Positions 1 through 64,000 of a stretch of 64,000 bases of DNA are shown in pieces. Each line of letters starts with the position of its first letter. Within the stretch, counting starts at the first letter, position 1. The DNA comes from Thermosynechococcaceae cyanobacterium Okahandja. GTDB taxonomy: Bacteria > Cyanobacteriota > Cyanobacteriia > Thermosynechococcales > Thermosynechococcaceae. The DNA lies in the NCBI GenBank assembly GCA_041530395.1, contig CP136945.1, positions 1,364,001-1,428,000 on the forward strand, in the 5' to 3' direction. A program made the translations under genes and the position numbers. Below the pieces are notes generated by a model. That model did no database searches. It was not told the DNA's origin and worked only from the letters and a program-made list of their open reading frames with translations.

Positions 1-1303
1 CCTTGAGCAGTTGATCGCGCCGCTCCCACATGGCGGCGGCAATTTCCGGCGACATACTTTGCCCCAGTAGGCGCATCACCATTTGCCGTTGCCGTTGAGC
101 CTGTTGGGCAGTATAAGTCACCACACTGCCACTCGAGAGCAGCAGCGTTAAGCTAGGCGGCACGAGGGGCACCCAGCCTAACTTCAGGAACAGACCGTAG
201 CAGGTGGCCAACAGAAGGGTCAGGCTCAGACCAAGGGCGATCGCCAGTCCTAAGGGATGCCGCACCCGCCAAGCCAGTACCGCCCCCACCAACGACCAGA
301 ACACCATCCAGCCCACTTCCAGCCCATCGGGCCAGAACCAGATCATCGACCGTCGCCCCAGCCCGGCATCAATGAACTGCCCCACCATCTGAGCGTGGAT
401 AAACACCCCCGCCAACCGCTGATCGTCCTGCAAACTCGAGCTAAAGGGAGTGTAAAAGAAATCTTTACCACTCTCGGCAATATTGCCCACCAGCACGACG
501 CGATCGCGAATGAGGTCGGGGTTAACCCGTCCCGCCAACACCTCCCCGAGGGGCACCCACGTAATGGCCCGATGATCGCCACGATAGTTGAGCATCACCT
601 GATAGCCTGCGGTATCGGCTCTAACATAACCCCCATCATTGGGTTGCAGGGGCGTAAAGACCGTCTGCCCCAACTGCATCACGTGGGGATCCGCATCACT
701 GCCGCGCGGCTCAATACCCTCGTCGGCCAAGTAGCGTAACGCCAAGCGCAGCGAAAACGAGTAGAGGGGATTCCCCTGATCATCCGCTAAAAATAGGATG
801 TTGCGCCGAACAATCCCACCCGAATCCACCGTGACATCATTAAAGCCCACCTGATCGGCACTCAGGGCAGGGGGGGGTGCAATCGTGGGATGGATGTCAT
901 CCCCCAACTTGGTCACCGCAAAGAGGCGATCGGAGCTTTGCCAGACCCGATTTAGATCCTTGTGGCCGGGTTCCACCGGAAAATCGCGATAAATATCTAA
1001 GCCAATGGCGCGGGGGTTGTGCTGTAGCAGCTTTTGAAGCAGGTCTGCATACACTTGATCCGGCAAAGACAGGGCGCGATAGCGCTGGATATCGGCTTCG
1101 GTAATGCCCACCACCAGTAGGCGCGGATCTGCCCCCGCAAAAGGGCGCAACTGCATCAGGCGGTCGTAGGCGGCCAACTCTAGGGGCTGTAGCCCCCCCA
1201 AACTGCGAATCCCCACCACAACAGCACTGGCCACGGTGGTGGCCATCAGCACAAGACCCAGATCGGCAAAATAGCGACGAAAGTGGGAAAATAGGGGGGG
1301 CAT
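1..1303 (-). CDS. CHASE2-domain sensor, probable adenylate/guanylate cyclase (3' part outside window)
   Basis: The minus-strand frame is open from an ATG at 1303 to the window edge, so the protein is incomplete. Residues 1-30 contain a first membrane segment, followed by a roughly 270-residue extracytoplasmic CHASE2-type domain (motifs like RLLVVGITEADIQ, RAIGLDIYRDFP, and DRVVLVGNIAESGKDFFYTP). Three hydrophobic segments follow, and then QSMSPEIAAAMWERRDQ, which resembles the stretch just before class III nucleotide cyclase domains. A membrane sensor making cAMP or cGMP is the best reading, but the catalytic domain is not visible; a CHASE2 histidine kinase is less likely because of that linker. 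It is divergent from the gene at 1340, with only 36 bases between the starts. Confidence 0.8.
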   Translation of the reverse strand, partial: MPPLFSHFRRYFADLGLVLMATTVASAVVVGIRSLGGLQPLELAAYDRLMQLRPFAGADPRLLVVGITEADIQRYRALSLPDQVYADLLQKLLQHNPRAIGLDIYRDFPVEPGHKDLNRVWQSSDRLFAVTKLGDDIHPTIAPPPALSADQVGFNDVTVDSGGIVRRNILFLADDQGNPLYSFSLRLALRYLADEGIEPRGSDADPHVMQLGQTVFTPLQPNDGGYVRADTAGYQVMLNYRGDHRAITWVPLGEVLAGRVNPDLIRDRVVLVGNIAESGKDFFYTPFSSSLQDDQRLAGVFIHAQMVGQFIDAGLGRRSMIWFWPDGLEVGWMVFWSLVGAVLAWRVRHPLGLAIALGLSLTLLLATCYGLFLKLGWVPLVPPSLTLLLSSGSVVTYTAQQAQRQRQMVMRLLGQSMSPEIAAAMWERRDQLLK

Positions 1304-1339
1304 CGATGGTAGTTTTGTGTTCGTTTCTCTATCCTAGCG

Positions 1340-1852
1340 ATGAAGACTGTCTTGGTCGCAACCTTGGGCGATCGCCTGGGGGCGGAAGCCGTTTATACCC
1401 GCTTAGAAACCGATGGCTTTCCGATGGCGAAGGTCAAGCTGTTGGGGCGGGGCTATAAGCAATGGTCAGATGTGGGGGTAGAAGACCCCTTTGCAACGGC
1501 GCGGCGGCAAATGCAACGGATGCTCCTTTGGCTGGTGCCCTTTGGCTTTTTTGCGGGCTTTACCTTTAACCAAGCCACGCAAATTGATATTCTGCCCACC
1601 TTGAATCGCCTAGACAATAGCTTAATTGGCGGTGTTTTTGGGGCGATCGCGGGTGCCTTGGGCAGTTTAACCGTGGGGGGGGGCCTTAAAGTTGTGATTG
1701 CTGGTTCCTCCGGCACGCCGTTTCAGGTGCGCCTACAACGGGGCAAGTACCTCGTCGTGATTCAGGGGAGCGATAACGAAATTCGCCGCGCCGAGCGCCT
1801 CCTGAAGGTGCAGCCCCTTGAGAATCTTCAAACCTACACGTTAGATGAATAG
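1340..1852 (+). CDS. conserved hypothetical protein with two Gly-rich membrane segments
   Basis: I do not recognise a named family. The 170-residue protein starts with a short alpha/beta-like segment (MKTVLVATLGDRLGAEAVYTRL) of the kind seen in general-stress, DUF1269-like proteins. Two hydrophobic segments rich in Gly, Ala and Phe follow (about residues 57-75 and 92-118), then a basic C-terminal half ending in a short beta-rich domain (RLQRGKYLVVIQG). The next gene begins two bases after the stop, so the two are almost certainly co-transcribed. HIP1 sites and codon use match the neighbours. Function unknown. Confidence 0.7.
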   Translation: MKTVLVATLGDRLGAEAVYTRLETDGFPMAKVKLLGRGYKQWSDVGVEDPFATARRQMQRMLLWLVPFGFFAGFTFNQATQIDILPTLNRLDNSLIGGVFGAIAGALGSLTVGGGLKVVIAGSSGTPFQVRLQRGKYLVVIQGSDNEIRRAERLLKVQPLENLQTYTLDE

Positions 1853-1854
1853 CC

Positions 1855-2832
1855 ATGCTGCTGCCCATTCCAGACTTTTTTGAGCCAGATCGCGTAGGGG
1901 CAGTGTGGCGGGTACCCTACCAAGAACGCGCCACTCAAGCCCAAGCATGGGCACACCAACACCAGATTCCACCCGCTTGCAACGATTCGCAGCGCATTGG
2001 CCTGCTCCTGATTGATGTGCAGAACACCTTTTGCCTGCCCGATTTTGAGCTATACGTGGCCGGTGCCGAGGCCGATAATCAACGGCTGTGCCGGTTTATT
2101 TACCAGCACCTAGCCCACCTCAGTGAAATTATCGTGACCCTAGATACCCACACCGCTGCCCAAATTTTCCATCCGCTGTTTTGGGTCAGTCCCGCAGGCG
2201 AGCATCCTCCCCCCCTGACAACCATTACCCTTGAAGATGTGCAGGCCGGTCTGTGGCGACCTAATCCCAAACTGCCCCACCACTCAGCCACTCTACCGGC
2301 CTATGTCGAGTACTACGTGGCGCAGTTAGCTGCGAAGGGCAAGTTTCCCTTAACGATTTGGCCCTACCATTCAATGGTGGGGGGCATTGGCCATGCGCTC
2401 GTGGCCGCCATTGAAGAAGCCTGCTTTTTTCACGCGGTTGTCCGGCAGCAGCCAACCCGCATTGAACTCAAGGGTAGCCATCCCCTCACCGAACACTACT
2501 CAGTCCTGCGACCAGAAGTGATGGTGGATGCCCATGGGGGGGCGATCGCCCCGGCCAATACCGCCCTGATTGACCACCTGTTGGAGTTTGAGCGGTTGTT
2601 CATTGCGGGTCAGGCCAAGAGCCACTGCGTCGCTTGGACGGTGGCGGATCTCCTCTGCGAAATTCAACAACGAGATCCCCAACTGGCCAACAACGTCTAT
2701 TTACTGGAGGATGGCACCTCCCCCGTCCGGGTTCCGGGTGTGGTGGACTTCACCGAGGCCGCCAACGCTGCCTTCGAGCAGTTTGCTGCTGCCGGTATGC
2801 ATCGGGTAACCACTCAGCAGCCGAACGATTGA
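1855..2832 (+). CDS. isochorismatase-family cysteine hydrolase
   Basis: The isochorismatase/nicotinamidase fold is visible: LLLIDVQNTFC supplies the catalytic Asp near residue 51, and FIAGQAKSHCVAWTV supplies the nucleophilic Cys near residue 257. DTHTAAQIFHP and TIWPYHSMVGG fit the metal and active-site loops of nicotinamidase-like enzymes. At 325 residues it is longer than a typical nicotinamidase (about 200), mainly through an N-terminal extension and a longer middle. The substrate cannot be predicted; amide or ester hydrolysis, perhaps in pyridine nucleotide salvage, is possible. It sits two bases behind the upstream hypothetical gene. Confidence 0.8.
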   Translation: MLLPIPDFFEPDRVGAVWRVPYQERATQAQAWAHQHQIPPACNDSQRIGLLLIDVQNTFCLPDFELYVAGAEADNQRLCRFIYQHLAHLSEIIVTLDTHTAAQIFHPLFWVSPAGEHPPPLTTITLEDVQAGLWRPNPKLPHHSATLPAYVEYYVAQLAAKGKFPLTIWPYHSMVGGIGHALVAAIEEACFFHAVVRQQPTRIELKGSHPLTEHYSVLRPEVMVDAHGGAIAPANTALIDHLLEFERLFIAGQAKSHCVAWTVADLLCEIQQRDPQLANNVYLLEDGTSPVRVPGVVDFTEAANAAFEQFAAAGMHRVTTQQPND

Positions 2833-2984
2833 GTGATCTTGCGTTATCAGTCTTGAGTTTTTTGGGGCTGAACGCCACCCCTTGCCCTATCGGGCAGCAT
2901 GAAGCTCAACCCTGCCAATGCCCACGCCCTCAATTTTCAACACCAACTACCAGCCCGCGGTTACCATCCGAACAGAACACCTAG

Positions 2985-3043
2985 GCAGTACCGCTAGTGG
3001 TTATTGACCCTTTCGATTGGCTTCGGTACACTACTGCTAGTAT
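2985..3043 (+). promoter_or_regulatory. pair of NrdR-like boxes upstream of nrdJ
   Basis: Two imperfect palindromes precede nrdJ. Box 2 at 3028-3043 reads ACACTACTGCTAGTAT and box 1 at 2985-3000 reads GCAGTACCGCTAGTGG. The NrdR consensus is about ACACTATATATAGTGT; the outer half-sites match best (ACACTA and TAGT). The box starts are 43 bases apart, close to four helical turns, and NrdR boxes usually occur as phased pairs in front of ribonucleotide reductase genes. The match is by eye, and the nrdR gene itself is not in this window. Confidence 0.45.
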
Positions 3044-3080
3044 TGCCCCATCCCCATCGTCCTTGTAGGAAACTCTCCCT

Positions 3081-5351
3081 ATGGTGCAAAATCCACCGCG
3101 GCCTCAGACACTTTTTCCGGCAAGTGCACCCACCGCCTATCCGGTGTTCTACCGCACCTACAGTCGCCAAGATGCCGACGGCCAGCGGGAAAGCTGGCAG
3201 CAGGTGTGCGATCGCACCATTCAGGGCTTAAAAGAGGTCGGCCATCTCAGTGATGATGAAGTGGCGCTACTCACGCAGATGCAGCACGAGATTAAGGCAC
3301 TACCCTCAGGCCGGTGGCTATGGGTGGGGGGCACCGACTGGGTGAAGCGGCCGGAAAATTATTCGGGAGCCTACAACTGCACCAGCACCAACGTGGTGGA
3401 CTGGGACTCGTTTGGCTTAATGATGGATCTAGCCATGCAGGGGTGTGGCACCGGCGCCGTCTTAGAGCACAAGTACATCAGCCAGTTACCCCCCATTCGC
3501 AATCGACTAGAGATTGAAGTGGTGGGCACCATTGGCCAAACCCCCAAAGCGCAACGCCAAGAGTTCACCACCGTCACCGTTGAGGGTAGCCACATCAACA
3601 TCAAGGTTGGCGATAGCCGCCAAGGATGGGTGCAATCCTACCAAGCAGTGCTAGAAGCCTCCACCGATCCCCAGTTCAATGGCCACGTCACTCTGACAAT
3701 TGATATTAGTGATGTTAGACCCACAGGCGAACGCTTAAAAGGGTTTGGCGGTGTTGCCAATCCTGTCAAATTAGCTGGGTTATACCATCGCTGTGCGGTA
3801 ATTTTGAATGCTGCCGTGGGGCGGCAGTTAACCTCGGTGGAATGCTGTTTACTCATTGATGAGGCGGCGACGGTGGTGGTTGCCGGAAATGTGAGGCGAT
3901 CGGCAGGGATGCGCCAAGGGGATAGCAATGATGCCGAGTTTGCGGCTGCCAAGCAAAATCTCTGGCAACAGGATGCGCAGGGCAACTGGTTCATTGACCC
4001 GGCCCGGGATGCCTTACGCATGGCGAATCACACCCGTGTGTTCCACCGCAAACCAACCCTAGAAGAGTGCATTAGTGCCGTGCGTAGTCAGTTCTATTGC
4101 GGTGAAGGAGCCATTCAATGGGCCGGGGAGGCGATCGCCCGCGGCAATGCCGATCTTTTGACGACGGCAACCCTCAAGCAGCAATTTCTCCGCGCTTACG
4201 AACAGGGTCAAGGGGAAGCCTTCCTCAAGCAGCTAGCCCCCAATGCCGATCAACGGGAAATAGCGCATCGGCTTGGACGGTATGGCCTGAATCCCTGCGG
4301 TGAAATTTTATCTGCCGACTTTCATTGCAACCTTTCTGAGATTCACTTGAATCAAATTGATCCGGCAGATACAGCAACCCAAGAAAAAGCCTTCAGGGCA
4401 GGGGCAATTTCTGTGGCCGCCCTGCTAAACCATCGCTTTGAAGTGGAACGCTACCGCTATGCGCGGGAACTCGACCCGATTGTGGGCGTAAGCTTTACAG
4501 GATTATTTGATTTCTTTGTTCATGCCTTTGGTGTAGAGTGGTTGAACTGGTGGGCGCAAGGGCGACCCGATAACGCCCAAGGGCAGGCCTTCAAAGCTCA
4601 AGAAGCGGCCTACCTGCAACGCTGGAAAGAGATTGTTCATGCCGCCGTATGGGACTATTGCGATCGCCACGGCCTAAAGCGCCCCAATCGCTGCACCACC
4701 GTCCAGCCTGCGGGGACCAAGTCCCTATTAACTGGGGCTTCCCCGGGCTGGCACCCCCCCAAAGCCCAGCGCTTCATTCGCCGAATTACCTTTCGCAAAG
4801 GCGACCCTGTGGCCATGGCCTGCTACGACTATGGTTATAACGTTATCCCCTCCCAATCCGACAAAGACGAGCAGGGCAAACTCTTGGATGACCCCTTTGA
4901 CCCCCGCTGTAGTGAGTGGCTGGTAGAAATTCCGGTAGCGGTTTCATGGGCAGACCTGCCCGGCGCCGATGCCATCGACATTAGCCAATTTTCCGCCCTA
5001 GCGCAGTTCGATTTTTACATGCAGGTGCAGCAGCACTACACCACCCATAACACCTCCGCCACTATCGAGTTACGGGAACACGAAATCGAACCCTTAGCCA
5101 CCGCAATTTATGAGGCCATCCAGCACGATCAGGGGTATATGTCTGCGGCATTGTTAGCACGGTTTGATGCCAATGAAACCTTCCCGCGCTTACCCTTTGA
5201 ACCTATTAGCAAAGAACGGTACGAGCAAGAGGTTGCGGCAGTGCGCCAACGACGGCGCATGGATGATTTTCATGCTGCACTCTCACGCTACACGCAACCG
5301 ATTGAAGAAGCAGGTCCAGCCGGGTGTGACTCGGATAAGTGCTTGAGGTAA
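3081..5351 (+). CDS. nrdJ: adenosylcobalamin-dependent ribonucleoside-triphosphate reductase (class II)
   Basis: This enzyme reduces ribonucleoside triphosphates to deoxynucleotides using a B12-derived radical. The 756-residue length matches the monomeric Lactobacillus leichmannii type (739). Visible landmarks are YNCTSTN with Cys100, NPCGEI with the thiyl Cys406 and Glu408, a second Cys at 416, QPAGTKSLLTGASPG in the phosphate-binding region, and a C-terminal C-x4-C pair (Cys749 and Cys754) that would re-reduce the active site. The middle part (about 150-230, EIEVVGTIGQTPKAQRQ) fits the allosteric insertion of this subclass. The ATG start lies about 40 bases after two NrdR-like boxes. Dependence on B12 for DNA precursors is usual in cyanobacteria. 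Confidence 0.95.
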   Translation: MVQNPPRPQTLFPASAPTAYPVFYRTYSRQDADGQRESWQQVCDRTIQGLKEVGHLSDDEVALLTQMQHEIKALPSGRWLWVGGTDWVKRPENYSGAYNCTSTNVVDWDSFGLMMDLAMQGCGTGAVLEHKYISQLPPIRNRLEIEVVGTIGQTPKAQRQEFTTVTVEGSHINIKVGDSRQGWVQSYQAVLEASTDPQFNGHVTLTIDISDVRPTGERLKGFGGVANPVKLAGLYHRCAVILNAAVGRQLTSVECCLLIDEAATVVVAGNVRRSAGMRQGDSNDAEFAAAKQNLWQQDAQGNWFIDPARDALRMANHTRVFHRKPTLEECISAVRSQFYCGEGAIQWAGEAIARGNADLLTTATLKQQFLRAYEQGQGEAFLKQLAPNADQREIAHRLGRYGLNPCGEILSADFHCNLSEIHLNQIDPADTATQEKAFRAGAISVAALLNHRFEVERYRYARELDPIVGVSFTGLFDFFVHAFGVEWLNWWAQGRPDNAQGQAFKAQEAAYLQRWKEIVHAAVWDYCDRHGLKRPNRCTTVQPAGTKSLLTGASPGWHPPKAQRFIRRITFRKGDPVAMACYDYGYNVIPSQSDKDEQGKLLDDPFDPRCSEWLVEIPVAVSWADLPGADAIDISQFSALAQFDFYMQVQQHYTTHNTSATIELREHEIEPLATAIYEAIQHDQGYMSAALLARFDANETFPRLPFEPISKERYEQEVAAVRQRRRMDDFHAALSRYTQPIEEAGPAGCDSDKCLR

Positions 5352-5408
5352 AGATATATAGATTCTGTCATTTGCTCCCTAAACCCCGCAGAGCCATCTT
5401 GATTCCAT

Positions 5409-6989
5409 TTACTTAGGCAGTTTCGTAAACCAGTTGCGCTTTGCCCGATCCAGTTGCCCCTGCACCACCCCCGACACCATACTGAAATCTGCGCCGGAAA
5501 TATCCGCTGCCGTAAAGTTTGCCCCTGAAATCGAGGCATCCTGTAGCTTTGCCCCCTTCAGGTTAGCTTTTTCAAAGTTGGCCTGCACGAGATAAGCCCC
5601 GGTGAGGTTTGCTTCGCTCAGGTTTGCCCCCTGCAAGTTGGCCTCGCGCAGCACAACGCCTGCTAAGATACAGCCTTTTAGGTCAGCATTACGAAAATTG
5701 GCATTGGCAAAATTGGCACCTGATAGATCCGCATTACGCAGCACCACATTGGATAGATCCGCATCGACAAAATCCCGTTCCCCTCGCTTATAGGCGGTCA
5801 GAAGTTGGGCGGCGGTCATGCGAGGTGCCACTTTGGGGCGTAAGTGTTGTCCCATGCCTGCCCCTACCACGGGTGGACCGCCAACGTTACCACCAAGTTG
5901 GGTTCCCGACATACGAGACTGGCGTAGCCGAGCCGCTTGGGCATTATGGCTCACTGAGGAGGCATAGCTGTTGCGTCCCTTGACAGGTTTGCCCCCACCA
6001 CTGCGAGTGGGCGGCGCAGAGAGGGCACTGCTGAGGTCATCCTCGTCACTTGATACCGACGCGCTGCTGGTGCTACTGCCCAGAGTAGAAAGCAGTTGTA
6101 AATCAGCGAGAACATCCATGGCCGTTTGGTAGCGGTTTTTGATGGCATCTTCGAGCATCTTGTCGAGTATTGCCGCAAATTCAGGGGAAATAGCCTTGAC
6201 GTATCTCTTCCACTGCCATTCGCCGGTGCGAGGATCACGCTCAATTTCTTTGGGGGATTTACCGGTGAGCAGATAAATGCAGGTCACCCCTAGGGCATAA
6301 ATATCACTGGCATAGATGGGGCGCATAGCCATTTGCTCTGGCGGCGCATACATGGGGGTGCCCACTGCAAAGCTGGTAAAGGTGGAGAGTTCAGGCGCAT
6401 TCTCGACCATTGCTTGGGTAACTTTGTCTTTAACTGCGCCAAAGTCAATCAGAACCAGTTTGTTGTCAATTTCGCGGCGAATGAGGTTAGCGGGTTTAAT
6501 ATCGCGGTGGATCACCTCATTTTTGTGGAGATAGTCAAGGATTGGCAATACTTCCTGCAGAACCTGCTTGACCTCTTCCTCATTTTTAGCGCCAAAGCGT
6601 TTGACTTCCTGCTGTAGGGTTAGGCCAGCAATATACTCTTGAATCAGGTAGAACTCGTTGTCGGTTTCAAAATAGCCGAGCAGGCGGGGTAATTGGGGAT
6701 GGTTCCCCACTTTACCGAGGGTGGTTGCCTCCCGTAAAAAGAGTTCTCGCGCCATGGCCAGAATATGGGGGGCGGAGGCGGCAGGGCGCAGTTGCTTAAT
6801 CACACAAGAGGGGTTGCCCGGTAGCTTGGTATCAATGGCCAGAAAGGTGGTACCAAACCCCCCTCGGCCAAGGACGCGGGTTGCCATGTATTGATCGTTT
6901 AGAAGCAGCTTACTGCCGCAGGCTTGGCACACATCCAAACCATCAGGATTATCGGGTTTGACACAGTTTGGGTTGAGGCAGTAACTCAT
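5409..6989 (-). CDS. spkB: SpkB-type Ser/Thr protein kinase with pentapeptide repeats
   Basis: Domain order: a Cys4 zinc-ribbon-like N-terminus (Cys4, Cys9, Cys21, Cys24); a Hanks-type kinase domain from about residue 35 to 300 with LGRGGFGTTF (P-loop), VIKQL (Lys), HRDIKPANL (catalytic loop) and DFG; a low-complexity Ser/Gly linker; and A(D/N)LxxA pentapeptide repeats from about 415 to 515. This architecture is that of Synechocystis SpkB. The kinase motifs are complete, so it should be active. It is convergent with nrdJ (57 bases between stops). A second kinase with the same Cys4 tag lies at 33356. Confidence 0.9.
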   Translation of the reverse strand: MSYCLNPNCVKPDNPDGLDVCQACGSKLLLNDQYMATRVLGRGGFGTTFLAIDTKLPGNPSCVIKQLRPAASAPHILAMARELFLREATTLGKVGNHPQLPRLLGYFETDNEFYLIQEYIAGLTLQQEVKRFGAKNEEEVKQVLQEVLPILDYLHKNEVIHRDIKPANLIRREIDNKLVLIDFGAVKDKVTQAMVENAPELSTFTSFAVGTPMYAPPEQMAMRPIYASDIYALGVTCIYLLTGKSPKEIERDPRTGEWQWKRYVKAISPEFAAILDKMLEDAIKNRYQTAMDVLADLQLLSTLGSSTSSASVSSDEDDLSSALSAPPTRSGGGKPVKGRNSYASSVSHNAQAARLRQSRMSGTQLGGNVGGPPVVGAGMGQHLRPKVAPRMTAAQLLTAYKRGERDFVDADLSNVVLRNADLSGANFANANFRNADLKGCILAGVVLREANLQGANLSEANLTGAYLVQANFEKANLKGAKLQDASISGANFTAADISGADFSMVSGVVQGQLDRAKRNWFTKLPK

Positions 6990-7322
6990 AAGCAGCCAAG
7001 GGGATGAACATTAAGGTTCAACAGGGGCTTCAGCAACAACAGATGCCACCGGCGATAAACACTCGCTTTCGTTTTGGGGCGCAACTGGACGCTGCTGCCA
7101 CCAAACTCCCACCGCATATAGAACACCTGACTTAGCAAGGGGTTGCTCCGTATATTTACGATACTCTTTTTCTTCCGTTTGCCCCTATCCGTAAAATTAC
7201 GGAAGTTTCAGGTAAGGCTGTGTTGCCAACCTTGAGAAACAGGGAAACGGTCTCCCATGTTTGCTCGTTCTGGTTAGAGAGCACGCTGTATGATACAAAG
7301 GTAGCACTTTTGCTTTTCAGCC
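6990..7322. promoter_or_regulatory. spkB upstream region with two CGTA-N4-TACG palindromes
   Basis: This 333-base gap lies between spkB and the right end of IS copy A1. It holds CGTATATTTACG at 7149-7160 and CCGTAAAATTACGG at 7189-7202. Both are CGTA-N4-TACG, and their starts are 41 bases apart, close to four helical turns, which looks like a cooperative operator pair. Before IS insertion the region would have separated the divergent spkB and yqeK genes. I cannot assign a regulator. No convincing gene was seen in the gap. Confidence 0.4.
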
Positions 7323-8804
7323 GATGAAGCTCACCCCACCTGCTGGTGCGAGGTGGGGGTGTCGGTGCTAGCCTATAGCTATCTGAGTAGCCCATAGGTC
7401 ACACAGACAAGCCCAGCTTCTGGGCGAACGTCCAGAACGTTTGCTGGAACGCTCCTCACTGTCATTTCTGCGAGTGAGCTTCAGGATTCCTCTGGCAGCA
7501 ATATTCTGACTGCCATTTAGGTCGCAGTTGTAGCGCTTACCAGAGGTGAATGTTGCCAGAGCATAGTTGTTCGACTCACGCTGCACCACTCCAGAGCCAT
7601 CGTAGGCAAGCCTAGACGTGTAGGCAGCAATCACATCCATTGTCTTGCCACCAACCTCTTGCCATTTCATCTCGCTATAATGACGAATCACCGCTTTGAG
7701 ACAACCATGAAAGCGTTGACGCAAGGTAGAGCGTTTCCGTCCACCTGTTGCCTTCCATCCTTTCAGGTTCTCAAAGACGATTGCCTCAGTGTTGAATGCT
7801 TTGGCAATTTGTACGATTCGCTTCGAGACAAGATGTGCAATTTGTCGGTTGATATGACGGCATTTTCGATAGGTATTGGCACAGAACCCCTTGTGGAGTC
7901 TTCCACCGTTGCCCATCGTCTTACTTGCTCTGACTGACACCGATTTCAGTCGTTTATCCCTGCGGTCTATGTCTCTTCTAGGGTGAATAAATTCCCGATG
8001 GATTACAGTACCGTCGAAGGTAACCACTGAAACCGTTGCCGTGGTGTTGATACCCAAATCGACGGCAACCACGTTTTTATCGGGCTGTCGCTTTTCTGGA
8101 TGACACTCGAAAGGAACCGAGAGATGACAGGCTCTCTTGTCGAAAACGAGCGAGGGCGATAGCTGTTTATTGCTATCTACTGTGTGCCGCTCTCTCAGGC
8201 CTGAGATCTGAACCGTCGTCCAAATCCAGTCAGACCCCGTAAACACCTTAATCTCCACATGGTCGTAGCCATGCAGCTTGTAGCACTGTCCTCGGTATAG
8301 GACGGGGTAGCACTTGGCATCCGCCTTCAGAGTTGGCGGTTTCGCGTCCCTCCGATGACGGCTGCCTGACTGCCATTCCTGATAACGAGTCACAAAGCTG
8401 CTCACCTGCCCAACCGCAAAAGCAATGGCCGCCCTGCGGTAGTAGCTCGGAAATTTGTAAAATACCCTATCAAACGATGGGTATTTCACATTCGGGTTTC
8501 GAGCCGTTTGGTGAATGAGTCGTTCTACGGCAGGAATAACGTGCTGATTCGATAATCCTCCCAACTGTGACCAGTGCGTGTAGATGACGCCTATCAACTG
8601 CCTGCACAAACGACGATAAACCTGAACCGTTTCGGCAAACAGTGTTCGCTGTTGTGCCGTTGGGTTGAGGCTCCATTTATCCGTACGAATGATAGGCGTT
8701 CGGTTTATCATCGAGCTATTGTACTACGATAGTGCTGATATATATTCCCGCCTTGACGCCAACCTGCTAACGCGAGGTTCGAGAGTGCGCCGGATTTTGT
8801 TCAA
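7323..8804 (-). mobile_element. IS200/IS605-family element, tnpB only, copy A1
   Basis: Ends were set by comparing with the copy at 23442-24923: both are 1482 bases, and the flanks differ immediately outside. The left end is TTGAAC followed by AAAATCCGG (at 8804 reading leftwards). The right end finishes in CTTCATC, preceded by a strong hairpin of CCCCACCT and AGGTGGGG. There are no terminal inverted repeats and no tnpA, as in IS1341-type elements that depend on a TnpA in trans. In this group the right end also encodes the 3' part of the TnpB guide RNA, so the guide would be the flank beyond 7323. I saw no HIP1 site inside, unlike the neighbouring genes. Confidence 0.85.
7368..8711 (-). CDS. 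tnpB: TnpB-family RNA-guided nuclease without zinc ribbon (copy A1)
   Basis: The 447-residue protein carries the RuvC triad of TnpB: Asp218 in VAVDLGIN, Glu314 in VFENLKGW and Asp397 in NCDLNGSQNIAARGI. The zinc ribbon that normally lies between the last two motifs (C-x2-C ... C-x2-C) is gone: the region reads TSRLAYDGSGVVQ ... GKRYNCDLN with a single Cys. The same change is present in the second copy, so it is a property of the family and not fresh decay. The protein differs from copy A2 by one residue (Gln38 here, Tyr38 there). The C-terminus is basic and Ser/Arg-rich. It is presumably guided by RNA from the element's right end. Confidence 0.85.
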   Translation of the reverse strand: MINRTPIIRTDKWSLNPTAQQRTLFAETVQVYRRLCRQLIGVIYTHWSQLGGLSNQHVIPAVERLIHQTARNPNVKYPSFDRVFYKFPSYYRRAAIAFAVGQVSSFVTRYQEWQSGSRHRRDAKPPTLKADAKCYPVLYRGQCYKLHGYDHVEIKVFTGSDWIWTTVQISGLRERHTVDSNKQLSPSLVFDKRACHLSVPFECHPEKRQPDKNVVAVDLGINTTATVSVVTFDGTVIHREFIHPRRDIDRRDKRLKSVSVRASKTMGNGGRLHKGFCANTYRKCRHINRQIAHLVSKRIVQIAKAFNTEAIVFENLKGWKATGGRKRSTLRQRFHGCLKAVIRHYSEMKWQEVGGKTMDVIAAYTSRLAYDGSGVVQRESNNYALATFTSGKRYNCDLNGSQNIAARGILKLTRRNDSEERSSKRSGRSPRSWACLCDLWATQIAIG

Positions 8805-8815
8805 CGGTTTGGGTT

Positions 8816-9478
8816 ATGCTGACACCCCCAACTGAAGCGAATGCCCCCAAGAAGTCCCTTGGCGATCGCCAGCAGATTTTAGCGTGGCTGGCGGAGCAGG
8901 TACCGGCACCTCGATTGCAACATATCCTGCGGGTGGAAACCATGGCGGCGGAGTTGGCCGTTGCCCATGGGCTGGATGTAACTCAGGCCGCGTGGGCGGG
9001 GCTATTGCACGACTTGGCCAAATACTTTCCGCCGGAAACGCTGTTGGCAATGGCGCAGGAGGCAGGGCTACCGATCACGGAGGTGGATGTGGCGGATCCT
9101 CACCTGCTCCATGCGGAGGTGAGCGCCTTGGTGGCACGGCAGCAGTTTGGGGTCACCGATGAGCAGGTGCTGGCGGCAGTGGCCAACCACACGTTGGGTT
9201 CAGCGGGGATGGATGAGCTGAGTTGTGTTGTTTTTTTGGCCGATAGTCTTGAGCCGGGGCGTGGCCAAACGCCAGAACTGGAGGAGTTACGCCGGATTGC
9301 CCGGACAAATTTGCAGGAAGCGGTGTGGCGAGTGTGCGATCGCACCCTTGCCTGGCTGATGGATCAGCACCGTTTAATCCATCCCCGCATGGTCTTGACC
9401 CGCAACTGGGCGATGCAGGTGGCTCCCCCTAGGCGCAAAAACAAGTTGGCGCTGAAAACGGACAGCTCAAATGGCTAA
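8816..9478 (+). CDS. yqeK: YqeK-type HD phosphohydrolase (bis(5'-nucleosyl)-tetraphosphatase)
   Basis: HD-domain signatures are present: HILRVETMAAELA, GLLHDLAKYFP (the HD pair), LLHAEVSA and VANHTLGSAGM, followed by FLADSLEPGR. This is the YqeK pattern, an enzyme that cleaves Ap4A-like alarmones. The 220-residue length is slightly above the usual 190-200. The ATG lies 12 bases from the left end of IS copy A1, so the native promoter and probably the native leader have been displaced; the first 10-15 residues may be partly non-native. The next gene (permease) follows 56 bases later on the same strand. Confidence 0.85.
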   Translation: MLTPPTEANAPKKSLGDRQQILAWLAEQVPAPRLQHILRVETMAAELAVAHGLDVTQAAWAGLLHDLAKYFPPETLLAMAQEAGLPITEVDVADPHLLHAEVSALVARQQFGVTDEQVLAAVANHTLGSAGMDELSCVVFLADSLEPGRGQTPELEELRRIARTNLQEAVWRVCDRTLAWLMDQHRLIHPRMVLTRNWAMQVAPPRRKNKLALKTDSSNG

Positions 9479-9534
9479 CGGGTTCTCGCTCCCTTGCTAC
9501 CCTAGAAGGGAGTTGTTCACGCGTCATTTTGTCT

Positions 9535-10380
9535 ATGACCACGTCTGCGATCGGTAGTGCTCCGGGGTTGTTTTCCCCTGAGTTTTGGCAAGAAACCTTA
9601 GCCTTAACCCGACGGTTATTTATTCAACTGCAACGGCGACCCTCAACACTGGTGGCGGGGGTGGTGCAACCCCTGATTTGGCTGGTGCTGTTTGGGGCGC
9701 TATTCCAAAATGTACCGGCGGGTCTGTTTGGCAACAGTATCAACTACGATCAGTTTCTGTGTGCGGGCATTATTGTCTTTACCGCCTTTAGTGGGGCGCT
9801 GAATGCGGGGTTGCCGGTGATGTTTGACCGCGAGTTTGGCTTTCTTAACCGCTTATTGGTGGCTCCCTTGGCCTCGCGTTTTTCAATTGTGCTGGCTTCG
9901 GCGCTGTTTATTACTACCCTTAGCGTGATTCAGGTGGTGGCGATCGCCAGCTTGGGGGTGGTCTTGGGCACCGGATTGCCCAATGTGGCTGGCATAGCCG
10001 TTGTGTTGGCAACGGTGTTAATCCTTGTGTTTGGGGTCACCGCCCTGAGCTTGGGGCTAACCTTTGCCTTGCCCGGACACATTGAATTGTTAGCCGTGAT
10101 CTTTGTGATTAACCTGCCGCTGCTATTTGCGAGCACCGCGCTGGTGCCGCTGCGGTTTATGCCCAGGTGGTTGCAGTGGGTGGCCAGCCTCAATCCCCTG
10201 AGCCTCGCCATTGAACCCATCCGTTACGTCTATTTGCACCCGGATTGGCGCTTTAGCGATGTGGTGATGGTTGCACCATGGGGATCCTTATCCTTGGGGG
10301 CGGCCTTAGGGGTACTGTTGGCCGTGGCCATTGCCCTCAGTTTGCTGATTCAGCCCCTACTGCGGCGGCGTTTGGCCTAG
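9535..10380 (+). CDS. ABC-2 type transporter permease
   Basis: This membrane subunit of an ABC exporter has about six hydrophobic segments, beginning with VAGVVQPLIWLVLFGALF. The segment MFDREFGFLNRLLVAPL is the typical coupling region of ABC-2 permeases (DrrB/NodJ type), and VPLRFMPRWLQWVASLNPLS precedes the last segments. No ATP-binding partner lies next to it, so the ATPase must be encoded elsewhere. I chose the ATG at 9535 over an in-frame TTG at 9529. Its stop overlaps by four bases the stop of the convergent caspase-like gene. The substrate is unknown. Confidence 0.85.
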   Translation: MTTSAIGSAPGLFSPEFWQETLALTRRLFIQLQRRPSTLVAGVVQPLIWLVLFGALFQNVPAGLFGNSINYDQFLCAGIIVFTAFSGALNAGLPVMFDREFGFLNRLLVAPLASRFSIVLASALFITTLSVIQVVAIASLGVVLGTGLPNVAGIAVVLATVLILVFGVTALSLGLTFALPGHIELLAVIFVINLPLLFASTALVPLRFMPRWLQWVASLNPLSLAIEPIRYVYLHPDWRFSDVVMVAPWGSLSLGAALGVLLAVAIALSLLIQPLLRRRLA

Positions 10381-12266
10381 ACCACCCGCAGGGTATAGCT
10401 TTGGGTACACCACTGGCTCACATCCAAGCTAAAGTCGTTGCTGTCCGGCTCTGTACTCAGATCGCTCAGGAGGTGTTGGATCAGGGTTAGGCTCTCTTCC
10501 CCGGCCAAAAGCAGCGGCTCAGTCGTGCTCGGGCGTGGGCGGTGCTGATCTATAGCATTAAAGGCGCGGCGGCTACTGATGATAAATACCTGTAGCCAGT
10601 GACAGGGGTGGCTCAGCGTCCACGTGTATAGGGGCACCCGCAGCCCCGCTGCCAGTTCGAGCTGCCATGCGTGGGATTGTAGGGGCAACAGGAGCAGTCC
10701 TTGGTGGCTGTCCCATGCCAGAGCCAAGACGTTGACAGCCTCATCCCCGTAGTTATAGATGCTCCAACGGCAGGTATCTCCTTTACTGAGGGTGAGGGGG
10801 GCGGCCAAGTTAAGGGGAGGCAGTTTTGTGCGCAACACCTCTGGCAAGGGACTAGAAGCGCGGCTGACGTATTGGCGACTGAGAAGTTTGGGCTGTGGGG
10901 TCAGTTGCTCGCAGGTGGTGGCAATACCCAAGTGACTTGAGGTTGGGTTGACGGTGAGAGCCAGCCATTTGTGGGCAAGCAGCGTGGCAAAAAATGGCTC
11001 TAAACGTCGCATTCCTGCCTTGGCCGCTTCGTTGGTGCTGGTGCAGCTCTCTTGGAGTAGGGTGCCTACGGGCCATTGCAGGCCGTAACTGCCCACGGCT
11101 GATGTTTTGGTAATCACGACATCTGGTAGTTCTTCGGAGCCATTGATGACCGTGACATTCGCTTGGCTGGCCAAGGCGTTGACCACATCAACCCGTTCAA
11201 TTTTCTCAAGCTGTGAATCTAGCGCCACTTTAAGACTGAGGTTGCGGGGCAAGCGCCGGAGTTTCTCGTAGAGGCGATCGCCCGGGGGCAGGGGAGCGGT
11301 CGCTGTCCCTTGCGCCACGATGCCATTAATGCTGCTGAGTTCTACTACGCTGTCGCCACTTGCGCTCTCTAAGCGGCTGTGGGGACTCAGATGCGCCAGC
11401 AACCATGGACTTAGCCCGCCACACCAAAGGTTGAGGCTGCGATCATGGCCACCATTTTGAACCAAGGCATCCCAACTCTCCCCCTCCGTATCCAACAGGC
11501 CAAGGCTACCCATGGCGAAGTGCACCTCAGTACCCATGTGGGTGCGCAAGTCATCGGCGGCGTACATGAGGCTGCGATCAAGGGGGTGATCCGCCGCCAG
11601 TGAGACCAAGTAATGGGTGAGGGTGGCGGTAAATAATCCGGCAGTTGTACCATCAATGGTGCCTTCGACCCCCAAATCCCAAGCAGTCATGAGGTTCCGG
11701 CTGTCGGTCGGTAAGGGGGCAGTGGCATTGGGCACCAAGGGGGCATACCGCCAGCGCAGGTGAGCACCATGGGTAGGAGGAGGGCTAAAGCGCGTGTCTA
11801 GCCACAGGTACAGGGACTTCAGTTGCAGAAGCTCTGCCAAAGCTAAACTATCGGCACCGCTGTTATCGGCATTGGCCAGAAGCAGGGTGGGCTGCTGCTG
11901 CCAGAGGCTGCCATAGCCGCTGAAATAGACCAAAATAGGGTCGCCCAGTTGCTGGAGTTCTGCTAGTTCCTCCTGCACACTGGCGAGGGTCGCCGCCGCA
12001 TCCGTTAACACCGTGAGGCGATCGCGCCCAAGGCCAAAGCGTTCCATCAGCACCACCTTGACCCGTTCCACATCGCTGAGGCAGCCCGCCAGAGGGGGCA
12101 CCAGCGTCAGGTGCGGATAGTGGTTAATGCCAATTAACAGTGCCCGTAAAGCGGGTGGGGACGCAGCGATCGCCGTCGTTGCCGATGGGCTACCCTCTTG
12201 CCAACAGGCCTGTGCTAGCAACAGCGCAGCAGCGGATTGCAGGAAAAGACGGCGGCCAAGATGCAT
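10377..12266 (-). CDS. pseudo-orthocaspase (inactive caspase fold, C-terminal DUF4384-like domain)
   Basis: Domain order: a twin-arginine-like signal (GRRLFLQSAAALLLAQA) at residues 4-20; a p20-like caspase fold with ALLIGINHYPH, LAGCLSDVERVK and VYFSGYG; and a C-terminal DUF4384-like region around TLSKGDTCRWSIYNYGDEAVNVL. Both catalytic positions are changed: the His of the usual FSGHG is Tyr118, and the Cys of the usual LDxCxSG is Arg159 (LDTRFSP). It should therefore not cleave protein. Pseudo-orthocaspases of this type are known in cyanobacteria. The start was moved to the ATG at 12266 because GGAGAG lies six bases before it; an earlier ATG is at 12278. Probably exported by Tat. Confidence 0.8.
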   Translation of the reverse strand: MHLGRRLFLQSAAALLLAQACWQEGSPSATTAIAASPPALRALLIGINHYPHLTLVPPLAGCLSDVERVKVVLMERFGLGRDRLTVLTDAAATLASVQEELAELQQLGDPILVYFSGYGSLWQQQPTLLLANADNSGADSLALAELLQLKSLYLWLDTRFSPPPTHGAHLRWRYAPLVPNATAPLPTDSRNLMTAWDLGVEGTIDGTTAGLFTATLTHYLVSLAADHPLDRSLMYAADDLRTHMGTEVHFAMGSLGLLDTEGESWDALVQNGGHDRSLNLWCGGLSPWLLAHLSPHSRLESASGDSVVELSSINGIVAQGTATAPLPPGDRLYEKLRRLPRNLSLKVALDSQLEKIERVDVVNALASQANVTVINGSEELPDVVITKTSAVGSYGLQWPVGTLLQESCTSTNEAAKAGMRRLEPFFATLLAHKWLALTVNPTSSHLGIATTCEQLTPQPKLLSRQYVSRASSPLPEVLRTKLPPLNLAAPLTLSKGDTCRWSIYNYGDEAVNVLALAWDSHQGLLLLPLQSHAWQLELAAGLRVPLYTWTLSHPCHWLQVFIISSRRAFNAIDQHRPRPSTTEPLLLAGEESLTLIQHLLSDLSTEPDSNDFSLDVSQWCTQSYTLRVV

Positions 12267-12342
12267 TGCGCTCTCCATCCGAAGGGGCTAATTCCATTCT
12301 CAGAGGTTATGGGGTCATTCCGCACCCCAAGGGGAAATTTGC

Positions 12343-13014
12343 TCAGGGGGGATAGCCATTCACAATAAAGCACACCCGCTCGCCAATTTTGGTAGCATGG
12401 TCGCCCATGCGCTCTAGGTTGCGGATCACCACTAACAGTAACAGACGTACTTCCACCGGTTCAGTATTCGCCATCGGGCGACAAAGGCACTGGTAAATGC
12501 GGGCGTAGTCAGCATCCACCGCATCATCGTGGCGGGCAATCGCGGCAGCCAAGTTCACATCAAGGTTAGCCAGCGCAGATAGGCTTTCGGAAACCAGCAG
12601 TAGCGATCGCTCGAACATGACCTGTATATCCGGTAGCAGGCTAGAGGTTGTCGGATCGCCAAACAGGCGTTGAGCCGCCGTGGCAATTTCCACCGCATAG
12701 TCAGCCATGCGCTCCAGATCGCGACTGAGGTGGAGCAAACTGGCTAAAAAGCGCAGATCGTTAGCGACCGGAGCCTGTAGGGTCAAGACCTCAATCGTGT
12801 CTTGGGTCAATTGCTGATAGTAGCGATCCACCTCCTGCTCCCGCTGTAGGAGCAGATCCAGAGCATGCAAATTCCGCTCAACTAGCACCTCATAGGAGAG
12901 TTGACAGGTGGCTTCCACCAGTGTTCCTAGGCGGAGCAAATCGGTGCGGAGGCGTTGGAGTTGACGTTCAAAAAAAGAAGCCACAGACGAAGGGCACTGC
13001 TGAGGATGATGCAA
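12343..13014 (-). CDS. phoU: PhoU-family phosphate signalling protein
   Basis: The 223-residue, all-helical protein has the two three-helix repeats of PhoU. The metal-binding signatures are visible as LSRDLERMADYAVEIA in the first repeat and IRNLERMGDHATKIGERV in the second (E-x3-D-x3-type). PhoU represses the Pho regulon by linking the Pst transporter to the phosphate sensor kinase. No pst or sensor gene is nearby; upstream on the same strand are the CDF transporter and the Ctp protease, with 65 bases before this start. Confidence 0.93.
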   Translation of the reverse strand: MHHPQQCPSSVASFFERQLQRLRTDLLRLGTLVEATCQLSYEVLVERNLHALDLLLQREQEVDRYYQQLTQDTIEVLTLQAPVANDLRFLASLLHLSRDLERMADYAVEIATAAQRLFGDPTTSSLLPDIQVMFERSLLLVSESLSALANLDVNLAAAIARHDDAVDADYARIYQCLCRPMANTEPVEVRLLLLVVIRNLERMGDHATKIGERVCFIVNGYPP

Positions 13015-13079
13015 GTAAGACGTGACTCAGCGGCCTTAACGCCATCATGAGTCGTTGCTCACCTAGTCTGCCAGAAAAA

Positions 13080-13973
13080 TTAGGAAAATGTGATCCGGCT
13101 GGACTGGTAATCTTGGGGTTCCACATGAATGACGATGCGAGCCGGTCCATAGCGCTCTTGCAGGGCGGCTTCCACCTGCTCGGTAATGGCATGGGCAGCC
13201 GTGACGTTTTCGGTGTCCACAACGAGGTGCATTTCAATAAACACCTGCCGCCCTACCATCCCTCGGGAACTAATGTCATGGCAATTCACTACCCCCGTAA
13301 TGCTCATCACAAGGTCGTAGATAGCCTCGGGGGCGATCGCCACCTCATCCACCAGCCATGGAATATTGGTCTTTAGGACTGACCATGCACTCCAAAACAC
13401 TAGCGCCGCAACCGGAAAGGCCAGCGCCACATCCAGCCAATACCAGTTAAAGGTCCAGACACCGATTAACCCCAACAGAACGGCAATGGTGACCCAGACA
13501 TCGCTGAGGGTATGCTGAGCGTCCGCCAGCAACACCGGACTGTTGAGCTTACGCCCCATGTGGTGCTCGTAGAGGGTAATGCCAATATTCATCCCCAGCA
13601 CCCCAATCATTAACCACAGTTCCACCGCCCCAATTGTGATGCGACTGTCCTGCTGCCACAGTCGCTCTAGAGCACTCTGGAGAATTTCAAAGCAGGCCAT
13701 CCCCAAAAATGCGGCAATCCCCAACGCGCCTAGGGCCTCAAATTTCTGGTGACCATAGGGGTGCTCGCGATCTGGATGGGGGGTCGCCCACTGTAGTGCC
13801 ACCAACCCCAGCACATTACTGGCACTATCGGTAAAACTGTGGAGGGCATCCGCCTGCAAACTCAGGGAATGACTCAGCACACCCACAGTGGCCTTGGTGA
13901 GGGTCACAAGAACATTAAGCCCTAGGGTGAGCCAGAGAACCCGTTGGGTCGCCCGTTGCGGGTGCGGCATCAC
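13080..13973 (-). CDS. cation diffusion facilitator (CDF) transporter
   Basis: A 297-residue CDF exporter with about five to six membrane segments and a cytoplasmic C-terminal domain. The metal-site motifs are ADALHSFTDSASN and ADAQHTLSDVWV (paired H/D-x3-D sites), and HPDREHPYGHQKFE is the His-rich loop typical of FieF/ZitB-like proteins. The C-terminal MHLVVDTENVTAAHAITEQVE with GPARIVIHVEP is the dimerising domain. The substrate is probably Zn, Fe or Co/Ni and cannot be told apart from the sequence. It starts five bases after the ctp stop, so the two are likely co-transcribed. Confidence 0.9.
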   Translation of the reverse strand: MMPHPQRATQRVLWLTLGLNVLVTLTKATVGVLSHSLSLQADALHSFTDSASNVLGLVALQWATPHPDREHPYGHQKFEALGALGIAAFLGMACFEILQSALERLWQQDSRITIGAVELWLMIGVLGMNIGITLYEHHMGRKLNSPVLLADAQHTLSDVWVTIAVLLGLIGVWTFNWYWLDVALAFPVAALVFWSAWSVLKTNIPWLVDEVAIAPEAIYDLVMSITGVVNCHDISSRGMVGRQVFIEMHLVVDTENVTAAHAITEQVEAALQERYGPARIVIHVEPQDYQSSRITFS

Positions 13974-13978
13974 AGGGG

Positions 13979-15280
13979 TTAACGGGTAGCACTGGTACTC
14001 GGCTGCGCGGATTGGGGGTTGCGCCGCTCAGCCAAAATGCGCTCGTTGAGCACCGCGATCGCCCGCGTAAACTGCGGATCCTTGTCGGTGGCAAGATCTT
14101 CGCGGGTGAGTTGCTGCCGCTGCTGCTCCGTGAGTTGCACTTCAATATCGGGTTCAATGCCTTTTTTATTAATGTCGCGGCCACTTGGGGTAAAGTACTT
14201 GGCAATTGTCACCGCAATGCCGGCACCTTCACCCACCGGCTGCACCGACTGCACCAGCCCCTTGCCAAAGGTTTTGGTGCCAATGAGAACAGCGCGTTTA
14301 TTGTCTTGGAGTGCCCCCGCCAGAATTTCACTCGCACTAGCCGAACCCCCATCAATGAGGACGACCATGGGCTTCGCGGTAAGAAAACCCCGACCGGCCC
14401 GCAGGCGATCCGCTTCCCCTTGGCGATTCACCGTGGAGACAATATCCCCTTGGGGCAAAAACATGCGGGCAATTTCGGCACTGGCAAAGAGCAAGCCCCC
14501 CGGATTGGAGCGCAAATCTAAGACATAGCCTTGAACTCCTTGTTTTTCTAGCTCGCGGATGGCGCTGCGCATTTCCGCCGCCGCATTGGAGCTAAAGGTG
14601 ACAAGGCGAATGTAGCCCACAGATCCTTGGGGCGTTTGTCGCAGACTATGGCGCACCGGATGAATTTCAATGCGGGCACGGGTAATTTCAAAGTTCATGA
14701 CTTCCTTGCCCCGCTGAATCGTCAGCCGCACCTTCGTGTTCACAGGCCCGCGGATCATACTCACGGCTTGGTTAATATCCATGCCTTTGGTGGATTTCCC
14801 ATCAATGCGCAGGATTACATCCTTGGCCATTAAGCCCATTTCAGCCGCTGGGCTACCCTCAATGGGCGAAACTACCGTAATTTCCTTGGTTTCCTCGTCT
14901 TGGGTAATGGTGATGCCCACCCCCGTTAGCTCACCGGAGGTTTCAATTTGCATCGACCGAAATTGCTCGGGATCCATAAAGCGCGTGTAGGGATCATTGA
15001 GCTTTTCGAGCATTTCCCGCGCCGCTTTGTAGGCATCCTCCGGATTAGTGTAATTACGCGACAAAAATTCACGCCGCACTGCCCGCCAGTCGTTGCCGTT
15101 AAACGTGGCATCCACGTACTCGCGATCAATCACTTGCCAGACTTCATCTACCAGTTCCTTAGGACTTTGGCGGAACCCCGCTAAACTCCTTGACCAGTGT
15201 AAGCCCGCACCGGTGACAGCAACTAAGGCCGTCATGACAACAGTTGTACTGACAACTAATGTGCGGTGTGTACTTCCCAT
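13979..15280 (-). CDS. carboxyl-terminal processing protease (S41 family)
   Basis: The 433-residue protein has an N-terminal membrane anchor or signal (residues 8-26), a PDZ domain around residues 105-190 (GELTGVGITI, SPAAEMGLMAKDVILRIDG), and the S41 catalytic core: VLDLRSNPGGLL, IDGGSASASEILAGAL with the catalytic Ser, and GTKTFGKGLVQ with the Lys. Cyanobacteria carry several paralogues (CtpA, CtpB, CtpC); CtpA matures the D1 protein of photosystem II. The sequence alone does not decide which this is, although the long C-terminal tail is more like CtpB/CtpC. It faces the periplasm or lumen. Confidence 0.9.
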   Translation of the reverse strand: MGSTHRTLVVSTTVVMTALVAVTGAGLHWSRSLAGFRQSPKELVDEVWQVIDREYVDATFNGNDWRAVRREFLSRNYTNPEDAYKAAREMLEKLNDPYTRFMDPEQFRSMQIETSGELTGVGITITQDEETKEITVVSPIEGSPAAEMGLMAKDVILRIDGKSTKGMDINQAVSMIRGPVNTKVRLTIQRGKEVMNFEITRARIEIHPVRHSLRQTPQGSVGYIRLVTFSSNAAAEMRSAIRELEKQGVQGYVLDLRSNPGGLLFASAEIARMFLPQGDIVSTVNRQGEADRLRAGRGFLTAKPMVVLIDGGSASASEILAGALQDNKRAVLIGTKTFGKGLVQSVQPVGEGAGIAVTIAKYFTPSGRDINKKGIEPDIEVQLTEQQRQQLTREDLATDKDPQFTRAIAVLNERILAERRNPQSAQPSTSATR

Positions 15281-15397
15281 AGGACTTGTCCGAATGCTGA
15301 GTGCGTTTGCTTACGCCCAATCTAGCATAAACCCCCACCGTGGCCATGGGCTGATTGTGGCTTCGTAACCAGACGCTGGCGCACCCCCAAAAGTGCC

Positions 15398-15736
15398 CTA
15401 GCCTCCCACCTGCTTGAGGATACAGCGGTTGATGCTTTCATCCACCACCCGCTGAGCCTGTTGCTGGCGTGGCGATTGGTTTTGACGATTGTCTGGATTC
15501 AGCGTCTGAAAATCAGCGTAGCTCACCCGCTCTTGAATGTAATTAATCGAGCAGCGGCAGATGTTGTTCATGACGGAGTGCGGCACAATGGGTGCCGATC
15601 GCCGCCCTTGATCTAGACAAGCATCCATAAAACTCGTGACCGCTACCGCAGGATAGGTTTGGGCGATCGCCCGCGATGACACCCCTATACTACTCACTAA
15701 GCCACTACTAATGAGTACGAGAGAGAATAATTTCAT
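15398..15736 (-). CDS. small secreted protein, unknown function
   Basis: A 112-residue protein with a clear Sec signal peptide (residues 1-25, SGLVSSIGVSSRAIAQ before the cut). The mature part is short, helical and has four Cys (ACLDQG, NNICRCS, NRCIL) that could form two disulfides. The C-terminal half is Gln/Arg-rich. I do not recognise a named family. It is monocistronic, on the minus strand between ctp and the spore-coat-U-like gene. Confidence 0.7.
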   Translation of the reverse strand: MKLFSLVLISSGLVSSIGVSSRAIAQTYPAVAVTSFMDACLDQGRRSAPIVPHSVMNNICRCSINYIQERVSYADFQTLNPDNRQNQSPRQQQAQRVVDESINRCILKQVGG

Positions 15737-15989
15737 TTCAATAAAAATAAAAAATAAACACCCCTAGTTTACGTCATGACCCGATGCCCTATGCAAAATG
15801 TTCCGGCTTCGCAGCAAAGTGTTGCCCAAGTCAACAGTCCAGCAACAAACTGTAACGCCAGTTCCCAATGCCGCCGTGGCGAGCAGTCCCCAGAAAGATA
15901 TGAAAAGCTATGATGAAGGGGTGACCCTTGCCGCCCTTGATGCTGCGCTGGGTTTATCGTTGATTGTTCTGGGCCAGTGGAATGCTGCC

Positions 15990-16454
15990 ATGGGCTGCCG
16001 CCGTATTTGGCAAATCAGTTTACCAACGCTGGTTGTGAGCCAGATCCTGTGTCCGAGCCTTGTCCTAGCCAATTGCACCATCAGTAGCGTGAGTGGCCTG
16101 AACTTTGGTGCCTACAGTTCCTTTGACACTGCACCCACAGATGCCACCGGCCAGTTTATTTTTACCTGTAGCGATGTTCAAGGGCCAGTCACCATTCGCC
16201 TCAGCACTGGCGTGGCTAACAGCTTTACCCCCCGCCAGATGGCTTTGGGCACCGCTCGCCTCAACTATAACCTCTACATTGATACCGCTCGCACCCAAAT
16301 TTGGGGCGATGGCACGGGCGGCAGTAGCCTGCGCACCCTCACGCCTGTGAATAATGCTCCCACCACCCTCGACATCTTTGGTCGCATTCCGCCGCGCCAA
16401 TTTATCCCCGCTGGCAATTACGCCGACACCATTACCATTACGATTCAGTTTTAA
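15990..16454 (+). CDS. spore coat U (SCPU) / Csu-type secreted fimbrial-like protein
   Basis: After a signal peptide (LPTLVVSQILCPSLVLA) the mature protein begins NCTISSVSGLNFGAYSSF, the hallmark of the spore coat U domain. It continues with FTCSDVQGPVTIRLSTG and ends in PAGNYADTITITIQF, as in Csu-type chaperone-usher pilins. Only one SCPU domain is present and no usher or chaperone gene is next to it. The frame is open upstream to 15798 and an earlier ATG at 15900 exists, but the signal peptide begins at the ATG at 15990, so that start is preferred. It could be a surface or adhesin subunit assembled by a remote system. Confidence 0.7.
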   Translation: MGCRRIWQISLPTLVVSQILCPSLVLANCTISSVSGLNFGAYSSFDTAPTDATGQFIFTCSDVQGPVTIRLSTGVANSFTPRQMALGTARLNYNLYIDTARTQIWGDGTGGSSLRTLTPVNNAPTTLDIFGRIPPRQFIPAGNYADTITITIQF

Positions 16455-16488
16455 GGGGGGCATCCACGGGGGGCAACATCAACAACGT

Positions 16489-17670
16489 TCAATAGGGAAT
16501 TTGCCAGTAGCGGCAGATGGCATGGGCTAAGGTCATGACTCCCACCGGAATTGCCTGCTCGTCCACATCAAATTCGGGGTGGTGCAGTGGATAGTTGGGG
16601 CGATCGCGAAAGCCAACCCCTAGCCGAAACATGGCACCCGGGGCGTGCTCAAGGTACAGGGCAAAATCTTCTGCCCCGAGGGAGGGTTCCGGCAAAATGT
16701 GAACGTGGGAGGCACCTACCACATCGGTGGCCGCCTCCGCCAGTAATTGCGAGAGGTAGGGGGTGTTTTCCACCCCCGGTACACCGCGGCGATAATGCAG
16801 TTGGTAGCGAGCACCGTAGGCATTGCAGACATTGGCCACAATCTGCTCAATCCACGCGGGCAGGTTGGTGCGGGTTTCTGGATGGAGCGATCGCACCGTG
16901 CCTTGCAGGGTGACCCGATCGGCAATCACATTGGCCGCCCGCCCGCCCTGAATTTTACCAAAGGTCAGAACCACTGGCCGCAGCGGGTTTTGGGTGCGAC
17001 TGATGGCCTGTTGCAGGGCACTAATCACCTGGGCGGCAATCCAAATGGCATCGACCGCTTCGTGGGGACGCGCCCCATGACCGGACTCCCCTAAAATGGT
17101 TAACTCCAAATCATCCGCTGCCGCCGTCAGGGCACCATAGCGCACCGCCACCTCCCCAGCGGGAATACTAGGAAACACATGCAGCGACAGAATGGCGCTC
17201 ACGTCTTTCATTGCGCCATCGGCAATCATCCAACTGGCTCCTTGGGCAATTTCCTCCGCTGGCTGAAAGATAAAGCGCACCGACCCAGGCAGTTCATGCC
17301 GCAGTTCTGCTAAAAGCATGGCGGTTCCTAGGCCAACAGTGGTGTGTACATCGTGGCCACAGGCGTGCATCACCCCGGCATGTTTGGAGCTAAAGTCCAG
17401 ACCTGTGCGCTCTTGAATGGGCAGGGCATCCATATCCGTGCGCAGGGCAATCAAGCGATTCTCACTGCCTGCGCCAGCCAGTTCTGCCACGACCCCCACT
17501 TTGCCCACATTCTGCTGAATCGTCAATCCTGCCGAAGATAGCACCCCAGCCACGTAGGCCGCGGTTTGATGCTCTTCGCCACTCAGTTCTGGGTAGCGGT
17601 GCAGGTGGCGGCGAATATCAATGAGGCGCGGGGTGAGGCTGGCGGCCAATTGGCGAATGCGAGCAAGCAT
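16489..17670 (-). CDS. M20-family amidohydrolase (hippurate/IAA-amino acid hydrolase type)
   Basis: A 393-residue metallo-aminoacylase. Metal ligands are visible in MHACGHDVHTT, FIFQPAEEIAQGA, SLHVFPSIPAGEV and the C-terminal PSLGAEDFALYLE. A dimerisation domain sits in the middle (LGESGHGARPHEAVDAI). The family splits N-acyl amino acids; close relatives are called N-acetyl-L,L-diaminopimelate deacetylase or hippurate hydrolase, and the substrate here is not decided. The ATG at 17670 gives a normal family N-terminus (RRHLHRYPELSGEE). Confidence 0.9.
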   Translation of the reverse strand: MLARIRQLAASLTPRLIDIRRHLHRYPELSGEEHQTAAYVAGVLSSAGLTIQQNVGKVGVVAELAGAGSENRLIALRTDMDALPIQERTGLDFSSKHAGVMHACGHDVHTTVGLGTAMLLAELRHELPGSVRFIFQPAEEIAQGASWMIADGAMKDVSAILSLHVFPSIPAGEVAVRYGALTAAADDLELTILGESGHGARPHEAVDAIWIAAQVISALQQAISRTQNPLRPVVLTFGKIQGGRAANVIADRVTLQGTVRSLHPETRTNLPAWIEQIVANVCNAYGARYQLHYRRGVPGVENTPYLSQLLAEAATDVVGASHVHILPEPSLGAEDFALYLEHAPGAMFRLGVGFRDRPNYPLHHPEFDVDEQAIPVGVMTLAHAICRYWQIPY

Positions 17671-17886
17671 AGGAAAGCAGCGGGCAAGATCTTTATTGAT
17701 ATTTATTCATTATGGCCTTGGTGCACATTTGAGGCGTTTGGGGAAGGAGCAGTGCCACAGGCCACATTAACTGAATCAGCAGGGGTGCCGCGCTCCACCC
17801 CTTGATTGAGCGTCGTGAGGAATGGGCGGCAGGCAACGGGATGCAACAGCCCTGAGCCTGCCAAATAGGTAACGAGGCTTATCCCC

Positions 17887-19197
<1,311 letters not shown>

Positions 19198-19278
19198 TTA
19201 CGGCTTCCCATTATAGGCAACTGTTGGGCATCATAAGTGGATAGTCCTGCAAATAAAGCTTCTACTTCTACTAGTTCT

Positions 19279-20955
19279 ATGATTCAGCGTTGGCTAGGGG
19301 TTCGCTTTTGGGTGTGCCTGTGTCTGGGCGTTTTGCTTGTTGTTGGTGGTGCCCACTTACCGAGTATGGCTCAATCGGCAGCAACTGTCCCCGCTCCGGT
19401 AGCGGAGGTTGAGGGGTATCCGGTCACAATTGATGGGGAAGTCATTTTTGAGGTGCGCCATGGCCTCGGGTCGTTTAGTCCCCAAGAGCGGGCAGAAGCC
19501 ATTCGTCGCCGGATTTTGCAGGTGGCGGAGCAGGATGATATTCCAGTTGAAAGTATCACGATTAAGAAAGTGGGCGATCGCAATGAGGTGGCAATTGTCC
19601 AGGGCGATCGCCCCCTGTTAACGATCACGGCTGCTGATGCGGCTGAGCGCTTACTGAGCCAAGAGGCGGCGGCGATTGAACTGGTGCAGCGAATTCGCGA
19701 TGTGGTGGAGCAGTATCGTCAGGATCGGGCACCGCAACGCCTACTGCAAAATGTTGTCTATGCCGTATTGACAACTATTTTGACGATTATCCTCTGCTCG
19801 GTCATTGTGCGCGTGTCGGCCAAGATTTTTGTGCCTGTCACCCGCTGGGGGGCGCAGCGTATTCCACCCCTGCGGCTGCAAAACTTTGAAATTATTTCTA
19901 GGGAAGCTATTGAAACATGGTTGCTGCGGGTGTTGCAATTTGCACGCCTTTTTTTATTGCTATTTATTCTCTACCTTTACCTGACGTTTGTTTTTAATTT
20001 GTTTCCTTGGACTCGTGCCTTTGGCCAGAATTTTCTTAATCATTTTCTTTTTTCCCTTGAGTTGGTGTTCACCGGCATTGGCAACTATTTACCCAATCTG
20101 GTAGCGATCGCGGTCATTATTGCCATTACCTACTACATCCTCAAAGGAGTACGCGCCATTTTCTACGCCATTGAAACAGAGCGCCTAGTGATTCCGGGGT
20201 TTTACACCGACTGGGCAAAACCCACCTACAACCTGTTGCTGATTTTAATTGTGGCCATGGCGGCAGTGGTGGTGTTCCCCTACTTGCCGGGGTTTGACTC
20301 GCCTGCCTTTCGTGGCATTTCGGTATTTTTGGGGATTTTGTTTTCCTTGGGGTCAACCTCAGCCATTGCCAATGTTGTGGGTGGCGTGATCCTAATTTAC
20401 ACGCGCGCTTTCCAGCAAGGGGATCTCATTCAAATTGGCGATGTCCAAGGCATTGTGATCCAAAAAACCCTGCTGGTGACCCGGGTGTGTCGCCCGAACA
20501 ACCAAGTGGTGACCATCCCCAACTCCTCGCTTCTAAATAGCAATGTGACCAACCTCTCGGTGGCTATTCGTGAACTCGACCGTCCCTTAATTTTGCAAAC
20601 CACCATTACCCTAGGCTATGACGTGCCCTGGCGGGAGGTCTATGCGGCCATGATCGAAGCGGGACGGCGCACCCCCAGCATTCTTGAGGATCCGGCTCCC
20701 TTTGTCTGGCAAACGGCTCTGAATGACTATCACATTAGCTACCAACTCAACGCCTATACCCGCGATTGGCCGCGGGTGCCATGGATTCTCTCGGAACTGC
20801 ACGAACACCTACAGGATGCCTGTAACGAGGCGGGCATTGAAATTATGTCCCCCAGTTACTTGGCTCTGCGGGATGGCAACACCAGCACCATGCCCGGCAA
20901 GTATCTGGGCGATGACTACCAACCCCCGGGTTTTCGCGTTGTCTTACCGAAGTAG
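19279..20955 (+). CDS. MscS-family mechanosensitive channel with N-terminal periplasmic domain
   Basis: Layout: signal peptide (residues 1-33 from this start, ending near SMAQSAA); a 130-residue soluble domain with VEGYPVTIDGEVIFEVR and AAAIELVQRIRDVVEQYRQD; several membrane helices from about residue 165; then the MscS core with SLGSTSAIANVVGGVILIYTRAFQQGDLIQIGDVQGIV and IPNSSLLNSNVTNLS, and a C-terminal cytoplasmic cage domain. This is the larger cyanobacterial YbdG/YnaI-like type with a periplasmic extension. A GTG at 19237 would add 14 residues; the ATG at 19279 puts the signal peptide at the N-terminus and is preferred. The 3' end overlaps convergent cofG by 12 bases. Confidence 0.88.
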   Translation: MIQRWLGVRFWVCLCLGVLLVVGGAHLPSMAQSAATVPAPVAEVEGYPVTIDGEVIFEVRHGLGSFSPQERAEAIRRRILQVAEQDDIPVESITIKKVGDRNEVAIVQGDRPLLTITAADAAERLLSQEAAAIELVQRIRDVVEQYRQDRAPQRLLQNVVYAVLTTILTIILCSVIVRVSAKIFVPVTRWGAQRIPPLRLQNFEIISREAIETWLLRVLQFARLFLLLFILYLYLTFVFNLFPWTRAFGQNFLNHFLFSLELVFTGIGNYLPNLVAIAVIIAITYYILKGVRAIFYAIETERLVIPGFYTDWAKPTYNLLLILIVAMAAVVVFPYLPGFDSPAFRGISVFLGILFSLGSTSAIANVVGGVILIYTRAFQQGDLIQIGDVQGIVIQKTLLVTRVCRPNNQVVTIPNSSLLNSNVTNLSVAIRELDRPLILQTTITLGYDVPWREVYAAMIEAGRRTPSILEDPAPFVWQTALNDYHISYQLNAYTRDWPRVPWILSELHEHLQDACNEAGIEIMSPSYLALRDGNTSTMPGKYLGDDYQPPGFRVVLPK

Positions 20956-21915
20956 CAGCGGCAAGCGTTCCTGCACTGTCCTGACACGGGTTTGTAGGGG
21001 CGGTGCCAACCAAGGGATGTACTGCGGATAAATGGGGAGGCGCGGGCGTAACCGCCAGCCCCACTGCCGCAACTGTTCTGTGAGGATCCCTACAGCCGTG
21101 TGGGGATAGTCCGGGTTGACGTGATCCAGCGGCACAATACCCCCCAAGTCCCGCGCTCCTGCGGCTAAACAGGCGCGTAACATCTCAGGATGGGTGACGA
21201 GGTTGGCAGGAACTTGCAGGGTGATGCCTTCCGGCAGGAGCGATCGCGCCAACGCAACCACCTGCGGCAATTGAGTGAGATTAAAGGGGGGGAGTAACGG
21301 CTGACGACCCGGGCTATAGGGTTGCAAAATAACTTCCTGAATGTGCCCCCACCGCCGATGAGCCGCCCCAATGACCGCCAGCGAGTCCCGCCAATCCTCA
21401 GGGGATTCGCCAATACCCAAGAGTAGCCCCGTTGTAAAGGGAATGCCCAGTTCACCGGCCTGTTCCAGTTGCGCCTGCCGCAGATGCGGGTCTTTGGTGG
21501 GGGCGTGGCGATGCACCGTCTGCCGGAGGGTGGGGGTCATTTGCTCGAGCATCAGCCCCATGGACACATTGACCTGTTTAAGATAGGCCATTTCTGAGCG
21601 CGTCAGCGGCCCCGCATTGGTGTGGGGCAAAAAGCCATACTCTAAGGCCAACTCCGCCAAGCGGTAAAGATGCTGCACCCAGCGGTCGCGCTGTGGGCTA
21701 TCGGGGGCAACTTCGCCACTGAGGATCAGAATTTCTGACACCTGGTGTGGGTCTAGGGTGGCCAACTGGTGGGCGGCGGCCTCAAGACTCAGCCAGCCGC
21801 TCGTCCCAATATCGCGGCGGAAATTACAGTAGCTACAACGGTTAAAGCACTCGTAGGTCGGCACAAGGGTAAAGGCAGGACTGTAGGTCACTGGTGCCGA
21901 TTGAAAAAGTGTCAT
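20944..21915 (-). CDS. cofG: 7,8-didemethyl-8-hydroxy-5-deazariboflavin synthase subunit CofG
   Basis: A radical SAM enzyme: the 4Fe-4S motif is C-x3-C-x2-C (Cys23, Cys27, Cys30 in YECFNRCSYCNF), followed by ILILSGEVAPDSP and HTNAGPLTRSEMAYLKQVNVSMGLMLEQ, diagnostic of CofG. Together with CofH it makes the deazaflavin F0 (8-HDF), which in cyanobacteria serves as the antenna of DNA photolyases. cofH is not in the window. At 323 residues it is full length. The C-terminus overlaps the convergent MscS gene by 12 bases. Confidence 0.93.
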   Translation of the reverse strand: MTLFQSAPVTYSPAFTLVPTYECFNRCSYCNFRRDIGTSGWLSLEAAAHQLATLDPHQVSEILILSGEVAPDSPQRDRWVQHLYRLAELALEYGFLPHTNAGPLTRSEMAYLKQVNVSMGLMLEQMTPTLRQTVHRHAPTKDPHLRQAQLEQAGELGIPFTTGLLLGIGESPEDWRDSLAVIGAAHRRWGHIQEVILQPYSPGRQPLLPPFNLTQLPQVVALARSLLPEGITLQVPANLVTHPEMLRACLAAGARDLGGIVPLDHVNPDYPHTAVGILTEQLRQWGWRLRPRLPIYPQYIPWLAPPLQTRVRTVQERLPLLLR

Positions 21916-21952
21916 GTGTCGTTATGTACCGCCGATGCTCTAAGATTATCTT

Positions 21953-22026
21953 GAACTTAGTGAGGAGTGATTCGCAAACAAAAGTCTCGGGGTCGAAACA
22001 CGGCAAGACTCCCGAGGCTTTTTATT
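21953..22026 (+). ncRNA. candidate Yfr2-family small RNA
   Basis: The gap between cofG and rsmD holds an independent transcription unit signature. A -10-like TAAGAT lies at 21941-21946. About 13 bases on is AGTGAGGAGT (21959-21968), the complement of the ACUCCUCAC core of cyanobacterial Yfr1. Next comes a hairpin (CTCGGG at 21986-21991 with CCCGAG at 22011-22016) whose loop contains CGAAACA, and then a T-rich run (22019-22026). Yfr2-type RNAs are short, end in a terminator, carry xGAAACA loops and are reported as partners of Yfr1. The family label is by feature match, not by alignment. Confidence 0.55.
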
Positions 22027-22072
22027 TTGGTCTTCTGGTTGCTCTATCACGTCTAAGATTGCCCCTCCTGTT

Positions 22073-22627
22073 ATGTCCCTGCGCATCTCCGGTCAGCGAT
22101 CGCTCAAAACAGTTACCGGACATCGTACCCGCCCCACGAGTGCCAAGGTGCGCCAAGCAGTTTTTAATATTTGGCAAGGGCGAATTCACGGCTGCCGCTG
22201 GTTAGACCTGTGTGCCGGTACCGGTGCCATGGGAGCCGAGGCGCTCTTGCGGGGTGCCCAATGGGTGGTTGGTATCGAACATTCCGCCGCTGCCTGTCAA
22301 GTGATCCGCCAAAACTGGCAAGCGGTCGCACGACCCGAGCAACACACCGTCATTTTAAGGGGGGATGTGTGCCAAAAGCTGCCGCAGTTGCCCCTTCCCG
22401 AATTTGACCTCATTTACTTTGACCCCCCCTACAACAGCAACCTTTATTTGCCGGTGCTAGAACGCCTTTGGCAGCAGCAGTGCTTAGCGGTAGGGGGCGA
22501 AATCGCGGTGGAATGCCGCACAACGTCTGCGCCAGATTTAGGGGCGATCGCCCAAATCGGCTGGCAGCAGCAACGGGTGAAAACCTACGGCAGCACCATG
22601 TTGATTCTGCTTCAGCCCGCGTCGTAG
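22073..22627 (+). CDS. rsmD: 16S rRNA (guanine(966)-N(2))-methyltransferase RsmD
   Basis: The 184-residue protein shows the RsmD pattern: an N-terminal SLRISGQRSLKTVTGHRTRPTSAKVRQAVFN-like segment that binds rRNA, the SAM site LDLCAGTGAMGAEALLRGA, and the N-methyltransferase motif IYFDPPYNS. It methylates G966 of 16S rRNA in 30S assembly. The ATG at 22073 gives the usual N-terminus. It is on the plus strand after the Yfr2-like RNA; that RNA's terminator separates the two. Confidence 0.92.
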   Translation: MSLRISGQRSLKTVTGHRTRPTSAKVRQAVFNIWQGRIHGCRWLDLCAGTGAMGAEALLRGAQWVVGIEHSAAACQVIRQNWQAVARPEQHTVILRGDVCQKLPQLPLPEFDLIYFDPPYNSNLYLPVLERLWQQQCLAVGGEIAVECRTTSAPDLGAIAQIGWQQQRVKTYGSTMLILLQPAS

Positions 22628-22761
22628 CCCTCGGTATCCAACGTAAACATTTGTTGCCCTAAATTCTCGTCACTGTTAAGAGTTACTGAATTTCTCTGAG
22701 GCTGACAATTTTGCAGTGATAGATTCAAGCTGTACCCTCATTTTGTGGTGAGCTTTGGAAC

Positions 22762-23445
22762 ATGAACCAGAACCTCACTCGCCTTGCTATACCGATTGTC
22801 CTGCTGTTAAGCACGACTCCAGTTGCCAGTGCCCTTCCGCGGGGGGGGTTTGGTGGAGGCTTTGGTGGATTTCGTGCCCCCTCCTTCAATGCTGAGCGCA
22901 ACTTTAGTAACCGCTTTGCGGATGTTCATCCCACGGCGAACTGGGATAACCGGATTAACACAATTAATCCTAATATTCGCACCATTGACAACCGCCCGAT
23001 TGATAGCGACAACATCAATAGCAACCGAATTAACATCAATAACAGCGGCAATATTGTGAATTGGAATCGGAACAATAATGTCATTGTTAATCCCAACTGG
23101 AATCGCGGTAACTGGTGGTGGCATGGCGGCAACCCGTGGTACCCCAACCCGGCCTATTGGGGGGGTGGGTTTTGGGGCAACCTAGCGGTGGGTGTAACCT
23201 CTGCTGCGGTGGCCGGGGCGGTTGCCGGTAGCGTTGCGGGCAGCAGTAGTCCAACGGTGGTGGTCAATAGTCCGGGTGGTCAATTGCTGAGCACCTATGG
23301 GTTAGTTCAAGTGCCCTGTAGCGGCAATGTTGTTGTCATTTACGGGCCTTCAAGCAGCGTGGTGTGTGCCCAGCCCACCAGTGCCGTTCCTGCGGGGAGT
23401 TACACGATTGACAGCAATAGTTTGTCCCTCATTCCTGCCTATTGA
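22762..23445 (+). CDS. secreted Asn/Gly-rich protein of unknown function
   Basis: Residues 1-25 form a signal peptide (IPIVLLLSTTPVASALP). A Gly/Phe-rich segment (RGGFGGGFGGFRAP) follows, then about 60 residues dominated by Asn, Ile and Asp (NRINTINPNIRTIDNRPID and similar), a Trp/Tyr/Gly-rich patch (NRGNWWWHGGNPWYPN), a small hydrophobic Ala/Gly/Val segment near residue 150, and a C-terminal domain with two Cys. It may be a surface or outer-membrane protein. The stop codon TGA is the TGA inside the TTGAAC left-end target of IS copy A2, so the insertion kept the reading frame's end intact. Confidence 0.75.
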   Translation: MNQNLTRLAIPIVLLLSTTPVASALPRGGFGGGFGGFRAPSFNAERNFSNRFADVHPTANWDNRINTINPNIRTIDNRPIDSDNINSNRININNSGNIVNWNRNNNVIVNPNWNRGNWWWHGGNPWYPNPAYWGGGFWGNLAVGVTSAAVAGAVAGSVAGSSSPTVVVNSPGGQLLSTYGLVQVPCSGNVVVIYGPSSSVVCAQPTSAVPAGSYTIDSNSLSLIPAY

Positions 23446-24923
23446 ACAAAATCCGGCGCACTCTCGAACCTCGCGTTAGCAGGTTGGCGTCAAGGCGGGA
23501 ATATATATCAGCACTATCGTAGTACAATAGCTCGATGATAAACCGAACGCCTATCATTCGTACGGATAAATGGAGCCTCAACCCAACGGCACAACAGCGA
23601 ACACTGTTTGCCGAAACGGTTCAGGTTTATCGTCGTTTGTGCAGGTACTTAATAGGCGTCATCTACACGCACTGGTCACAGTTGGGAGGATTATCGAATC
23701 AGCACGTTATTCCTGCCGTAGAACGACTCATTCACCAAACGGCTCGAAACCCGAATGTGAAATACCCATCGTTTGATAGGGTATTTTACAAATTTCCGAG
23801 CTACTACCGCAGGGCGGCCATTGCTTTTGCGGTTGGGCAGGTGAGCAGCTTTGTGACTCGTTATCAGGAATGGCAGTCAGGCAGCCGTCATCGGAGGGAC
23901 GCGAAACCGCCAACTCTGAAGGCGGATGCCAAGTGCTACCCCGTCCTATACCGAGGACAGTGCTACAAGCTGCATGGCTACGACCATGTGGAGATTAAGG
24001 TGTTTACGGGGTCTGACTGGATTTGGACGACGGTTCAGATCTCAGGCCTGAGAGAGCGGCACACAGTAGATAGCAATAAACAGCTATCGCCCTCGCTCGT
24101 TTTCGACAAGAGAGCCTGTCATCTCTCGGTTCCTTTCGAGTGTCATCCAGAAAAGCGACAGCCCGATAAAAACGTGGTTGCCGTCGATTTGGGTATCAAC
24201 ACCACGGCAACGGTTTCAGTGGTTACCTTCGACGGTACTGTAATCCATCGGGAATTTATTCACCCTAGAAGAGACATAGACCGCAGGGATAAACGACTGA
24301 AATCGGTGTCAGTCAGAGCAAGTAAGACGATGGGCAACGGTGGAAGACTCCACAAGGGGTTCTGTGCCAATACCTATCGAAAATGCCGTCATATCAACCG
24401 ACAAATTGCACATCTTGTCTCGAAGCGAATCGTACAAATTGCCAAAGCATTCAACACTGAGGCAATCGTCTTTGAGAACCTGAAAGGATGGAAGGCAACA
24501 GGTGGACGGAAACGCTCTACCTTGCGTCAACGCTTTCATGGTTGTCTCAAAGCGGTGATTCGTCATTATAGCGAGATGAAATGGCAAGAGGTTGGTGGCA
24601 AGACAATGGATGTGATTGCTGCCTACACGTCTAGGCTTGCCTACGATGGCTCTGGAGTGGTGCAGCGTGAGTCGAACAACTATGCTCTGGCAACATTCAC
24701 CTCTGGTAAGCGCTACAACTGCGACCTAAATGGCAGTCAGAATATTGCTGCCAGAGGAATCCTGAAGCTCACTCGCAGAAATGACAGTGAGGAGCGTTCC
24801 AGCAAACGTTCTGGACGTTCGCCCAGAAGCTGGGCTTGTCTGTGTGACCTATGGGCTACTCAGATAGCTATAGGTTAGCACCGACACCCCCACCTCGCAC
24901 CAGCAGGTGGGGTGAGCTTCATC
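23442..24923 (+). mobile_element. IS200/IS605-family element, tnpB only, copy A2
   Basis: This is the second 1482-base copy of the element at 7323-8804, here on the plus strand. The left end TTGAAC overlaps the stop codon of the upstream gene, and the right end is CTTCATC at 24917-24923. The right-end hairpin is CCCCCACCT (24887-24895) with AGGTGGGG (24905-24912). By eye the copies differ in three bases within a seven-base stretch of codons 38-39 and one silent base before the stop. The near identity means recent duplication. The presumptive guide, the flank just past 24923, differs from that of copy A1. Confidence 0.87.
23535..24878 (+). CDS. tnpB: TnpB-family RNA-guided nuclease without zinc ribbon (copy A2)
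   Basis: Same protein as at 7368-8711 except Tyr38 in place of Gln38. RuvC residues Asp218, Glu314 and Asp397 are kept; the four-Cys zinc ribbon between the last two motifs is replaced by LAYDGSG and KRYNCDLN. The ORF is intact and both copies preserve all motifs, which suggests the protein is functional despite the missing ribbon. It is flanked by native genes read in the same direction. Confidence 0.85.
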   Translation: MINRTPIIRTDKWSLNPTAQQRTLFAETVQVYRRLCRYLIGVIYTHWSQLGGLSNQHVIPAVERLIHQTARNPNVKYPSFDRVFYKFPSYYRRAAIAFAVGQVSSFVTRYQEWQSGSRHRRDAKPPTLKADAKCYPVLYRGQCYKLHGYDHVEIKVFTGSDWIWTTVQISGLRERHTVDSNKQLSPSLVFDKRACHLSVPFECHPEKRQPDKNVVAVDLGINTTATVSVVTFDGTVIHREFIHPRRDIDRRDKRLKSVSVRASKTMGNGGRLHKGFCANTYRKCRHINRQIAHLVSKRIVQIAKAFNTEAIVFENLKGWKATGGRKRSTLRQRFHGCLKAVIRHYSEMKWQEVGGKTMDVIAAYTSRLAYDGSGVVQRESNNYALATFTSGKRYNCDLNGSQNIAARGILKLTRRNDSEERSSKRSGRSPRSWACLCDLWATQIAIG

Positions 24924-24965
24924 CACTGCTTATCCTTTTCTGTTCATGCTGTTAACGAGGCGATT

Positions 24966-25412
24966 ATGCAACTGTTTACCTCCTTTGCTCTGAGTACACT
25001 TTTGGGTACGGCTCTGATGGTCACACCTGCCATGGCACGTGGTTTTGTGAGTGTTGTCTCGGAGACAGGTGAGACCACCGAGTACGAGCATGTTCAGGTC
25101 ACCCATACGGGCGATCGCCTCGTGCTCAGCGGCAGCCGCGAGTCCGGCATGACCGAAACCCTCACCATTCAAAAGGCGCAATGTGTGAAGGATGGCGGGG
25201 TGCAGTTTTGCTCCGGTGGCACCGTTAGCCTTGAGCATTACCGGGTGACCGAAGTGATTCAATATACGAACTTGGCGGTTTATACCAATACGGGTAGTAC
25301 CCCCGCCCAAGTGCCGGGCACCCTCGTGACCCTTGGCCCCAATACCTTTATGCTGGAGCTAAAAACCGTTAAGGGAACCTATATTTCAGCCTTTGGCGAG
25401 TTTGATCGTTAG
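24966..25412 (+). CDS. small secreted protein, unknown function
   Basis: From the ATG at 24966 the protein has 148 residues with a clear signal peptide (FALSTLLGTALMVTPAMARG). The mature part is beta-rich with two Cys (KAQCVKDGGVQFCSGG). An in-frame start at 24912 would lie in the IS right end and is discarded. The gene begins 42 bases past IS copy A2, so its promoter may be partly replaced. It converges with the cupin gene (22 bases between stops). No family recognised. Confidence 0.72.
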   Translation: MQLFTSFALSTLLGTALMVTPAMARGFVSVVSETGETTEYEHVQVTHTGDRLVLSGSRESGMTETLTIQKAQCVKDGGVQFCSGGTVSLEHYRVTEVIQYTNLAVYTNTGSTPAQVPGTLVTLGPNTFMLELKTVKGTYISAFGEFDR

Positions 25413-25434
25413 ACCCACCGGGCAGGCCGTGTTC

Positions 25435-25854
25435 TTATCCCCAGCCTTCAATCGTTACATCCACGCGATCGTCCTCGTGGGCAAGGGGCGCAATATTCAG
25501 GTAGTACAGGGGGCGATCGGGGGACAAATTGCGCAGCCAATGGAGGCACTGAGCATCTACATGGACGTAGGAACCTGTTTCAACGGGGGTGCGAATGAGG
25601 GCGGTGGCCGCCACGGCATTGGCAGGGGGGGTCATGGGGCAGGTAATGAGTTCACCCACCCCCGCCACAATTAAAAAAACATCGTCACCGCGATGGTGGT
25701 AGTGGGGATAGTTGGCTTGCCCCGGCTCAATACGATAAAGGCTAGAGGCCAGTTCGGGATTGTGATGATCGAGGGGACAAACGGCATAGCCGGGTCGTTT
25801 GGGAATCCACGTTTGACAATGCTCAACCAAGTCTGGAAAGGAAAAAACCACCAT
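25435..25854 (-). CDS. cupin-domain protein
   Basis: A 139-residue single-domain cupin. The metal-binding first motif is YPHYHHRGDDVFLIVAGVGEL (H-x-H...E-type) and the second is VHVDAQCLHWLRNLSPDRPLYYLNI. The family includes dioxygenases, isomerases and sugar-binding proteins, so no reaction can be named. Monocistronic and divergent from dapB with about 100 bases between starts. Confidence 0.78.
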   Translation of the reverse strand: MVVFSFPDLVEHCQTWIPKRPGYAVCPLDHHNPELASSLYRIEPGQANYPHYHHRGDDVFLIVAGVGELITCPMTPPANAVAATALIRTPVETGSYVHVDAQCLHWLRNLSPDRPLYYLNIAPLAHEDDRVDVTIEGWG

Positions 25855-25956
25855 AATTGTCTAAGGGCAAGGGCTGAATTTTTGGGTATGCGCTTATTGT
25901 ATCGCCAAGCGATCGCGCTATCCTAGCAAGGCGGTGACCTAACCTTGGAGTTGTGA

Positions 25957-26772
25957 ATGAGTATGCCAATCCCCGTGATTGTTGTGGGCGCGTTGGGTAA
26001 AATGGGGCGCGAGGTTGTCAAGGCCGTGCAGCAGGCTCCGGATACTCAACTCTACGCGGCTGTGGATCGTCAACGCAGTGGTGAGGATGTTGGCGACGTT
26101 TTGGGATTGGGGACGCTGGAGGTTTCCCTTAGCAGTAGCCTACAGGAGGTGTGCGTGGCTGCCGCCCAAGAAAAGCAGCCGGTGGTCATGGTGGACTTTA
26201 CCCACCCCCAAGTGGTCTATGAGCATGTGCGGATGGCCATTGCCTACGGCGTTTATCCCGTGGTGGGGACAACGGGTCTGAGCGCCGAGCAGATTGCCGA
26301 TCTGGCCGATTTTGCCGATAAGGCGGAGATGGGGGGAGTCATTGCCCCCAACTTTTCCATTGGCATGGTATTGCTGCAAGAAGCGGCCATTCGCGCCAGT
26401 CAGCACTTTGATTATGTGGAAATTATTGAGCTACACCACAACCAAAAGGCGGATGCCCCCAGTGGCACTGCACTCCAAACCGCCCAGCGCTTGGCGGAGT
26501 TGGGCAAATCCTTTAACCCGCCCCAAGTGACAGAAACAGAAGATCTGGCCGGTGCCCGCGGCGCTCACGCCAGTGGTGATATTCGCATTCACAGTGTGCG
26601 GCTGCCGGGGTTGATTGCCCACCAAGAAGTCATTTTTGGCGCACCCGGACAAGTCTATACACTACGCCATGACACCAGCGATCGCCAGTGCTATATGCCG
26701 GGGGTTCTCTTAGCGGTGCGGAAAGTGCCCCAGCTTAAGCGCTTGATCTACGGCCTAGAAAAATTGCTATAA
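25957..26772 (+). CDS. dapB: 4-hydroxy-tetrahydrodipicolinate reductase
   Basis: DapB reduces hydroxy-tetrahydrodipicolinate with NAD(P)H in the lysine/diaminopimelate pathway. The Rossmann motif is [16 protein letters not shown], the DapB signature is [20 protein letters not shown] (catalytic His and Lys), and GTTGLS and [11 protein letters not shown] match the family core. At 271 residues it is full length. GGAG lies upstream of the ATG at 25957. Confidence 0.96.
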
Positions 26773-26805
26773 CCCCCCAGCCCCGGAGCACAACCCCGCA
26801 GAAAC

Positions 26806-26834
26806 TTGACAGAACTTGCGTTGTGTGATAGATT
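26806..26834 (+). promoter_or_regulatory. sigma-70 promoter with ideal spacing
   Basis: TTGACA at 26806-26811 and TAGATT at 26829-26834 are separated by exactly 17 bases. This is an almost consensus housekeeping promoter directly upstream of the small coiled-coil gene, whose Shine-Dalgarno (AGGAGG, 26862-26867) is also perfect. Strong, constitutive expression is expected. Confidence 0.7.
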
Positions 26835-26872
26835 TTTATCTATGGAAAGTATCTGGCTATCAGGAGGATGTT

Positions 26873-27157
26873 ATGTCCGACCGATTAACCTATCAAGGCG
26901 AAATGGAAACCAAGTTGCAGCAGCTTGGTGCCCAACTCGACCAGCTTAAAGCGAAGGCAGATCAAGCCAGCGAGGATGTAAAAGCAGAAATTGAGAACAA
27001 AATTGCCGCCTTAAACGCGAAACGCGAAGAAATTGCCAAGCAGTTTGCAGACCTGAAAGGGGCTAGTGATGATGCTTGGGAAACGCTAAAGGCGGGCTTT
27101 CAAAGTGCATGGGATGAGTTAAATAGCGCCTTTGCAGAAGCAGCCAGCAAGTTTTGA
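26873..27157 (+). CDS. small helical coiled-coil protein
   Basis: A 94-residue, very hydrophilic, Lys/Glu/Ala-rich protein that should form one long amphipathic coiled coil (heptads such as LQQLGAQLDQLKAKADQASEDVKAEIE up to about residue 60; sequence abbreviated to its pattern). The C-terminal part (WETLKAGFQSAWDELNSAF) is amphipathic with Trp. It resembles apolipoprotein- or LEA-like stress proteins, but no family is assigned. The start is fixed by AGGAGG six bases upstream; the longer in-frame ORF from 26816 has no such site and overlaps the promoter. Confidence 0.78.
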   Translation: MSDRLTYQGEMETKLQQLGAQLDQLKAKADQASEDVKAEIENKIAALNAKREEIAKQFADLKGASDDAWETLKAGFQSAWDELNSAFAEAASKF

Positions 27158-27196
27158 GGAGATTACCCTAGGGTCAAAAAAGGACTATCAGCTAGG

Positions 27197-28855
27197 CTAG
27201 GCATTGACGGAGGCAGCAAAGCGCTCGGTGGTCGCACTCAGTACCTCTACCTTGAGGGTAACGCCAAACTGCTGTTCAAAGGGTTCTTTTTTGTAGTTCA
27301 CACTCCACAGTTCTAGTTCGCAAGGGTCGTCCGGATCTTTGGCATACATGGAGAGGCGTAGCTCCCGCTGGGGCGATCGCCACTCACAGACAATGTGATC
27401 CACGGCACCAATTTGGCGGCGATCTAGAGCCGAGGCAATGCGCAGAATCGCGCTGAGTTGCTCCACTAGTTGTCGTTGTCGCCGTCCCGCTAAATGGCGA
27501 AAGTTATCGTGCTTTTTCTTGGGAGGACTTTTGCGATGATAGCGGCAGAGATTGGCAATAATTTCAATGTCACTGTCTGTGTAGCCTAGTAAGCCGCCAT
27601 GGCGCACAAGGTAGTAGGAGTGCTTATGGTGCGCCGAATGGCTAACGTAGTGTCCGGCATTGTGGAGAATGGCCGCCGCCCACAGCAGTTCCCGTTCCGC
27701 TTCTGTCCACTGGTGCAGTGTTCCTTGGGTATGGTCAAAGAGGGTGAGGGCAAAATCCGCCACCCGCTCACTACTGGCGAGGTTAACGTGGAACTTTTGC
27801 GCCATGCTGTAGGTGCTGCGCTGCCGCACGGAGCTTTGATAGCGCAGCCGATCTTCAATCAGGCCATGGGTGAGCATCCAATCCACGATGATGCCTTCCC
27901 GCAGGGCGCGATCGCAGGTTATGAGGCTAGACTGCCCCAGCATCTCCATGGCCTCTGCCAAAATGACAGCACCCGCCACAATAATTTCCGCTCGCCGCTC
28001 CGACATACCCAAGAGCTGGCAGCGCTGGCTAAAGTTGAGCCGCCGCAGTTTGTTAAGGAGTTGCTGTAAATCCGCAAGGGTGAGGGTATAGCCCTGCAAA
28101 GAGGTGGGACAACTGCCGAGGCGATCGCAGGTATGGAGCATCATCAAGCTTTCAATGGTGCCCGAGGTGCCCACCAACTGGGGTTGCTCGTGGGGTTGCA
28201 GGTGGTGGCGCAGTTCCTCCACTGCCCGATCCAACATACCCCGCACGTAGGCGCGTAGCGCGCTATAGTCAGTGTCACTAATGGGATCCGTTTTCACAAA
28301 CAAATCCGTCAGGCGGACAGCACCCACTTTGGTACTGCTGAGGTAGCGGGGTTCATGCCCATCCCCTAAAATCAACTCGGTGGAACCGCCGCCAATGTCA
28401 ATAATAATGTGGGGCTTGCCGTGCAACTCCAGTCCCGAAAGCACCCCCAAATAAATGCGCCGGGCTTCCTCTTCGCCGGAAATAAGATCAATGGTTAAGC
28501 CCGTTTCCTCCTTCACTTGTGCCAAAAATTCGCGGCCATTGGGGGCTTCGCGCACCGCACTGGTGGCCACGCCAATAATTTCTTCCGCCTTCAGGCCATG
28601 GGCTAACTCGCGACAGCGCCGCAGGGTGGCGATCGCCCGTGCCATGGCTTCCTCCGTCAGTTGTCCGGTCAACTGGCAGCGTTCCCCCAGCCGCACCATA
28701 TCTTTTTCAGCAGCAATAATCTTAAAACTGGGTAAACTGGGCTGAATTTGCACCACCACCATGTGAATCGAGTTCGTGCCCACATCAATTGCCGCAAGAA
28801 TACGATCCCTGAGGTTGACCGGTCGCCACAAATGCAAGTGTTGTTCAGCAGCCAT
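27197..28855 (-). CDS. ppx: Ppx/GppA-family exopolyphosphatase with C-terminal HD-like domain
   Basis: The actin-like ASKHA fold begins with AAIDVGTNSIHMVVVQI; phosphate-binding loops are ATSAVREAPNG, SGEEEARRIYLG and IDIGGGSTELILG, with GTSGTIESL in the second lobe. After about residue 320 an HD-like helical domain follows (AAAILHNAGHYVSHSAHHKHS), as in long Ppx enzymes. It degrades polyphosphate or the guanosine pentaphosphate alarmone. The start was set to the ATG at 28855 (an earlier in-frame start at 28888 adds 11 residues). The ACT-like gene lies just upstream on the same strand. Confidence 0.92.
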   Translation of the reverse strand: MAAEQHLHLWRPVNLRDRILAAIDVGTNSIHMVVVQIQPSLPSFKIIAAEKDMVRLGERCQLTGQLTEEAMARAIATLRRCRELAHGLKAEEIIGVATSAVREAPNGREFLAQVKEETGLTIDLISGEEEARRIYLGVLSGLELHGKPHIIIDIGGGSTELILGDGHEPRYLSSTKVGAVRLTDLFVKTDPISDTDYSALRAYVRGMLDRAVEELRHHLQPHEQPQLVGTSGTIESLMMLHTCDRLGSCPTSLQGYTLTLADLQQLLNKLRRLNFSQRCQLLGMSERRAEIIVAGAVILAEAMEMLGQSSLITCDRALREGIIVDWMLTHGLIEDRLRYQSSVRQRSTYSMAQKFHVNLASSERVADFALTLFDHTQGTLHQWTEAERELLWAAAILHNAGHYVSHSAHHKHSYYLVRHGGLLGYTDSDIEIIANLCRYHRKSPPKKKHDNFRHLAGRRQRQLVEQLSAILRIASALDRRQIGAVDHIVCEWRSPQRELRLSMYAKDPDDPCELELWSVNYKKEPFEQQFGVTLKVEVLSATTERFAASVNA

Positions 28856-28894
28856 GGAAGTTGAGCGGAGGAAACAATCCTCCCCCATGGTACC

Positions 28895-29617
28895 CTAAGC
28901 TCCCCCCGTTAAATGTGCCTTAACGTTAGCCGCCACCCGCGACCCCAAATAGTCAGGAATCAGATTGCCATTCGGACCGAGCAGGTACAGCAGCAGCCGC
29001 ACCCGCCCTTGCCAGAGCATAAAATTAATGTTCACCACCAGTAATTCCTCCTGCCACAGGGCGTGCATCACCTTGTACAACAGCGCCGGATGGTTGGTGG
29101 ATTCAATTAACAACGCGGGCAAGTGAAACACTTGATCCACGTAAAAACTGGTGCTGATTTGGGTTAGACCCTCCCCTAGGTTAAATTCCACCGCCAGCAT
29201 TTCTTCCACGGCAAACTCGCCACTCAGGGTTTGCTGGAGGGCACGGCGCACGCTTTCACCCCGTTTTTTACTCAAGGGGTGCCCCTGCTCTGAAAGCACC
29301 AGCTTGACAAACACCAGCATTGGCGGTCGCACATGGCCATAGAGGGACACATTATGAATCGTTAGCTTGTAGGCCGCCATCACCCCAAATAAATCACTCA
29401 GGAGGTAGGAGTGGTTGCGGTGGGCAAAGTAGAGCACGGAGCGATCGCCCTCCGGCACAATGTGAATCACCGCCTGATTCGTCTTATGGATTTGAAACCC
29501 CAGCTTCAGATTTTGCAGTTGTACATCTCGACCCACAAACTGCTCGTAAAAATCTGGAAACGACCGATTAAACCGCTTCAGAACGTCGAGGTTACGGAGT
29601 TGAAAATCGGAAACCAT
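28895..29617 (-). CDS. conserved cyanobacterial protein with ACT-like repeats
   Basis: The 240-residue protein has two segments that look like ACT domains: around residues 55-110 (YFAHRNHSYLLSDLFGVMAAY) and 165-235 (PALLIESTNHPALLYKVMHAL). ACT pairs often sense amino acids or regulate enzymes such as GlnD. No catalytic domain is present, so a sensory or regulatory role is an inference. It ends about 40 bases before the ppx start on the same strand and may be co-transcribed with it. Confidence 0.65.
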   Translation of the reverse strand: MVSDFQLRNLDVLKRFNRSFPDFYEQFVGRDVQLQNLKLGFQIHKTNQAVIHIVPEGDRSVLYFAHRNHSYLLSDLFGVMAAYKLTIHNVSLYGHVRPPMLVFVKLVLSEQGHPLSKKRGESVRRALQQTLSGEFAVEEMLAVEFNLGEGLTQISTSFYVDQVFHLPALLIESTNHPALLYKVMHALWQEELLVVNINFMLWQGRVRLLLYLLGPNGNLIPDYLGSRVAANVKAHLTGGA

Positions 29618-29646
29618 AGGTAGAGAGTCGCTATACTATAGCCTAG

Positions 29647-30237
<591 letters not shown>

Positions 30238-30342
30238 ACCTTGGGGGGTAACCGAGCCTCGACCCTTCGTGGCTAGTGCCGCTGGCGATAGGATGCCCTG
30301 CGGTATGCCAAGATCAAACTAGGTTTATCAGGGAGCACTCCT

Positions 30343-30942
30343 ATGGCTGGCAAAAAAATTCTCATGCTCGTGGGCGACTACGTTGAGGACTATGAGGTCA
30401 TGGTGCCTTTCCAAGCGCTTCAGATGGTTGGCCATACCGTTCATGCCGTTTGCCCCAACAAAGTGGCAGGTGAGAGTGTCCGCACCGCGGTGCACGATTT
30501 TGAAGGGGATCAAACCTACAGTGAAAAACGCGGCCATAACTTTACCCTGAATGCCACATTTAGCGAAATTGACCCCAGTACCTACGATGCCCTAGTGGTG
30601 CCCGGGGGACGTGCCCCTGAGTATCTGCGTCTGAATCCACGGGTCATTGAAATGACGCAGCATTTTGGTCAGAGCCAAAAACCCATTGCGGCCATCTGCC
30701 ACGGCCTACAACTGTTGGCCACTGCCGGAGTGCTGGCAGGCAAAACCTGTACGGCCTATCCAGCCTGTGGGCCTGATGTGCTGCAGGCGGGGGGCCATTA
30801 TACCGAAGTGGCCGTCGATGCCGTCGTTGTGGATGGTCATTTGGTGACGGCACCAGCATGGCCTGCCCATCCCCAGTGGTTAGCGGCATTCCTAGAGCTA
30901 TTGGGCACCACAATTAGCCACCGTGCCTTAACACCGGCCTAG
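30343..30942 (+). CDS. DJ-1/PfpI-family protein
   Basis: A 199-residue DJ-1/PfpI fold. The nucleophile elbow is [10 protein letters not shown] with Cys119 and His120, and the partner Glu lies near residue 15 (GDYVEDYEV). [12 protein letters not shown] is the classical strand-turn motif. Members act as glyoxalases, chaperones or proteases, and the function is not decided here. The next gene starts 11 bases after the stop, so they form an operon. A GGGAGCACTCCT stretch precedes the ATG. Confidence 0.88.
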
Positions 30943-30953
30943 GGGCACCCGGG

Positions 30954-31514
30954 ATGGCGATCGCCCTCAGCCGCATTGCCGAGTACCTAAGGCGGCATCA
31001 GTTAAATTTCAAGCTAAATGCTGACACCCATCAAATTATTACCGGTGTCAACGGCGATCATCTTGAGCGGTTTATCGTGATCATTGAACTGGATGAAGAG
31101 GGCGAGTTTTTTAAGCTCTATGCCCCCAACCTTCTGCCGGGGATTAAGCACCACCGGTTCAAAGATGCCATTCTCCAGACATTGCTTTGTATTTCGTGGC
31201 AAACCAAAATGTTGCAGTGGGAGTACGATCCCAGCGATGGGGAAGTGCGTGCCATTATTGAATTTCCCGTTGAAGATGGCACCCTAACGGAGCGGCAATT
31301 TTTCCGTTGCCTTGGTGCCCTTGTGGAAATTGTGGATACAACCGTCCCTCGGCTGCGGCAGATTGTCCAAGATCAGGAGACCAACCCTGAGTCGGAAGCG
31401 GATTTAGCCATGGGAGAGCGGCTGCTACTGACTATTCAGGAAGAAGCTCCCGGCCTCCTTGATCTGATTGCGCAAGCCCTTGATGCTCGTCGCCAGCGCG
31501 GCCAACACAACTAG
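30954..31514 (+). CDS. conserved hypothetical protein, YbjN-like fold
   Basis: The 186-residue protein has the alternating strand-helix pattern of YbjN/type III chaperone-like domains (LNFKLNADTHQIITG, FIVIIELDEEGEFFKLYAP, VRAIIEFPVEDGTLT). No enzyme motif is visible. Families of this kind are common in cyanobacteria without a defined role. It follows the DJ-1 gene by 11 bases. Confidence 0.65.
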   Translation: MAIALSRIAEYLRRHQLNFKLNADTHQIITGVNGDHLERFIVIIELDEEGEFFKLYAPNLLPGIKHHRFKDAILQTLLCISWQTKMLQWEYDPSDGEVRAIIEFPVEDGTLTERQFFRCLGALVEIVDTTVPRLRQIVQDQETNPESEADLAMGERLLLTIQEEAPGLLDLIAQALDARRQRGQHN

Positions 31515-31554
31515 CTGACCTTTGGGGGTGCAGCCTATGGTGCTCTATAAGCTA

Positions 31555-31584
31555 AGTGGGTGGACGCTGACTGACCCACCCACT
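31555..31584. terminator. hairpin between convergent genes
   Basis: AGTGGGTGG (31555-31563) and CCACCCACT (31576-31584) form a perfect 9-bp stem with a 12-base loop between the convergent genes ending at 31514 and 31613. There is no T-run on either side, so it may act as a weak bidirectional terminator or RNA end protector. Confidence 0.4.
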
Positions 31585-31612
31585 GCTGGTGCTTGGCGAC
31601 ACTGGGGTTCGT

Positions 31613-31954
31613 TTAGGTAGAAGGGCGCACCTGCCGCGCCATCGTTAAAAAGCTAGCCATATTGGCACCCGGACGGCGGCGGCGCGGAAACTGGGCATAG
31701 GGGACGGTTGGGGTGGGTGCCACGGGAGCTGGGGTCGGCGCCTCCACCACAGGGGGAACGGTGGCAGTGGGTTCAGGTGGCGGTGCAGTTACCGTCGTCT
31801 CAGGGGTCGCCTCCACTGCGGGGGCTGCTGCGGTAGCGGGGGCTGCCTCCAGTTCAACGTAGAACTCCCCTTTTTTCCCTAGACCCAGCAGTTTGCCTAG
31901 GGCAGCAAACAGCCCAAAAATAGCACCAAAGAGTTTTTTTATAAACAAAACCAT
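31613..31954 (-). CDS. Pro/Ala/Thr-rich protein with hydrophobic N-terminus
   Basis: A 113-residue protein. Residues 1-24 are hydrophobic and amphipathic (LFIKKLFGAIFGLFAALGKLL), a possible membrane anchor. Residues 35-90 are a disordered Pro/Ala/Thr/Val linker, and the C-terminus is basic (QFPRRRRPGAN). I recognise no named family. The start codon lies inside one arm of an 11-bp inverted repeat whose partner is about 100 bases upstream. Confidence 0.65.
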   Translation of the reverse strand: MVLFIKKLFGAIFGLFAALGKLLGLGKKGEFYVELEAAPATAAAPAVEATPETTVTAPPPEPTATVPPVVEAPTPAPVAPTPTVPYAQFPRRRRPGANMASFLTMARQVRPST

Positions 31955-32067
31955 CCGATAAGCCTCCCAATCGGTTGTGTAGGATTGCGGTCAATGTCGT
32001 ATTCATCGCCGTCAGACAGTTGGTGCCGAACCGTTACTGCTGATGGCTAATGGCTATTATCGGATGG
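31951..32067 (-). promoter_or_regulatory. long-range inverted repeat enclosing start codon and RBS
   Basis: CCATCCGATAA at 31951-31961 and TTATCGGATGG at 32057-32067 are perfect 11-bp reverse complements. In the minus-strand leader the second arm would pair with the ATG region, and GCC/GGC next to each arm can extend the stem past a two-base bulge. The GGGAGG ribosome site lies at the stem base. A transcript starting upstream of 32067 could therefore hide its own start codon. Confidence 0.45.
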
Positions 32068-32173
32068 GTGGTAGCCGCAAGCAACTCTGCAGAAGTTACT
32101 CCTGCCAAACGTCCTGCCCCTATGCTATTAATCAAGGCGCGGCTAAACAACAGTTGGGATAATTAAAGACCCG

Positions 32174-33337
32174 ATGGCAATGTCCCTAAGCATTGATGGG
32201 CAGATTGCCCAGGTGAATCAGCGGTTGAAGGCGGCTCAGTTAGGCCTACAGATTGAGCGGCGGGGTCAGCGATTAAATTTACGTGGTACGTTTCCGCCAC
32301 GTCCGGGTACTCAGCGGCTGCGCCCCCATCAACAACGGCTCAGCTTGGCCCTACCGGCAACTGCGGCGGGGCTGAAGCAGGCGGAAAAGGAAGCAAAAAT
32401 TATTGCTGCTAAACTGCTGGATCAATCGTTTCGCTGGCAGGACTACCTAACACTGCCGCGCGTCGGCTCTGTGGGCGGGCTTTCCTTGGCAGAGCAGGTG
32501 GCCGCCTACGAGGAGGTGTTCTTTCGTGCCAACCCGAGCAGCAGTCGTCGCACCACTTGGCAAACTGCCTACGCGCCCTATCTGCGGCAGTTGCTGGCGT
32601 GCGCCGCGGCCCATCCTGACTGGGCCTTACCTGAGCTAATTTATACGGTGCTAGAGCAGTTGCCCTCTCACCGTCGCCAGCGCCAAGTTGCCTGCACGGC
32701 GTTTCAAGGACTGTGTCGCTTTCTTAACGTGCAGTTGCCCATTCCCTTAACCCAGTTTTGGGGGCAGTATTCCCCTAGCCATACCCAAAAGCGTCAGCTT
32801 CCGAGCGATTGCGACATTGTTGCGGCGTTTAACCAAATTCCCCATCGCGGCTGGCAATACGTCTATGGGTTGATGGCTGCCTACGGACTTCGCAATCACG
32901 AGGTCTTTTTTTGCGACTTGGCGGGGTTGGTGAATGGCGATCCTGAGGGCATGATTGAGGTGTTAAGTACCACCAAGACCGGTGCCCACTACGTGTGGCC
33001 GTTTCCCCCTCAGTGGATTGACACCTTTGGGTTGCGATCGCCCCAGTGGCCCCGCATCAATACCGATCTGAGCACCACCACGCTCCAGCGCATTGGCCAG
33101 CGGGTCAACCAACAGTTTCGTCGCTACGGTATTCCGTTTCGCCCCTACGACTTACGCCATGCGTGGGCGGTGCGCACGATTCACTACGGCCTCCCCGATA
33201 CGGTAGCGGCGCGGATGATGGGGCACAGCGTGGCCATTCATACCCGTACCTATCACCGCTGGTTAACGCTGCGGGATCAGCGGCAGGCGGTGGCGCAGGT
33301 GTTGGCAACCTCTAGGGATACTCTAGAGTTGGAATAG
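32174..33337 (+). CDS. tyrosine recombinase-like protein
   Basis: The 387-residue protein has an N-terminal helical arm and core-binding region and a C-terminal tyrosine-recombinase catalytic domain: Arg240 in AYGLRNHEV, Arg328 in YDLRHAW, His351 in MMGHSVAI and the presumptive nucleophile Tyr360 in RTYHRW. The first residue of the HxxR box is Tyr325 instead of His, a substitution tolerated in some families. No phage genes or att repeats are near it, so it may be a domesticated chromosomal recombinase. The kinase gene starts only 18 bases after its stop. Confidence 0.8.
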   Translation: MAMSLSIDGQIAQVNQRLKAAQLGLQIERRGQRLNLRGTFPPRPGTQRLRPHQQRLSLALPATAAGLKQAEKEAKIIAAKLLDQSFRWQDYLTLPRVGSVGGLSLAEQVAAYEEVFFRANPSSSRRTTWQTAYAPYLRQLLACAAAHPDWALPELIYTVLEQLPSHRRQRQVACTAFQGLCRFLNVQLPIPLTQFWGQYSPSHTQKRQLPSDCDIVAAFNQIPHRGWQYVYGLMAAYGLRNHEVFFCDLAGLVNGDPEGMIEVLSTTKTGAHYVWPFPPQWIDTFGLRSPQWPRINTDLSTTTLQRIGQRVNQQFRRYGIPFRPYDLRHAWAVRTIHYGLPDTVAARMMGHSVAIHTRTYHRWLTLRDQRQAVAQVLATSRDTLELE

Positions 33338-33355
33338 CTGTTGCCCTCATTTCCT

Positions 33356-35203
33356 GTGGCCTATTGCCTGAACCCCGACTGTCCCCGCCCGCAAAATCCG
33401 GAGAGTGGGCGCTTTTGCCTTGCCTGCGGTGCAATTCTAGCCTTAAGCGATCGCTACGTGGCGCAGCGCCTCTTAGGCCGGGGAGGCTTTGGCCGCACCT
33501 TTTTGGGCATCGATCGCCAGAAACCATCCCACCCACCCTGTGTTATCAAGCAGTTGCATCCCGAGGCGGGTAACCACTCCCTAAAAGCCATGGAGCTATT
33601 TGCTCAGGAGGCGCGTCGTCTTGAGGAACTGGGACCCCATCCCCAAATCCCCGATCTTTACGCCTATTGCCAACAGGAGCAGCGGCAGTACATTGTGCAA
33701 GAATTTATTGACGGCGAGGATCTGGGCACTCGCTTTGAGCGGCAGGGCTGCTTTACCCCCCTTGAAATTGTGGCCTTACTGAAGAGTTTGCTACCGGTGC
33801 TCGAGTTTATTCACTGCGGGCAGGTGATTCATCGCGACATCAAACCGGACAATATTTTGCAGCGACGAGCGGATGGGTTACTGCTACTGGTGGACTTTGG
33901 TGCGGCCAAGCTGGTGGGGGAAGGGACGGGAACCCGCATCGGCAGTTTGGGGTTTACGGCACCGGAACAGTTAATGGGCAAGGCGGTGTTTGCCAGTGAT
34001 CTGTATAGTTTAGGCGCAACCTGTTTGTACCTGCTGACGGGGATAGCCCCCCACGCCCTCTACGATCCGGCAACGGAGACCTTTGACTGGCGCCACCACG
34101 GGAATGGCTCCCTAGTGCCTGCCTCCCTTGGGCAGTTGTTAGATCGACTGGTCGCTCCCTCCCTCAAACTGCGTGCTGCAAGTGCGGCGGCGGTGCTCGA
34201 GCAGTTGGCAGCGATAGAGCCAACCTTGCAGCCATGGTTGCAACAACCACACCTGCCGCCACTCACCGGGGATTGGGGTTGCCGCTGGCAGGTGAAAGGG
34301 GTTACCGGTGCTGTACGCTGCCTGCACTGGGTAGGGGACTGGGTGATTGCCGGGAGCGATCGCGCCGATGTGGTGGTGTTGGCGGCGAAAACGGGCGCGG
34401 TGGTTTGGCAGGGTCGGCACGCCCCCGCGTGGGTACCGCGCATTGCCATGGCGGAGCCAACGGTGGTGAAACACTTGGCCACGAATGCTGCCGCCACATA
34501 CCTAGCCACGGCGGGGACTGATCCACTCATCCATCTGTGGGACATGGCAACGGGCAAGCTCCTACGCACCCTACGGGGGCACACAGCAGCCGTTTTAGGC
34601 GTGCAGTTTAGGCCCGACGGCCAAGGGCTACGCAGTTTTGGTGCAGATTGCCAACTCCTAGAGTGGGTTGTCAGCAAAAATAGCCCCCAGCGATCGATGG
34701 ATTTAAGAGCGCAACTGCCGCCCCCCCATGCCCTCAGTTGGTCTCCCGATGGGGAACTCGGGGCGATCGCCACCCCCACCACCCTGCGGTTTTTTAATGC
34801 CGTGGCCGCCTGCGTTCTGGCGGGCTGGGAATTACCCATATCGGGTGTGCAAACCCTAGCATGGCTGCCCAATGGGCGAGAACTACTCCTTGAGTTAGAG
34901 GATGGCCGCCTGCAACACTGGCAGATTAGCCCACCAATACAACTGGCAGAACTCGACCCCCTCAGCCATGCTTTTCAGGGGGTCATCACCTGCAACGATC
35001 GCGGCCTATGGCGGGGCGATCGCGCTGGGCGCATTTACTACTACAGTGCCAATACCCTGCAACAGGTGTGGTCTAGCCACTGTCCTGACATCACCTGTAT
35101 TGCCAGCCAAAGCAGCGGAATTGCCCTTGGCACCGCCCAGGGAACCATCGCCCTCTGGGAGCCTGCCACCCCCAAGCCGCCGCCAAAAGACCCACACCTG
35201 TAG
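33356..35203 (+). CDS. Ser/Thr protein kinase with WD40-like C-terminal propeller
   Basis: N-terminal Cys4 tag (Cys4, Cys9, Cys21, Cys24, same spacing as in the SpkB-type kinase at 5409); kinase domain with LGRGGFGRTF, CVIKQL, HRDIKPDNIL, VDFGAAKL and GFTAPEQL; then from about residue 300 a region of WD-like blades (LIHLWDMATGKLLRTLRGHTAAVLGVQF, SWSPDGELGAIA and others). The GTG at 33356 gives MAYCLNPDC, which aligns with MSYCLNPNC of the other kinase, and is preferred over a TTG at 33341. It is probably co-transcribed with the recombinase-like gene. Target unknown. Confidence 0.88.
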   Translation: MAYCLNPDCPRPQNPESGRFCLACGAILALSDRYVAQRLLGRGGFGRTFLGIDRQKPSHPPCVIKQLHPEAGNHSLKAMELFAQEARRLEELGPHPQIPDLYAYCQQEQRQYIVQEFIDGEDLGTRFERQGCFTPLEIVALLKSLLPVLEFIHCGQVIHRDIKPDNILQRRADGLLLLVDFGAAKLVGEGTGTRIGSLGFTAPEQLMGKAVFASDLYSLGATCLYLLTGIAPHALYDPATETFDWRHHGNGSLVPASLGQLLDRLVAPSLKLRAASAAAVLEQLAAIEPTLQPWLQQPHLPPLTGDWGCRWQVKGVTGAVRCLHWVGDWVIAGSDRADVVVLAAKTGAVVWQGRHAPAWVPRIAMAEPTVVKHLATNAAATYLATAGTDPLIHLWDMATGKLLRTLRGHTAAVLGVQFRPDGQGLRSFGADCQLLEWVVSKNSPQRSMDLRAQLPPPHALSWSPDGELGAIATPTTLRFFNAVAACVLAGWELPISGVQTLAWLPNGRELLLELEDGRLQHWQISPPIQLAELDPLSHAFQGVITCNDRGLWRGDRAGRIYYYSANTLQQVWSSHCPDITCIASQSSGIALGTAQGTIALWEPATPKPPPKDPHL

Positions 35204-35281
35204 CCTTGATCACCGCACCCATAGGCCAAAATGAAATATAAAGAAAATATAAAATTTCTGCGATCCCTGAACGGAGTCCCT

Positions 35282-35857
35282 ATGTCCTGTTCTCCGATCC
35301 TCGAGCAAACCCTGCGAGACATTGCCCAGCAACAGCGAACGGTTTTGCCCCACCCCACCCTCCTGCGAGCGGTTCAACAGCTTCCCTGTCCTGTCCATGA
35401 GGAACTAGAATTTCTGGCCACCTGCTACCAGCAGGCAAAAGCGCTACCGGACATCGATGCCAACGATCTCAAAGCCTTAGCCATCCAGATCCTCGAACGA
35501 TTAGGATCCGCGGCAGCCGAAAACGGCACACCCGCCTGTGCGGCCACAACCCTCCAACTGACGGATTATCTCCCTTGGTTTGTGGCACTGACCCATCTGA
35601 GCCAACCACACCTTGGTTCCGCCCTTGTCCGCAATTACTGGCTGCTGTCGCGTCCTAGCGACCCGTGGCTAAAAACCATTCCGGTAGAAATTTTCTTTCA
35701 GGAACGGGTGGCGCATCGTCACGCCAACCGTTATCTCAGCAACCAACAGCAGAATCTACTCGAGAATTGGCTTGAAGCCTTTGTCGGCTACTGTAGCCGC
35801 GTTCTACCCGCTCTACCCTCTGACCTATTAGCCGCTGGCCTGCCATCATTGCTTTGA
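35282..35857 (+). CDS. hypothetical protein
   Basis: From the ATG at 35282 the protein has 191 residues, is mostly helical, and lacks recognised motifs. It contains several Leu/Pro-rich amphipathic stretches (LPCPVHEELEFLATCYQQAK; LLENWLEAFVGYCSRVLPAL). Codon use and base composition match the neighbours, which supports a real gene. The in-frame start at 35231 lies in an AT-rich leader and is less likely. It lies 78 bases after the WD40 kinase on the same strand and could belong to that unit. Confidence 0.6.
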   Translation: MSCSPILEQTLRDIAQQQRTVLPHPTLLRAVQQLPCPVHEELEFLATCYQQAKALPDIDANDLKALAIQILERLGSAAAENGTPACAATTLQLTDYLPWFVALTHLSQPHLGSALVRNYWLLSRPSDPWLKTIPVEIFFQERVAHRHANRYLSNQQQNLLENWLEAFVGYCSRVLPALPSDLLAAGLPSLL

Positions 35858-35911
35858 GGCGCATCGTCTGTGAAATTATTACTTCGCTAGAGGATCCGTC
35901 CCAACAAAGTC

Positions 35912-35949
35912 CAAAAAAAAAGAGGCGGCCATCGCATCGCCACCTCTTA
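35912..35949 (-). terminator. rho-independent terminator of glnA
   Basis: Read on the minus strand, a stem of AAGAGG with CCTCTT, extended by GGC/GCC pairs, is followed at once by nine T residues (35913-35921 on this strand as A's). It lies about 110 bases after the glnA stop. Confidence 0.75.
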
Positions 35950-36057
35950 ACCCTAGTGATTGCGAGTTGCCGCACGTGTCCTCGCTACAGGTCGGGCAGA
36001 CAATGATGTTGGGGATGACCTCCCCCGCTGCCACGACCCCTAGGCTTAGGCATCAAA

Positions 36058-37473
36058 TTAGGCATCAAAGTAAAGGGCAAACTCGTAGGGGTGAGGCCGC
36101 AGAGACATGGGGATCACTTCTGTGTCAAGCTTGTACTGAATCCAGTTAAGGATAAAGTCTTCGCTAAAGACCCCGCCAGCGGTTAAGAAGGTGTGATCCT
36201 TTTGCAGGTTTTCCAGCGCCGCCATTAAAGAGCCGGGGGTAGAGGGGATTTTGGCAAGCTCTTCGGGGCTGAGGTCGTAAATGTCCACATCCAGCGGGCT
36301 ACCGGGATCAATTTGGTTCTTAATACCGTCAATACCCGCGCAGAGCATGGCCGCAAAGGCCAAGTAGGGATTACTGGTGGCATCTGGACAGCGGAACTCC
36401 AGCCGTTTGGCTTTCGGGTTGGTACCCGTCAGCGGAATCCGCACCGAAGCAGAGCGGTTGCCTTGGGAGTAGGCCAAGTTTACCGGAGCTTCAAAACCGG
36501 GCACCAAGCGCTTGTAGGAGTTGGTGGTGGGGTTGGTAAAGGCCAACAGGGCAGGCGCGTGCTTGAGAATACCGCCAATGTACCAGAGGGCAATCTGGCT
36601 GAGGTTGGCGTAGCCGTCACCCCAGAACAGGGGTTGACCATCTTTCCAAATGGACTGGTGGGTGTGCATCCCAGACCCATTGTCATTGAAGACGGGTTTG
36701 GGCATAAAGGTTGCCACTTTGCCGTGCTTGCGCGCCACGTTTTTGACGCAGTACTTATAGGTCATCAGCCAGTCGGCGGCCTGAATGAGGGTACCGAACC
36801 GGAAGCCTAATTCACACTGGCCGCCTGTTGCCACTTCGTGGTGGTGTTTTTCAATGGGAACCCCACACTTGGCCATGGTCAAGAGCATTTCTGTACGCAT
36901 ATCTTGGAGCGTATCGGTGGGCGCAACCGGGAAGTAGCCTTCCTTGCCGCGGATTTTGTAGCCGAGGTTGCCACCTTCTTCTTCACGACCGGTGTTCCAC
37001 AACCCTTCAGAGCTATCCACGTAGTAATAGCCGGATTTTTGGTTTTGGTCGTAACGAACGTCATCAAAAACAAAAAATTCCGCCTCAGGCCCGAAAAATG
37101 CGGCATCGCCAATTCCGGTGGCTTTGAGGTATTCAATGGCACGGGTGGCAATGGAGCGGGGGCAACGATCATAAAGCTCACCCGTACGCGGATCTTTGAT
37201 GGTGCAGATCATACTGAGGGTGGGTTCTTTCATGAAGGGGTCTTCCCACGCGGTATCGGGATCGGGCACCATCGTCATGTCGGATTCGTTGATGGCTTTC
37301 CAACCGCGAATGCTGGAACCGTCAAAGGCAACACCATCACTAAAGGAGCTTTCGTCTAGCTGGCTCTTGTGAACGGTTAAGTGTTGCCACGTTCCGGGCA
37401 TATCAATAAATTTCAAGTCGATTAACTCGTACTTGCTGTTGATCAAACTAAGAATTTCTTGGGGCGTTGCCAT
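36058..37473 (-). CDS. glnA: glutamine synthetase type I
   Basis: GlnA makes glutamine from glutamate, ammonium and ATP, and is the entry point of ammonium in cyanobacteria. Signature blocks are [78 protein letters not shown] and [10 protein letters not shown]. At 471 residues it is the normal dodecameric form. A perfect NtcA site upstream indicates nitrogen control. The cyanobacterial inactivating factors IF7/IF17 are not encoded in the window. Confidence 0.98.
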
Positions 37474-37518
37474 GTAAGGTTACTCCTTCTACGTTTGGGC
37501 GCACCGCAGCGACAATCT

Positions 37519-37561
37519 ATGGTAGAAAGTTGGCTTTACCGTTTTTTGTATCGAAGGCTAC
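37519..37561 (-). promoter_or_regulatory. NtcA-activated promoter of glnA
   Basis: GTATCGAAGGCTAC at 37548-37561 fits GTA-N8-TAC exactly, with the favoured flanking T and A. On the minus strand a -10 box TACCAT (37519-37524) lies 23 bases after the NtcA site, the canonical distance for NtcA-activated promoters. Transcription would start near 37512, about 40 bases before the glnA start codon. Confidence 0.85.
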
Positions 37562-37606
37562 AAAAACCCTGTGATTGCGGCAGGGTCATGCTTCATTCCG
37601 GCTGCC

Positions 37607-38104
37607 CTAGTGGGAAGCGGCCAATCGTCGTTGCGGGTACAGCAGGGGCATAATGAGGAGTCCTAGCCCGAAGCCGGCGATCGCCCCGAAGGGAACCGCC
37701 ACCCAATTGGAGTAGCCCCATACGCCGTAGTGCTGCAAGGCCCACTCCAAGGGGTAAAACAACATCAAGAGGATGGCCACCCCCCAGCCCCGCGCACCGT
37801 ACTGATGCAACCAGTACCACTCCTGCGCGGCGGGCGATCGCCCAATCCACACCCGGGTGAGCAACAGCGCTAACAGTGTCCCATAACAGCGCATACACAC
37901 GGCCATTTGCCACGGCGGTGCCAACACTAGGCCCATTTCCGGCTGGGGACAGACGTGGTGCCCCATGGCGTAAATAATTTGAGCAATGGTGGGCAACACC
38001 AAAAAATGACTGGCGGCTAAGAAGGGCGCAGCCACTGGCCCGAGGAGGAGAGCGCCCAGCAGCGTGTCGAGCCAAAGGGACGCGGTGAATCGCCGTCGCT
38101 TCAT
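37607..38104 (-). CDS. DUF2085 membrane protein
   Basis: A 165-residue protein with about four hydrophobic segments. The conserved DUF2085 features are GHHVCPQPE and VCMRCYGTLLALLL, a C-x2-C pair next to a membrane segment. The ATG at 38104 (MKRRRFTASLWLD) is preferred over an upstream in-frame start at 38152. Function unknown; the Cys pair may bind metal. The glnA promoter lies in the 133 bases between this gene's stop and glnA. Confidence 0.75.
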   Translation of the reverse strand: MKRRRFTASLWLDTLLGALLLGPVAAPFLAASHFLVLPTIAQIIYAMGHHVCPQPEMGLVLAPPWQMAVCMRCYGTLLALLLTRVWIGRSPAAQEWYWLHQYGARGWGVAILLMLFYPLEWALQHYGVWGYSNWVAVPFGAIAGFGLGLLIMPLLYPQRRLAASH

Positions 38105-38385
38105 GATGCCAAATGATATAGTGGAGGTAGGTAACACTCCACAATCTACCAAACCAGCGCTAAATCAGGCAATTGAGTTCTCTTCAACATTCCCGTAGGT
38201 TGCCCCTGCGCTGGGGGGCACAGGTATTGATAAGCATCAACGCCCAGTCCAGACGTAAATAAATATGACAATTTGTGGTTTGGAATTCTGGGCATACACA
38301 TTTACTGAGGGATCAGTTATACACAGATAGAGAGCGAACCAAGATTGGTTGGGGTGCTTAGGCAACTAGCGGAGGAATGTATTAC

Positions 38386-38682
38386 ATGGTTGGCGATAAC
38401 AACACAACCTTTACTGGCTGGCTGGCCAATGTAGTCAACGAAATTGGTTTGGCATGGTGGGTGAAAGTTGAAACCAAGCAGCCCCACTGCATCTACTACT
38501 TTGGGCCGTTTCTCACCCCAGCGGAAGCCGATAAAGAAAAAGATGGTTACATTGAAGATTTGAAAGCGGAAGGTGCCGAGGGCTTTGACATTGAAGTGTT
38601 GCGGTGTCGGCCACAGCACCTCACTATTGATGAGGAAGGCACAAAAAAGCCGCTGATGCCCCTTAGCTCTGTGGTGACGTGA
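38386..38682 (+). CDS. DUF1816-domain protein
   Basis: A 98-residue cyanobacterial protein with the DUF1816 pattern (LAWWVKVETKQPHCIYYFGPF, FLTPAEADKEKDGYIEDLKAEG). The family is found next to phycobilisome and light-response genes, but no activity is known. The start is set at 38386 because GGAGGA (38371-38376) is nine bases before it, whereas it abuts the alternative ATG at 38377. The stop codon TGA (38680-38682) is formed by the first bases of a MITE inserted at its 3' end, so the native C-terminus may have differed. Confidence 0.78.
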   Translation: MVGDNNTTFTGWLANVVNEIGLAWWVKVETKQPHCIYYFGPFLTPAEADKEKDGYIEDLKAEGAEGFDIEVLRCRPQHLTIDEEGTKKPLMPLSSVVT

Positions 38683-38762
38683 CATCCTCCCGACGCTGAT
38701 CCACGCCCAACCCCCTGCTTGCGGGGGCTAGGGGGCAGCACGGGGCTTATCGCTCCCCGAAC
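38679..38762 (-). mobile_element. 84-base MITE derived from the 61.8-kb TnpB element
   Basis: On the minus strand the sequence begins with GTTCGGGGAGCGATAAG, the left end of the element at 61837, and finishes with GGGAGGATGTCAC, its right end. Between them are only about 35 bases, dominated by the palindromic block CCCCCTAGCCCCCGCAAGC (read on that strand). This is a palindrome-associated, non-coding deletion derivative that could be moved by a TnpA in trans. It supplies the stop codon of the DUF1816 gene. Confidence 0.75.
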
Positions 38763-38836
38763 TCCACAAACGCTAAGTCCCAGTGGCGGGGGAGCATCCA
38801 GATTCGATAGTGACCAGAGGGTGCTCTAGGCCGCTT

Positions 38837-41128
38837 ATGGTTAGCAGGGTAACCAAAAGGGATGTTGTTCTGTGGGGGCTGGCGTTCCTCAGTGGCTGTA
38901 TTCTGGCGCTTGTCCAAGGGGGGTGGCTGATTGTTCTGGCCACGGGGGGGATGCTCTGGTGGCTGCGGCGGCAGCGCTGGGGTGGGTCGTTGTGGCTATG
39001 GCTGCCCCCTTCTGGTAGTGTAGCGATCGCCACGGCGGTTGCCCTACTGGCCATGGCCTACCTATGGCTGCGCACTCCCCAACCGGGCGTGACCGATATT
39101 AGCGGGGTGGTTGGGCGGCTGGTCAATCTGAACTTGCCCCCTAGCGTTGCTGTGACGGGGGTAGTCCAAACGTCGCCGCTGCCCAATCGGTCGGGGCGGC
39201 TACGCTTTTTTATGGCGGTGGCGCAGTACCGCAATGTCAGCCAAGACCCACGCGAAGATGGCCTCTTACGGGGCAGTGCTCGTGGTCGGTTGTACGTCAC
39301 CTTACCAAGGGCGATCGCCACCGATATTCACCCAGGTCAGCGCATCGAAGTCGTGGGGGTACTCTACCGTCCGCGCGCCAGTGGCAGCCGCTTTATCCGC
39401 ACCTTTAACTTTCAGCGCCAGTTGCAGCTTCAGCACACCTTTGCCGGCTTAACAGGAGAGCAGCTTAGGGTGCTCGAGCAAGGCTCGGGTTGGGGGTTGT
39501 GGGCCATTCGGCAGCGGATTGCCGAGGCGCATCGGGCGGGCTTAGGCGATCGCTATGGCCCAGTGGTCTCGGCCATGGTCTTGGGGAGTCGTGCCGTTGC
39601 GGTTCCCTTTGACCTGCGGGATTCATTTCGGCGGGTGGGGCTATCCCATGCGCTGGCCGCCTCTGGGTTTCATACGGCCATCCTGTTGACGGTGGTGTTA
39701 ACCCTTGCCCGTCCCTTACCCCAAGTGTGGCGCTATAGTTGCGGCGGGGGGGTACTGCTGCTCTTTGTGTGCCTGAGTGGCTTTGCCCCGTCTGCCATTC
39801 GTGCCGGGTTAATGGGGCTAGCCAGCCTTCTTGCCTTGGCCGGTAGCCAAAAGGTACAACCCACAACCGTGCTGCTGGCGATTGCCTGTGGCATGTTGCT
39901 GTACAACCCCCTCTGGATTGAAGATATTGGCTTTCAGCTTAGCTTTATCGCCACCCTTGGCCTGATTGTCAGTACCCAACCCATTAGCGATCGCCTTGAC
40001 TGGTGCCCCACACTGCTGCGTAATTTGCTGGCTGTGCCCCTGGCGGCAACCCTCTGGGTATTTCCCCTCTCTTTGGCCATTTTTGGTATCTTTCCCGTCT
40101 ATGGTCTCTTGGCAAATATTCTGGCGACGGGGCTGCTGATCCTGCTGACGGTGGGTGGCTTTATTAGTGCCCTTGCCGCCTTACTCCTACCCGGGCTGGG
40201 GGCAGGCATTGCCACGCTGCTCTATTGGCCGACAGCCCTACTGCTCTGGTTGGTGCAGCACTTGGGCCAGTGGCCGGGAGCTACCATTGCCCTAGGTGGT
40301 CTGGGCTGGGGGCAGGTGGTGGTGCTCTACACGCTGATTTTGTTGGTGTGGTGGCACCCTTGGTGGCAACGCCGCTGGCTGGCGGTTTTCGCCACCGGAC
40401 TAGCCTTGGTGCTGGTTCCGTTTATCCTGCGGCAGCAACTGCTGTTTCAGGCCACGGTTTTGGCCAACACCCGTGTACCGATGCTGGTGATTCAGCAGCC
40501 GGCGGGGATCATTGCCATCAATGGCGGTGAGGGTCACGTCTTAACGTCGTTTTTAGCCCAGGAGGGCATTAACCGGATTGACTGGGCCATTGCCAGCAGT
40601 GGCCAGCAGCGCTATCAACAGGGCTGGCCGGACATCCAAGCCACGACCCCCGTCCGTCGCCTGAGCACCGTTGCCACCAGCCGCACCGATCCTGACTATC
40701 AAAAGATGCTGGCAGCCTTGCCCGTTGTTCATGACACCTTACCCCTACAGCAACCCAACCGCCTAGGAAACGTTGAGATCACTGTTCAGCGCGCCGATCC
40801 GGCGGTACTGAGCTTAGACCTTGGCGATAGTCATTGGCTATTTGTCAGTGATCCGGCAGGGGATCAAGGCATCTGGTTGCGGGGCACAACGCTCAGCCGC
40901 GTGGATGTGCTCTGGTGGTGGGGACGCTCCTTTGACCTCGAACTCCTTGAGCGCCTCCAGCCCAAGGCGATTATCTTTACTCAGGCGCGACTAGCCCCCC
41001 AGCTTAGCGAAGCCCTACGACAAAAACAAATCCCCTACTTCGTGGTGGGGCAGGATGGCGAAGTCCGCTGGACCCCCAACGCGCCCCTAAAAGCCAACCT
41101 CGACACCACCGCGGAAGGTATTTTTTAG
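38837..41128 (+). CDS. comEC: ComEC/Rec2-family DNA uptake channel
   Basis: Domain order: membrane segments at the N-terminus with an OB-like DUF4131 domain (GRLYVTLPRAIATDIHPGQRIEVVGVLYRP); the competence core with LGLRDSF-like FDLRDSFRRVGLSHALAASGFH and many membrane helices (residues 230-500); and a C-terminal metallo-beta-lactamase-like domain. In that last domain the expected HxHxDH motif is missing (IDWAIASSGQQRYQQGW stands in its place), so the nuclease activity proposed for some ComEC proteins seems absent. It imports single-stranded DNA in natural transformation. The ATG at 38837 is preferred over a GTG at 38783 close to the MITE. Confidence 0.9.
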   Translation: MVSRVTKRDVVLWGLAFLSGCILALVQGGWLIVLATGGMLWWLRRQRWGGSLWLWLPPSGSVAIATAVALLAMAYLWLRTPQPGVTDISGVVGRLVNLNLPPSVAVTGVVQTSPLPNRSGRLRFFMAVAQYRNVSQDPREDGLLRGSARGRLYVTLPRAIATDIHPGQRIEVVGVLYRPRASGSRFIRTFNFQRQLQLQHTFAGLTGEQLRVLEQGSGWGLWAIRQRIAEAHRAGLGDRYGPVVSAMVLGSRAVAVPFDLRDSFRRVGLSHALAASGFHTAILLTVVLTLARPLPQVWRYSCGGGVLLLFVCLSGFAPSAIRAGLMGLASLLALAGSQKVQPTTVLLAIACGMLLYNPLWIEDIGFQLSFIATLGLIVSTQPISDRLDWCPTLLRNLLAVPLAATLWVFPLSLAIFGIFPVYGLLANILATGLLILLTVGGFISALAALLLPGLGAGIATLLYWPTALLLWLVQHLGQWPGATIALGGLGWGQVVVLYTLILLVWWHPWWQRRWLAVFATGLALVLVPFILRQQLLFQATVLANTRVPMLVIQQPAGIIAINGGEGHVLTSFLAQEGINRIDWAIASSGQQRYQQGWPDIQATTPVRRLSTVATSRTDPDYQKMLAALPVVHDTLPLQQPNRLGNVEITVQRADPAVLSLDLGDSHWLFVSDPAGDQGIWLRGTTLSRVDVLWWWGRSFDLELLERLQPKAIIFTQARLAPQLSEALRQKQIPYFVVGQDGEVRWTPNAPLKANLDTTAEGIF

Positions 41129-42330
41129 GGTTTGGGCAGGTTCAGTTTTGCCGCCGCAAGGGTCTCCTGTAGCACCTGCTGAATCCGGTCTGGATCCGGT
41201 GTTTTGCCCCCCATTAAATCCCCAAAATAAACACAGGCTGCTTCCCCCAAGGCCCACGTATAGGCCGCCGCCCACGAGGCCGCTAGCACCGCGCCAAATC
41301 CCGGAATAAACTTAATCATCTGCTGGCCAATGAGGCGAGCCACAAACCCGCCGCCAATGGTGGTGAGAATCCCACCGGCCTGCGATGGCGACAGGGTTTG
41401 ACCGTACAACTGCCCCAACAGAATGACCATCACCACCTGCACCGCCACCAGAACCGGCATGGTAGCAAAGGGAAAGGGCACCGCCGAGAGTGTGGCCGCC
41501 ATGACCGCAAAAGGGGCAATGTAGCGCCGTCCCACTTGGCGATAGAGGGGGGCAATTTGATGGCTCAGATCTGACTGCGCCACCAACTGCCGCAGCATAT
41601 TGGCTTCAGCATGGGGAAGCACCGTTTCTAAGGTTGCTGCTAAGGCATCAAACCCGTAGAACAGGGGGGTATAGCCATCCTCCTCTAGGGTAAAGTCAAT
41701 CGGGATCAGGCGATCGCTAATGTCCGCAAAGCGCTCCCTCAGGCCAGCAATCGCAAGGTTAAGATCTGCCATATCCGGTGGATAGGGGGGATGATTCTCT
41801 TGGCTGGGTGGGTATAATTCGTGCAGGCAGGTGACCGCCACCAAAAAGGGAATTTCAGGGTGCTGCCGTTTAAGTTCCTTGGCCACGTGATGGAGGCGAT
41901 CGCTGGCAAAATCCGTCACCTTCAGCGTTAAAATAATCACCCGTGCCCGCTGACTCTGCCGCAGCAGTTGATCTAGCTCTGCCACCACCTGCTCCGTCTG
42001 GGCGGGGGTTTCCCCTAGGCCCACCGTATCGGTAAACGTGAGGAGGGGGAGTTCTGCCGTTGGATAGTCGTAGCGCTGGGTTTGGCTGGTGTGGGGACGA
42101 AAGCCCGAACCCACAATACTAGCAGCGGCCCCCGTGATAGCCCGTACAATAGAACTTTTGCCGGACTGGGGTTTGCCAATGAGGAGTACCTCCGTCACCG
42201 GTAACTGCTGCCGCGCGGTCGCCAAGACCTCTGCTAAGGCCGCCGCATCCACCTGAAACCAGCGGCTGAGGGGCTGTAAATACCGCGGCAGATTCTTAAC
42301 GCTGGCTTTCACCACGCTGATCATCACCAT
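41125..42330 (-). CDS. membrane-associated GTPase with DUF697 domain
   Basis: The N-terminal P-loop GTPase has GKPQSGKSSIVRAITG (G1), DTVGLGE (G3) and a long switch region; the NKxD base-recognition motif is not obvious. From about residue 255 a hydrophobic DUF697/YcjF-like domain follows (FAVMAATLSAVPFPFATMPVLVAVQVVMVILLG; GFVARLIGQQMIKFIPGFGAVLAAS), probably membrane-inserting. The start overlaps the DUF2973 gene by about 35 bases, so translation is coupled. Its 3' end overlaps comEC by four bases. Confidence 0.82.
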   Translation of the reverse strand: MVMISVVKASVKNLPRYLQPLSRWFQVDAAALAEVLATARQQLPVTEVLLIGKPQSGKSSIVRAITGAAASIVGSGFRPHTSQTQRYDYPTAELPLLTFTDTVGLGETPAQTEQVVAELDQLLRQSQRARVIILTLKVTDFASDRLHHVAKELKRQHPEIPFLVAVTCLHELYPPSQENHPPYPPDMADLNLAIAGLRERFADISDRLIPIDFTLEEDGYTPLFYGFDALAATLETVLPHAEANMLRQLVAQSDLSHQIAPLYRQVGRRYIAPFAVMAATLSAVPFPFATMPVLVAVQVVMVILLGQLYGQTLSPSQAGGILTTIGGGFVARLIGQQMIKFIPGFGAVLAASWAAAYTWALGEAACVYFGDLMGGKTPDPDRIQQVLQETLAAAKLNLPKP

Positions 42331-42586
42331 AGCTGGGAGATTCGTGATAGATGGCATCCAGTTGGGCGCGGGCATCCTCCACACTGAGGGAACGCATCAC
42401 CAGTAGCGGTTCATCAATCACTTGGCCATCACTATCCAACAGTTCCGGGTGGGTCACGACCCGTCCCCGCGGCACCGGTGTTTGCCGCTGCGATTCTATC
42501 GCTAAGGTGAATAAACTACGGATGAGGTTGGCCATCGCCAAGAGCGCCAGTACCGTAAAGGCAACAATGTAAAGTAACTGCATCAT
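42296..42586 (-). CDS. DUF2973 protein
   Basis: A 96-residue protein with one N-terminal membrane helix (LLYIVAFTVLALLAMANLIRSLF) and a soluble tail (ELLDSDGQVIDEPLLVMRSLSVEDARAQLDAIY). This matches cyanobacterial DUF2973, usually found beside DUF2605, as here (48 bases between them). The 3' end overlaps the GTPase start. Function unknown. Confidence 0.78.
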   Translation of the reverse strand: MMQLLYIVAFTVLALLAMANLIRSLFTLAIESQRQTPVPRGRVVTHPELLDSDGQVIDEPLLVMRSLSVEDARAQLDAIYHESPSYGDDQRGESQR

Positions 42587-42634
42587 GAACAGAGCACCTC
42601 CGAGCCAAGAGTCTAAGCAGAAAATAAGAGACCG

Positions 42635-42964
42635 TTAAGCGTTGCAATCGCTGGATTTAGAGAGGCGATAGTGGTGGGCAACCTGCCAACACTCCATTAA
42701 CAGCGTATGCCATTGCATTAGCACTTGCGTATCGACCCCCACCTGCCCTTCCGTGGCGCGAAAGAGGCTGCGGCTGGCCACAACATCCCTGAGAGCCACC
42801 TCCACCCGCGCCAGCAATGCCTGCTGCTCGGCCACCGCTAAAAACGGCATCACCTCTGTTCGCAACAGGGTTTGAGCACGGCCAAACCAGTACTCAAAAT
42901 CCTCGAGGAGGGGTTCAAGTAATACTTTGAGGAGTTGGGGTTCCGGCAAATTAGAGTGCAACAT
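42635..42964 (-). CDS. DUF2605 protein
   Basis: A 109-residue helical protein with the DUF2605 pattern (LKVLLEPLLEDFEYWFGRAQTLL; LMQWHTLLMECWQVAHHY). It is the first gene of a minus-strand unit with DUF2973 and the DUF697 GTPase. Upstream are two TAAGAT -10-like boxes and an RpaB-type HLR1 site, which suggests light-responsive control of the unit. Confidence 0.78.
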   Translation of the reverse strand: MLHSNLPEPQLLKVLLEPLLEDFEYWFGRAQTLLRTEVMPFLAVAEQQALLARVEVALRDVVASRSLFRATEGQVGVDTQVLMQWHTLLMECWQVAHHYRLSKSSDCNA

Positions 42965-43008
42965 AGGGCAGTGGGGGAATCTTACTTCTATCTTAAATCT
43001 TAATCTCG

Positions 43009-43024
43009 TTTACATATCGTTACA
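43009..43024. promoter_or_regulatory. HLR1 (RpaB-binding) site between DUF2605 and cpcS
   Basis: TTTACATATCGTTACA matches the HLR1 consensus of two (G/T)TTACA repeats separated by four mostly A/T bases. It lies about 45 bases before the DUF2605 start on the minus strand, just upstream of TAAGAT boxes at 42997-43002 and 42990-42995, and 167 bases before cpcS on the plus strand. RpaB is the cyanobacterial regulator of high-light genes. Confidence 0.6.
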
Positions 43025-43190
43025 ATTCTTCCGATTTAGGCTAGCCTCCCTTGGGGAAATTGGCTGTAGTACCCTAGGGATAAGACACAATTGATCCCTT
43101 GGTTTACGGTTGCCCGACTGTAAGCCTGTGCCTGAGTCGAACAATACGTTGAACAGTAATTGTCATTTTCGTCATTTTCATGGGGTTGGC

Positions 43191-43727
43191 ATGGATATCC
43201 GCGATTTTTTTGCCCAGAGTGCTGGTCGTTGGTTTTCGCAGCGCACAAGTCACCATCTTGCCTTTAAGCAAACGGAATCGGGCAAGTCTCAGTTAACGAT
43301 TGATCTGCTGGAGGTGAACGATCCCGCTGTGATTGCCCTGTGTGAGCAGTACAACATGGATCCGCAGTGGGCCATTTGTGGGGCGCGGGTCAGTTGGGAT
43401 GGCACGATGGAGTGGGATGCGGAAAAGCATGAGGGGTCAACGGTGCTGGTGCCGATTACCGAAGCGGGGTCAGCGCGGGAAGGAAAACTGCTGCGGGAGA
43501 TGGGCTATGCCGAAAAAGCGTCGGTGGCGGGTCGCTTTAGTATGGGCAGTGATGGTGCTCTAACCCTGATTACGGAGTACGAAACCATGTACTCGGAGGA
43601 GCGGCTCTGGTTTGCTAGCCCTAACTTGCGTCTGCGCACCAGTATTTTGAAGCGTTTTGGCGGCTTTAGTATGGCTTCGTTCTGCTCGGAAATTCGCCTC
43701 GGGGTGACCCAACCGGCCCAGTCATGA
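43191..43727 (+). CDS. cpcS: CpcS/CpeS-type phycobiliprotein lyase
   Basis: The 178-residue lipocalin-like protein starts [25 protein letters not shown], the CpcS-family N-terminus. [20 protein letters not shown] and SFCSEIRLG complete the family signature. Such lyases attach phycocyanobilin to Cys of phycobiliproteins (allophycocyanin and the CpcB/ApcA-type sites). The Thermosynechococcus CpcS-III structure shows the same fold. The ATG at 43191 is chosen over an in-frame TTG at 43110. The VOC gene overlaps by ATGA, so the two are translationally coupled. Confidence 0.88.
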
Positions 43728-44131
43728 CACAGTTTTTGCACACGGCAATTAATGTCACGGATCTTGAGCGGGCGGTGGCTTTTTACGAGGGGGTGTTGTC
43801 ACTGCGCCGCGCCGATCGCCCCCTGACCTTTCCGGGGGTCTGGTACCAAGTGGGCGGTGTGCAAATTCACCTGATCCAAGCAACACAGGTGGTGAATCGG
43901 CTCCAAGATGGCAATCGCTGGGGACGCAACCCGCACCTTGCGCTTGGAGTCCCTGACCTAGAGCACCTGCGGCAGAAATTAGCGGCGGCGGGTATTCCGT
44001 ATCAAGCCAGTGCCTCCGGGCGTGCAGCAATTTTTGTCCAGGATCCGGATGGCAACCTCATTGAACTCGGCGAACTTCCCCCTAGGGTAAATGGCGCGCC
44101 AGCAGAATCCATAGGGGCAGCACGGCAATAA
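43724..44131 (+). CDS. VOC-family (glyoxalase-like) protein
   Basis: A 135-residue vicinal-oxygen-chelate protein: [23 protein letters not shown] is the first beta-alpha-beta unit and [15 protein letters not shown] is the second with a metal-ligand Glu. Two metal positions (His near residue 6 and Glu near 115) are present. The family includes lactoylglutathione lyases and dioxygenases, and the substrate is unknown. It starts within the cpcS stop (ATGA) and ends 50 bases inside the convergent AEC gene. Confidence 0.8.
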
Positions 44132-45062
44132 AGCTGAGGGTGCTCAGGGCAATGGCGACTGGAGGTAGCTCGGCGTTTAGCTCGTACTCTTCCGCCAAAA
44201 TTAAGGCGGCAAAGGCGGTGGGGGTACTGCTCATAATGGCGATCGCCAGGAGGGGATCCCCCCGCAGCCCGATGCCATAGACAATCGCTAGCATAGGCAG
44301 GGGGAGAATCAGGGTTTTAATGAGAGCGGGCAGCAGTGCCATACCAAGGCTGTGCCACCCGGGTAGCCGGCTCAGGCGAATGCCGGTCAGCACAAATGCA
44401 AGGGGAATAACACAGCGAATATCGAGGTGCAACGCTGCTTCAAGACTTGGCGGAAAGAGCAGCCCATGGGTTAAAAAACCGACCATGGCTGCCCAGAGGG
44501 TTGGTACAGTGGGAATGACCGCTAAGGCACGCCACCACTGCTGCGGCTCGCTTTTGCCGTAGTACTGCCCCAAGTAGGAGCCAAGGCCATAGGTGCCAAT
44601 GGCATTTTGGGTAATGGCATAAAAGGTTGCCCAAGGTAGCGCGGTAGGTTCCAGTAGGGGAATAGCCACCCCCAGCCCGACAAAGCCCGTGTTGCCAAGG
44701 ATACAGGAGATGAGGTAACTGCCCTGAAAGCGCCGCGCTTCGGTCACAGGTAAGGTTGCTGTGAGGGTTGGCGGTGTGTACTGTAACCATTGGGGCAGAA
44801 AATAGCGCTCCTGCCAAGGGTAACAGGCTTGGGCAACCCCATAGCCCACCACCAAGGTTAAAAAGGCCAAGACGGGGGATAACCAAATAAGGCCGGAAAA
44901 GTCCGTGTCATGGACAAGGGCAAAAATTTGGATGGGAATGCCCACCCAGTAGAGGCCGCGCCCCAACCACTGGGGAATGACTGCCGGTAGCCATCGGCCC
45001 AGCAGTAAGCCAAAGCTCGTCCAAAGGATCAGGGGACTGGACGCAGTGATTGCATCTGCCAT
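44082..45062 (-). CDS. AEC-family (auxin efflux carrier type) permease
   Basis: A 326-residue protein with about ten membrane helices, of the AEC/BART superfamily. GNTGFVGLGVAIPLL and MSSTPTAFAALILAEEYELNAEL are the two crossover-type motifs of these carriers. Bacterial members export organic anions such as malate or malonate; no substrate is suggested by context. Its C-terminal end overlaps the VOC gene by 50 bases on the opposite strand. Confidence 0.85.
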   Translation of the reverse strand: MADAITASSPLILWTSFGLLLGRWLPAVIPQWLGRGLYWVGIPIQIFALVHDTDFSGLIWLSPVLAFLTLVVGYGVAQACYPWQERYFLPQWLQYTPPTLTATLPVTEARRFQGSYLISCILGNTGFVGLGVAIPLLEPTALPWATFYAITQNAIGTYGLGSYLGQYYGKSEPQQWWRALAVIPTVPTLWAAMVGFLTHGLLFPPSLEAALHLDIRCVIPLAFVLTGIRLSRLPGWHSLGMALLPALIKTLILPLPMLAIVYGIGLRGDPLLAIAIMSSTPTAFAALILAEEYELNAELPPVAIALSTLSFIAVLPLWILLARHLP

Positions 45063-45185
45063 GGCGATCCCTTAGTGACCTCCTCCCAATCCTTACCCTG
45101 ATGTGCAGAGCGCGGACTGCCTAACTTGACTATTGGCCATTTTTACCCCACGCCACTTCTCTTGGTCAATCCTTTTAGCTAGGTT

Positions 45186-45235
45186 AGTGGGAAGCCCCGC
45201 GCTGTAATGGAACAGTCAGCGTCGGGATGAGAGCC
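45186..45235 (+). repeat. relic right end of a TnpB-type IS
   Basis: The sequence GGGAAGCCCCGCGCTGTA followed by CAGCGTCGGGA matches the right-end hairpin of the element at 61837-63245 (GGGAATCCCGCGCTGTA and CAGCGTGGGA), with a slightly longer loop. No tnpB precedes it. It is the left edge of a nest of IS relics that runs to about 47052. The 120 bases between the AEC start and this relic show nothing else. Confidence 0.55.
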
Positions 45236-45315
45236 GTGTAAGCCGTAGGCGAACAATCTGCTTACAAAATAGCAAGCAATCTGTCATCATGGCTGTAATA
45301 TTGCGATAACTAGCC

Positions 45316-45617
45316 ATGCTAAGGGCCGTCAAGGTCAGAATCTACCCCACGGTTGAACAACAACGGTATCTAGCTCAGGCCTTTGGCTGTGTGCGGTGGG
45401 TCTGGAATTAGTCTCTCTCAACCATCTCCCAGACTTACAAAGAAACTGGGAAGGGGATCTCTGCTTAATCAGAAATGAAGGCTTGCGCATTTTGGCATTG
45501 GGAACCAGTGCTTCTGCCCTTGGGGGCAATGTCAGACCAAAGCGGTATGGGCGAAAGTCCACTACAGCGGCGGCTGTTGCCTGTGAAGAGGGAAGCCAGA
45601 CCCGTATCGGTCTCTAG
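45316..45617 (+). pseudogene. internally deleted tnpB
   Basis: From the ATG at 45316, 31 codons read MLRAVKVRIYPTVEQQRYLA and so on to WVWN, the TnpB N-terminus, and then stop. About 80 bases later and in another frame, LIRNEGLRILALGTSASALGG with RPKRYGRKSTT to the stop at 45617 is the typical TnpB C-terminal tail that follows the zinc ribbon. The RuvC core and zinc ribbon, some 300 residues, are deleted. The remnant belongs to a TnpB type different from the other copies in the window. Confidence 0.7.
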
Positions 45618-45639
45618 TAGTTCACAATCTTATACACTG

Positions 45640-45870
45640 AGCCGTAAGAGGTTCTATATTCAACGCGTCTGGTAACGGATTCAAGAACTCCCCCCTGCCA
45701 AGGCGAGGTGGAAGAGTGGGGAGCCAGCCTCACTGAAACCTTGAATAGCCCATAGAGCCGAGTCCTGCCACGCACTTCCGGTTGCTTCTCTAGACCGGAT
45801 TATCTGCAAGCCTTCTGGCCTGAGGCGTTGGGACAGCCAAGACATGTTGGACTCGGTGGGCGAAGAGACT
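45640..45870 (+). ncRNA. HEARO / omega-RNA of the IsrB element
   Basis: This region directly upstream of isrB has the conserved HEARO-like block CTTGAATAGCCCATAGAGCC (45740-45759), then GAGTCCTGCCACGCACTTCC. A perfect 8-bp long-range pairing joins CCGAGTCC (45758-45765) to GGACTCGG (45849-45856), enclosing a CCGG/CCGG hairpin and a GCC/GGC hairpin. HEARO RNAs are the omega-RNAs of IscB/IsrB proteins and lie just 5' of them; the guide would be at the RNA's 5' end. The pairing runs past the first in-frame ATG at 45844, which argues that isrB starts at 45895. The 5' end is not defined. Confidence 0.7.
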
Positions 45871-45894
45871 CAAACTCGAAAGAGGTTTATCACA

Positions 45895-46962
45895 ATGCTA
45901 CGCGTTCCAGTTCTATCTCCTGACGGAAAACCGTTAATGCCAACCAAGCCGAGCCGCGCCCGTCGCTGGATTCGAGATGGTTTGGCCGTAGGAAAGTGGT
46001 CAGATTTGGGCGTGTTCTACGTTCAACTAATTCGGAAACCTTCTGGGAAAAAAATCCAACCGATTGCGGTGGGCATCGACCCTGGAAAGCTGTATTCCGG
46101 TATTGGAGTGCAATCCTCCAAGGCAACTTTATTTTTGGCTCACCTAGTGTTGCCATTCCAAACGGTTAAAGACCGCATGGAACAACGCCGGATGATGCGA
46201 CGTGGGAGGAGAATCAACCGCAAGGTTGCCTACGCCAAACGCGCCCACAGACAGAAACGGTTTAATAACCGTAGGCAAAACAAACTACCGCCTAGTATTC
46301 GAGCCAATCGACAACTTGAATTCAGGGTTGTGAGTGAGATTTGCAACCTCTTTCCAGTGAGCAAGATTGTCTATGAGTACGTAAAGGCAGAGGGGTCAAA
46401 ATCCTTTTCTCCTGTAATGGCGGGTCAACGCGTCATGCTGGGCTGGTTGGCAGCACTAGCGCCGGTTGAGACTCAAGTTTGGAACACCGCTAACCTCAGG
46501 AAGCAGTTAGGGTTAGCCAAGTCGAACGATAAGGCGATACAAACACCTGAGAGCCATGCCGTGGATGGGCTAACTCTGGCGTGTTCTGAGTTCGTCAAAT
46601 ACGAACCGTTCCGCAGAGCCACTACGCACGGTCATCGGTGGAGAGGATCGGTGCAGTTAACGTCTGCGGTTTTCAAAGGGATTCGCAGACCTCCCATTTG
46701 TCGTCGGCAGTTGCATTTAATGCTTCCAGCCAAAGGTGGGGTGCGCCGTAAGTATGGGGGCACCACTACACGGCATGGTGTCCGGAAGGGGGATTTTGTT
46801 CGGTACCCCCGCATGCGGGGGCAGGGGGCTACAGAAAAGGCAGGGCGAGCTTATATCGGCTGGGTGAGTGGGGATACTCAAAGGCAGATTTCTGTGAGCG
46901 ATGCGAACTGGAAGAAACTAGGGCAATTTACTGCTTCTAAAAGTCTGTCTGATTGTCCGTAG
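45895..46962 (+). CDS. isrB: IsrB: HNH-less IscB-family RNA-guided nickase
   Basis: From the ATG at 45895 the 355-residue protein opens with MLRVPVLSPDGKPLMPTKPSRARR (PLMP domain). RuvC-I (AVGIDPGKLYSGIGV, Asp62), an Arg-rich bridge helix (about 95-128), RuvC-II (IVYEYVKAEG, Glu161) and RuvC-III (ESHAVDGLTLA, His221 and Asp224) follow. IscB has an HNH domain between RuvC-II and RuvC-III; here only about 60 residues separate them, so this is IsrB, expected to nick one strand. The C-terminal RRQLHLMLPAKGGVRRKYGG ... SVSDANWKKLGQFTASK is the target-interaction domain, interrupted by about nine extra codons made of a palindromic repeat (46806-46829). Confidence 0.83.
   Translation: MLRVPVLSPDGKPLMPTKPSRARRWIRDGLAVGKWSDLGVFYVQLIRKPSGKKIQPIAVGIDPGKLYSGIGVQSSKATLFLAHLVLPFQTVKDRMEQRRMMRRGRRINRKVAYAKRAHRQKRFNNRRQNKLPPSIRANRQLEFRVVSEICNLFPVSKIVYEYVKAEGSKSFSPVMAGQRVMLGWLAALAPVETQVWNTANLRKQLGLAKSNDKAIQTPESHAVDGLTLACSEFVKYEPFRRATTHGHRWRGSVQLTSAVFKGIRRPPICRRQLHLMLPAKGGVRRKYGGTTTRHGVRKGDFVRYPRMRGQGATEKAGRAYIGWVSGDTQRQISVSDANWKKLGQFTASKSLSDCP
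46806..46829 (+). repeat. in-frame palindromic repeat inside isrB
   Basis: CCCCCGCATGCGGGGG (46806-46821) is a perfect 16-base palindrome followed by CAGGGGGC. Nearly the same block occurs in the core of the MITE at 38711-38736 (CCCCCTGCTTGCGGGGG then CTAGGGGGC). It adds about nine codons (YPRMRGQGA) without breaking the isrB frame. Confidence 0.6.
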
Positions 46963-47071
46963 TACTGGGCTGGTCGTTTCGGGGGTATCGCACCCCACTC
47001 AACTACCGCTCCTATCCCTCCCCCACCTGCTACGCGAGGATGGGGGGTTCTCGGAGGTTTTTCGATGAATC

Positions 47072-47103
47072 AAAAACTCCTCCTGCTTACGGCAAGAGGA
47101 GCC
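47072..47103 (-). terminator. rho-independent terminator of groEL
   Basis: On the minus strand GGCTCCTC, a 13-base loop and GAGGAG are followed by TTTTTG, about 45 bases after the groEL stop. The stem is CTCCTC (47077-47082) with GAGGAG (47096-47101). Confidence 0.7.
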
Positions 47104-47145
47104 TTCAAACCATTGACTCTTTAGTACTTTTTAGTCCTCTAGGGG

Positions 47146-48807
<1,662 letters not shown>

Positions 48808-48850
48808 TTAATGAAGTCGCGGTAACTTGCAACCAGTGGCAGATTTGTGT

Positions 48851-48882
48851 GCCATGTAACACCATACTCTGGGGTGCATGGC
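48851..48882. promoter_or_regulatory. inverted repeat upstream of groEL
   Basis: GCCATGTAACACC (48851-48863) and GGGGTGCATGGC (48871-48882) are imperfect inverted repeats separated by seven bases, in the groEL promoter region. It is not the CIRCE sequence. It could be an operator or a leader hairpin. Confidence 0.4.
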
Positions 48883-48978
48883 AGAGCAATACACGTTGAT
48901 GTAGGGTATTCCGCACTTGTTGCCCACGGGGGGTGCCAGCCCTATGGGGGCAGAGTGACACCAAAAACCTTCACAACG

Positions 48979-49019
48979 AAAAAAGGTAGCCCCCTCCGTC
49001 CGCTGGGATGGCTACCTTT
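48979..49019 (-). terminator. rho-independent terminator of the Spy-like gene
   Basis: AAAGGTAGCC and GGCTACCTTT form a 10-bp stem; on the minus strand it is followed by T residues (GGTAGCC...GGCTACC then TTTTTT). It lies about 35 bases after the stop of the Spy-like gene and insulates groEL. Confidence 0.75.
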
Positions 49020-49050
49020 GGGCCACGACTGGCGATCGCCACGGCAGTTA

Positions 49051-49497
49051 TTATTGTGGGTTCATCGGGCGGTTGCCGGGACGACGCTGCTGCATTTGGG
49101 TGGCTAAGGATTGGCGCTGCTGCGGCGTAAGGATGCTGCGTATGGCCAACATACTTTCAAACCGTAGCGATGCCAGTTGGTTTTCGAGATCCCGCACCTG
49201 CTGATGCTTCGTCCGAATTTGCTCTTCACTGGCGGTACCACTCATCATTTGCCGTAGTTCTTCTTTGGCTGTGCGCAATTGGTTGCGGGTTTGATCCATG
49301 CGACTGTGATACTGTTGCCGCACCGCTTGTAATTGCTGACGCTGCTCTGGGGTCAGGTTCAGGTTATCGAGGTGGCCTCCCCGCGATCGCCCCCAACCGG
49401 GAGGGTTCTCTGCCTGAGCCATACTGGGGGGGACAATGGCCAACAGTGGGCTAAGACTGCTGCAAATGAGTAGGGTGCTTAAGGATTGCTTAAACAT
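49051..49497 (-). CDS. Spy/CpxP-like periplasmic LTXXQ protein
   Basis: A 148-residue protein with a signal peptide (LLICSSLSPLLAIVPPSMAQA) and a helical mature part with LNLTPEQRQQLQAVRQQY and ILTPQQRQSLATQM, the two LTxxQ-type motifs. Spy and CpxP are envelope-stress chaperones or sensors. It is the third gene after the ECF sigma and its putative anti-sigma (43 bases gap), suggesting an envelope- or metal-stress regulon. Confidence 0.85.
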   Translation of the reverse strand: MFKQSLSTLLICSSLSPLLAIVPPSMAQAENPPGWGRSRGGHLDNLNLTPEQRQQLQAVRQQYHSRMDQTRNQLRTAKEELRQMMSGTASEEQIRTKHQQVRDLENQLASLRFESMLAIRSILTPQQRQSLATQMQQRRPGNRPMNPQ

Positions 49498-49540
49498 AGG
49501 AACTCTCCAAGGAAGGGTAAATTGACACGATCCAGTGCAA

Positions 49541-49867
49541 CTAATCTACAAAGTTCAGGTCAGATTCGTGGAACATGACCTGCCAGTTCTGACTCACAAA
49601 GGCTTCCACTGAATCGGGTGGATACTCTTGCGCGACTTGGCGTGAGGGCTTCAGGAGCAACGCCGTGGCCATCGTGGCGATCGCGCCGGTGCTAATAAGC
49701 GTGAGGGTGCGCCACCAGCGTTTTGCCCGTTGCTGTTGTTGCAGTGCCGCTTGCACAATCACCCGCTCGAGTTGTGGATGGGGGGGCGGCGGCGTTCCAG
49801 CATAGGTTTGCAAGAAATGAACTAACGTTATGTCGTCACTAGATTTTGAGGGAGGCTGGAGTTTCAT
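49541..49867 (-). CDS. putative anti-sigma factor (membrane-anchored)
   Basis: A 108-residue protein with a soluble N-terminal helical half (residues 1-50), one membrane helix (TLTLISTGAIATMATALLL) and a short extracytoplasmic tail. Its start overlaps the ECF sigma stop by four bases, the usual arrangement of a sigma/anti-sigma pair. No zinc-binding HxxxCxxC motif is visible, so the assignment rests mainly on position and topology. Confidence 0.62.
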   Translation of the reverse strand: MKLQPPSKSSDDITLVHFLQTYAGTPPPPHPQLERVIVQAALQQQQRAKRWWRTLTLISTGAIATMATALLLKPSRQVAQEYPPDSVEAFVSQNWQVMFHESDLNFVD

Positions 49868-50469
49868 AAGCTGACTCCTGCATTCGTAAAGTAAGTACGT
49901 AAGGTACCCCGAGCACGAAACAAACGCGATTTTACAGTACCCACCGGAATGCGCAAAATTTCAGCGATTTCCTTCTGGGGCAGCCCTTGTAAATCGTGTA
50001 GTACCAGTACACTGCGGTAGTCTAGGGAAAGCTGAGCCAGACCCCGCCGCACTAAATCTTCATAGTGCAATTGCCCCAAGTCAGGCCCCGGGGTGAGGGG
50101 GGCGCTATTGTGTAGGTACTGCTGAGAGCGGGATTTGCGGGTTGCAAGCTGACGGCGATAGTCGCAAGCAACATTCCACGTAATCCGGTATAGCCACGTA
50201 GAAAACTTAGCTTCGTGCTTGAGACCCCGCAGCCCTTTCCAAGCCCGGAGGAAAACCTCTTGAACTAAGTCATCGAGGGCGCTTGCGCCACAAAGCTGGA
50301 ACAGTAGCGATCGCACTCGCTGCTGATGCCGTTGATACAACTCACGAAAGCCATGGGGATGTCCCGCTAAGCACTGCTCAATCACCGGGCGGTCAGGGTC
50401 AACCACCTTGGCACGTGGTTTGGTGTCTGTTGCAACCGTCATTAACGGCGCGGGTATAGATACACTCAT
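49864..50469 (-). CDS. ECF-type RNA polymerase sigma factor
   Basis: From the ATG at 50469 the protein has 201 residues. Region 2 is present as ALDDLVQEVFLRAWKGLRGLKHEAKFSTWLYRITWNVACDY and region 4 as LSLDYRSVLVLHDLQGLPQKEIAEILRIPVGTVKSRLFRARG (shown by motif). It should direct polymerase to stress promoters, with the downstream membrane protein as anti-sigma. The GTG at 50499 would add ten residues; GGAG before 50469 favours the shorter form. TGGAG and CTCCA around that site can form a small hairpin over the ribosome-binding site. Confidence 0.9.
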   Translation of the reverse strand: MSVSIPAPLMTVATDTKPRAKVVDPDRPVIEQCLAGHPHGFRELYQRHQQRVRSLLFQLCGASALDDLVQEVFLRAWKGLRGLKHEAKFSTWLYRITWNVACDYRRQLATRKSRSQQYLHNSAPLTPGPDLGQLHYEDLVRRGLAQLSLDYRSVLVLHDLQGLPQKEIAEILRIPVGTVKSRLFRARGTLRTYFTNAGVSL

Positions 50470-50553
50470 TGGAGGTATCGCTCCAGTTAATGTAATCACC
50501 TATTCAGACTGGATGAACAGACAAGGGGTTCACACTGCTGGATAATTAGGGTA

Positions 50554-50580
50554 GGAGTCAACCACAGCTTGGTTAACTCC
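50554..50580. promoter_or_regulatory. operator-like inverted repeat upstream of the ECF sigma gene
   Basis: GGAGTCAACC (50554-50563) and GGTTAACTCC (50571-50580) are inverted repeats with one mismatch and a seven-base spacer, 85-111 bases before the sigma start. No T-run follows on either strand, so it is more like a binding site than a terminator. Confidence 0.45.
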
Positions 50581-50688
50581 TGAGGGGGTTGGGGGTAAGC
50601 CCGCACCGTACTGGTAGAGTTAGCATCAGGAGGGTGTCATCTAAGGAGCAAAGCTGGCCGGATTCACACAACCTTGTCAAATAGTATC

Positions 50689-51402
50689 TCACGATACCAT
50701 TTCTTCGGAACCCAACAGAGGAAGTTGATACTCTACTCCCAGTTCCAAATTGGCAATATAGCTAGCCTCGATTGCCCTCAATAGCACTTCTTTGTAGTTC
50801 TCGTGGAGATAAAAATCTTTATCGTGCTGTAATACTTGCACTTCAAAATGGTCAGTCCAGAAAAAGTAGGTATTCCAGTGTAAAAAGCCCATGTTCAGAG
50901 TATCCAATAAGAACGGATCAACATCGCTGAAATCAAGATATTCAATAATTGGGTACTTTGGAACAAATATTAAACTTGACTGTTCTTGCCAGACAAGGTA
51001 ACGATGATGGATATATCCGCGGTAGGGTGGTGACCCTCCATCGACTCCTTTTGCACACTCACAAATAGGCGAAGGAGTCTCAATATATCCTGCTTTGGCA
51101 ACTCGAATCATTTCTTGGCATAGCCAAAAGGGGTTGTACATATCCTCTACAACGTGGCGGCAGTATATGAAATCGATGCTTTTATCTTTATAAGGTAGCG
51201 GCTCGTAGTTAAGATCTAGGGTATGAACTTTGTATTGTGCTAACGATTTATTAGGTAGCCAATCAATAAACTCCGTGGCCAACTCAAAAGGCACTACCCC
51301 AGGCCCAACCTCGACAATTATCTTAGATGTTGCGGCTCGCTGTTTAACAATATCTAGAATGGCTGGTTGTGGAGACCAGTAGTGCTTGACAATCTTTCTC
51401 AT
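50689..51402 (-). CDS. class I SAM-dependent methyltransferase-like protein, AT-rich
   Basis: The 237-residue protein has a SAM-site-like IIVEVGPGVVPFELA, an acidic-loop strand VHTLDLNYEPLPY, and SIDFIYCRHVVEDMYNPFWLCQEMIRVAKAGY, as in Methyltransf_11-type enzymes. The substrate is unknown; such orphan genes often modify surface glycans. The gene is visibly more AT-rich than its neighbours and has no HIP1 site, which suggests recent acquisition. It is monocistronic. Confidence 0.72.
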   Translation of the reverse strand: MRKIVKHYWSPQPAILDIVKQRAATSKIIVEVGPGVVPFELATEFIDWLPNKSLAQYKVHTLDLNYEPLPYKDKSIDFIYCRHVVEDMYNPFWLCQEMIRVAKAGYIETPSPICECAKGVDGGSPPYRGYIHHRYLVWQEQSSLIFVPKYPIIEYLDFSDVDPFLLDTLNMGFLHWNTYFFWTDHFEVQVLQHDKDFYLHENYKEVLLRAIEASYIANLELGVEYQLPLLGSEEMVS

Positions 51403-51624
51403 ACTCGTACGCGCATCACAGGTAACTTTTCCCTAGATTAGCAAAGCATTAATGAGGGCAAAGCCAGTCTAGCCAGAGGTTCCCGTGTGATCATAACGAT
51501 GTCATCAGACAGTAATATCGCCACTCACCCGATTTACAACGCATGGGATGAGACAGATCAACCATGATGAAGTGAGCGTAGTTTTGCTAGTCCCCACCCA
51601 TAGAGCGATCGCGCCACACCAGCC

Positions 51625-51900
51625 TCAGGGCGAGGATGCGGCTGAGCGATCGCGATGGGACTCTAAAAGGAATGTGGCCGCCACAAAGTGACCCTGCTGC
51701 CATGCCATTTCAATTCGCTGCTGCTCTAGCGGCCAAAAGACTTCGCCTAAATGCACCCTTTTTAAGGTGGTGGCAGACTGGGCGGATTGCGTGCTTGGCG
51801 CAAAAAAGGGGATGGGTTCTTCGGGAATGAGATGGCTGACCGGAAACTGCCGCATTGCCAGCACTGCCATCAATTCCACCGCACTGGACAGTTGCGGCAC
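51625..51900 (-). CDS. small hypothetical protein
   Basis: A 91-residue ORF beginning with GTG at 51900 behind an AAGGGA ribosome-site-like stretch; an internal ATG lies ten codons later. The sequence has no signal or motif (VFWPLEQQRIEMAWQQGHFVAATFLLESH is helical). HIP1 sites near its end match native DNA. It is divergent from ubiA. Moderate support only. Confidence 0.45.
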   Translation of the reverse strand: MPQLSSAVELMAVLAMRQFPVSHLIPEEPIPFFAPSTQSAQSATTLKRVHLGEVFWPLEQQRIEMAWQQGHFVAATFLLESHRDRSAASSP

Positions 51901-52079
51901 AGATCCCTTGATCTGAAGGTAAAGTGACCAGTTTTCTAAAAGCTTGTTTTGCAGTAAATACTCATAGTACTGCTGAAGCTGTTCCGCGCTCTAGAGGCTG
52001 TACCATAGGGAGGTGTAGGGACTCTAAGACGCTTGCACGGTCTGTGGTTAACTCTCAGTTGCCAAAAACTTCTGTACCT

Positions 52080-52952
52080 ATGTGGCGGGCGATCGCCCAG
52101 CTATTGCGCTGGCACAAACCCGCAGGCCGCCTAATTCTCCTGATTCCGGCGCTGTGGTCACTGGTGCTAGCCAGTGAGGGACTGCCTTCTCTGAAGCTCC
52201 TTGGCATTATTATTGTGGGCACGATCGCCACCAGTGCCGCTGGCTGCATTATTAATGACATCTGGGATCGCAATATAGACCCCCACGTTCAACGCACCCA
52301 GCAGCGTCCCCTCGCGAGTCGGCGGCTTTCTGTTGGCCTTGCCCTTGGCCTGATGATCATTGCCTTTGCCTGCGCGTGGGGCTTGACCTTTTACCTGACC
52401 CCCCTAGGTTACTGGCTGGCGGTTGCCGCCGTACCGGTGATTATTCTTTATCCCCTTGCCAAGCGGGTATTTCCCGTTCCCCAGTTGGTGTTGGCACTGG
52501 CTTGGGGATTTGCGGTCTTAATTCCTTGGGCGGCTGTCCAAGATCGCTTGGGTGTAACGACGGCATGGCTGTGGGGGGCAGTGGTGATGTGGACACTGGC
52601 GTTTGATACCGTCTATGCCATGCCCGATCGCCCCGATGACCGCCGCTTGGGGATACACTCTAGCGCCCTTTTTTTTGGTGCCCATGCCCCCTTAGCGATC
52701 GCCCTCCTCTACAGCGGTACTATCCTGCTTTTGGTGGGGGTGGGCTACAGTGCTAACCTCACATGGCGATTCTGGCTCGCTTTAGCGGTCAGTAGTTACT
52801 TTTGGCTGCGCCAATCTCTGCAAATCTATAGCCACGAGCGCCGCGATAGCCAAACCACAACATTACCAATCCAGACCTATGGCCGTTACTTTAACGAAAA
52901 TGTCTGGCTTGGCTTTTTACTTTGGGTGGGGATGTGGTGCCCTAAGCCTTAG
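52080..52952 (+). CDS. ubiA: UbiA-family 4-hydroxybenzoate prenyltransferase
   Basis: From the ATG at 52080 the protein has 290 residues and about eight or nine membrane helices. The two Asp-rich motifs that bind the prenyl diphosphate through Mg are NDIWDRNID and DRPDDRRLG. In cyanobacteria this enzyme prenylates 4-hydroxybenzoate on the route to plastoquinone. The in-frame ORF extends upstream to 51924, but the extra 52 residues look non-native and MWRAIAQLLRWHKPAGRLIL is the normal N-terminus. It ends 11 bases inside convergent comB. Confidence 0.9.
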   Translation: MWRAIAQLLRWHKPAGRLILLIPALWSLVLASEGLPSLKLLGIIIVGTIATSAAGCIINDIWDRNIDPHVQRTQQRPLASRRLSVGLALGLMIIAFACAWGLTFYLTPLGYWLAVAAVPVIILYPLAKRVFPVPQLVLALAWGFAVLIPWAAVQDRLGVTTAWLWGAVVMWTLAFDTVYAMPDRPDDRRLGIHSSALFFGAHAPLAIALLYSGTILLLVGVGYSANLTWRFWLALAVSSYFWLRQSLQIYSHERRDSQTTTLPIQTYGRYFNENVWLGFLLWVGMWCPKP

Positions 52953-53676
52953 TGAGCACCTTGGCAGCCACCTGCCACGGCACAATTTCGAGAATATCGG
53001 TTTGGGCACAGTACTTGAGATCCGCCTCATTGCCAAGGTTGAGGAGGCGCTGACCATGACTGGAGTGGTGAAACAGGGTTAGCAAATCATCTTGGTAGTA
53101 ACGGTAGAGCGCCGTGGCGGCAATGGTTTCGTCATTCCCGGCCAAGGTTTCTAAGGGCGCGTCCTGTTGTCCCCACAGGCAATGCACAAGGGCACCCGCA
53201 CAGACGGTGTCTTCAAGGGAGTAGCTCCCCTGCCAGCCGGAACCCACCACCCAAACCGTTTCGGGTTGATGCTTAAGCACAAACTCGGCTACGGCTGCAC
53301 GGTTCACGAGGGCGGCGGCCAACACGAGGGGGCTATGTTGAATTCGCTCTAGGGAGCGAGTGCCATTGGTAGTACTCATAAAGAGCCGACACCCCTGCAC
53401 CCGCTCGGGCAGGCATTCACTGGGGGAGTTGCCCATATCAAAGCCGGCTACTTTTTTGCCGCCGCGCTCCCCTACTCGCACCCGTTTTGCCGCTGGCCAC
53501 TGCTGACTGGTGCGCTCTAGCTCGCCGAGATCACTAAAGACCTGTACCGCTTCCGCACCGGCGGCAAGAGCCGCCACAATGGTTGTTGTGGCACGCAAGA
53601 CATCAACAGCAATGGCACAGTCGGGCTGCCAATCGGCAGGCACCCGCTCTGGTGTGTGGTAGGTATAGATTTTCAT
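52942..53676 (-). CDS. comB: ComB-family 2-phosphosulfolactate phosphatase
   Basis: The 244-residue protein matches ComB: CAIAVDVLRATTTIVAALAAGAEAV, GERGGKKVAGFDMGNSP, FMSTTNGTRSLE and EDTVCAGALVH. In methanogens ComB serves coenzyme M synthesis; the role in cyanobacteria is not settled. It is full length, starts 19 bases downstream of the psb32 stop on the same strand, and probably shares its transcript. Confidence 0.9.
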   Translation of the reverse strand: MKIYTYHTPERVPADWQPDCAIAVDVLRATTTIVAALAAGAEAVQVFSDLGELERTSQQWPAAKRVRVGERGGKKVAGFDMGNSPSECLPERVQGCRLFMSTTNGTRSLERIQHSPLVLAAALVNRAAVAEFVLKHQPETVWVVGSGWQGSYSLEDTVCAGALVHCLWGQQDAPLETLAGNDETIAATALYRYYQDDLLTLFHHSSHGQRLLNLGNEADLKYCAQTDILEIVPWQVAAKVLTKA

Positions 53677-53695
53677 AAATAGTAAAAACAGTTGG

Positions 53696-54382
53696 CTACG
53701 ATGACCCTTGATAGATAAAGTATGTCACCATTGGGATGACTGTAGCGGCAATTAACAGAACCACGACAATAATTGTGGCGGAGCGGTCATCGGTTTCGCT
53801 TTTGCTCTTGTAGGTTTTTTCGGTCACCACTTCTCGGATGACGGGGGGGCCTGGATCCGGTTCGCCTTGGAGGACTTTGGCGAGGCGATCGCCCGCGTCA
53901 AGAACCGACTGATTGTAGTTGCCATCCCGCAGCGGTACCCGCATGGTTTCCTGAACGATACTGTTGGCTGTCTCAGGGCGAAGGGTTTGAGCCACAGTGT
54001 CACCGTAGCGAATTGCCGTGCCGTTGGTGACCGTGTCAAGGGCAATAATAACTTGGTTGGCTTGGGCCTCGGCAGCGGGGAACCACTGGTCAAATAAAGC
54101 ATCGACAAAGGTTTGGGGAGTTTCGCCATAGTCTAGGCGATGCACGGTTACAACGTGGACGTTAATACCGGTGTTTTTGGCTACATCTTCGAGCAATCGC
54201 CCAAGGCTACCTTCGGTAATGGGACTGAGGACGTTCCCTTCGTCAATGACGGAGGTGGCGCTAGTGGGCGGCGGAATCTCGGCGGCACTGGTGGCCCATA
54301 CGGGCGTTGCCAAGATCGCGATTGCTATGGTGACTAGCCCCACACAACTTACAAAGCGTTGCCAAACCATTCGCCAATCCAT
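53696..54382 (-). CDS. psb32: TPM-domain protein Psb32
   Basis: An N-terminal signal segment (LVTIAIAILATPVWA) precedes a TPM_phosphatase domain (VIDEGNVLSPITEGSLGRLLED, TGINVHVVTVHRL, ANQVIIALDTVTNGTAIRYG), and a C-terminal membrane helix (ATIIVVVLLIAATVIPMVTYFIY) closes the protein. This is the Psb32 layout, a photosystem II protection/repair factor of the thylakoid. The ATG at 54382 was chosen; an in-frame TTG lies two codons upstream. Confidence 0.85.
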   Translation of the reverse strand: MDWRMVWQRFVSCVGLVTIAIAILATPVWATSAAEIPPPTSATSVIDEGNVLSPITEGSLGRLLEDVAKNTGINVHVVTVHRLDYGETPQTFVDALFDQWFPAAEAQANQVIIALDTVTNGTAIRYGDTVAQTLRPETANSIVQETMRVPLRDGNYNQSVLDAGDRLAKVLQGEPDPGPPVIREVVTEKTYKSKSETDDRSATIIVVVLLIAATVIPMVTYFIYQGSS

Positions 54383-54578
54383 GCGCAATGTACCCTAAGC
54401 GTTTCAATGCAATTTTCCCAGATTTTGCCTGATAAAATGAATTTCCTTTCAATAAATCTTAAAAAACCTTCAGTGAGCACTGGCGATCGCCCGAGCCTCA
54501 GCCCGTAAAGCCCCCCCAGAAGTTTTGAATATTGGCTGAACGGGAGGAAATAAAGGGATAGAACTGTGGTAGTTTTCC

Positions 54579-55250
54579 CTAACGAGCGGTTTCGGTTTTA
54601 CCGGTGCGGGTAAAGCGGACTTCAATGCGGCGGCGGGACGCATCAGAATGACGGTTCGCTGGGGCTAGGGTGCCGTTAGCAAGGTATAGTTGCCCCGCAG
54701 AATAGGCGCGGAAATTCAGCCCATTTAGTTCAGGTTTTTTGCGCAGTTCGTTGGCGATCGCCAGTGCCCGCATTAAGCCTAAGTCTGCATTTGAACCGGG
54801 GGTGAGACGGCCTAATGTATTGCTAGCCACCGCTTGCTCTAGCAACAGATCAAGGTTACTGGTTCGGCCTTGGTTGGGTTGGCCATCCGTATGACCAATG
54901 ATTTCAATGGTATCGATCGCGTACGCTTTGCGGTTAGCGATAATCATTGAGGTTAGGTCCGTCTGGATGTATCTGCGAAACGGCGCTGATAGCTGAGCAC
55001 TGCCGACCCCAAATCGAAATTTTTCATTATCAGGAATAAACAGAATGGGGGGAGTGCCTCGCACGCCATCTATGGCTTGAAGCTGCCGTCGCAGTTGATA
55101 AATCTCTGCTTGGTTAAAAACAATAAACACGAGCATGAAAAAAGCAATTAAACTTAGAATCAGGAGGCTACCGGACATTAAATCGGTATAGGACATCCAA
55201 GGGTTGAGATCCTCTGGTTCCTGTGGCCAAGGGCGACGGGATGGGCGCAT
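54579..55250 (-). CDS. MotB/OmpA-type stator subunit (ZorB-like)
   Basis: A 223-residue protein with a single N-terminal membrane helix: SYTDLMSGSLLILSLIAFFMLV. Asp23 sits where MotB and ZorB have the ion-binding Asp. A C-terminal OmpA-like peptidoglycan-binding domain follows (IEIIGHTDGQPNQGRT; NRHSDASRRRIEVRF). It would form a stator-type ion channel with the preceding MotA-like protein. It starts 10 bases after that gene's stop and is the last gene of a four-gene operon with the tubulin-like GTPase and VWA protein. Confidence 0.85.
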   Translation of the reverse strand: MRPSRRPWPQEPEDLNPWMSYTDLMSGSLLILSLIAFFMLVFIVFNQAEIYQLRRQLQAIDGVRGTPPILFIPDNEKFRFGVGSAQLSAPFRRYIQTDLTSMIIANRKAYAIDTIEIIGHTDGQPNQGRTSNLDLLLEQAVASNTLGRLTPGSNADLGLMRALAIANELRKKPELNGLNFRAYSAGQLYLANGTLAPANRHSDASRRRIEVRFTRTGKTETAR

Positions 55251-55260
55251 GGGGCAGCAC

Positions 55261-57093
55261 CTACGTTTCGGGTGAGGTCAACACAGGGGTGGGCAGTTGT
55301 TGGGAGAGGGTAACAAGGTTGCGGTTAATTTGCTCAAGGGATTGAGCCGTTCGGGTCATAGACTGGCAGGAGTGTTGAGCTTGGTTGTGCAACTGTGTTA
55401 ACTGATCCACCATCAATGCTGCGGCGTGATGCACAAGTTCTTCCATGCGGGTGTCAAGCGCCTTAATTTGGCTCTGGCGATCGCTATCCGTCATGGAGCG
55501 GTGTCTGCGGTAGTTTTCAAAATCAGCCCTCAGGGTTCTAAATTGTTCCGTGAGGCTCTTATACTGATAATCCATTTGGGTGGCTGCGTTGGCAATTTGA
55601 GCGGCAGCCTCACCCATTTGCTTGAGGTGGGTGTCATGGAGATGGAAAATGTTTAAAAGCTGCTGATGATTCTGTTGATTTTCAGTGATAACGTTAGACA
55701 CATTGGCAGAGAACTCATTGACGGCCAATCGTACCTGATGCAGTGCCTCATTTCCCCGTAATAGGTGCTCGGAAACATTTGTGCTTACGTGTTCCACCGT
55801 GCGCAGAAGGCTAAGGAGTTCTGCGTGATTTTGGGCAAGGGTTTTTTGAGATGCGTTGGCGATCGCAACCACTTCACGCAAGTTTTCCGCGACTTGGGCT
55901 AATTCTGTGGACTTACTCGCAACTTGTTGATTAACCCTCTCAATGTGGCTGAGCAGTTCTAGGGTGATGTCGTGAATGTGGGTAAAAGTGGCGGTTGTGG
56001 TACCTAGATGGGTGGCAATTTGCTCAAAATCAATTTGCGTGCGGTTAACGGTCTCTAAGGTTTGGGATACTTTCTCATTCAGTTCAATGACGGCTGCATT
56101 TAATTGGTGCGATCGCGCCCCTGCGGCCACAAGCTGATCAATAAACTGCGCCAGTTGCTCGGTGGCGGTACTAAACGTCTCTGCAAATCGACTCTCTTCA
56201 AGCGCGCGCACTGCCGTCTGAAAGACATTAGCACCTGTAACTAGATTACCCGAAGCATTATCGATTCTGCTAAAAATTCTTTCAGCTAATTCCACATTCT
56301 GGCTGTGCATTTTCCGCAAATTTGCTAATTCCCGCTCTAGGGGCCTTTCAATGGCATCTGTCACCGTTTGGCTAAAATTTTGTAAGAAGATATTAAAGTT
56401 ATGATCAATCGACTTGATTAACCGTCCAGTGGGGTTGCGGTTTTCGTTTGCAAGTTCATGATCCAGATACAGTTCCACGGCAGTGAAAAAGTGCCGCCGC
56501 ACCAATGTTGTATTCCACACCGAGTTCACAGAGGTTAAGAGAATACCCAAGGAAAGACTCGCCAAACTTGAGACAAAGGCGATTGCCATGCCGCGTAATG
56601 GGTCACGGAACTGTTCAATTAAATCTTGAATCACTGTAACCGCTTGGTTAGAGCCCGCAGCTTGCAACCCTGAAATATCTAGGGTCGCCAAATTATTCAT
56701 AATACTATAAACATTGATAGTGATTCCCAAAAATGTACCTAACAAACCAATGGCAATGAGGAGGTTGGGGGTGACCCGCGTCAGGTATTCTACCTGCTCT
56801 AAGGACAAGCCCCATAGTCGTTCCTGGGCAAGGGTATAGTCCACTAGGGCAGCCGTATTGATCTCATCGTAATGCTCTAAACACCTGTGCATTCGGTTTC
56901 GTAACTCTTGAATTAGGTGCGGCGCTTGACCGGTCTCTGTAGCAACCGCCCAGTCCCAGCGCGTAAAGTGCTTGAGATGATAGTACAGTCGCAGCCGCAA
57001 CAGGACACTCATCAGGGCGATCGCGATCGGAACGGCAATGAAAATTTGCAGCAGTAGTGAAATCCTCACCTCTTCCCAGAAAAGAGCAATCAT
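55261..57093 (-). CDS. MotA/TolQ/ExbB-type channel protein with long coiled-coil tail (ZorA-like)
   Basis: The 610-residue protein has membrane helices at about 11-32, 108-131 (PNLLIAIGLLGTFLGITINV, the MotA/TolQ motif) and 168-192 (MAIAFVSSLASLSLGILLTS). From about residue 215 to 590 it is an almost unbroken helical coiled coil rich in Gln, Asn and Leu, resembling the tails of ZorA and of chemoreceptors. Such a tail could reach far into the cytoplasm and touch the tubulin-like partner. It starts 17 bases after the stop of the tubulin-like gene. Confidence 0.83.
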   Translation of the reverse strand: MIALFWEEVRISLLLQIFIAVPIAIALMSVLLRLRLYYHLKHFTRWDWAVATETGQAPHLIQELRNRMHRCLEHYDEINTAALVDYTLAQERLWGLSLEQVEYLTRVTPNLLIAIGLLGTFLGITINVYSIMNNLATLDISGLQAAGSNQAVTVIQDLIEQFRDPLRGMAIAFVSSLASLSLGILLTSVNSVWNTTLVRRHFFTAVELYLDHELANENRNPTGRLIKSIDHNFNIFLQNFSQTVTDAIERPLERELANLRKMHSQNVELAERIFSRIDNASGNLVTGANVFQTAVRALEESRFAETFSTATEQLAQFIDQLVAAGARSHQLNAAVIELNEKVSQTLETVNRTQIDFEQIATHLGTTTATFTHIHDITLELLSHIERVNQQVASKSTELAQVAENLREVVAIANASQKTLAQNHAELLSLLRTVEHVSTNVSEHLLRGNEALHQVRLAVNEFSANVSNVITENQQNHQQLLNIFHLHDTHLKQMGEAAAQIANAATQMDYQYKSLTEQFRTLRADFENYRRHRSMTDSDRQSQIKALDTRMEELVHHAAALMVDQLTQLHNQAQHSCQSMTRTAQSLEQINRNLVTLSQQLPTPVLTSPET

Positions 57094-57110
57094 TTTTACC
57101 TCAACGCCGC

Positions 57111-60100
57111 CTAATTCGAGTTATCTTCAGCATCATTTGCTGTATCCACATTTGGTGATTGCGCAGGCAATTGATTCTTAGCGTTAATACTTTGAAGAGA
57201 CTGCACTGTATGCTCTGGAAGAGGCGGTACTGGAGGGTCTGGGGGGGGATTTCCCCGCTGCCGTTCAATTTCCTCAAGTAACTCTTGAAGAATACCTTTA
57301 CGAGCAACTTGAGTAAGGCCTCTAATTTCAGTTCCTGCAACAATCGGCACCATGGCGTAGTTAAGATGATGTTGGGGATATTGGCGAATTTCGTTAATCA
57401 ATACTCTGATTCTCTTGCAATAGCTGTCTGCTTCCCGAGGATTACTAATCAGAAACTGGATTATTTCACTTAACTCTTCTCGCAAGACATCCACTAGATT
57501 CTGACCACGTTGGTCTTGATTGCGAACCCGAACCCAACTAAGCTGATCAATGACGGCTGACCAGTCATTGCCAAATACAATTGGTTGACCTGTTCTTTCG
57601 TTTCTCCAGATTAAATTATCACCTTCTAACTGAAAAATCCCGAGACCGAGGCACTTAAAGAATAGCTCTTGAATTTCTTGGACAACTTCAGGTGGGGGCG
57701 GCAGAATATCTGTGAGGGTAATTGTTGCATTGGTGTGCAGGTAGTTAAAATTTCCAGCCTGACAACGATTTTCGTAAGCAAACTGATAGTTTCCCTCCCT
57801 GAGGTCATTCACCAGCCGCAGTGGAAACCCAGCATACTCAGTCATGAAAATCACTTGATGCTGCTCCGAGGCCGGTAGTTGAACCCGCGTAGCATTGGCA
57901 AGTAGTCCCGTTTGTTGGAGCAACTGGGTAAAGCTTTGAACGTGCGGATCCTGACCGGCTGGTTGATGGTAAGCAATAAGCCGCGTGTACTTATGGTTCG
58001 CATTATTAAAGTGACCATCACCAAGGTTCAGGGGTAGCAGAATATCTGACTGATGTTGCAAAGTTTGCAGATAGGCAATGAGTTGTTGCTGAGAACCCAT
58101 CTCCATAAATCGTTGAATGGCTGATCCTCTGAGGGTCACCATTACAGAAGCAATGCGTTTATCTACCACCTGATCGAGGGCAGGGGAAAGTTGCGTAGGA
58201 GCAAATTGCGGCCCCAGAAACCTGTGCAGACTGGGGGGGGGATCGCTACTAACCGTAGCCGCCTCTTGAATGACCTCCATCGAAAGCTGGTTTAAAGCCA
58301 AGCGCCGTTCTTGTTCTTTTGAGGGTAGAACGGCATTGATGGCCTGTTCCGTATCTTGCTTGCTCATGATGGGCAAACCAATGCGCTCTTGAATATTCAC
58401 TTCTGCTAGCTTCTCGCCACGCGTTTGCAGTAATGCGATACTTTCGTTAATGTCACCGCGTAGCCTGTTCAGGCTACTAATTTTCTCACCCGTAAACGTA
58501 ATTAAGTGCTCGACAGCCACCTGAACTTGACGGCTGATCTGCCATTGATAGTTTTGGCGTGCTAGGGTAACCACCTGATCCACCGCCGCCCGAAATGCTT
58601 TTTGAATCTGCTGCTTTTTGCCAAAGGGCAGGAAACGCCCCTGAATGGCTTGCACTTCGTTCTGCATGCGGCTGCTAATGTTCCGTAGCTCTGCCTCTGC
58701 CTCTTTCGGGCGCTGACCGGCATACTGATCACGTACCTGCTCAAGATTGGTTTTCAGGTATTGCAGCCAGTTTAAGGCACGATCAAGACCAAAGAACTGA
58801 TGATCCGGTTGAAGAATTTGTTTTAAAAACTGCTCAATGCTTTCTTTGATGTCTTTGGTAATGTCTGATGTTTGCTCAACAATGGGGGTCAGCCACACGC
58901 CCCGCTCCTTACTGCTGTCGGCAGGGCGCACGAAGTTCAACAGTGCCGCTGCATTTTGAGGCAGTTGTACCTTAAGGCTATCTTGCTCAGCACGGGTTTG
59001 GGCAGCACTAATTTGCCGGTACTGCTCATTGCGCCAGCGCTCAAGATTCTCACTCAGGGGGCTTCCGTTGACCGCCACTTTTTCTAACCGCTGCTGTAAA
59101 AGTTGGCCAAGATCATCCGTACCCCAATCAAATTGGCTGGTATAAAGCTTCTGGATTTGAGTATTGCTGGGGGTCTGGCCAAGGCCACTTTCCCAGAATC
59201 GCAGCACCTGAATTTTAATTTGATTAGCCGCCACTAAATTAATTTTGTCTTGCGGAAAATAAATACTGGCGAGGCCGGCAGTGATGTACCGTTGGCGGTT
59301 GGGGCGGGGGTGGCGATCGTGGGGTTCGGTAGCATCAATGGCGCGCAAATTATCGCGGGCAGAAACGGCTGCGCGTGCAGTCGCATTACTCGTTACAAAA
59401 AGGCAAATTTTCTGGGCGATGATGTTGGTAATTTTCCCCTTGGCATTGGGATCGATGCCGGGAATCACGAAGGTGCCCCCCGGCGTGGCATTGGAAATTA
59501 GGTAGGTGAAGTCGTAGGGCGGACGGGATTCTGCGAGGCGGGGCTCACCCGGGTATTGGGCATTGAAGATAGTGCCCTCGCGAGTGTAGTAGTCCAGTTC
59601 TTTGAGGGCGGCATAGCAGTTGCCTTTAACCACATCGTTGTTGCCGTAGAGATCCGCGCTGATGAGAAAGTAAGCGTGGGTTTCAAAGCTGGGTACAGTT
59701 GCCGCAAAGAGCCGCCGTAGGATGTAGCCCACGTCCAGAAATATGCCACTACCGGTACCACCGCAGAGGGAACCCGCTACAAATACTCGCAATCCCGGGG
59801 CCACGTTAATGTCGCGGCTAATCAGAGCAGCGATATCGGCAGCAGCAACCCGCCCATAGGCTTGGTTCAAGGCCTGAGACACGCTGTGATAGTTCTTAAA
59901 TAGGGCAAAGCGGCCTACGGGTCGCAGAGCGCCAGCGCCGTTTTCAATGGTACTCAGATTACGAATGAGTTGATTGGGGAACCACTCGAGAATGTGGTCA
60001 TCAGGAGTGTCGATAAATCTGTTGTTTTGCCGACGTTCGTGGTTGTGCTTAAATTCATTGACCGTATTCGCAGGGACGCGAATATGCACGTACTCAGCGG

Positions 60101-60323
60101 GCGTAAATTCAATACGTTGGCCGCGGTAGCTGGGAATAGAACCAGCGCCATCGGTGTCAATCTGCACAAAACTAATAATCGGTAACTGGTTTAAGTCACC
60201 GTAGGCTTCAACAAGGTTCTGACGAATACGCACCAATACCTCTCGCCCTGTGCCTCCTAGCCCAACACAAATTGTACGCATCACGGGTAATAAGCCATCC
60301 CCTGCAGGTTCCACACCAACCAT
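57111..60323 (-). CDS. large tubulin/FtsZ-like GTPase (Tubulin_2 type)
   Basis: A 1070-residue protein. The N-terminal nucleotide-binding fold has RTICVGLGGTGREVLVRIRQ (residues 16-35) and the tubulin signature loop CGGTGSGIFLDVGY (GGTGSG at 188-193). The middle is helical (about 480-690, with charged coiled-coil stretches), the rest a mixed C-terminal domain and a Pro/Asn-rich tail. FtsZ has about 350-400 residues, so most of this is extra. AAGGAG precedes the ATG at 60323. Families of this type are known next to VWA and OmpA genes and were predicted to remodel membranes. GTP binding is likely; polymerisation is untested. Confidence 0.85.
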   Translation of the reverse strand: MVGVEPAGDGLLPVMRTICVGLGGTGREVLVRIRQNLVEAYGDLNQLPIISFVQIDTDGAGSIPSYRGQRIEFTPAEYVHIRVPANTVNEFKHNHERRQNNRFIDTPDDHILEWFPNQLIRNLSTIENGAGALRPVGRFALFKNYHSVSQALNQAYGRVAAADIAALISRDINVAPGLRVFVAGSLCGGTGSGIFLDVGYILRRLFAATVPSFETHAYFLISADLYGNNDVVKGNCYAALKELDYYTREGTIFNAQYPGEPRLAESRPPYDFTYLISNATPGGTFVIPGIDPNAKGKITNIIAQKICLFVTSNATARAAVSARDNLRAIDATEPHDRHPRPNRQRYITAGLASIYFPQDKINLVAANQIKIQVLRFWESGLGQTPSNTQIQKLYTSQFDWGTDDLGQLLQQRLEKVAVNGSPLSENLERWRNEQYRQISAAQTRAEQDSLKVQLPQNAAALLNFVRPADSSKERGVWLTPIVEQTSDITKDIKESIEQFLKQILQPDHQFFGLDRALNWLQYLKTNLEQVRDQYAGQRPKEAEAELRNISSRMQNEVQAIQGRFLPFGKKQQIQKAFRAAVDQVVTLARQNYQWQISRQVQVAVEHLITFTGEKISSLNRLRGDINESIALLQTRGEKLAEVNIQERIGLPIMSKQDTEQAINAVLPSKEQERRLALNQLSMEVIQEAATVSSDPPPSLHRFLGPQFAPTQLSPALDQVVDKRIASVMVTLRGSAIQRFMEMGSQQQLIAYLQTLQHQSDILLPLNLGDGHFNNANHKYTRLIAYHQPAGQDPHVQSFTQLLQQTGLLANATRVQLPASEQHQVIFMTEYAGFPLRLVNDLREGNYQFAYENRCQAGNFNYLHTNATITLTDILPPPPEVVQEIQELFFKCLGLGIFQLEGDNLIWRNERTGQPIVFGNDWSAVIDQLSWVRVRNQDQRGQNLVDVLREELSEIIQFLISNPREADSYCKRIRVLINEIRQYPQHHLNYAMVPIVAGTEIRGLTQVARKGILQELLEEIERQRGNPPPDPPVPPLPEHTVQSLQSINAKNQLPAQSPNVDTANDAEDNSN

Positions 60324-60369
60324 TCCGACTCCTTATCGTTAACAACACAACTTGAATACGATAAATAGG

Positions 60370-61434
60370 TTATAGGGAAATCCTGACTACCTCATCTTTG
60401 TATGCAAGGCTAATAAAGCCGTACTGTTTTGGAATTGCCACTGCGCCTACAATTGGTTGCCCATTATAGATTAAATCTGGCTGAAGAGGGTGGATAACAA
60501 GGGTTTGGTTTCGGCGGTCAAGGGTGGCGATCGCCTCCATACTGGGTAAAGGCACCACCCAAAATGTGCCCGGTACTGCTCCCCCTAAGCCAATTTTCTG
60601 GCCATGCTTGAGGTTAAATTGGTATTCTTGGTCTGCAACTTGCACCGTTACTGTCCACGGTATTTGCTGCCGTAGCCAGCGGATGAGCAACCCCAATCCA
60701 ATGCCGATTCCCCCTAGCCCCAGCAAACTTGCTAGTAAAATTTGCCACCAAAGCTGTCCCCAGAGGTAGCTATTCACTAAGCAGACTTCGCCACCCCCGG
60801 GTTTAGGGGTACAAAACTCCTGTACGGTGGCGGGAATATCCACGACTGTTAACTGGAACTGCCCCGGTTGGATACTGCGCTGGGTCATGGGGAGGGCTTG
60901 CAGCCACTGCGATCGCTCGGCGGCGGCGGGGCTACCTGTAATACCGCAGGGGCTGTTGGGGGCTTCCACCCATTGGGCAGCTTGCCCTTCCGGTAGGTTG
61001 AGGGGAGCATCCGTTAACCAAATCACCGACTGCTCTTTGATGGGTTGGTGGTTGTGCAGCCGCTCCTGATTCAGTTGTGCCAAGTAGCGGTAAACAAACC
61101 GTTCAGCACATTGAATATCTGTACCCCGCTCAAAGCCAGCAGTCATCGGAACGGCGGCGAGGATTTTGGGAATATCTGCTACCCCCTGATACTCAAAAAC
61201 CACCGGCGATCGCGCCGTTGTGGCAAAGGGAATAATGTGTAGCGTATCTCCTTTTGTCAGGGTCTTCTCAACAATTTGGCGTAGGTGCAACCGCCCCGGA
61301 TCATTCAGCCCTACACTTTCAGTCAGGTCAATGGCAAGCACCACATCCCGTCCCCCCCAACGTCCGACCCATGCCAACCCCTGCCGCTGCTGTGAGGTCA
61401 GGGGGCGATTACCGGGAACAATTAGGGCAGCCAT
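60370..61434 (-). CDS. VWA-domain membrane protein
   Basis: The 354-residue protein begins with a von Willebrand A domain: VVLAIDLTESVGL gives a MIDAS-like D-x-T-x-S (Asp36, Thr38, Ser40), with RGTDIQ and WLTDAP as later metal-site elements. A membrane helix follows near 230-255 (ILLASLLGLGGIGIGLGLLIRWL), and a C-terminal beta-rich domain ends the protein (FNLKHGQKIGLGGAVPGTFWVV). It is the first gene of the four-gene operon; the tubulin-like gene starts 46 bases after its stop. A metal-dependent adaptor at the membrane is the likely role. Confidence 0.82.
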   Translation of the reverse strand: MAALIVPGNRPLTSQQRQGLAWVGRWGGRDVVLAIDLTESVGLNDPGRLHLRQIVEKTLTKGDTLHIIPFATTARSPVVFEYQGVADIPKILAAVPMTAGFERGTDIQCAERFVYRYLAQLNQERLHNHQPIKEQSVIWLTDAPLNLPEGQAAQWVEAPNSPCGITGSPAAAERSQWLQALPMTQRSIQPGQFQLTVVDIPATVQEFCTPKPGGGEVCLVNSYLWGQLWWQILLASLLGLGGIGIGLGLLIRWLRQQIPWTVTVQVADQEYQFNLKHGQKIGLGGAVPGTFWVVPLPSMEAIATLDRRNQTLVIHPLQPDLIYNGQPIVGAVAIPKQYGFISLAYKDEVVRISL

Positions 61435-61660
61435 GAATTAGGCACTCAAACAGGCAATCTTTAACGTTCTACTACATTAGAAGCTAGGCTGTTGCAGAAT
61501 GCAAGTTGAGGCTGCCGCCCAATTCTAGTGGTTGATTATCCACGGACGACCGCAGGCTTGGCTCTGAAAGCGGGCGGGTTTGGGTTCCCGTTCAGCCTTA
61601 CTAACAATCGTGGGTTCGCCTCCCCCTGACTGGCGTGGCCATCCTGATGATGCGGATTTT

Positions 61661-61793
61661 GTTCAATGCGAAAAACGTCACCTAGGTTCACCGAGACCAC
61701 AGCAGGAATATCGGGATGCCAGCGATTATGTCTCGGTAATTCCTGTTGATCCATCGGTTTGGTCAGCTCAACTTTGAAGAGCGTTTTTGGCAT
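61661..61793 (-). pseudogene. fmdA: formamidase/acetamidase (fmdA) 5' fragment
   Basis: MPKTLFKVELTKPMDQQELP and HNRWHPDIPAVVSVN to GDVFRIE is the N-terminus of FmdA-type formamidases (normally about 400 residues). After Glu the frame enters unrelated sequence at TTGAAC (61661-61666) followed by AAAATCCG, which matches the first 14 bases of the left end of IS elements A1 and A2. The gene was thus cut at an IS insertion, and what remains is non-functional. The in-frame ORF continues to 61536 through IS-like remnant sequence (61536-61660). The gap 61435-61535 shows nothing else. Confidence 0.75.
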
Positions 61794-61836
61794 CAGGCGT
61801 ACTCCGAATTCTGGCCTTGACTTTAACTAATGAGGG

Positions 61837-63245
61837 GTTCGGGGAGCGATAAGTCCCGCGCTGGTCGGGATACATGGACTCCCCGCGCTTGTCTCTGGGG
61901 TTAGATACCCTAGAGACAAGCATTTACCATCGGCTACAAGTCGTGGTGAAATACAACTATGCTGACCCTGAACTACACCTACCGCATCTATCCAAGTGCC
62001 GCACAACAAACTGAACTGCTGGACTGGCTTGAGACGTGCAGAGGCGTGTATAACTACGCTTTGCGCGAACTCAAAGACTGGATGGCTGCCCGGAAGTGTC
62101 CAATAGACCGATGCTCGTTGGAAAAAGAATACATCATTCCCGCCGATGAGCCGTTTCCGTCTTATCACCGTCAGCAAAACAACCTGCCCAAAGCCAAGAA
62201 GCAATTCCCTCATTTGGGCAGGGTACATTCTCAGGTGTTGCAGACGACAATTCGTCGGTTGCACGATACTTGGGAAGCGTTTCAGAAGCGTGGACACGGG
62301 TTTCCGCGCTTCAAAAAAGCCGGTCAGTTCAAGTCCTTTGTGTTTCCTCAGTTCAAGGACAACCCTATCAAGAGCAATGTTATCAAGCTGCCCAAGATCG
62401 GGGAAGTGCGTATCAACCTGCATCGCCCTATTCCTGACGGGTTCACGGTGAAGCAGGTGAGAGTTGTGTCCAGAGTACGGGGGACGCAATGGTACGTTGT
62501 GGTCAGTATCCAATCAGATGTGTCGGTTCCTGACCCTCCGGTTCATGGTCGAGCCATTGGCATTGACCTTGGATTGGAGCGATTCTTAACCCTTTCGGAT
62601 GGTAGTTTCTACAAGCGATCCAAGTTGTTCAAGTCGGAGCAAGGCAAGCTGAAATTGCTGCAACGCAGGGCGGCGAGAAAACAAAAAGGGTCTCGAAACT
62701 GGGAAAAGGCTCAAACGAAAGTGGCTAAACAGCACCATCGGATAGCGAACCGTCGGAAAGATTTTCATCTGAAGACAGCACATCAGTTGTGCGATCACGC
62801 TCAAACGATTTTCGTAGAAGACCTCAGCGCCAAAAGATTGGTTAGAGGAATGCTACGAAAAGATTGCGTGGATGCCGCTTTTGGACAATTTTTGTCTCTG
62901 CTGGCGTGGGTGTGTTGGAAGCGAGGCGTGTACTTTGCCAAAGTCGATCCCAACGGCACCAGCCAAACCTGTCCAAGGTGTTTCGCTACGGTCAAGAAGC
63001 CGCTGAGCGTTCGAGAACATGATTGTCCAGAATGCGGGTATCGGACGCATCGTGACCATGCAGCTGCAGAGATGGTGTTGCATCGTGGATTAGAAAATGT
63101 AGTAGCCCAAGGACGCTGGGGAAGGGAAACCGCCTGTCAAGTCGGTCTGTCGGGGGTCATTGACCTAGACAAGTGGCGTGGGGCAGGAATGCCCAATCGT
63201 GAGGTTGGGAATCCCGCGCTGTAGTTCAGCGTGGGAGGATGTCAC
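61837..63245 (+). mobile_element. IS200/IS605-family element, tnpB only (type B)
   Basis: Ends are inferred by comparison with the 84-base MITE at 38679: the left end is GTTCGGGGAGCGATAAG (from 61837) and the right end GGGAGGATGTCAC (to 63245). The right end has a hairpin of CCCGCGCTG and CAGCGTGGG. The element holds one gene, tnpB, and no tnpA. The sequence just beyond 63245 would serve as the guide of its RNA. Confidence 0.75.
61959..63224 (+). CDS. tnpB: TnpB RNA-guided nuclease with intact zinc ribbon
   Basis: A canonical 421-residue TnpB: N-terminal LNYTYRIYPSAAQQTELLDW; RuvC Asp203 in AIGIDLGLERF, Glu287 in IFVEDLS, and Asp366 in THRDHAAA; and a zinc ribbon with Cys338, Cys341, Cys356 and Cys359. 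All catalytic and structural residues are present, so it should be active. Its C-terminus reads into the right-end region that forms the omega-RNA scaffold. It contrasts with the ribbon-less TnpB pair at 7.4 and 23.5 kb. Confidence 0.93.
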   Translation: MLTLNYTYRIYPSAAQQTELLDWLETCRGVYNYALRELKDWMAARKCPIDRCSLEKEYIIPADEPFPSYHRQQNNLPKAKKQFPHLGRVHSQVLQTTIRRLHDTWEAFQKRGHGFPRFKKAGQFKSFVFPQFKDNPIKSNVIKLPKIGEVRINLHRPIPDGFTVKQVRVVSRVRGTQWYVVVSIQSDVSVPDPPVHGRAIGIDLGLERFLTLSDGSFYKRSKLFKSEQGKLKLLQRRAARKQKGSRNWEKAQTKVAKQHHRIANRRKDFHLKTAHQLCDHAQTIFVEDLSAKRLVRGMLRKDCVDAAFGQFLSLLAWVCWKRGVYFAKVDPNGTSQTCPRCFATVKKPLSVREHDCPECGYRTHRDHAAAEMVLHRGLENVVAQGRWGRETACQVGLSGVIDLDKWRGAGMPNREVGNPAL

Positions 63246-63284
63246 TTGCTCTTCAGGAGGGTAATCTGTAGCCGTTGCTACTAG

Positions 63285-64000
63285 CTAGATATCTAGGCTC
63301 TCTAATGCCAGTTGGGGGCCATAGGTCTCAATAAATTCCCGCCGCGGGGCAACGCGATCGCCCATGAGAATGGTAAAAATGCGATCGGCTTCCGCCGCAT
63401 CCTCAATTTCCACCAGCTTGAGCATCCGCGTTTCGGGGTTCATGGTGGTCTCCCATAGCTGCTCCGGCATCATTTCCCCTAGCCCCTTAAAACGCTGAAT
63501 CGTGTAGTTGGCATTTTCAGGGAAGGTGGCAAGCTGCTGTTGCAGTTCGCGATCGCTATAGCAATAAAAATGCTGTCGCCCCCGCTCCACCTTATAGAGT
63601 GGTGGACAGGCAATATAGACAAAGCCGCGGTTAATCAGTTCCTGCTGGTAACGATAGAAAAACGTCAGCAGTAAGGTACGGATATGGGAGCCATCCACAT
63701 CCGCATCGGTCATCAGGATCACCTTATGGTAGCGTAGCTTCGCCGGATCAAATTCCTCCCCCTTGACCCCTAGCCCCAAGGCCGTAATGAGGGCTTGCAC
63801 CTCATTATTTTTATAGATTTTGGCATCATCAGTCTTCTCAATGTTGAGGATTTTACCCCGCAGCGGCAGAATGGCTTGGAAGCGGCGATCGCGTCCCTGT
63901 TTGGCACTATTGTGGACAAATACACCACTCGCTAAAGCAAAGTTATGGGTACCCGGAACCTCTAGATCATAGACATCAACCCTCTCAGCTAGCAGTTCCA
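63285..64000 (-). CDS. gyrB: DNA gyrase subunit B, 3' part, interrupted by an intein
   Basis: The frame is open from the stop at 63285 to the window edge. The extein part begins [22 protein letters not shown] and continues with the Toprim [22 protein letters not shown] and the GyrB C-terminal [19 protein letters not shown] and so on to the normal end. Upstream of SAKQGRDR the frame does not give the expected GyrB sequence (GDSAGG) but an intein C-terminus. GyrB supplies the ATPase and part of the DNA gate of the supercoiling enzyme. The 5' portion lies outside the window. Confidence 0.95.
63909..64000 (-). other. intein C-terminal region within gyrB
   Basis: The last intein residues read [23 protein letters not shown] and are followed by Ser of the extein. 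This is the classical block F/G of inteins (VYDLEV...THNF...GVFVHN-S). The insertion point, GDSAGG before SAKQGRDR, is that of the Synechocystis GyrB intein, whose C-terminus is very similar. Whether an endonuclease domain is present cannot be seen here. Confidence 0.88.

Follow-up and report, generated by a model that had tools for sequence, protein, structure and literature searches.

We describe here a compact cassette of four genes, VWA-TUB-MOTA-MOTB, in which a predicted ZorAB-type stator pair is encoded beside a tubulin-like protein and a predicted membrane-anchored VWA protein. The best explanation of our results, to which we give about an even chance, is that the products of the four genes form a single membrane machine. 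The cassette was found in Thermosynechococcaceae cyanobacterium Okahandja (CP136945.1), and all coordinates below are positions in the window, i.e., the whole 64,000-nt stretch of DNA that was analysed. The ORF list of the window places the cassette on the minus strand at 54579-61434, with intergenic gaps, from VWA to MOTB, of 46, 17, and 10 bp; the four closely set minus-strand ORFs of the initial, sequence-only reading were all recovered. Its predicted features are as follows.

60370..61434, minus: VWA, first cassette gene, 354 aa; VWA domain, one membrane helix, and FHA-like domain (MIDAS conservation, model, hydropathy)
60838..61365, minus: VWA domain, MIDAS D36-x-T38-x-S40, T105, D142 (alignment, model)
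60679..60747, minus: membrane helix of VWA, residues 230-252 (hydropathy)
60370..60663, minus: FHA-like C-terminal domain of VWA, residues about 258-354 (model against Rv1747 FHA-1)
57111..60323, minus: TUB, tubulin-like GTPase, 1070 aa, Tubulin_2/FtsZl1 family (PF13809, E 3.5e-74; model matches CetZ)
60246..60263, minus: GLGGTG loop, TUB residues 21-26 (invariant in 26 members)
59745..59762, minus: GGTGSG tubulin signature loop, TUB residues 188-193 (invariant in 26 members)
58131..59183, minus: helical insert of TUB, ~350 residues (about 381-731, approximate), separating the GTPase and C-terminal tubulin domains (DSSP of the model, match ranges)
55261..57093, minus: MOTA, ZorA-like stator subunit, 610 aa (PADLOC ZorA; core profile against PDB; cores against ZorA1)
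56344..57093, minus: motor core of MOTA, residues about 1-250, three hydrophobic stretches, invariant T120 and S176
55264..56343, minus: helical tail of MOTA, residues about 251-610 (coiled-coil-type matches; length differs among loci)
54579..55250, minus: MOTB, ZorB/MotB-like, one helix and OmpA-like domain, 223 aa (PADLOC ZorB1, 6.4e-9; PDB ZorB and PomB)
55182..55184, minus: Asp23 codon of MOTB, ion-channel aspartate (invariant in 27 members; aligned with D24 of 8VVN ZorB)

Conservation of the cassette

Conservation was assessed in two sets, one of 30 cassette-type loci drawn from 194 cyanobacterial genomes, the other of 80 named loci. The strict four-gene order is kept in 27 of the former and 68 of the latter, so that the association of the four genes goes beyond chance; co-occurrence in other genomes, the point on which the sequence-only reading had staked itself beforehand, was thus retained. 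Cut contigs make up 8 of the 15 exceptions across both sets, and the median intergenic gaps in conserved loci are 19-82 bp. Protein distances of the four members co-vary (r 0.67-0.92; 41 loci, uncorrected for the species tree), with the highest correlation for VWA-TUB and the lowest for TUB-MOTB. Seven close pairs from other loci display purifying selection (w 0.10-0.37; 0.17-0.43 for the MOTA tail). Partial sets were also encountered: in 8 fetched stretches the stator pair has neither TUB nor VWA beside it, VWA-TUB lacks the stator in locus L051, TUB stands alone in two named loci with ample flank, and locus L081 contains TUB and MOTB with MOTA absent. Because stator pairs occur without the tubulin-like gene, the coupling between stator and TUB is common, not obligatory.

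Tubulin-like and VWA proteins

Judging from its alignment, TUB belongs to the tubulin superfamily, and its nucleotide loops are conserved. The alignment comprises 26 members out of the 30 loci (four split copies were excluded), and the exact strings GLGGTG and GGTGSG are present in 69 and 76 of 77 named members, respectively. Loss of these GTP motifs had been named as evidence that would count against the initial description, and the opposite was found; that description, of a 1070-residue tubulin-like protein with a GGTGSG loop belonging to the family treated by Makarova and Koonin in 2010, agrees with the Tubulin_2 match. No catalytic T7 loop was identified in TUB. The AlphaFold2 model (mean pLDDT 76) matches CetZ with Z 22.5 over 304 residues (rmsd 4.3, model range 13..856), and in the matches to tubulin, FtsZ, and CetZ the model range starts at 13 and ends at 833-877. 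TUB thus models as a tubulin fold whose nucleotide and C-terminal domains are split by the helical insert, the C-terminal part being placed from the range ends. In PMC2875224, no likeness to tubulin C-terminal domains was detected, whereas the TUB model has one behind the insert. For the Tubulin_2 family, no function established by test was found in the literature searched.

VWA had been taken for a VWA membrane protein, and as far as alignment and hydropathy can tell, it is anchored in the membrane and its metal site is conserved. Across 29 members, D36, T38, and S40 of the MIDAS never vary, and T105 and D142 are almost fixed. No Pfam family matches VWA, but a VWA fold is seen in the model (Z 10.8, 134 residues, rmsd 3.1). 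Beyond the helix at 230-252, the modelled C-terminus matches Rv1747 FHA-1 (Z 9.9, 89 residues, rmsd 2.9), i.e., an FHA fold. The phosphothreonine-binding FHA signature includes Gly-Arg/Ser, and the Gly-Arg pair was not seen in the VWA alignment as read by eye only.

A ZorAB-type stator

From their sequences, MOTA and MOTB make up a stator of ZorAB type in which the channel Asp, a Thr, a Ser, and the OmpA-like domain are conserved. The ZorAB-like character suspected at the outset is borne out, clearly so for MOTA: at E<0.001, a core-only profile retrieved from the PDB only ZorA chains, five of them, and no MotA, TolQ, or ExbB chain was among its 11 matches up to E 5. In PADLOC, MOTA matches ZorA1 (2.7e-8), as do 16 of 16 MOTA cores. 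Pfam MotA_ExbB weakly matches 13 of these 16, and no Pfam family matches the core encoded in the window. Hydropathy places the hydrophobic stretches of MOTA at 7-37, 107-126, and 168-189, and its conserved Thr and Ser coincide with positions where ZorA has them. Of the MotA/TolQ-type channel with a long coiled-coil tail described previously, the stator core and helical tail stand, with the tail revised from ~380 to ~360 residues; its length is highly variable between loci.

MOTB has a single hydrophobic stretch (21-53). Its Asp23, also predicted earlier to lie in the membrane helix, is invariant in the 27 members, and loss of this residue, listed as counter-evidence, was not seen. The aligned ZorB D24 is described as crucial for Zorya defence in the part of PMC11890865 available. 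Of 72 named members, 69 have the motif [TS]DLM. Among PDB entries, 8VVN ZorB ranks first (2.5e-6) and PomB second (0.0007), the latter approximately level with two of the three ZorB entries (0.0018 and 0.0021). The Pfam OmpA match of MOTB (0.0013) falls below the cut-off; an OmpA-like domain is conserved in the alignment.

Distribution, relatives, and neighbours

The cassette-type locus is present in 30 of the 194 cyanobacterial genomes examined, in several cultured genera. Within one genus, it was found in 3 of 11 genomes, at three sites with differing flanks, and at one of these (the G218 site) 5 of the 8 cassette-less genomes carry deletion scars, whose end points differ. These scars indicate that loss, not fresh insertion, explains the G218 site. 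Any dispensable trait could show such a patchy distribution with losses. The idea of a mobile element was not supported: the cassette of the window contains no tandem repeats, and at the G218 site the scars point to loss.

TUB, MOTA, and MOTB are found together, in the same order, on four Deinococcus plasmids. The first gene of this set looks like VWA by eye, but the profile-comparison probability is 0.5 percent, and no homology is claimed. One of the plasmid sets adjoins an annotated pair of AAA ATPase and DUF2357 genes. Thermaceae plasmids carry vWA, tubulin-like, and BrxL genes; for their vWA, the corresponding probability is 2.4 percent, again with no claim of homology, and the gene that follows the tubulin-like one is without a match in Pfam or PADLOC (one copy scanned). 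No plasmid copies were retrieved by tblastn with the window's MOTA, a search that is insensitive, since it missed the known Deinococcus copies too. A pattern scan of viral contigs yielded no TUB relatives. One weak match to a phage record corresponds to an unannotated 9.8-kb faecal contig. At locus L069, a MOTA match (1e-28) 7 kb from a solo TUB was set aside as probable coiled-coil noise, because that genome has no MOTA at 1e-6.

No other family recurs beside the cassette in more than 6 of the 30 loci. PADLOC enrichment near cyanobacterial cassettes is not visible: with 110 of 253 neighbours scanned, 79 models were matched, and in the control, with 90 of 184 scanned, 57 models were matched, none by more than 3 and 2 proteins, respectively, among the models listed. 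This comparison is weak either way, because it draws on 25 listed models and not on a count of proteins with any match. Among nine window ORFs near the cassette, the single PADLOC match is TnpB, to Cas12f models. No nuclease or toxin domain was matched in the four cassette proteins, and TUB, VWA, and the nine nearby ORFs have no match to the effector models ZorC, ZorD, ZorE, ZorF, and ZorG, consistent with the absence of ZorC, ZorD, and ZorE noted at first. Promoter- and terminator-like sites are rarer than in shuffles, and an Rfam search gave no match. A thylakoid role was dropped, as the findings point neither to nor against thylakoids.

Discussion

With Zorya (types I-III), the cassette shares a ZorA/ZorB-like pair, the channel Asp, the Thr/Ser positions, a long A-subunit extension, and an OmpA-like B domain with predicted peptidoglycan binding. 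Unlike in Zorya, whose motors are described as working with nuclease-type effectors (PMC11890865, in part), TUB and VWA occupy the place of ZorC, ZorD, ZorE, ZorF, and ZorG; since none of the Zorya effectors was found to accompany it, the cassette is not Zorya itself. The FtsZl1 (Tubulin_2) systems likewise combine a Tubulin_2 protein with a long helical part, a VWA partner, and an OmpA-family partner, an association proposed as membrane remodelling by Makarova and Koonin in 2010 (PMC2875224), the main text of which, as available, does not mention MotA, TolQ, ExbB, or MotB; here, the OmpA-type partner is a putative stator B subunit beside its A subunit. In the GAP1-N2 GTPase-centred systems, which the available text of Kaur et al. 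2020 (PMC7159879) predicts to be conflict systems, a coiled-coil-fused tubulin adjoins membrane-bound vWA proteins. Those sets are reported there from Firmicutes and Actinobacteria and include the GTPase, whereas the cassette has a stator instead and no recurrent extra gene; no GAP1-N2 GTPase domain was matched in the four cassette proteins. MotAB, TolQR, and ExbBD share general stator homology with the cassette, as seen in the weak MotA_ExbB matches and the PomB match, but the nearest solved structures are ZorA for the MOTA core and 8VVN ZorB for MOTB, not flagellar MotA/MotB. In the literature searched, mostly as listings, outlines, and passages, no paper was found that connects Tubulin_2/FtsZl1 with a MotA/ZorA-type stator.

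We consider it an evenly balanced proposition that the cassette serves conflict or defence, be it anti-phage or envelope surveillance, through an envelope-sensing motor of ZorAB type that acts on an effector of the tubulin family. We count in its favour the cassette order with no other recurrent neighbour, the co-varying protein distances, selection, the ZorA-type core, the Asp23-D24 correspondence, the folds, the loss pattern, the plasmid relatives in Deinococcus and Thermaceae, and the prediction in the text seen of PMC7159879; against it we count the lack of visible PADLOC enrichment, of a nuclease match in the cassette, and of a viral relative in the pattern scan, the MOTB-PomB match, the stator without TUB, solo TUB, the locus lacking only MOTA and VWA (L081), and the patchiness, which would suit a dispensable trait of any kind. 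By analogy with the published Zorya model, MOTA and MOTB would form a 5:2 complex in the inner membrane and sense peptidoglycan disturbance via MOTB, whereupon the stator would pass ions and turn or reshape the MOTA helical rod. The rod would meet TUB where Zorya has nucleases, with the TUB insert as a possible docking arm, and the VWA-FHA protein may tether or license TUB at the membrane. Motor activation could then trigger or halt the GTP-dependent assembly of TUB where the disturbance lies, with the envelope sealed or blocked, or the cell killed. More tentatively, and with the balance tilted against it, the stator may be a rotary one built to act on a tubulin-family GTPase, its torque or rod rearrangement switching the assembly of a membrane polymer in an envelope-triggered immunity whose reach would be tuned by MOTA tail length. 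To our knowledge, a machine of this kind, with an ion-driven rotary stator acting on a tubulin-family GTPase, would be without precedent.

It is possible, though unlikely, that the cassette serves envelope remodelling or growth, with the stator pulling peptidoglycan or an envelope partner and TUB as a membrane scaffold positioned by VWA. The proposal in the available text of PMC2875224, the complete tubulin fold of the TUB model, the conserved OmpA-like domain of MOTB, and the lack of a visible recurrent neighbour or defence enrichment all speak for such a role, but the restriction of the locus to 30 of 194 genomes, its repeated loss inside one genus, and the ZorA-type core, to which TolQ and ExbB chains went unmatched, argue against it. 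We regard as improbable an arrangement of two independent modules side by side, an envelope-sensor stator and a VWA-tubulin module, in one pathway and free of physical coupling. The stator pairs without TUB, the VWA-TUB pair without a stator in L051, the spread of distance correlations from 0.92 for VWA-TUB to 0.67 for TUB-MOTB, and the unmatched Thermaceae gene (one copy) are in keeping with it; the strict order (27/30 and 68/80), the short gaps, and the TUB-MOTA-MOTB order shared with Deinococcota are not. An ion-driven motility or surface-force device with TUB as a cytoplasmic track is very improbable: 5:2 motors drive gliding in other bacteria and MOTA tail length is highly variable, but the cassette occurs in unicellular as well as filamentous genera, with no neighbour family beside it in more than 6 of 30 loci.

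Collectively, our results tie a ZorAB-type motor by gene order to a cytoskeletal GTPase, in contrast to the nuclease-type effectors of Zorya. If MOTA/MOTB and TUB interact, an ion-driven motor would control a member of the tubulin family, two fields would be linked, and the Tubulin_2 family would gain a partner as well as a mechanism that can be tested. The cassette, present in a minority of cyanobacteria, may represent an undescribed envelope-surveillance or anti-virus machine.

A four-gene unit in cyanobacteria

The source genome is a single 2.8-Mb contig of a cyanobacterium, probably a relative of Thermosynechococcus judging from its genes, in which the four minus-strand ORFs described in the sequence-only reading are present as claimed, separated by gaps of 46, 17 and 10 bp:

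60370-61434, minus strand: VWA, a protein with VWA, helix and FHA-like parts
57111-60323, minus strand: TUB, a tubulin-like GTPase
55261-57093, minus strand: MOTA, a ZorA-like stator subunit
54579-55250, minus strand: MOTB, a ZorB-like stator subunit

In Pfam scans, TUB belongs to Tubulin_2 (E 3.5e-74), MOTB matches OmpA below threshold, the weak matches of MOTA are confined to its helical tail, and VWA is assigned to no family. PADLOC relates MOTB to ZorB1 (6.4e-9) and MOTA to ZorA1 (2.7e-8), components of the anti-phage system Zorya, and returns no match for TUB or VWA. Two further genes were observed in the flank:

61959-63224, plus strand: IS605-type TnpB (OrfB) gene between the cassette and gyrB, matching Cas12f models (PADLOC)
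63285-64000, continuing to 66512 in the fetched locus L004: gyrB, whole ORF 1075 aa

A weak, sub-cut-off intein splicing match (Pfam) lies just ahead of the TOPRIM part of gyrB, which seems, from its sequence, to carry an intein.

TUB relatives are present in 38 of the 194 cyanobacterial genomes searched. Among 30 cassette-type loci (the 29 best-matching, one per genome, plus the window), 27 keep the strict order and strand VWA>TUB>MOTA>MOTB, split TUB copies included; two exceptions (L041, L053) are contig ends, and the third (L051) is a VWA-TUB pair without stator. TUB is split or truncated in 4/30 (L054, L062-L064), and the MOTB of L064 is a fragment. Because no further neighbour family occurs in more than six of the 30 loci, the unit consists of these four genes. 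The best 80 of 130 loci that are cyanobacterial by title, nine of which duplicate a TUB of the first set, hold the four genes complete in 70 cases and in strict order in 68. The 12 exceptions comprise six in which the contig stops where the gene is missing (L076, L077, L119, L144, L152, L155), two cut on the VWA side and also without MOTA beside TUB (L081, L136), and four with ample flank, either with TUB alone (L108, L129) or rearranged (L114, L141).

VWA and MOTB are absent from all solo-type stretches fetched, namely 11 with weaker TUB copies and one with the solo copy from the genome of the window; the weaker TUB matches of genomes G095, G097, G105, G111 and G125 were left out of the fetched sets. 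The solo copy (L003:7546-10836; C1 ~716777) is a second Tubulin_2 paralogue without VWA or stator partners, also found in two other genomes of the genus.

The reverse test of co-occurrence, starting from MOTB, is less tidy than that starting from TUB. MOTB relatives occur in 39/194 genomes, with a cassette-borne copy in 28. Ten of the other 11 were fetched (G167 was left out), and eight of these ten have a MOTA-MOTB pair with neither VWA nor TUB within the fetched stretch; in G054, MOTB lies apart from its VWA-TUB, and in G159 it is a fragment.

L236, L237, L240, L241, L242, L243, L245, L246: stator pairs (MOTA-MOTB) of this family whose fetched stretch has neither TUB nor VWA

A ZorAB-type motor and its gene neighbours

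A profile of 16 MOTA cores (approximately residues 1-250, tail removed) retrieved five ZorA sequences from the PDB at E <0.001 (best 4.1e-7, 8VVN); MotA, TolQ and ExbB are absent among its matches to E 5, the other six of which are unrelated. ZorA1 models match all 16 cores (best 2.8e-18), ZorA2 models 15 and ZorA3 models 13. The best PDB match of MOTB is ZorB of 8VVN (2.5e-6), with Asp23 aligned to D24; PomB comes second (0.0007), with a value similar to those of two further ZorB entries (0.0018, 0.0021). According to the Zorya paper (PMC11890865), ZorA forms a ring of Ser/Thr residues against which D24 of ZorB packs; defence is reported to depend on D24, on the extension of ZorA and on the domain that binds peptidoglycan, each being required. 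T120 and S176 are invariant in the 16 MOTA cores, and in the alignment with 8VVN ZorA they fall on a Thr and a Ser, respectively.

The AlphaFold2 model of TUB (26 sequences, mean pLDDT 76, pTM 0.67) resembles CetZ (Z 22.5 over 304 residues, rmsd 4.3) and also matches tubulins and FtsZ (Z ~20). These alignments start at residue 12-14 of TUB and end at 833-877, although the targets are ~305-445 residues long. The ends of the range and the DSSP string place a predicted tubulin C-terminal domain at ~734-875, preceded by a largely helical insert of ~350 residues, a split taken from the range ends rather than from a residue-by-residue reading. The FtsZl1 study by Makarova and Koonin (PMC2875224) records that no similarity to tubulin C-terminal domains was detected, and a 2023 study places Tubulin_2 proteins apart from the main history of the FtsZ/tubulin family (PMC9871819). 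In the VWA model (pLDDT 84), a single helix stands between a VWA domain (Z 10.8) and an FHA-like domain (Z 9.9). Basic residues follow the helix and the VWA part holds an invariant Cys pair, which suggests that this part lies outside; however, this conflicts with the absence of a visible signal peptide.

Turnover of the cassette and its motor tail

Cassette MOTA tails range from ~170 to 990 residues, the extremes being split genes. In one genus, MOTA occurs in 8/12 genomes, and its core shares 92-98 percent identity with that of the query copy. The products of five unsplit genes measure 662 to 1108 aa; a sixth copy, of 514 aa, is close to the end of a contig, and the copies of L059 and L260 are split. 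Tandem repeats of 303 bp that keep the reading frame are present in the tails of four of the eight (L059, L256, L260, L261), both split copies included. Tail length thus evolves rapidly on a conserved motor. In seven close pairs, the window not among them, VWA, TUB, MOTB and the core of MOTA have pairwise dN/dS values of 0.10-0.37; values for the MOTA tail are 0.17-0.43, one of the pairs concerned (L059/L060) containing a split gene. Protein distances of the four members correlate across 41 loci, with no species-tree control (r 0.67-0.92; highest VWA-TUB, lowest TUB-MOTB).

Three of 11 genomes of the window's genus carry the cassette. The window's copy adjoins a TPM-domain gene; that of genome G212 lies elsewhere, and that of G218 lies between genes read as psaL and mlaD, its TUB broken by an inserted ORF (L179:6178-7185), a candidate transposase by reading. 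At the G218 site, 5/8 cassette-less genomes (G213, G215, G216, G217, G219) keep VWA and/or MOTB pieces with different end points; the piece in G217 measures 98 bp (76 percent). The remaining three (G089, G179, G214) are clean.

L221, L222, L223, L231, L232: deletion scars at the G218 site, VWA 5' end and/or MOTB 3' end

From these differing remnants we infer that an ancestor had the cassette at this site and that several losses followed.

Relatives outside cyanobacteria

On four Deinococcus plasmids, TUB, MOTA and MOTB are preceded by genes for a protein of 418-449 aa and a small hydrophobic one and followed by two larger genes, all in the same orientation. In the QL22 copy, Pfam finds Tubulin_2, MotA_ExbB just under the cut-off and OmpA, then LRV/DUF2336 in the next gene, and PADLOC relates MOTA to ZorA1 (1e-8). 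In profile comparisons, Deinococcus MOTA matches cassette MOTA (96 percent, E 3.4e-9). The match between the MOTB proteins is weaker (62 percent, 7.5e-5), but it aligns the aspartate of FSDL. For the first gene the comparison with VWA gives 0.5 percent, which does not support a VWA counterpart. The QL22 copy adjoins an annotated AAA ATPase and a DUF2357 gene, and in D. radiophilus a gene annotated as IS630 transposase (L197:11504-12476) interrupts TUB.

Plasmids of Thermus, Meiothermus and Allomeiothermus (L189, L192, L193) carry vWA, tubulin-like, ~680-aa unknown and BrxL genes, with an IS element before brxL in Allomeiothermus; the one ~680-aa copy scanned has no Pfam match. These sets possibly represent a separate BREX-like conflict system. 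Kaur et al. 2020 predict a role in conflict for gene sets that combine tubulin and vWA with a GTPase (PMC7159879). On plasmid p2 of Azospirillum sp. TSA2s (L190), a tubulin-like gene lies near two annotated caspase-family and two OmpA-family genes.

Possible function

The comparisons establish the identity of the motor, the conservation of the motifs and the integrity of the cassette. That the motor acts on TUB, with defence as its purpose, is an evenly balanced proposition. PADLOC scans of the cassette's neighbours gave no visible enrichment of defence genes, which counts against a defence island. Remodelling, the main rival, strikes us as rather unlikely. The literature searched yielded no account of a stator-tubulin link. 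As read from gene order, a ZorAB-type motor is tied to a tubulin-family protein across two phyla.
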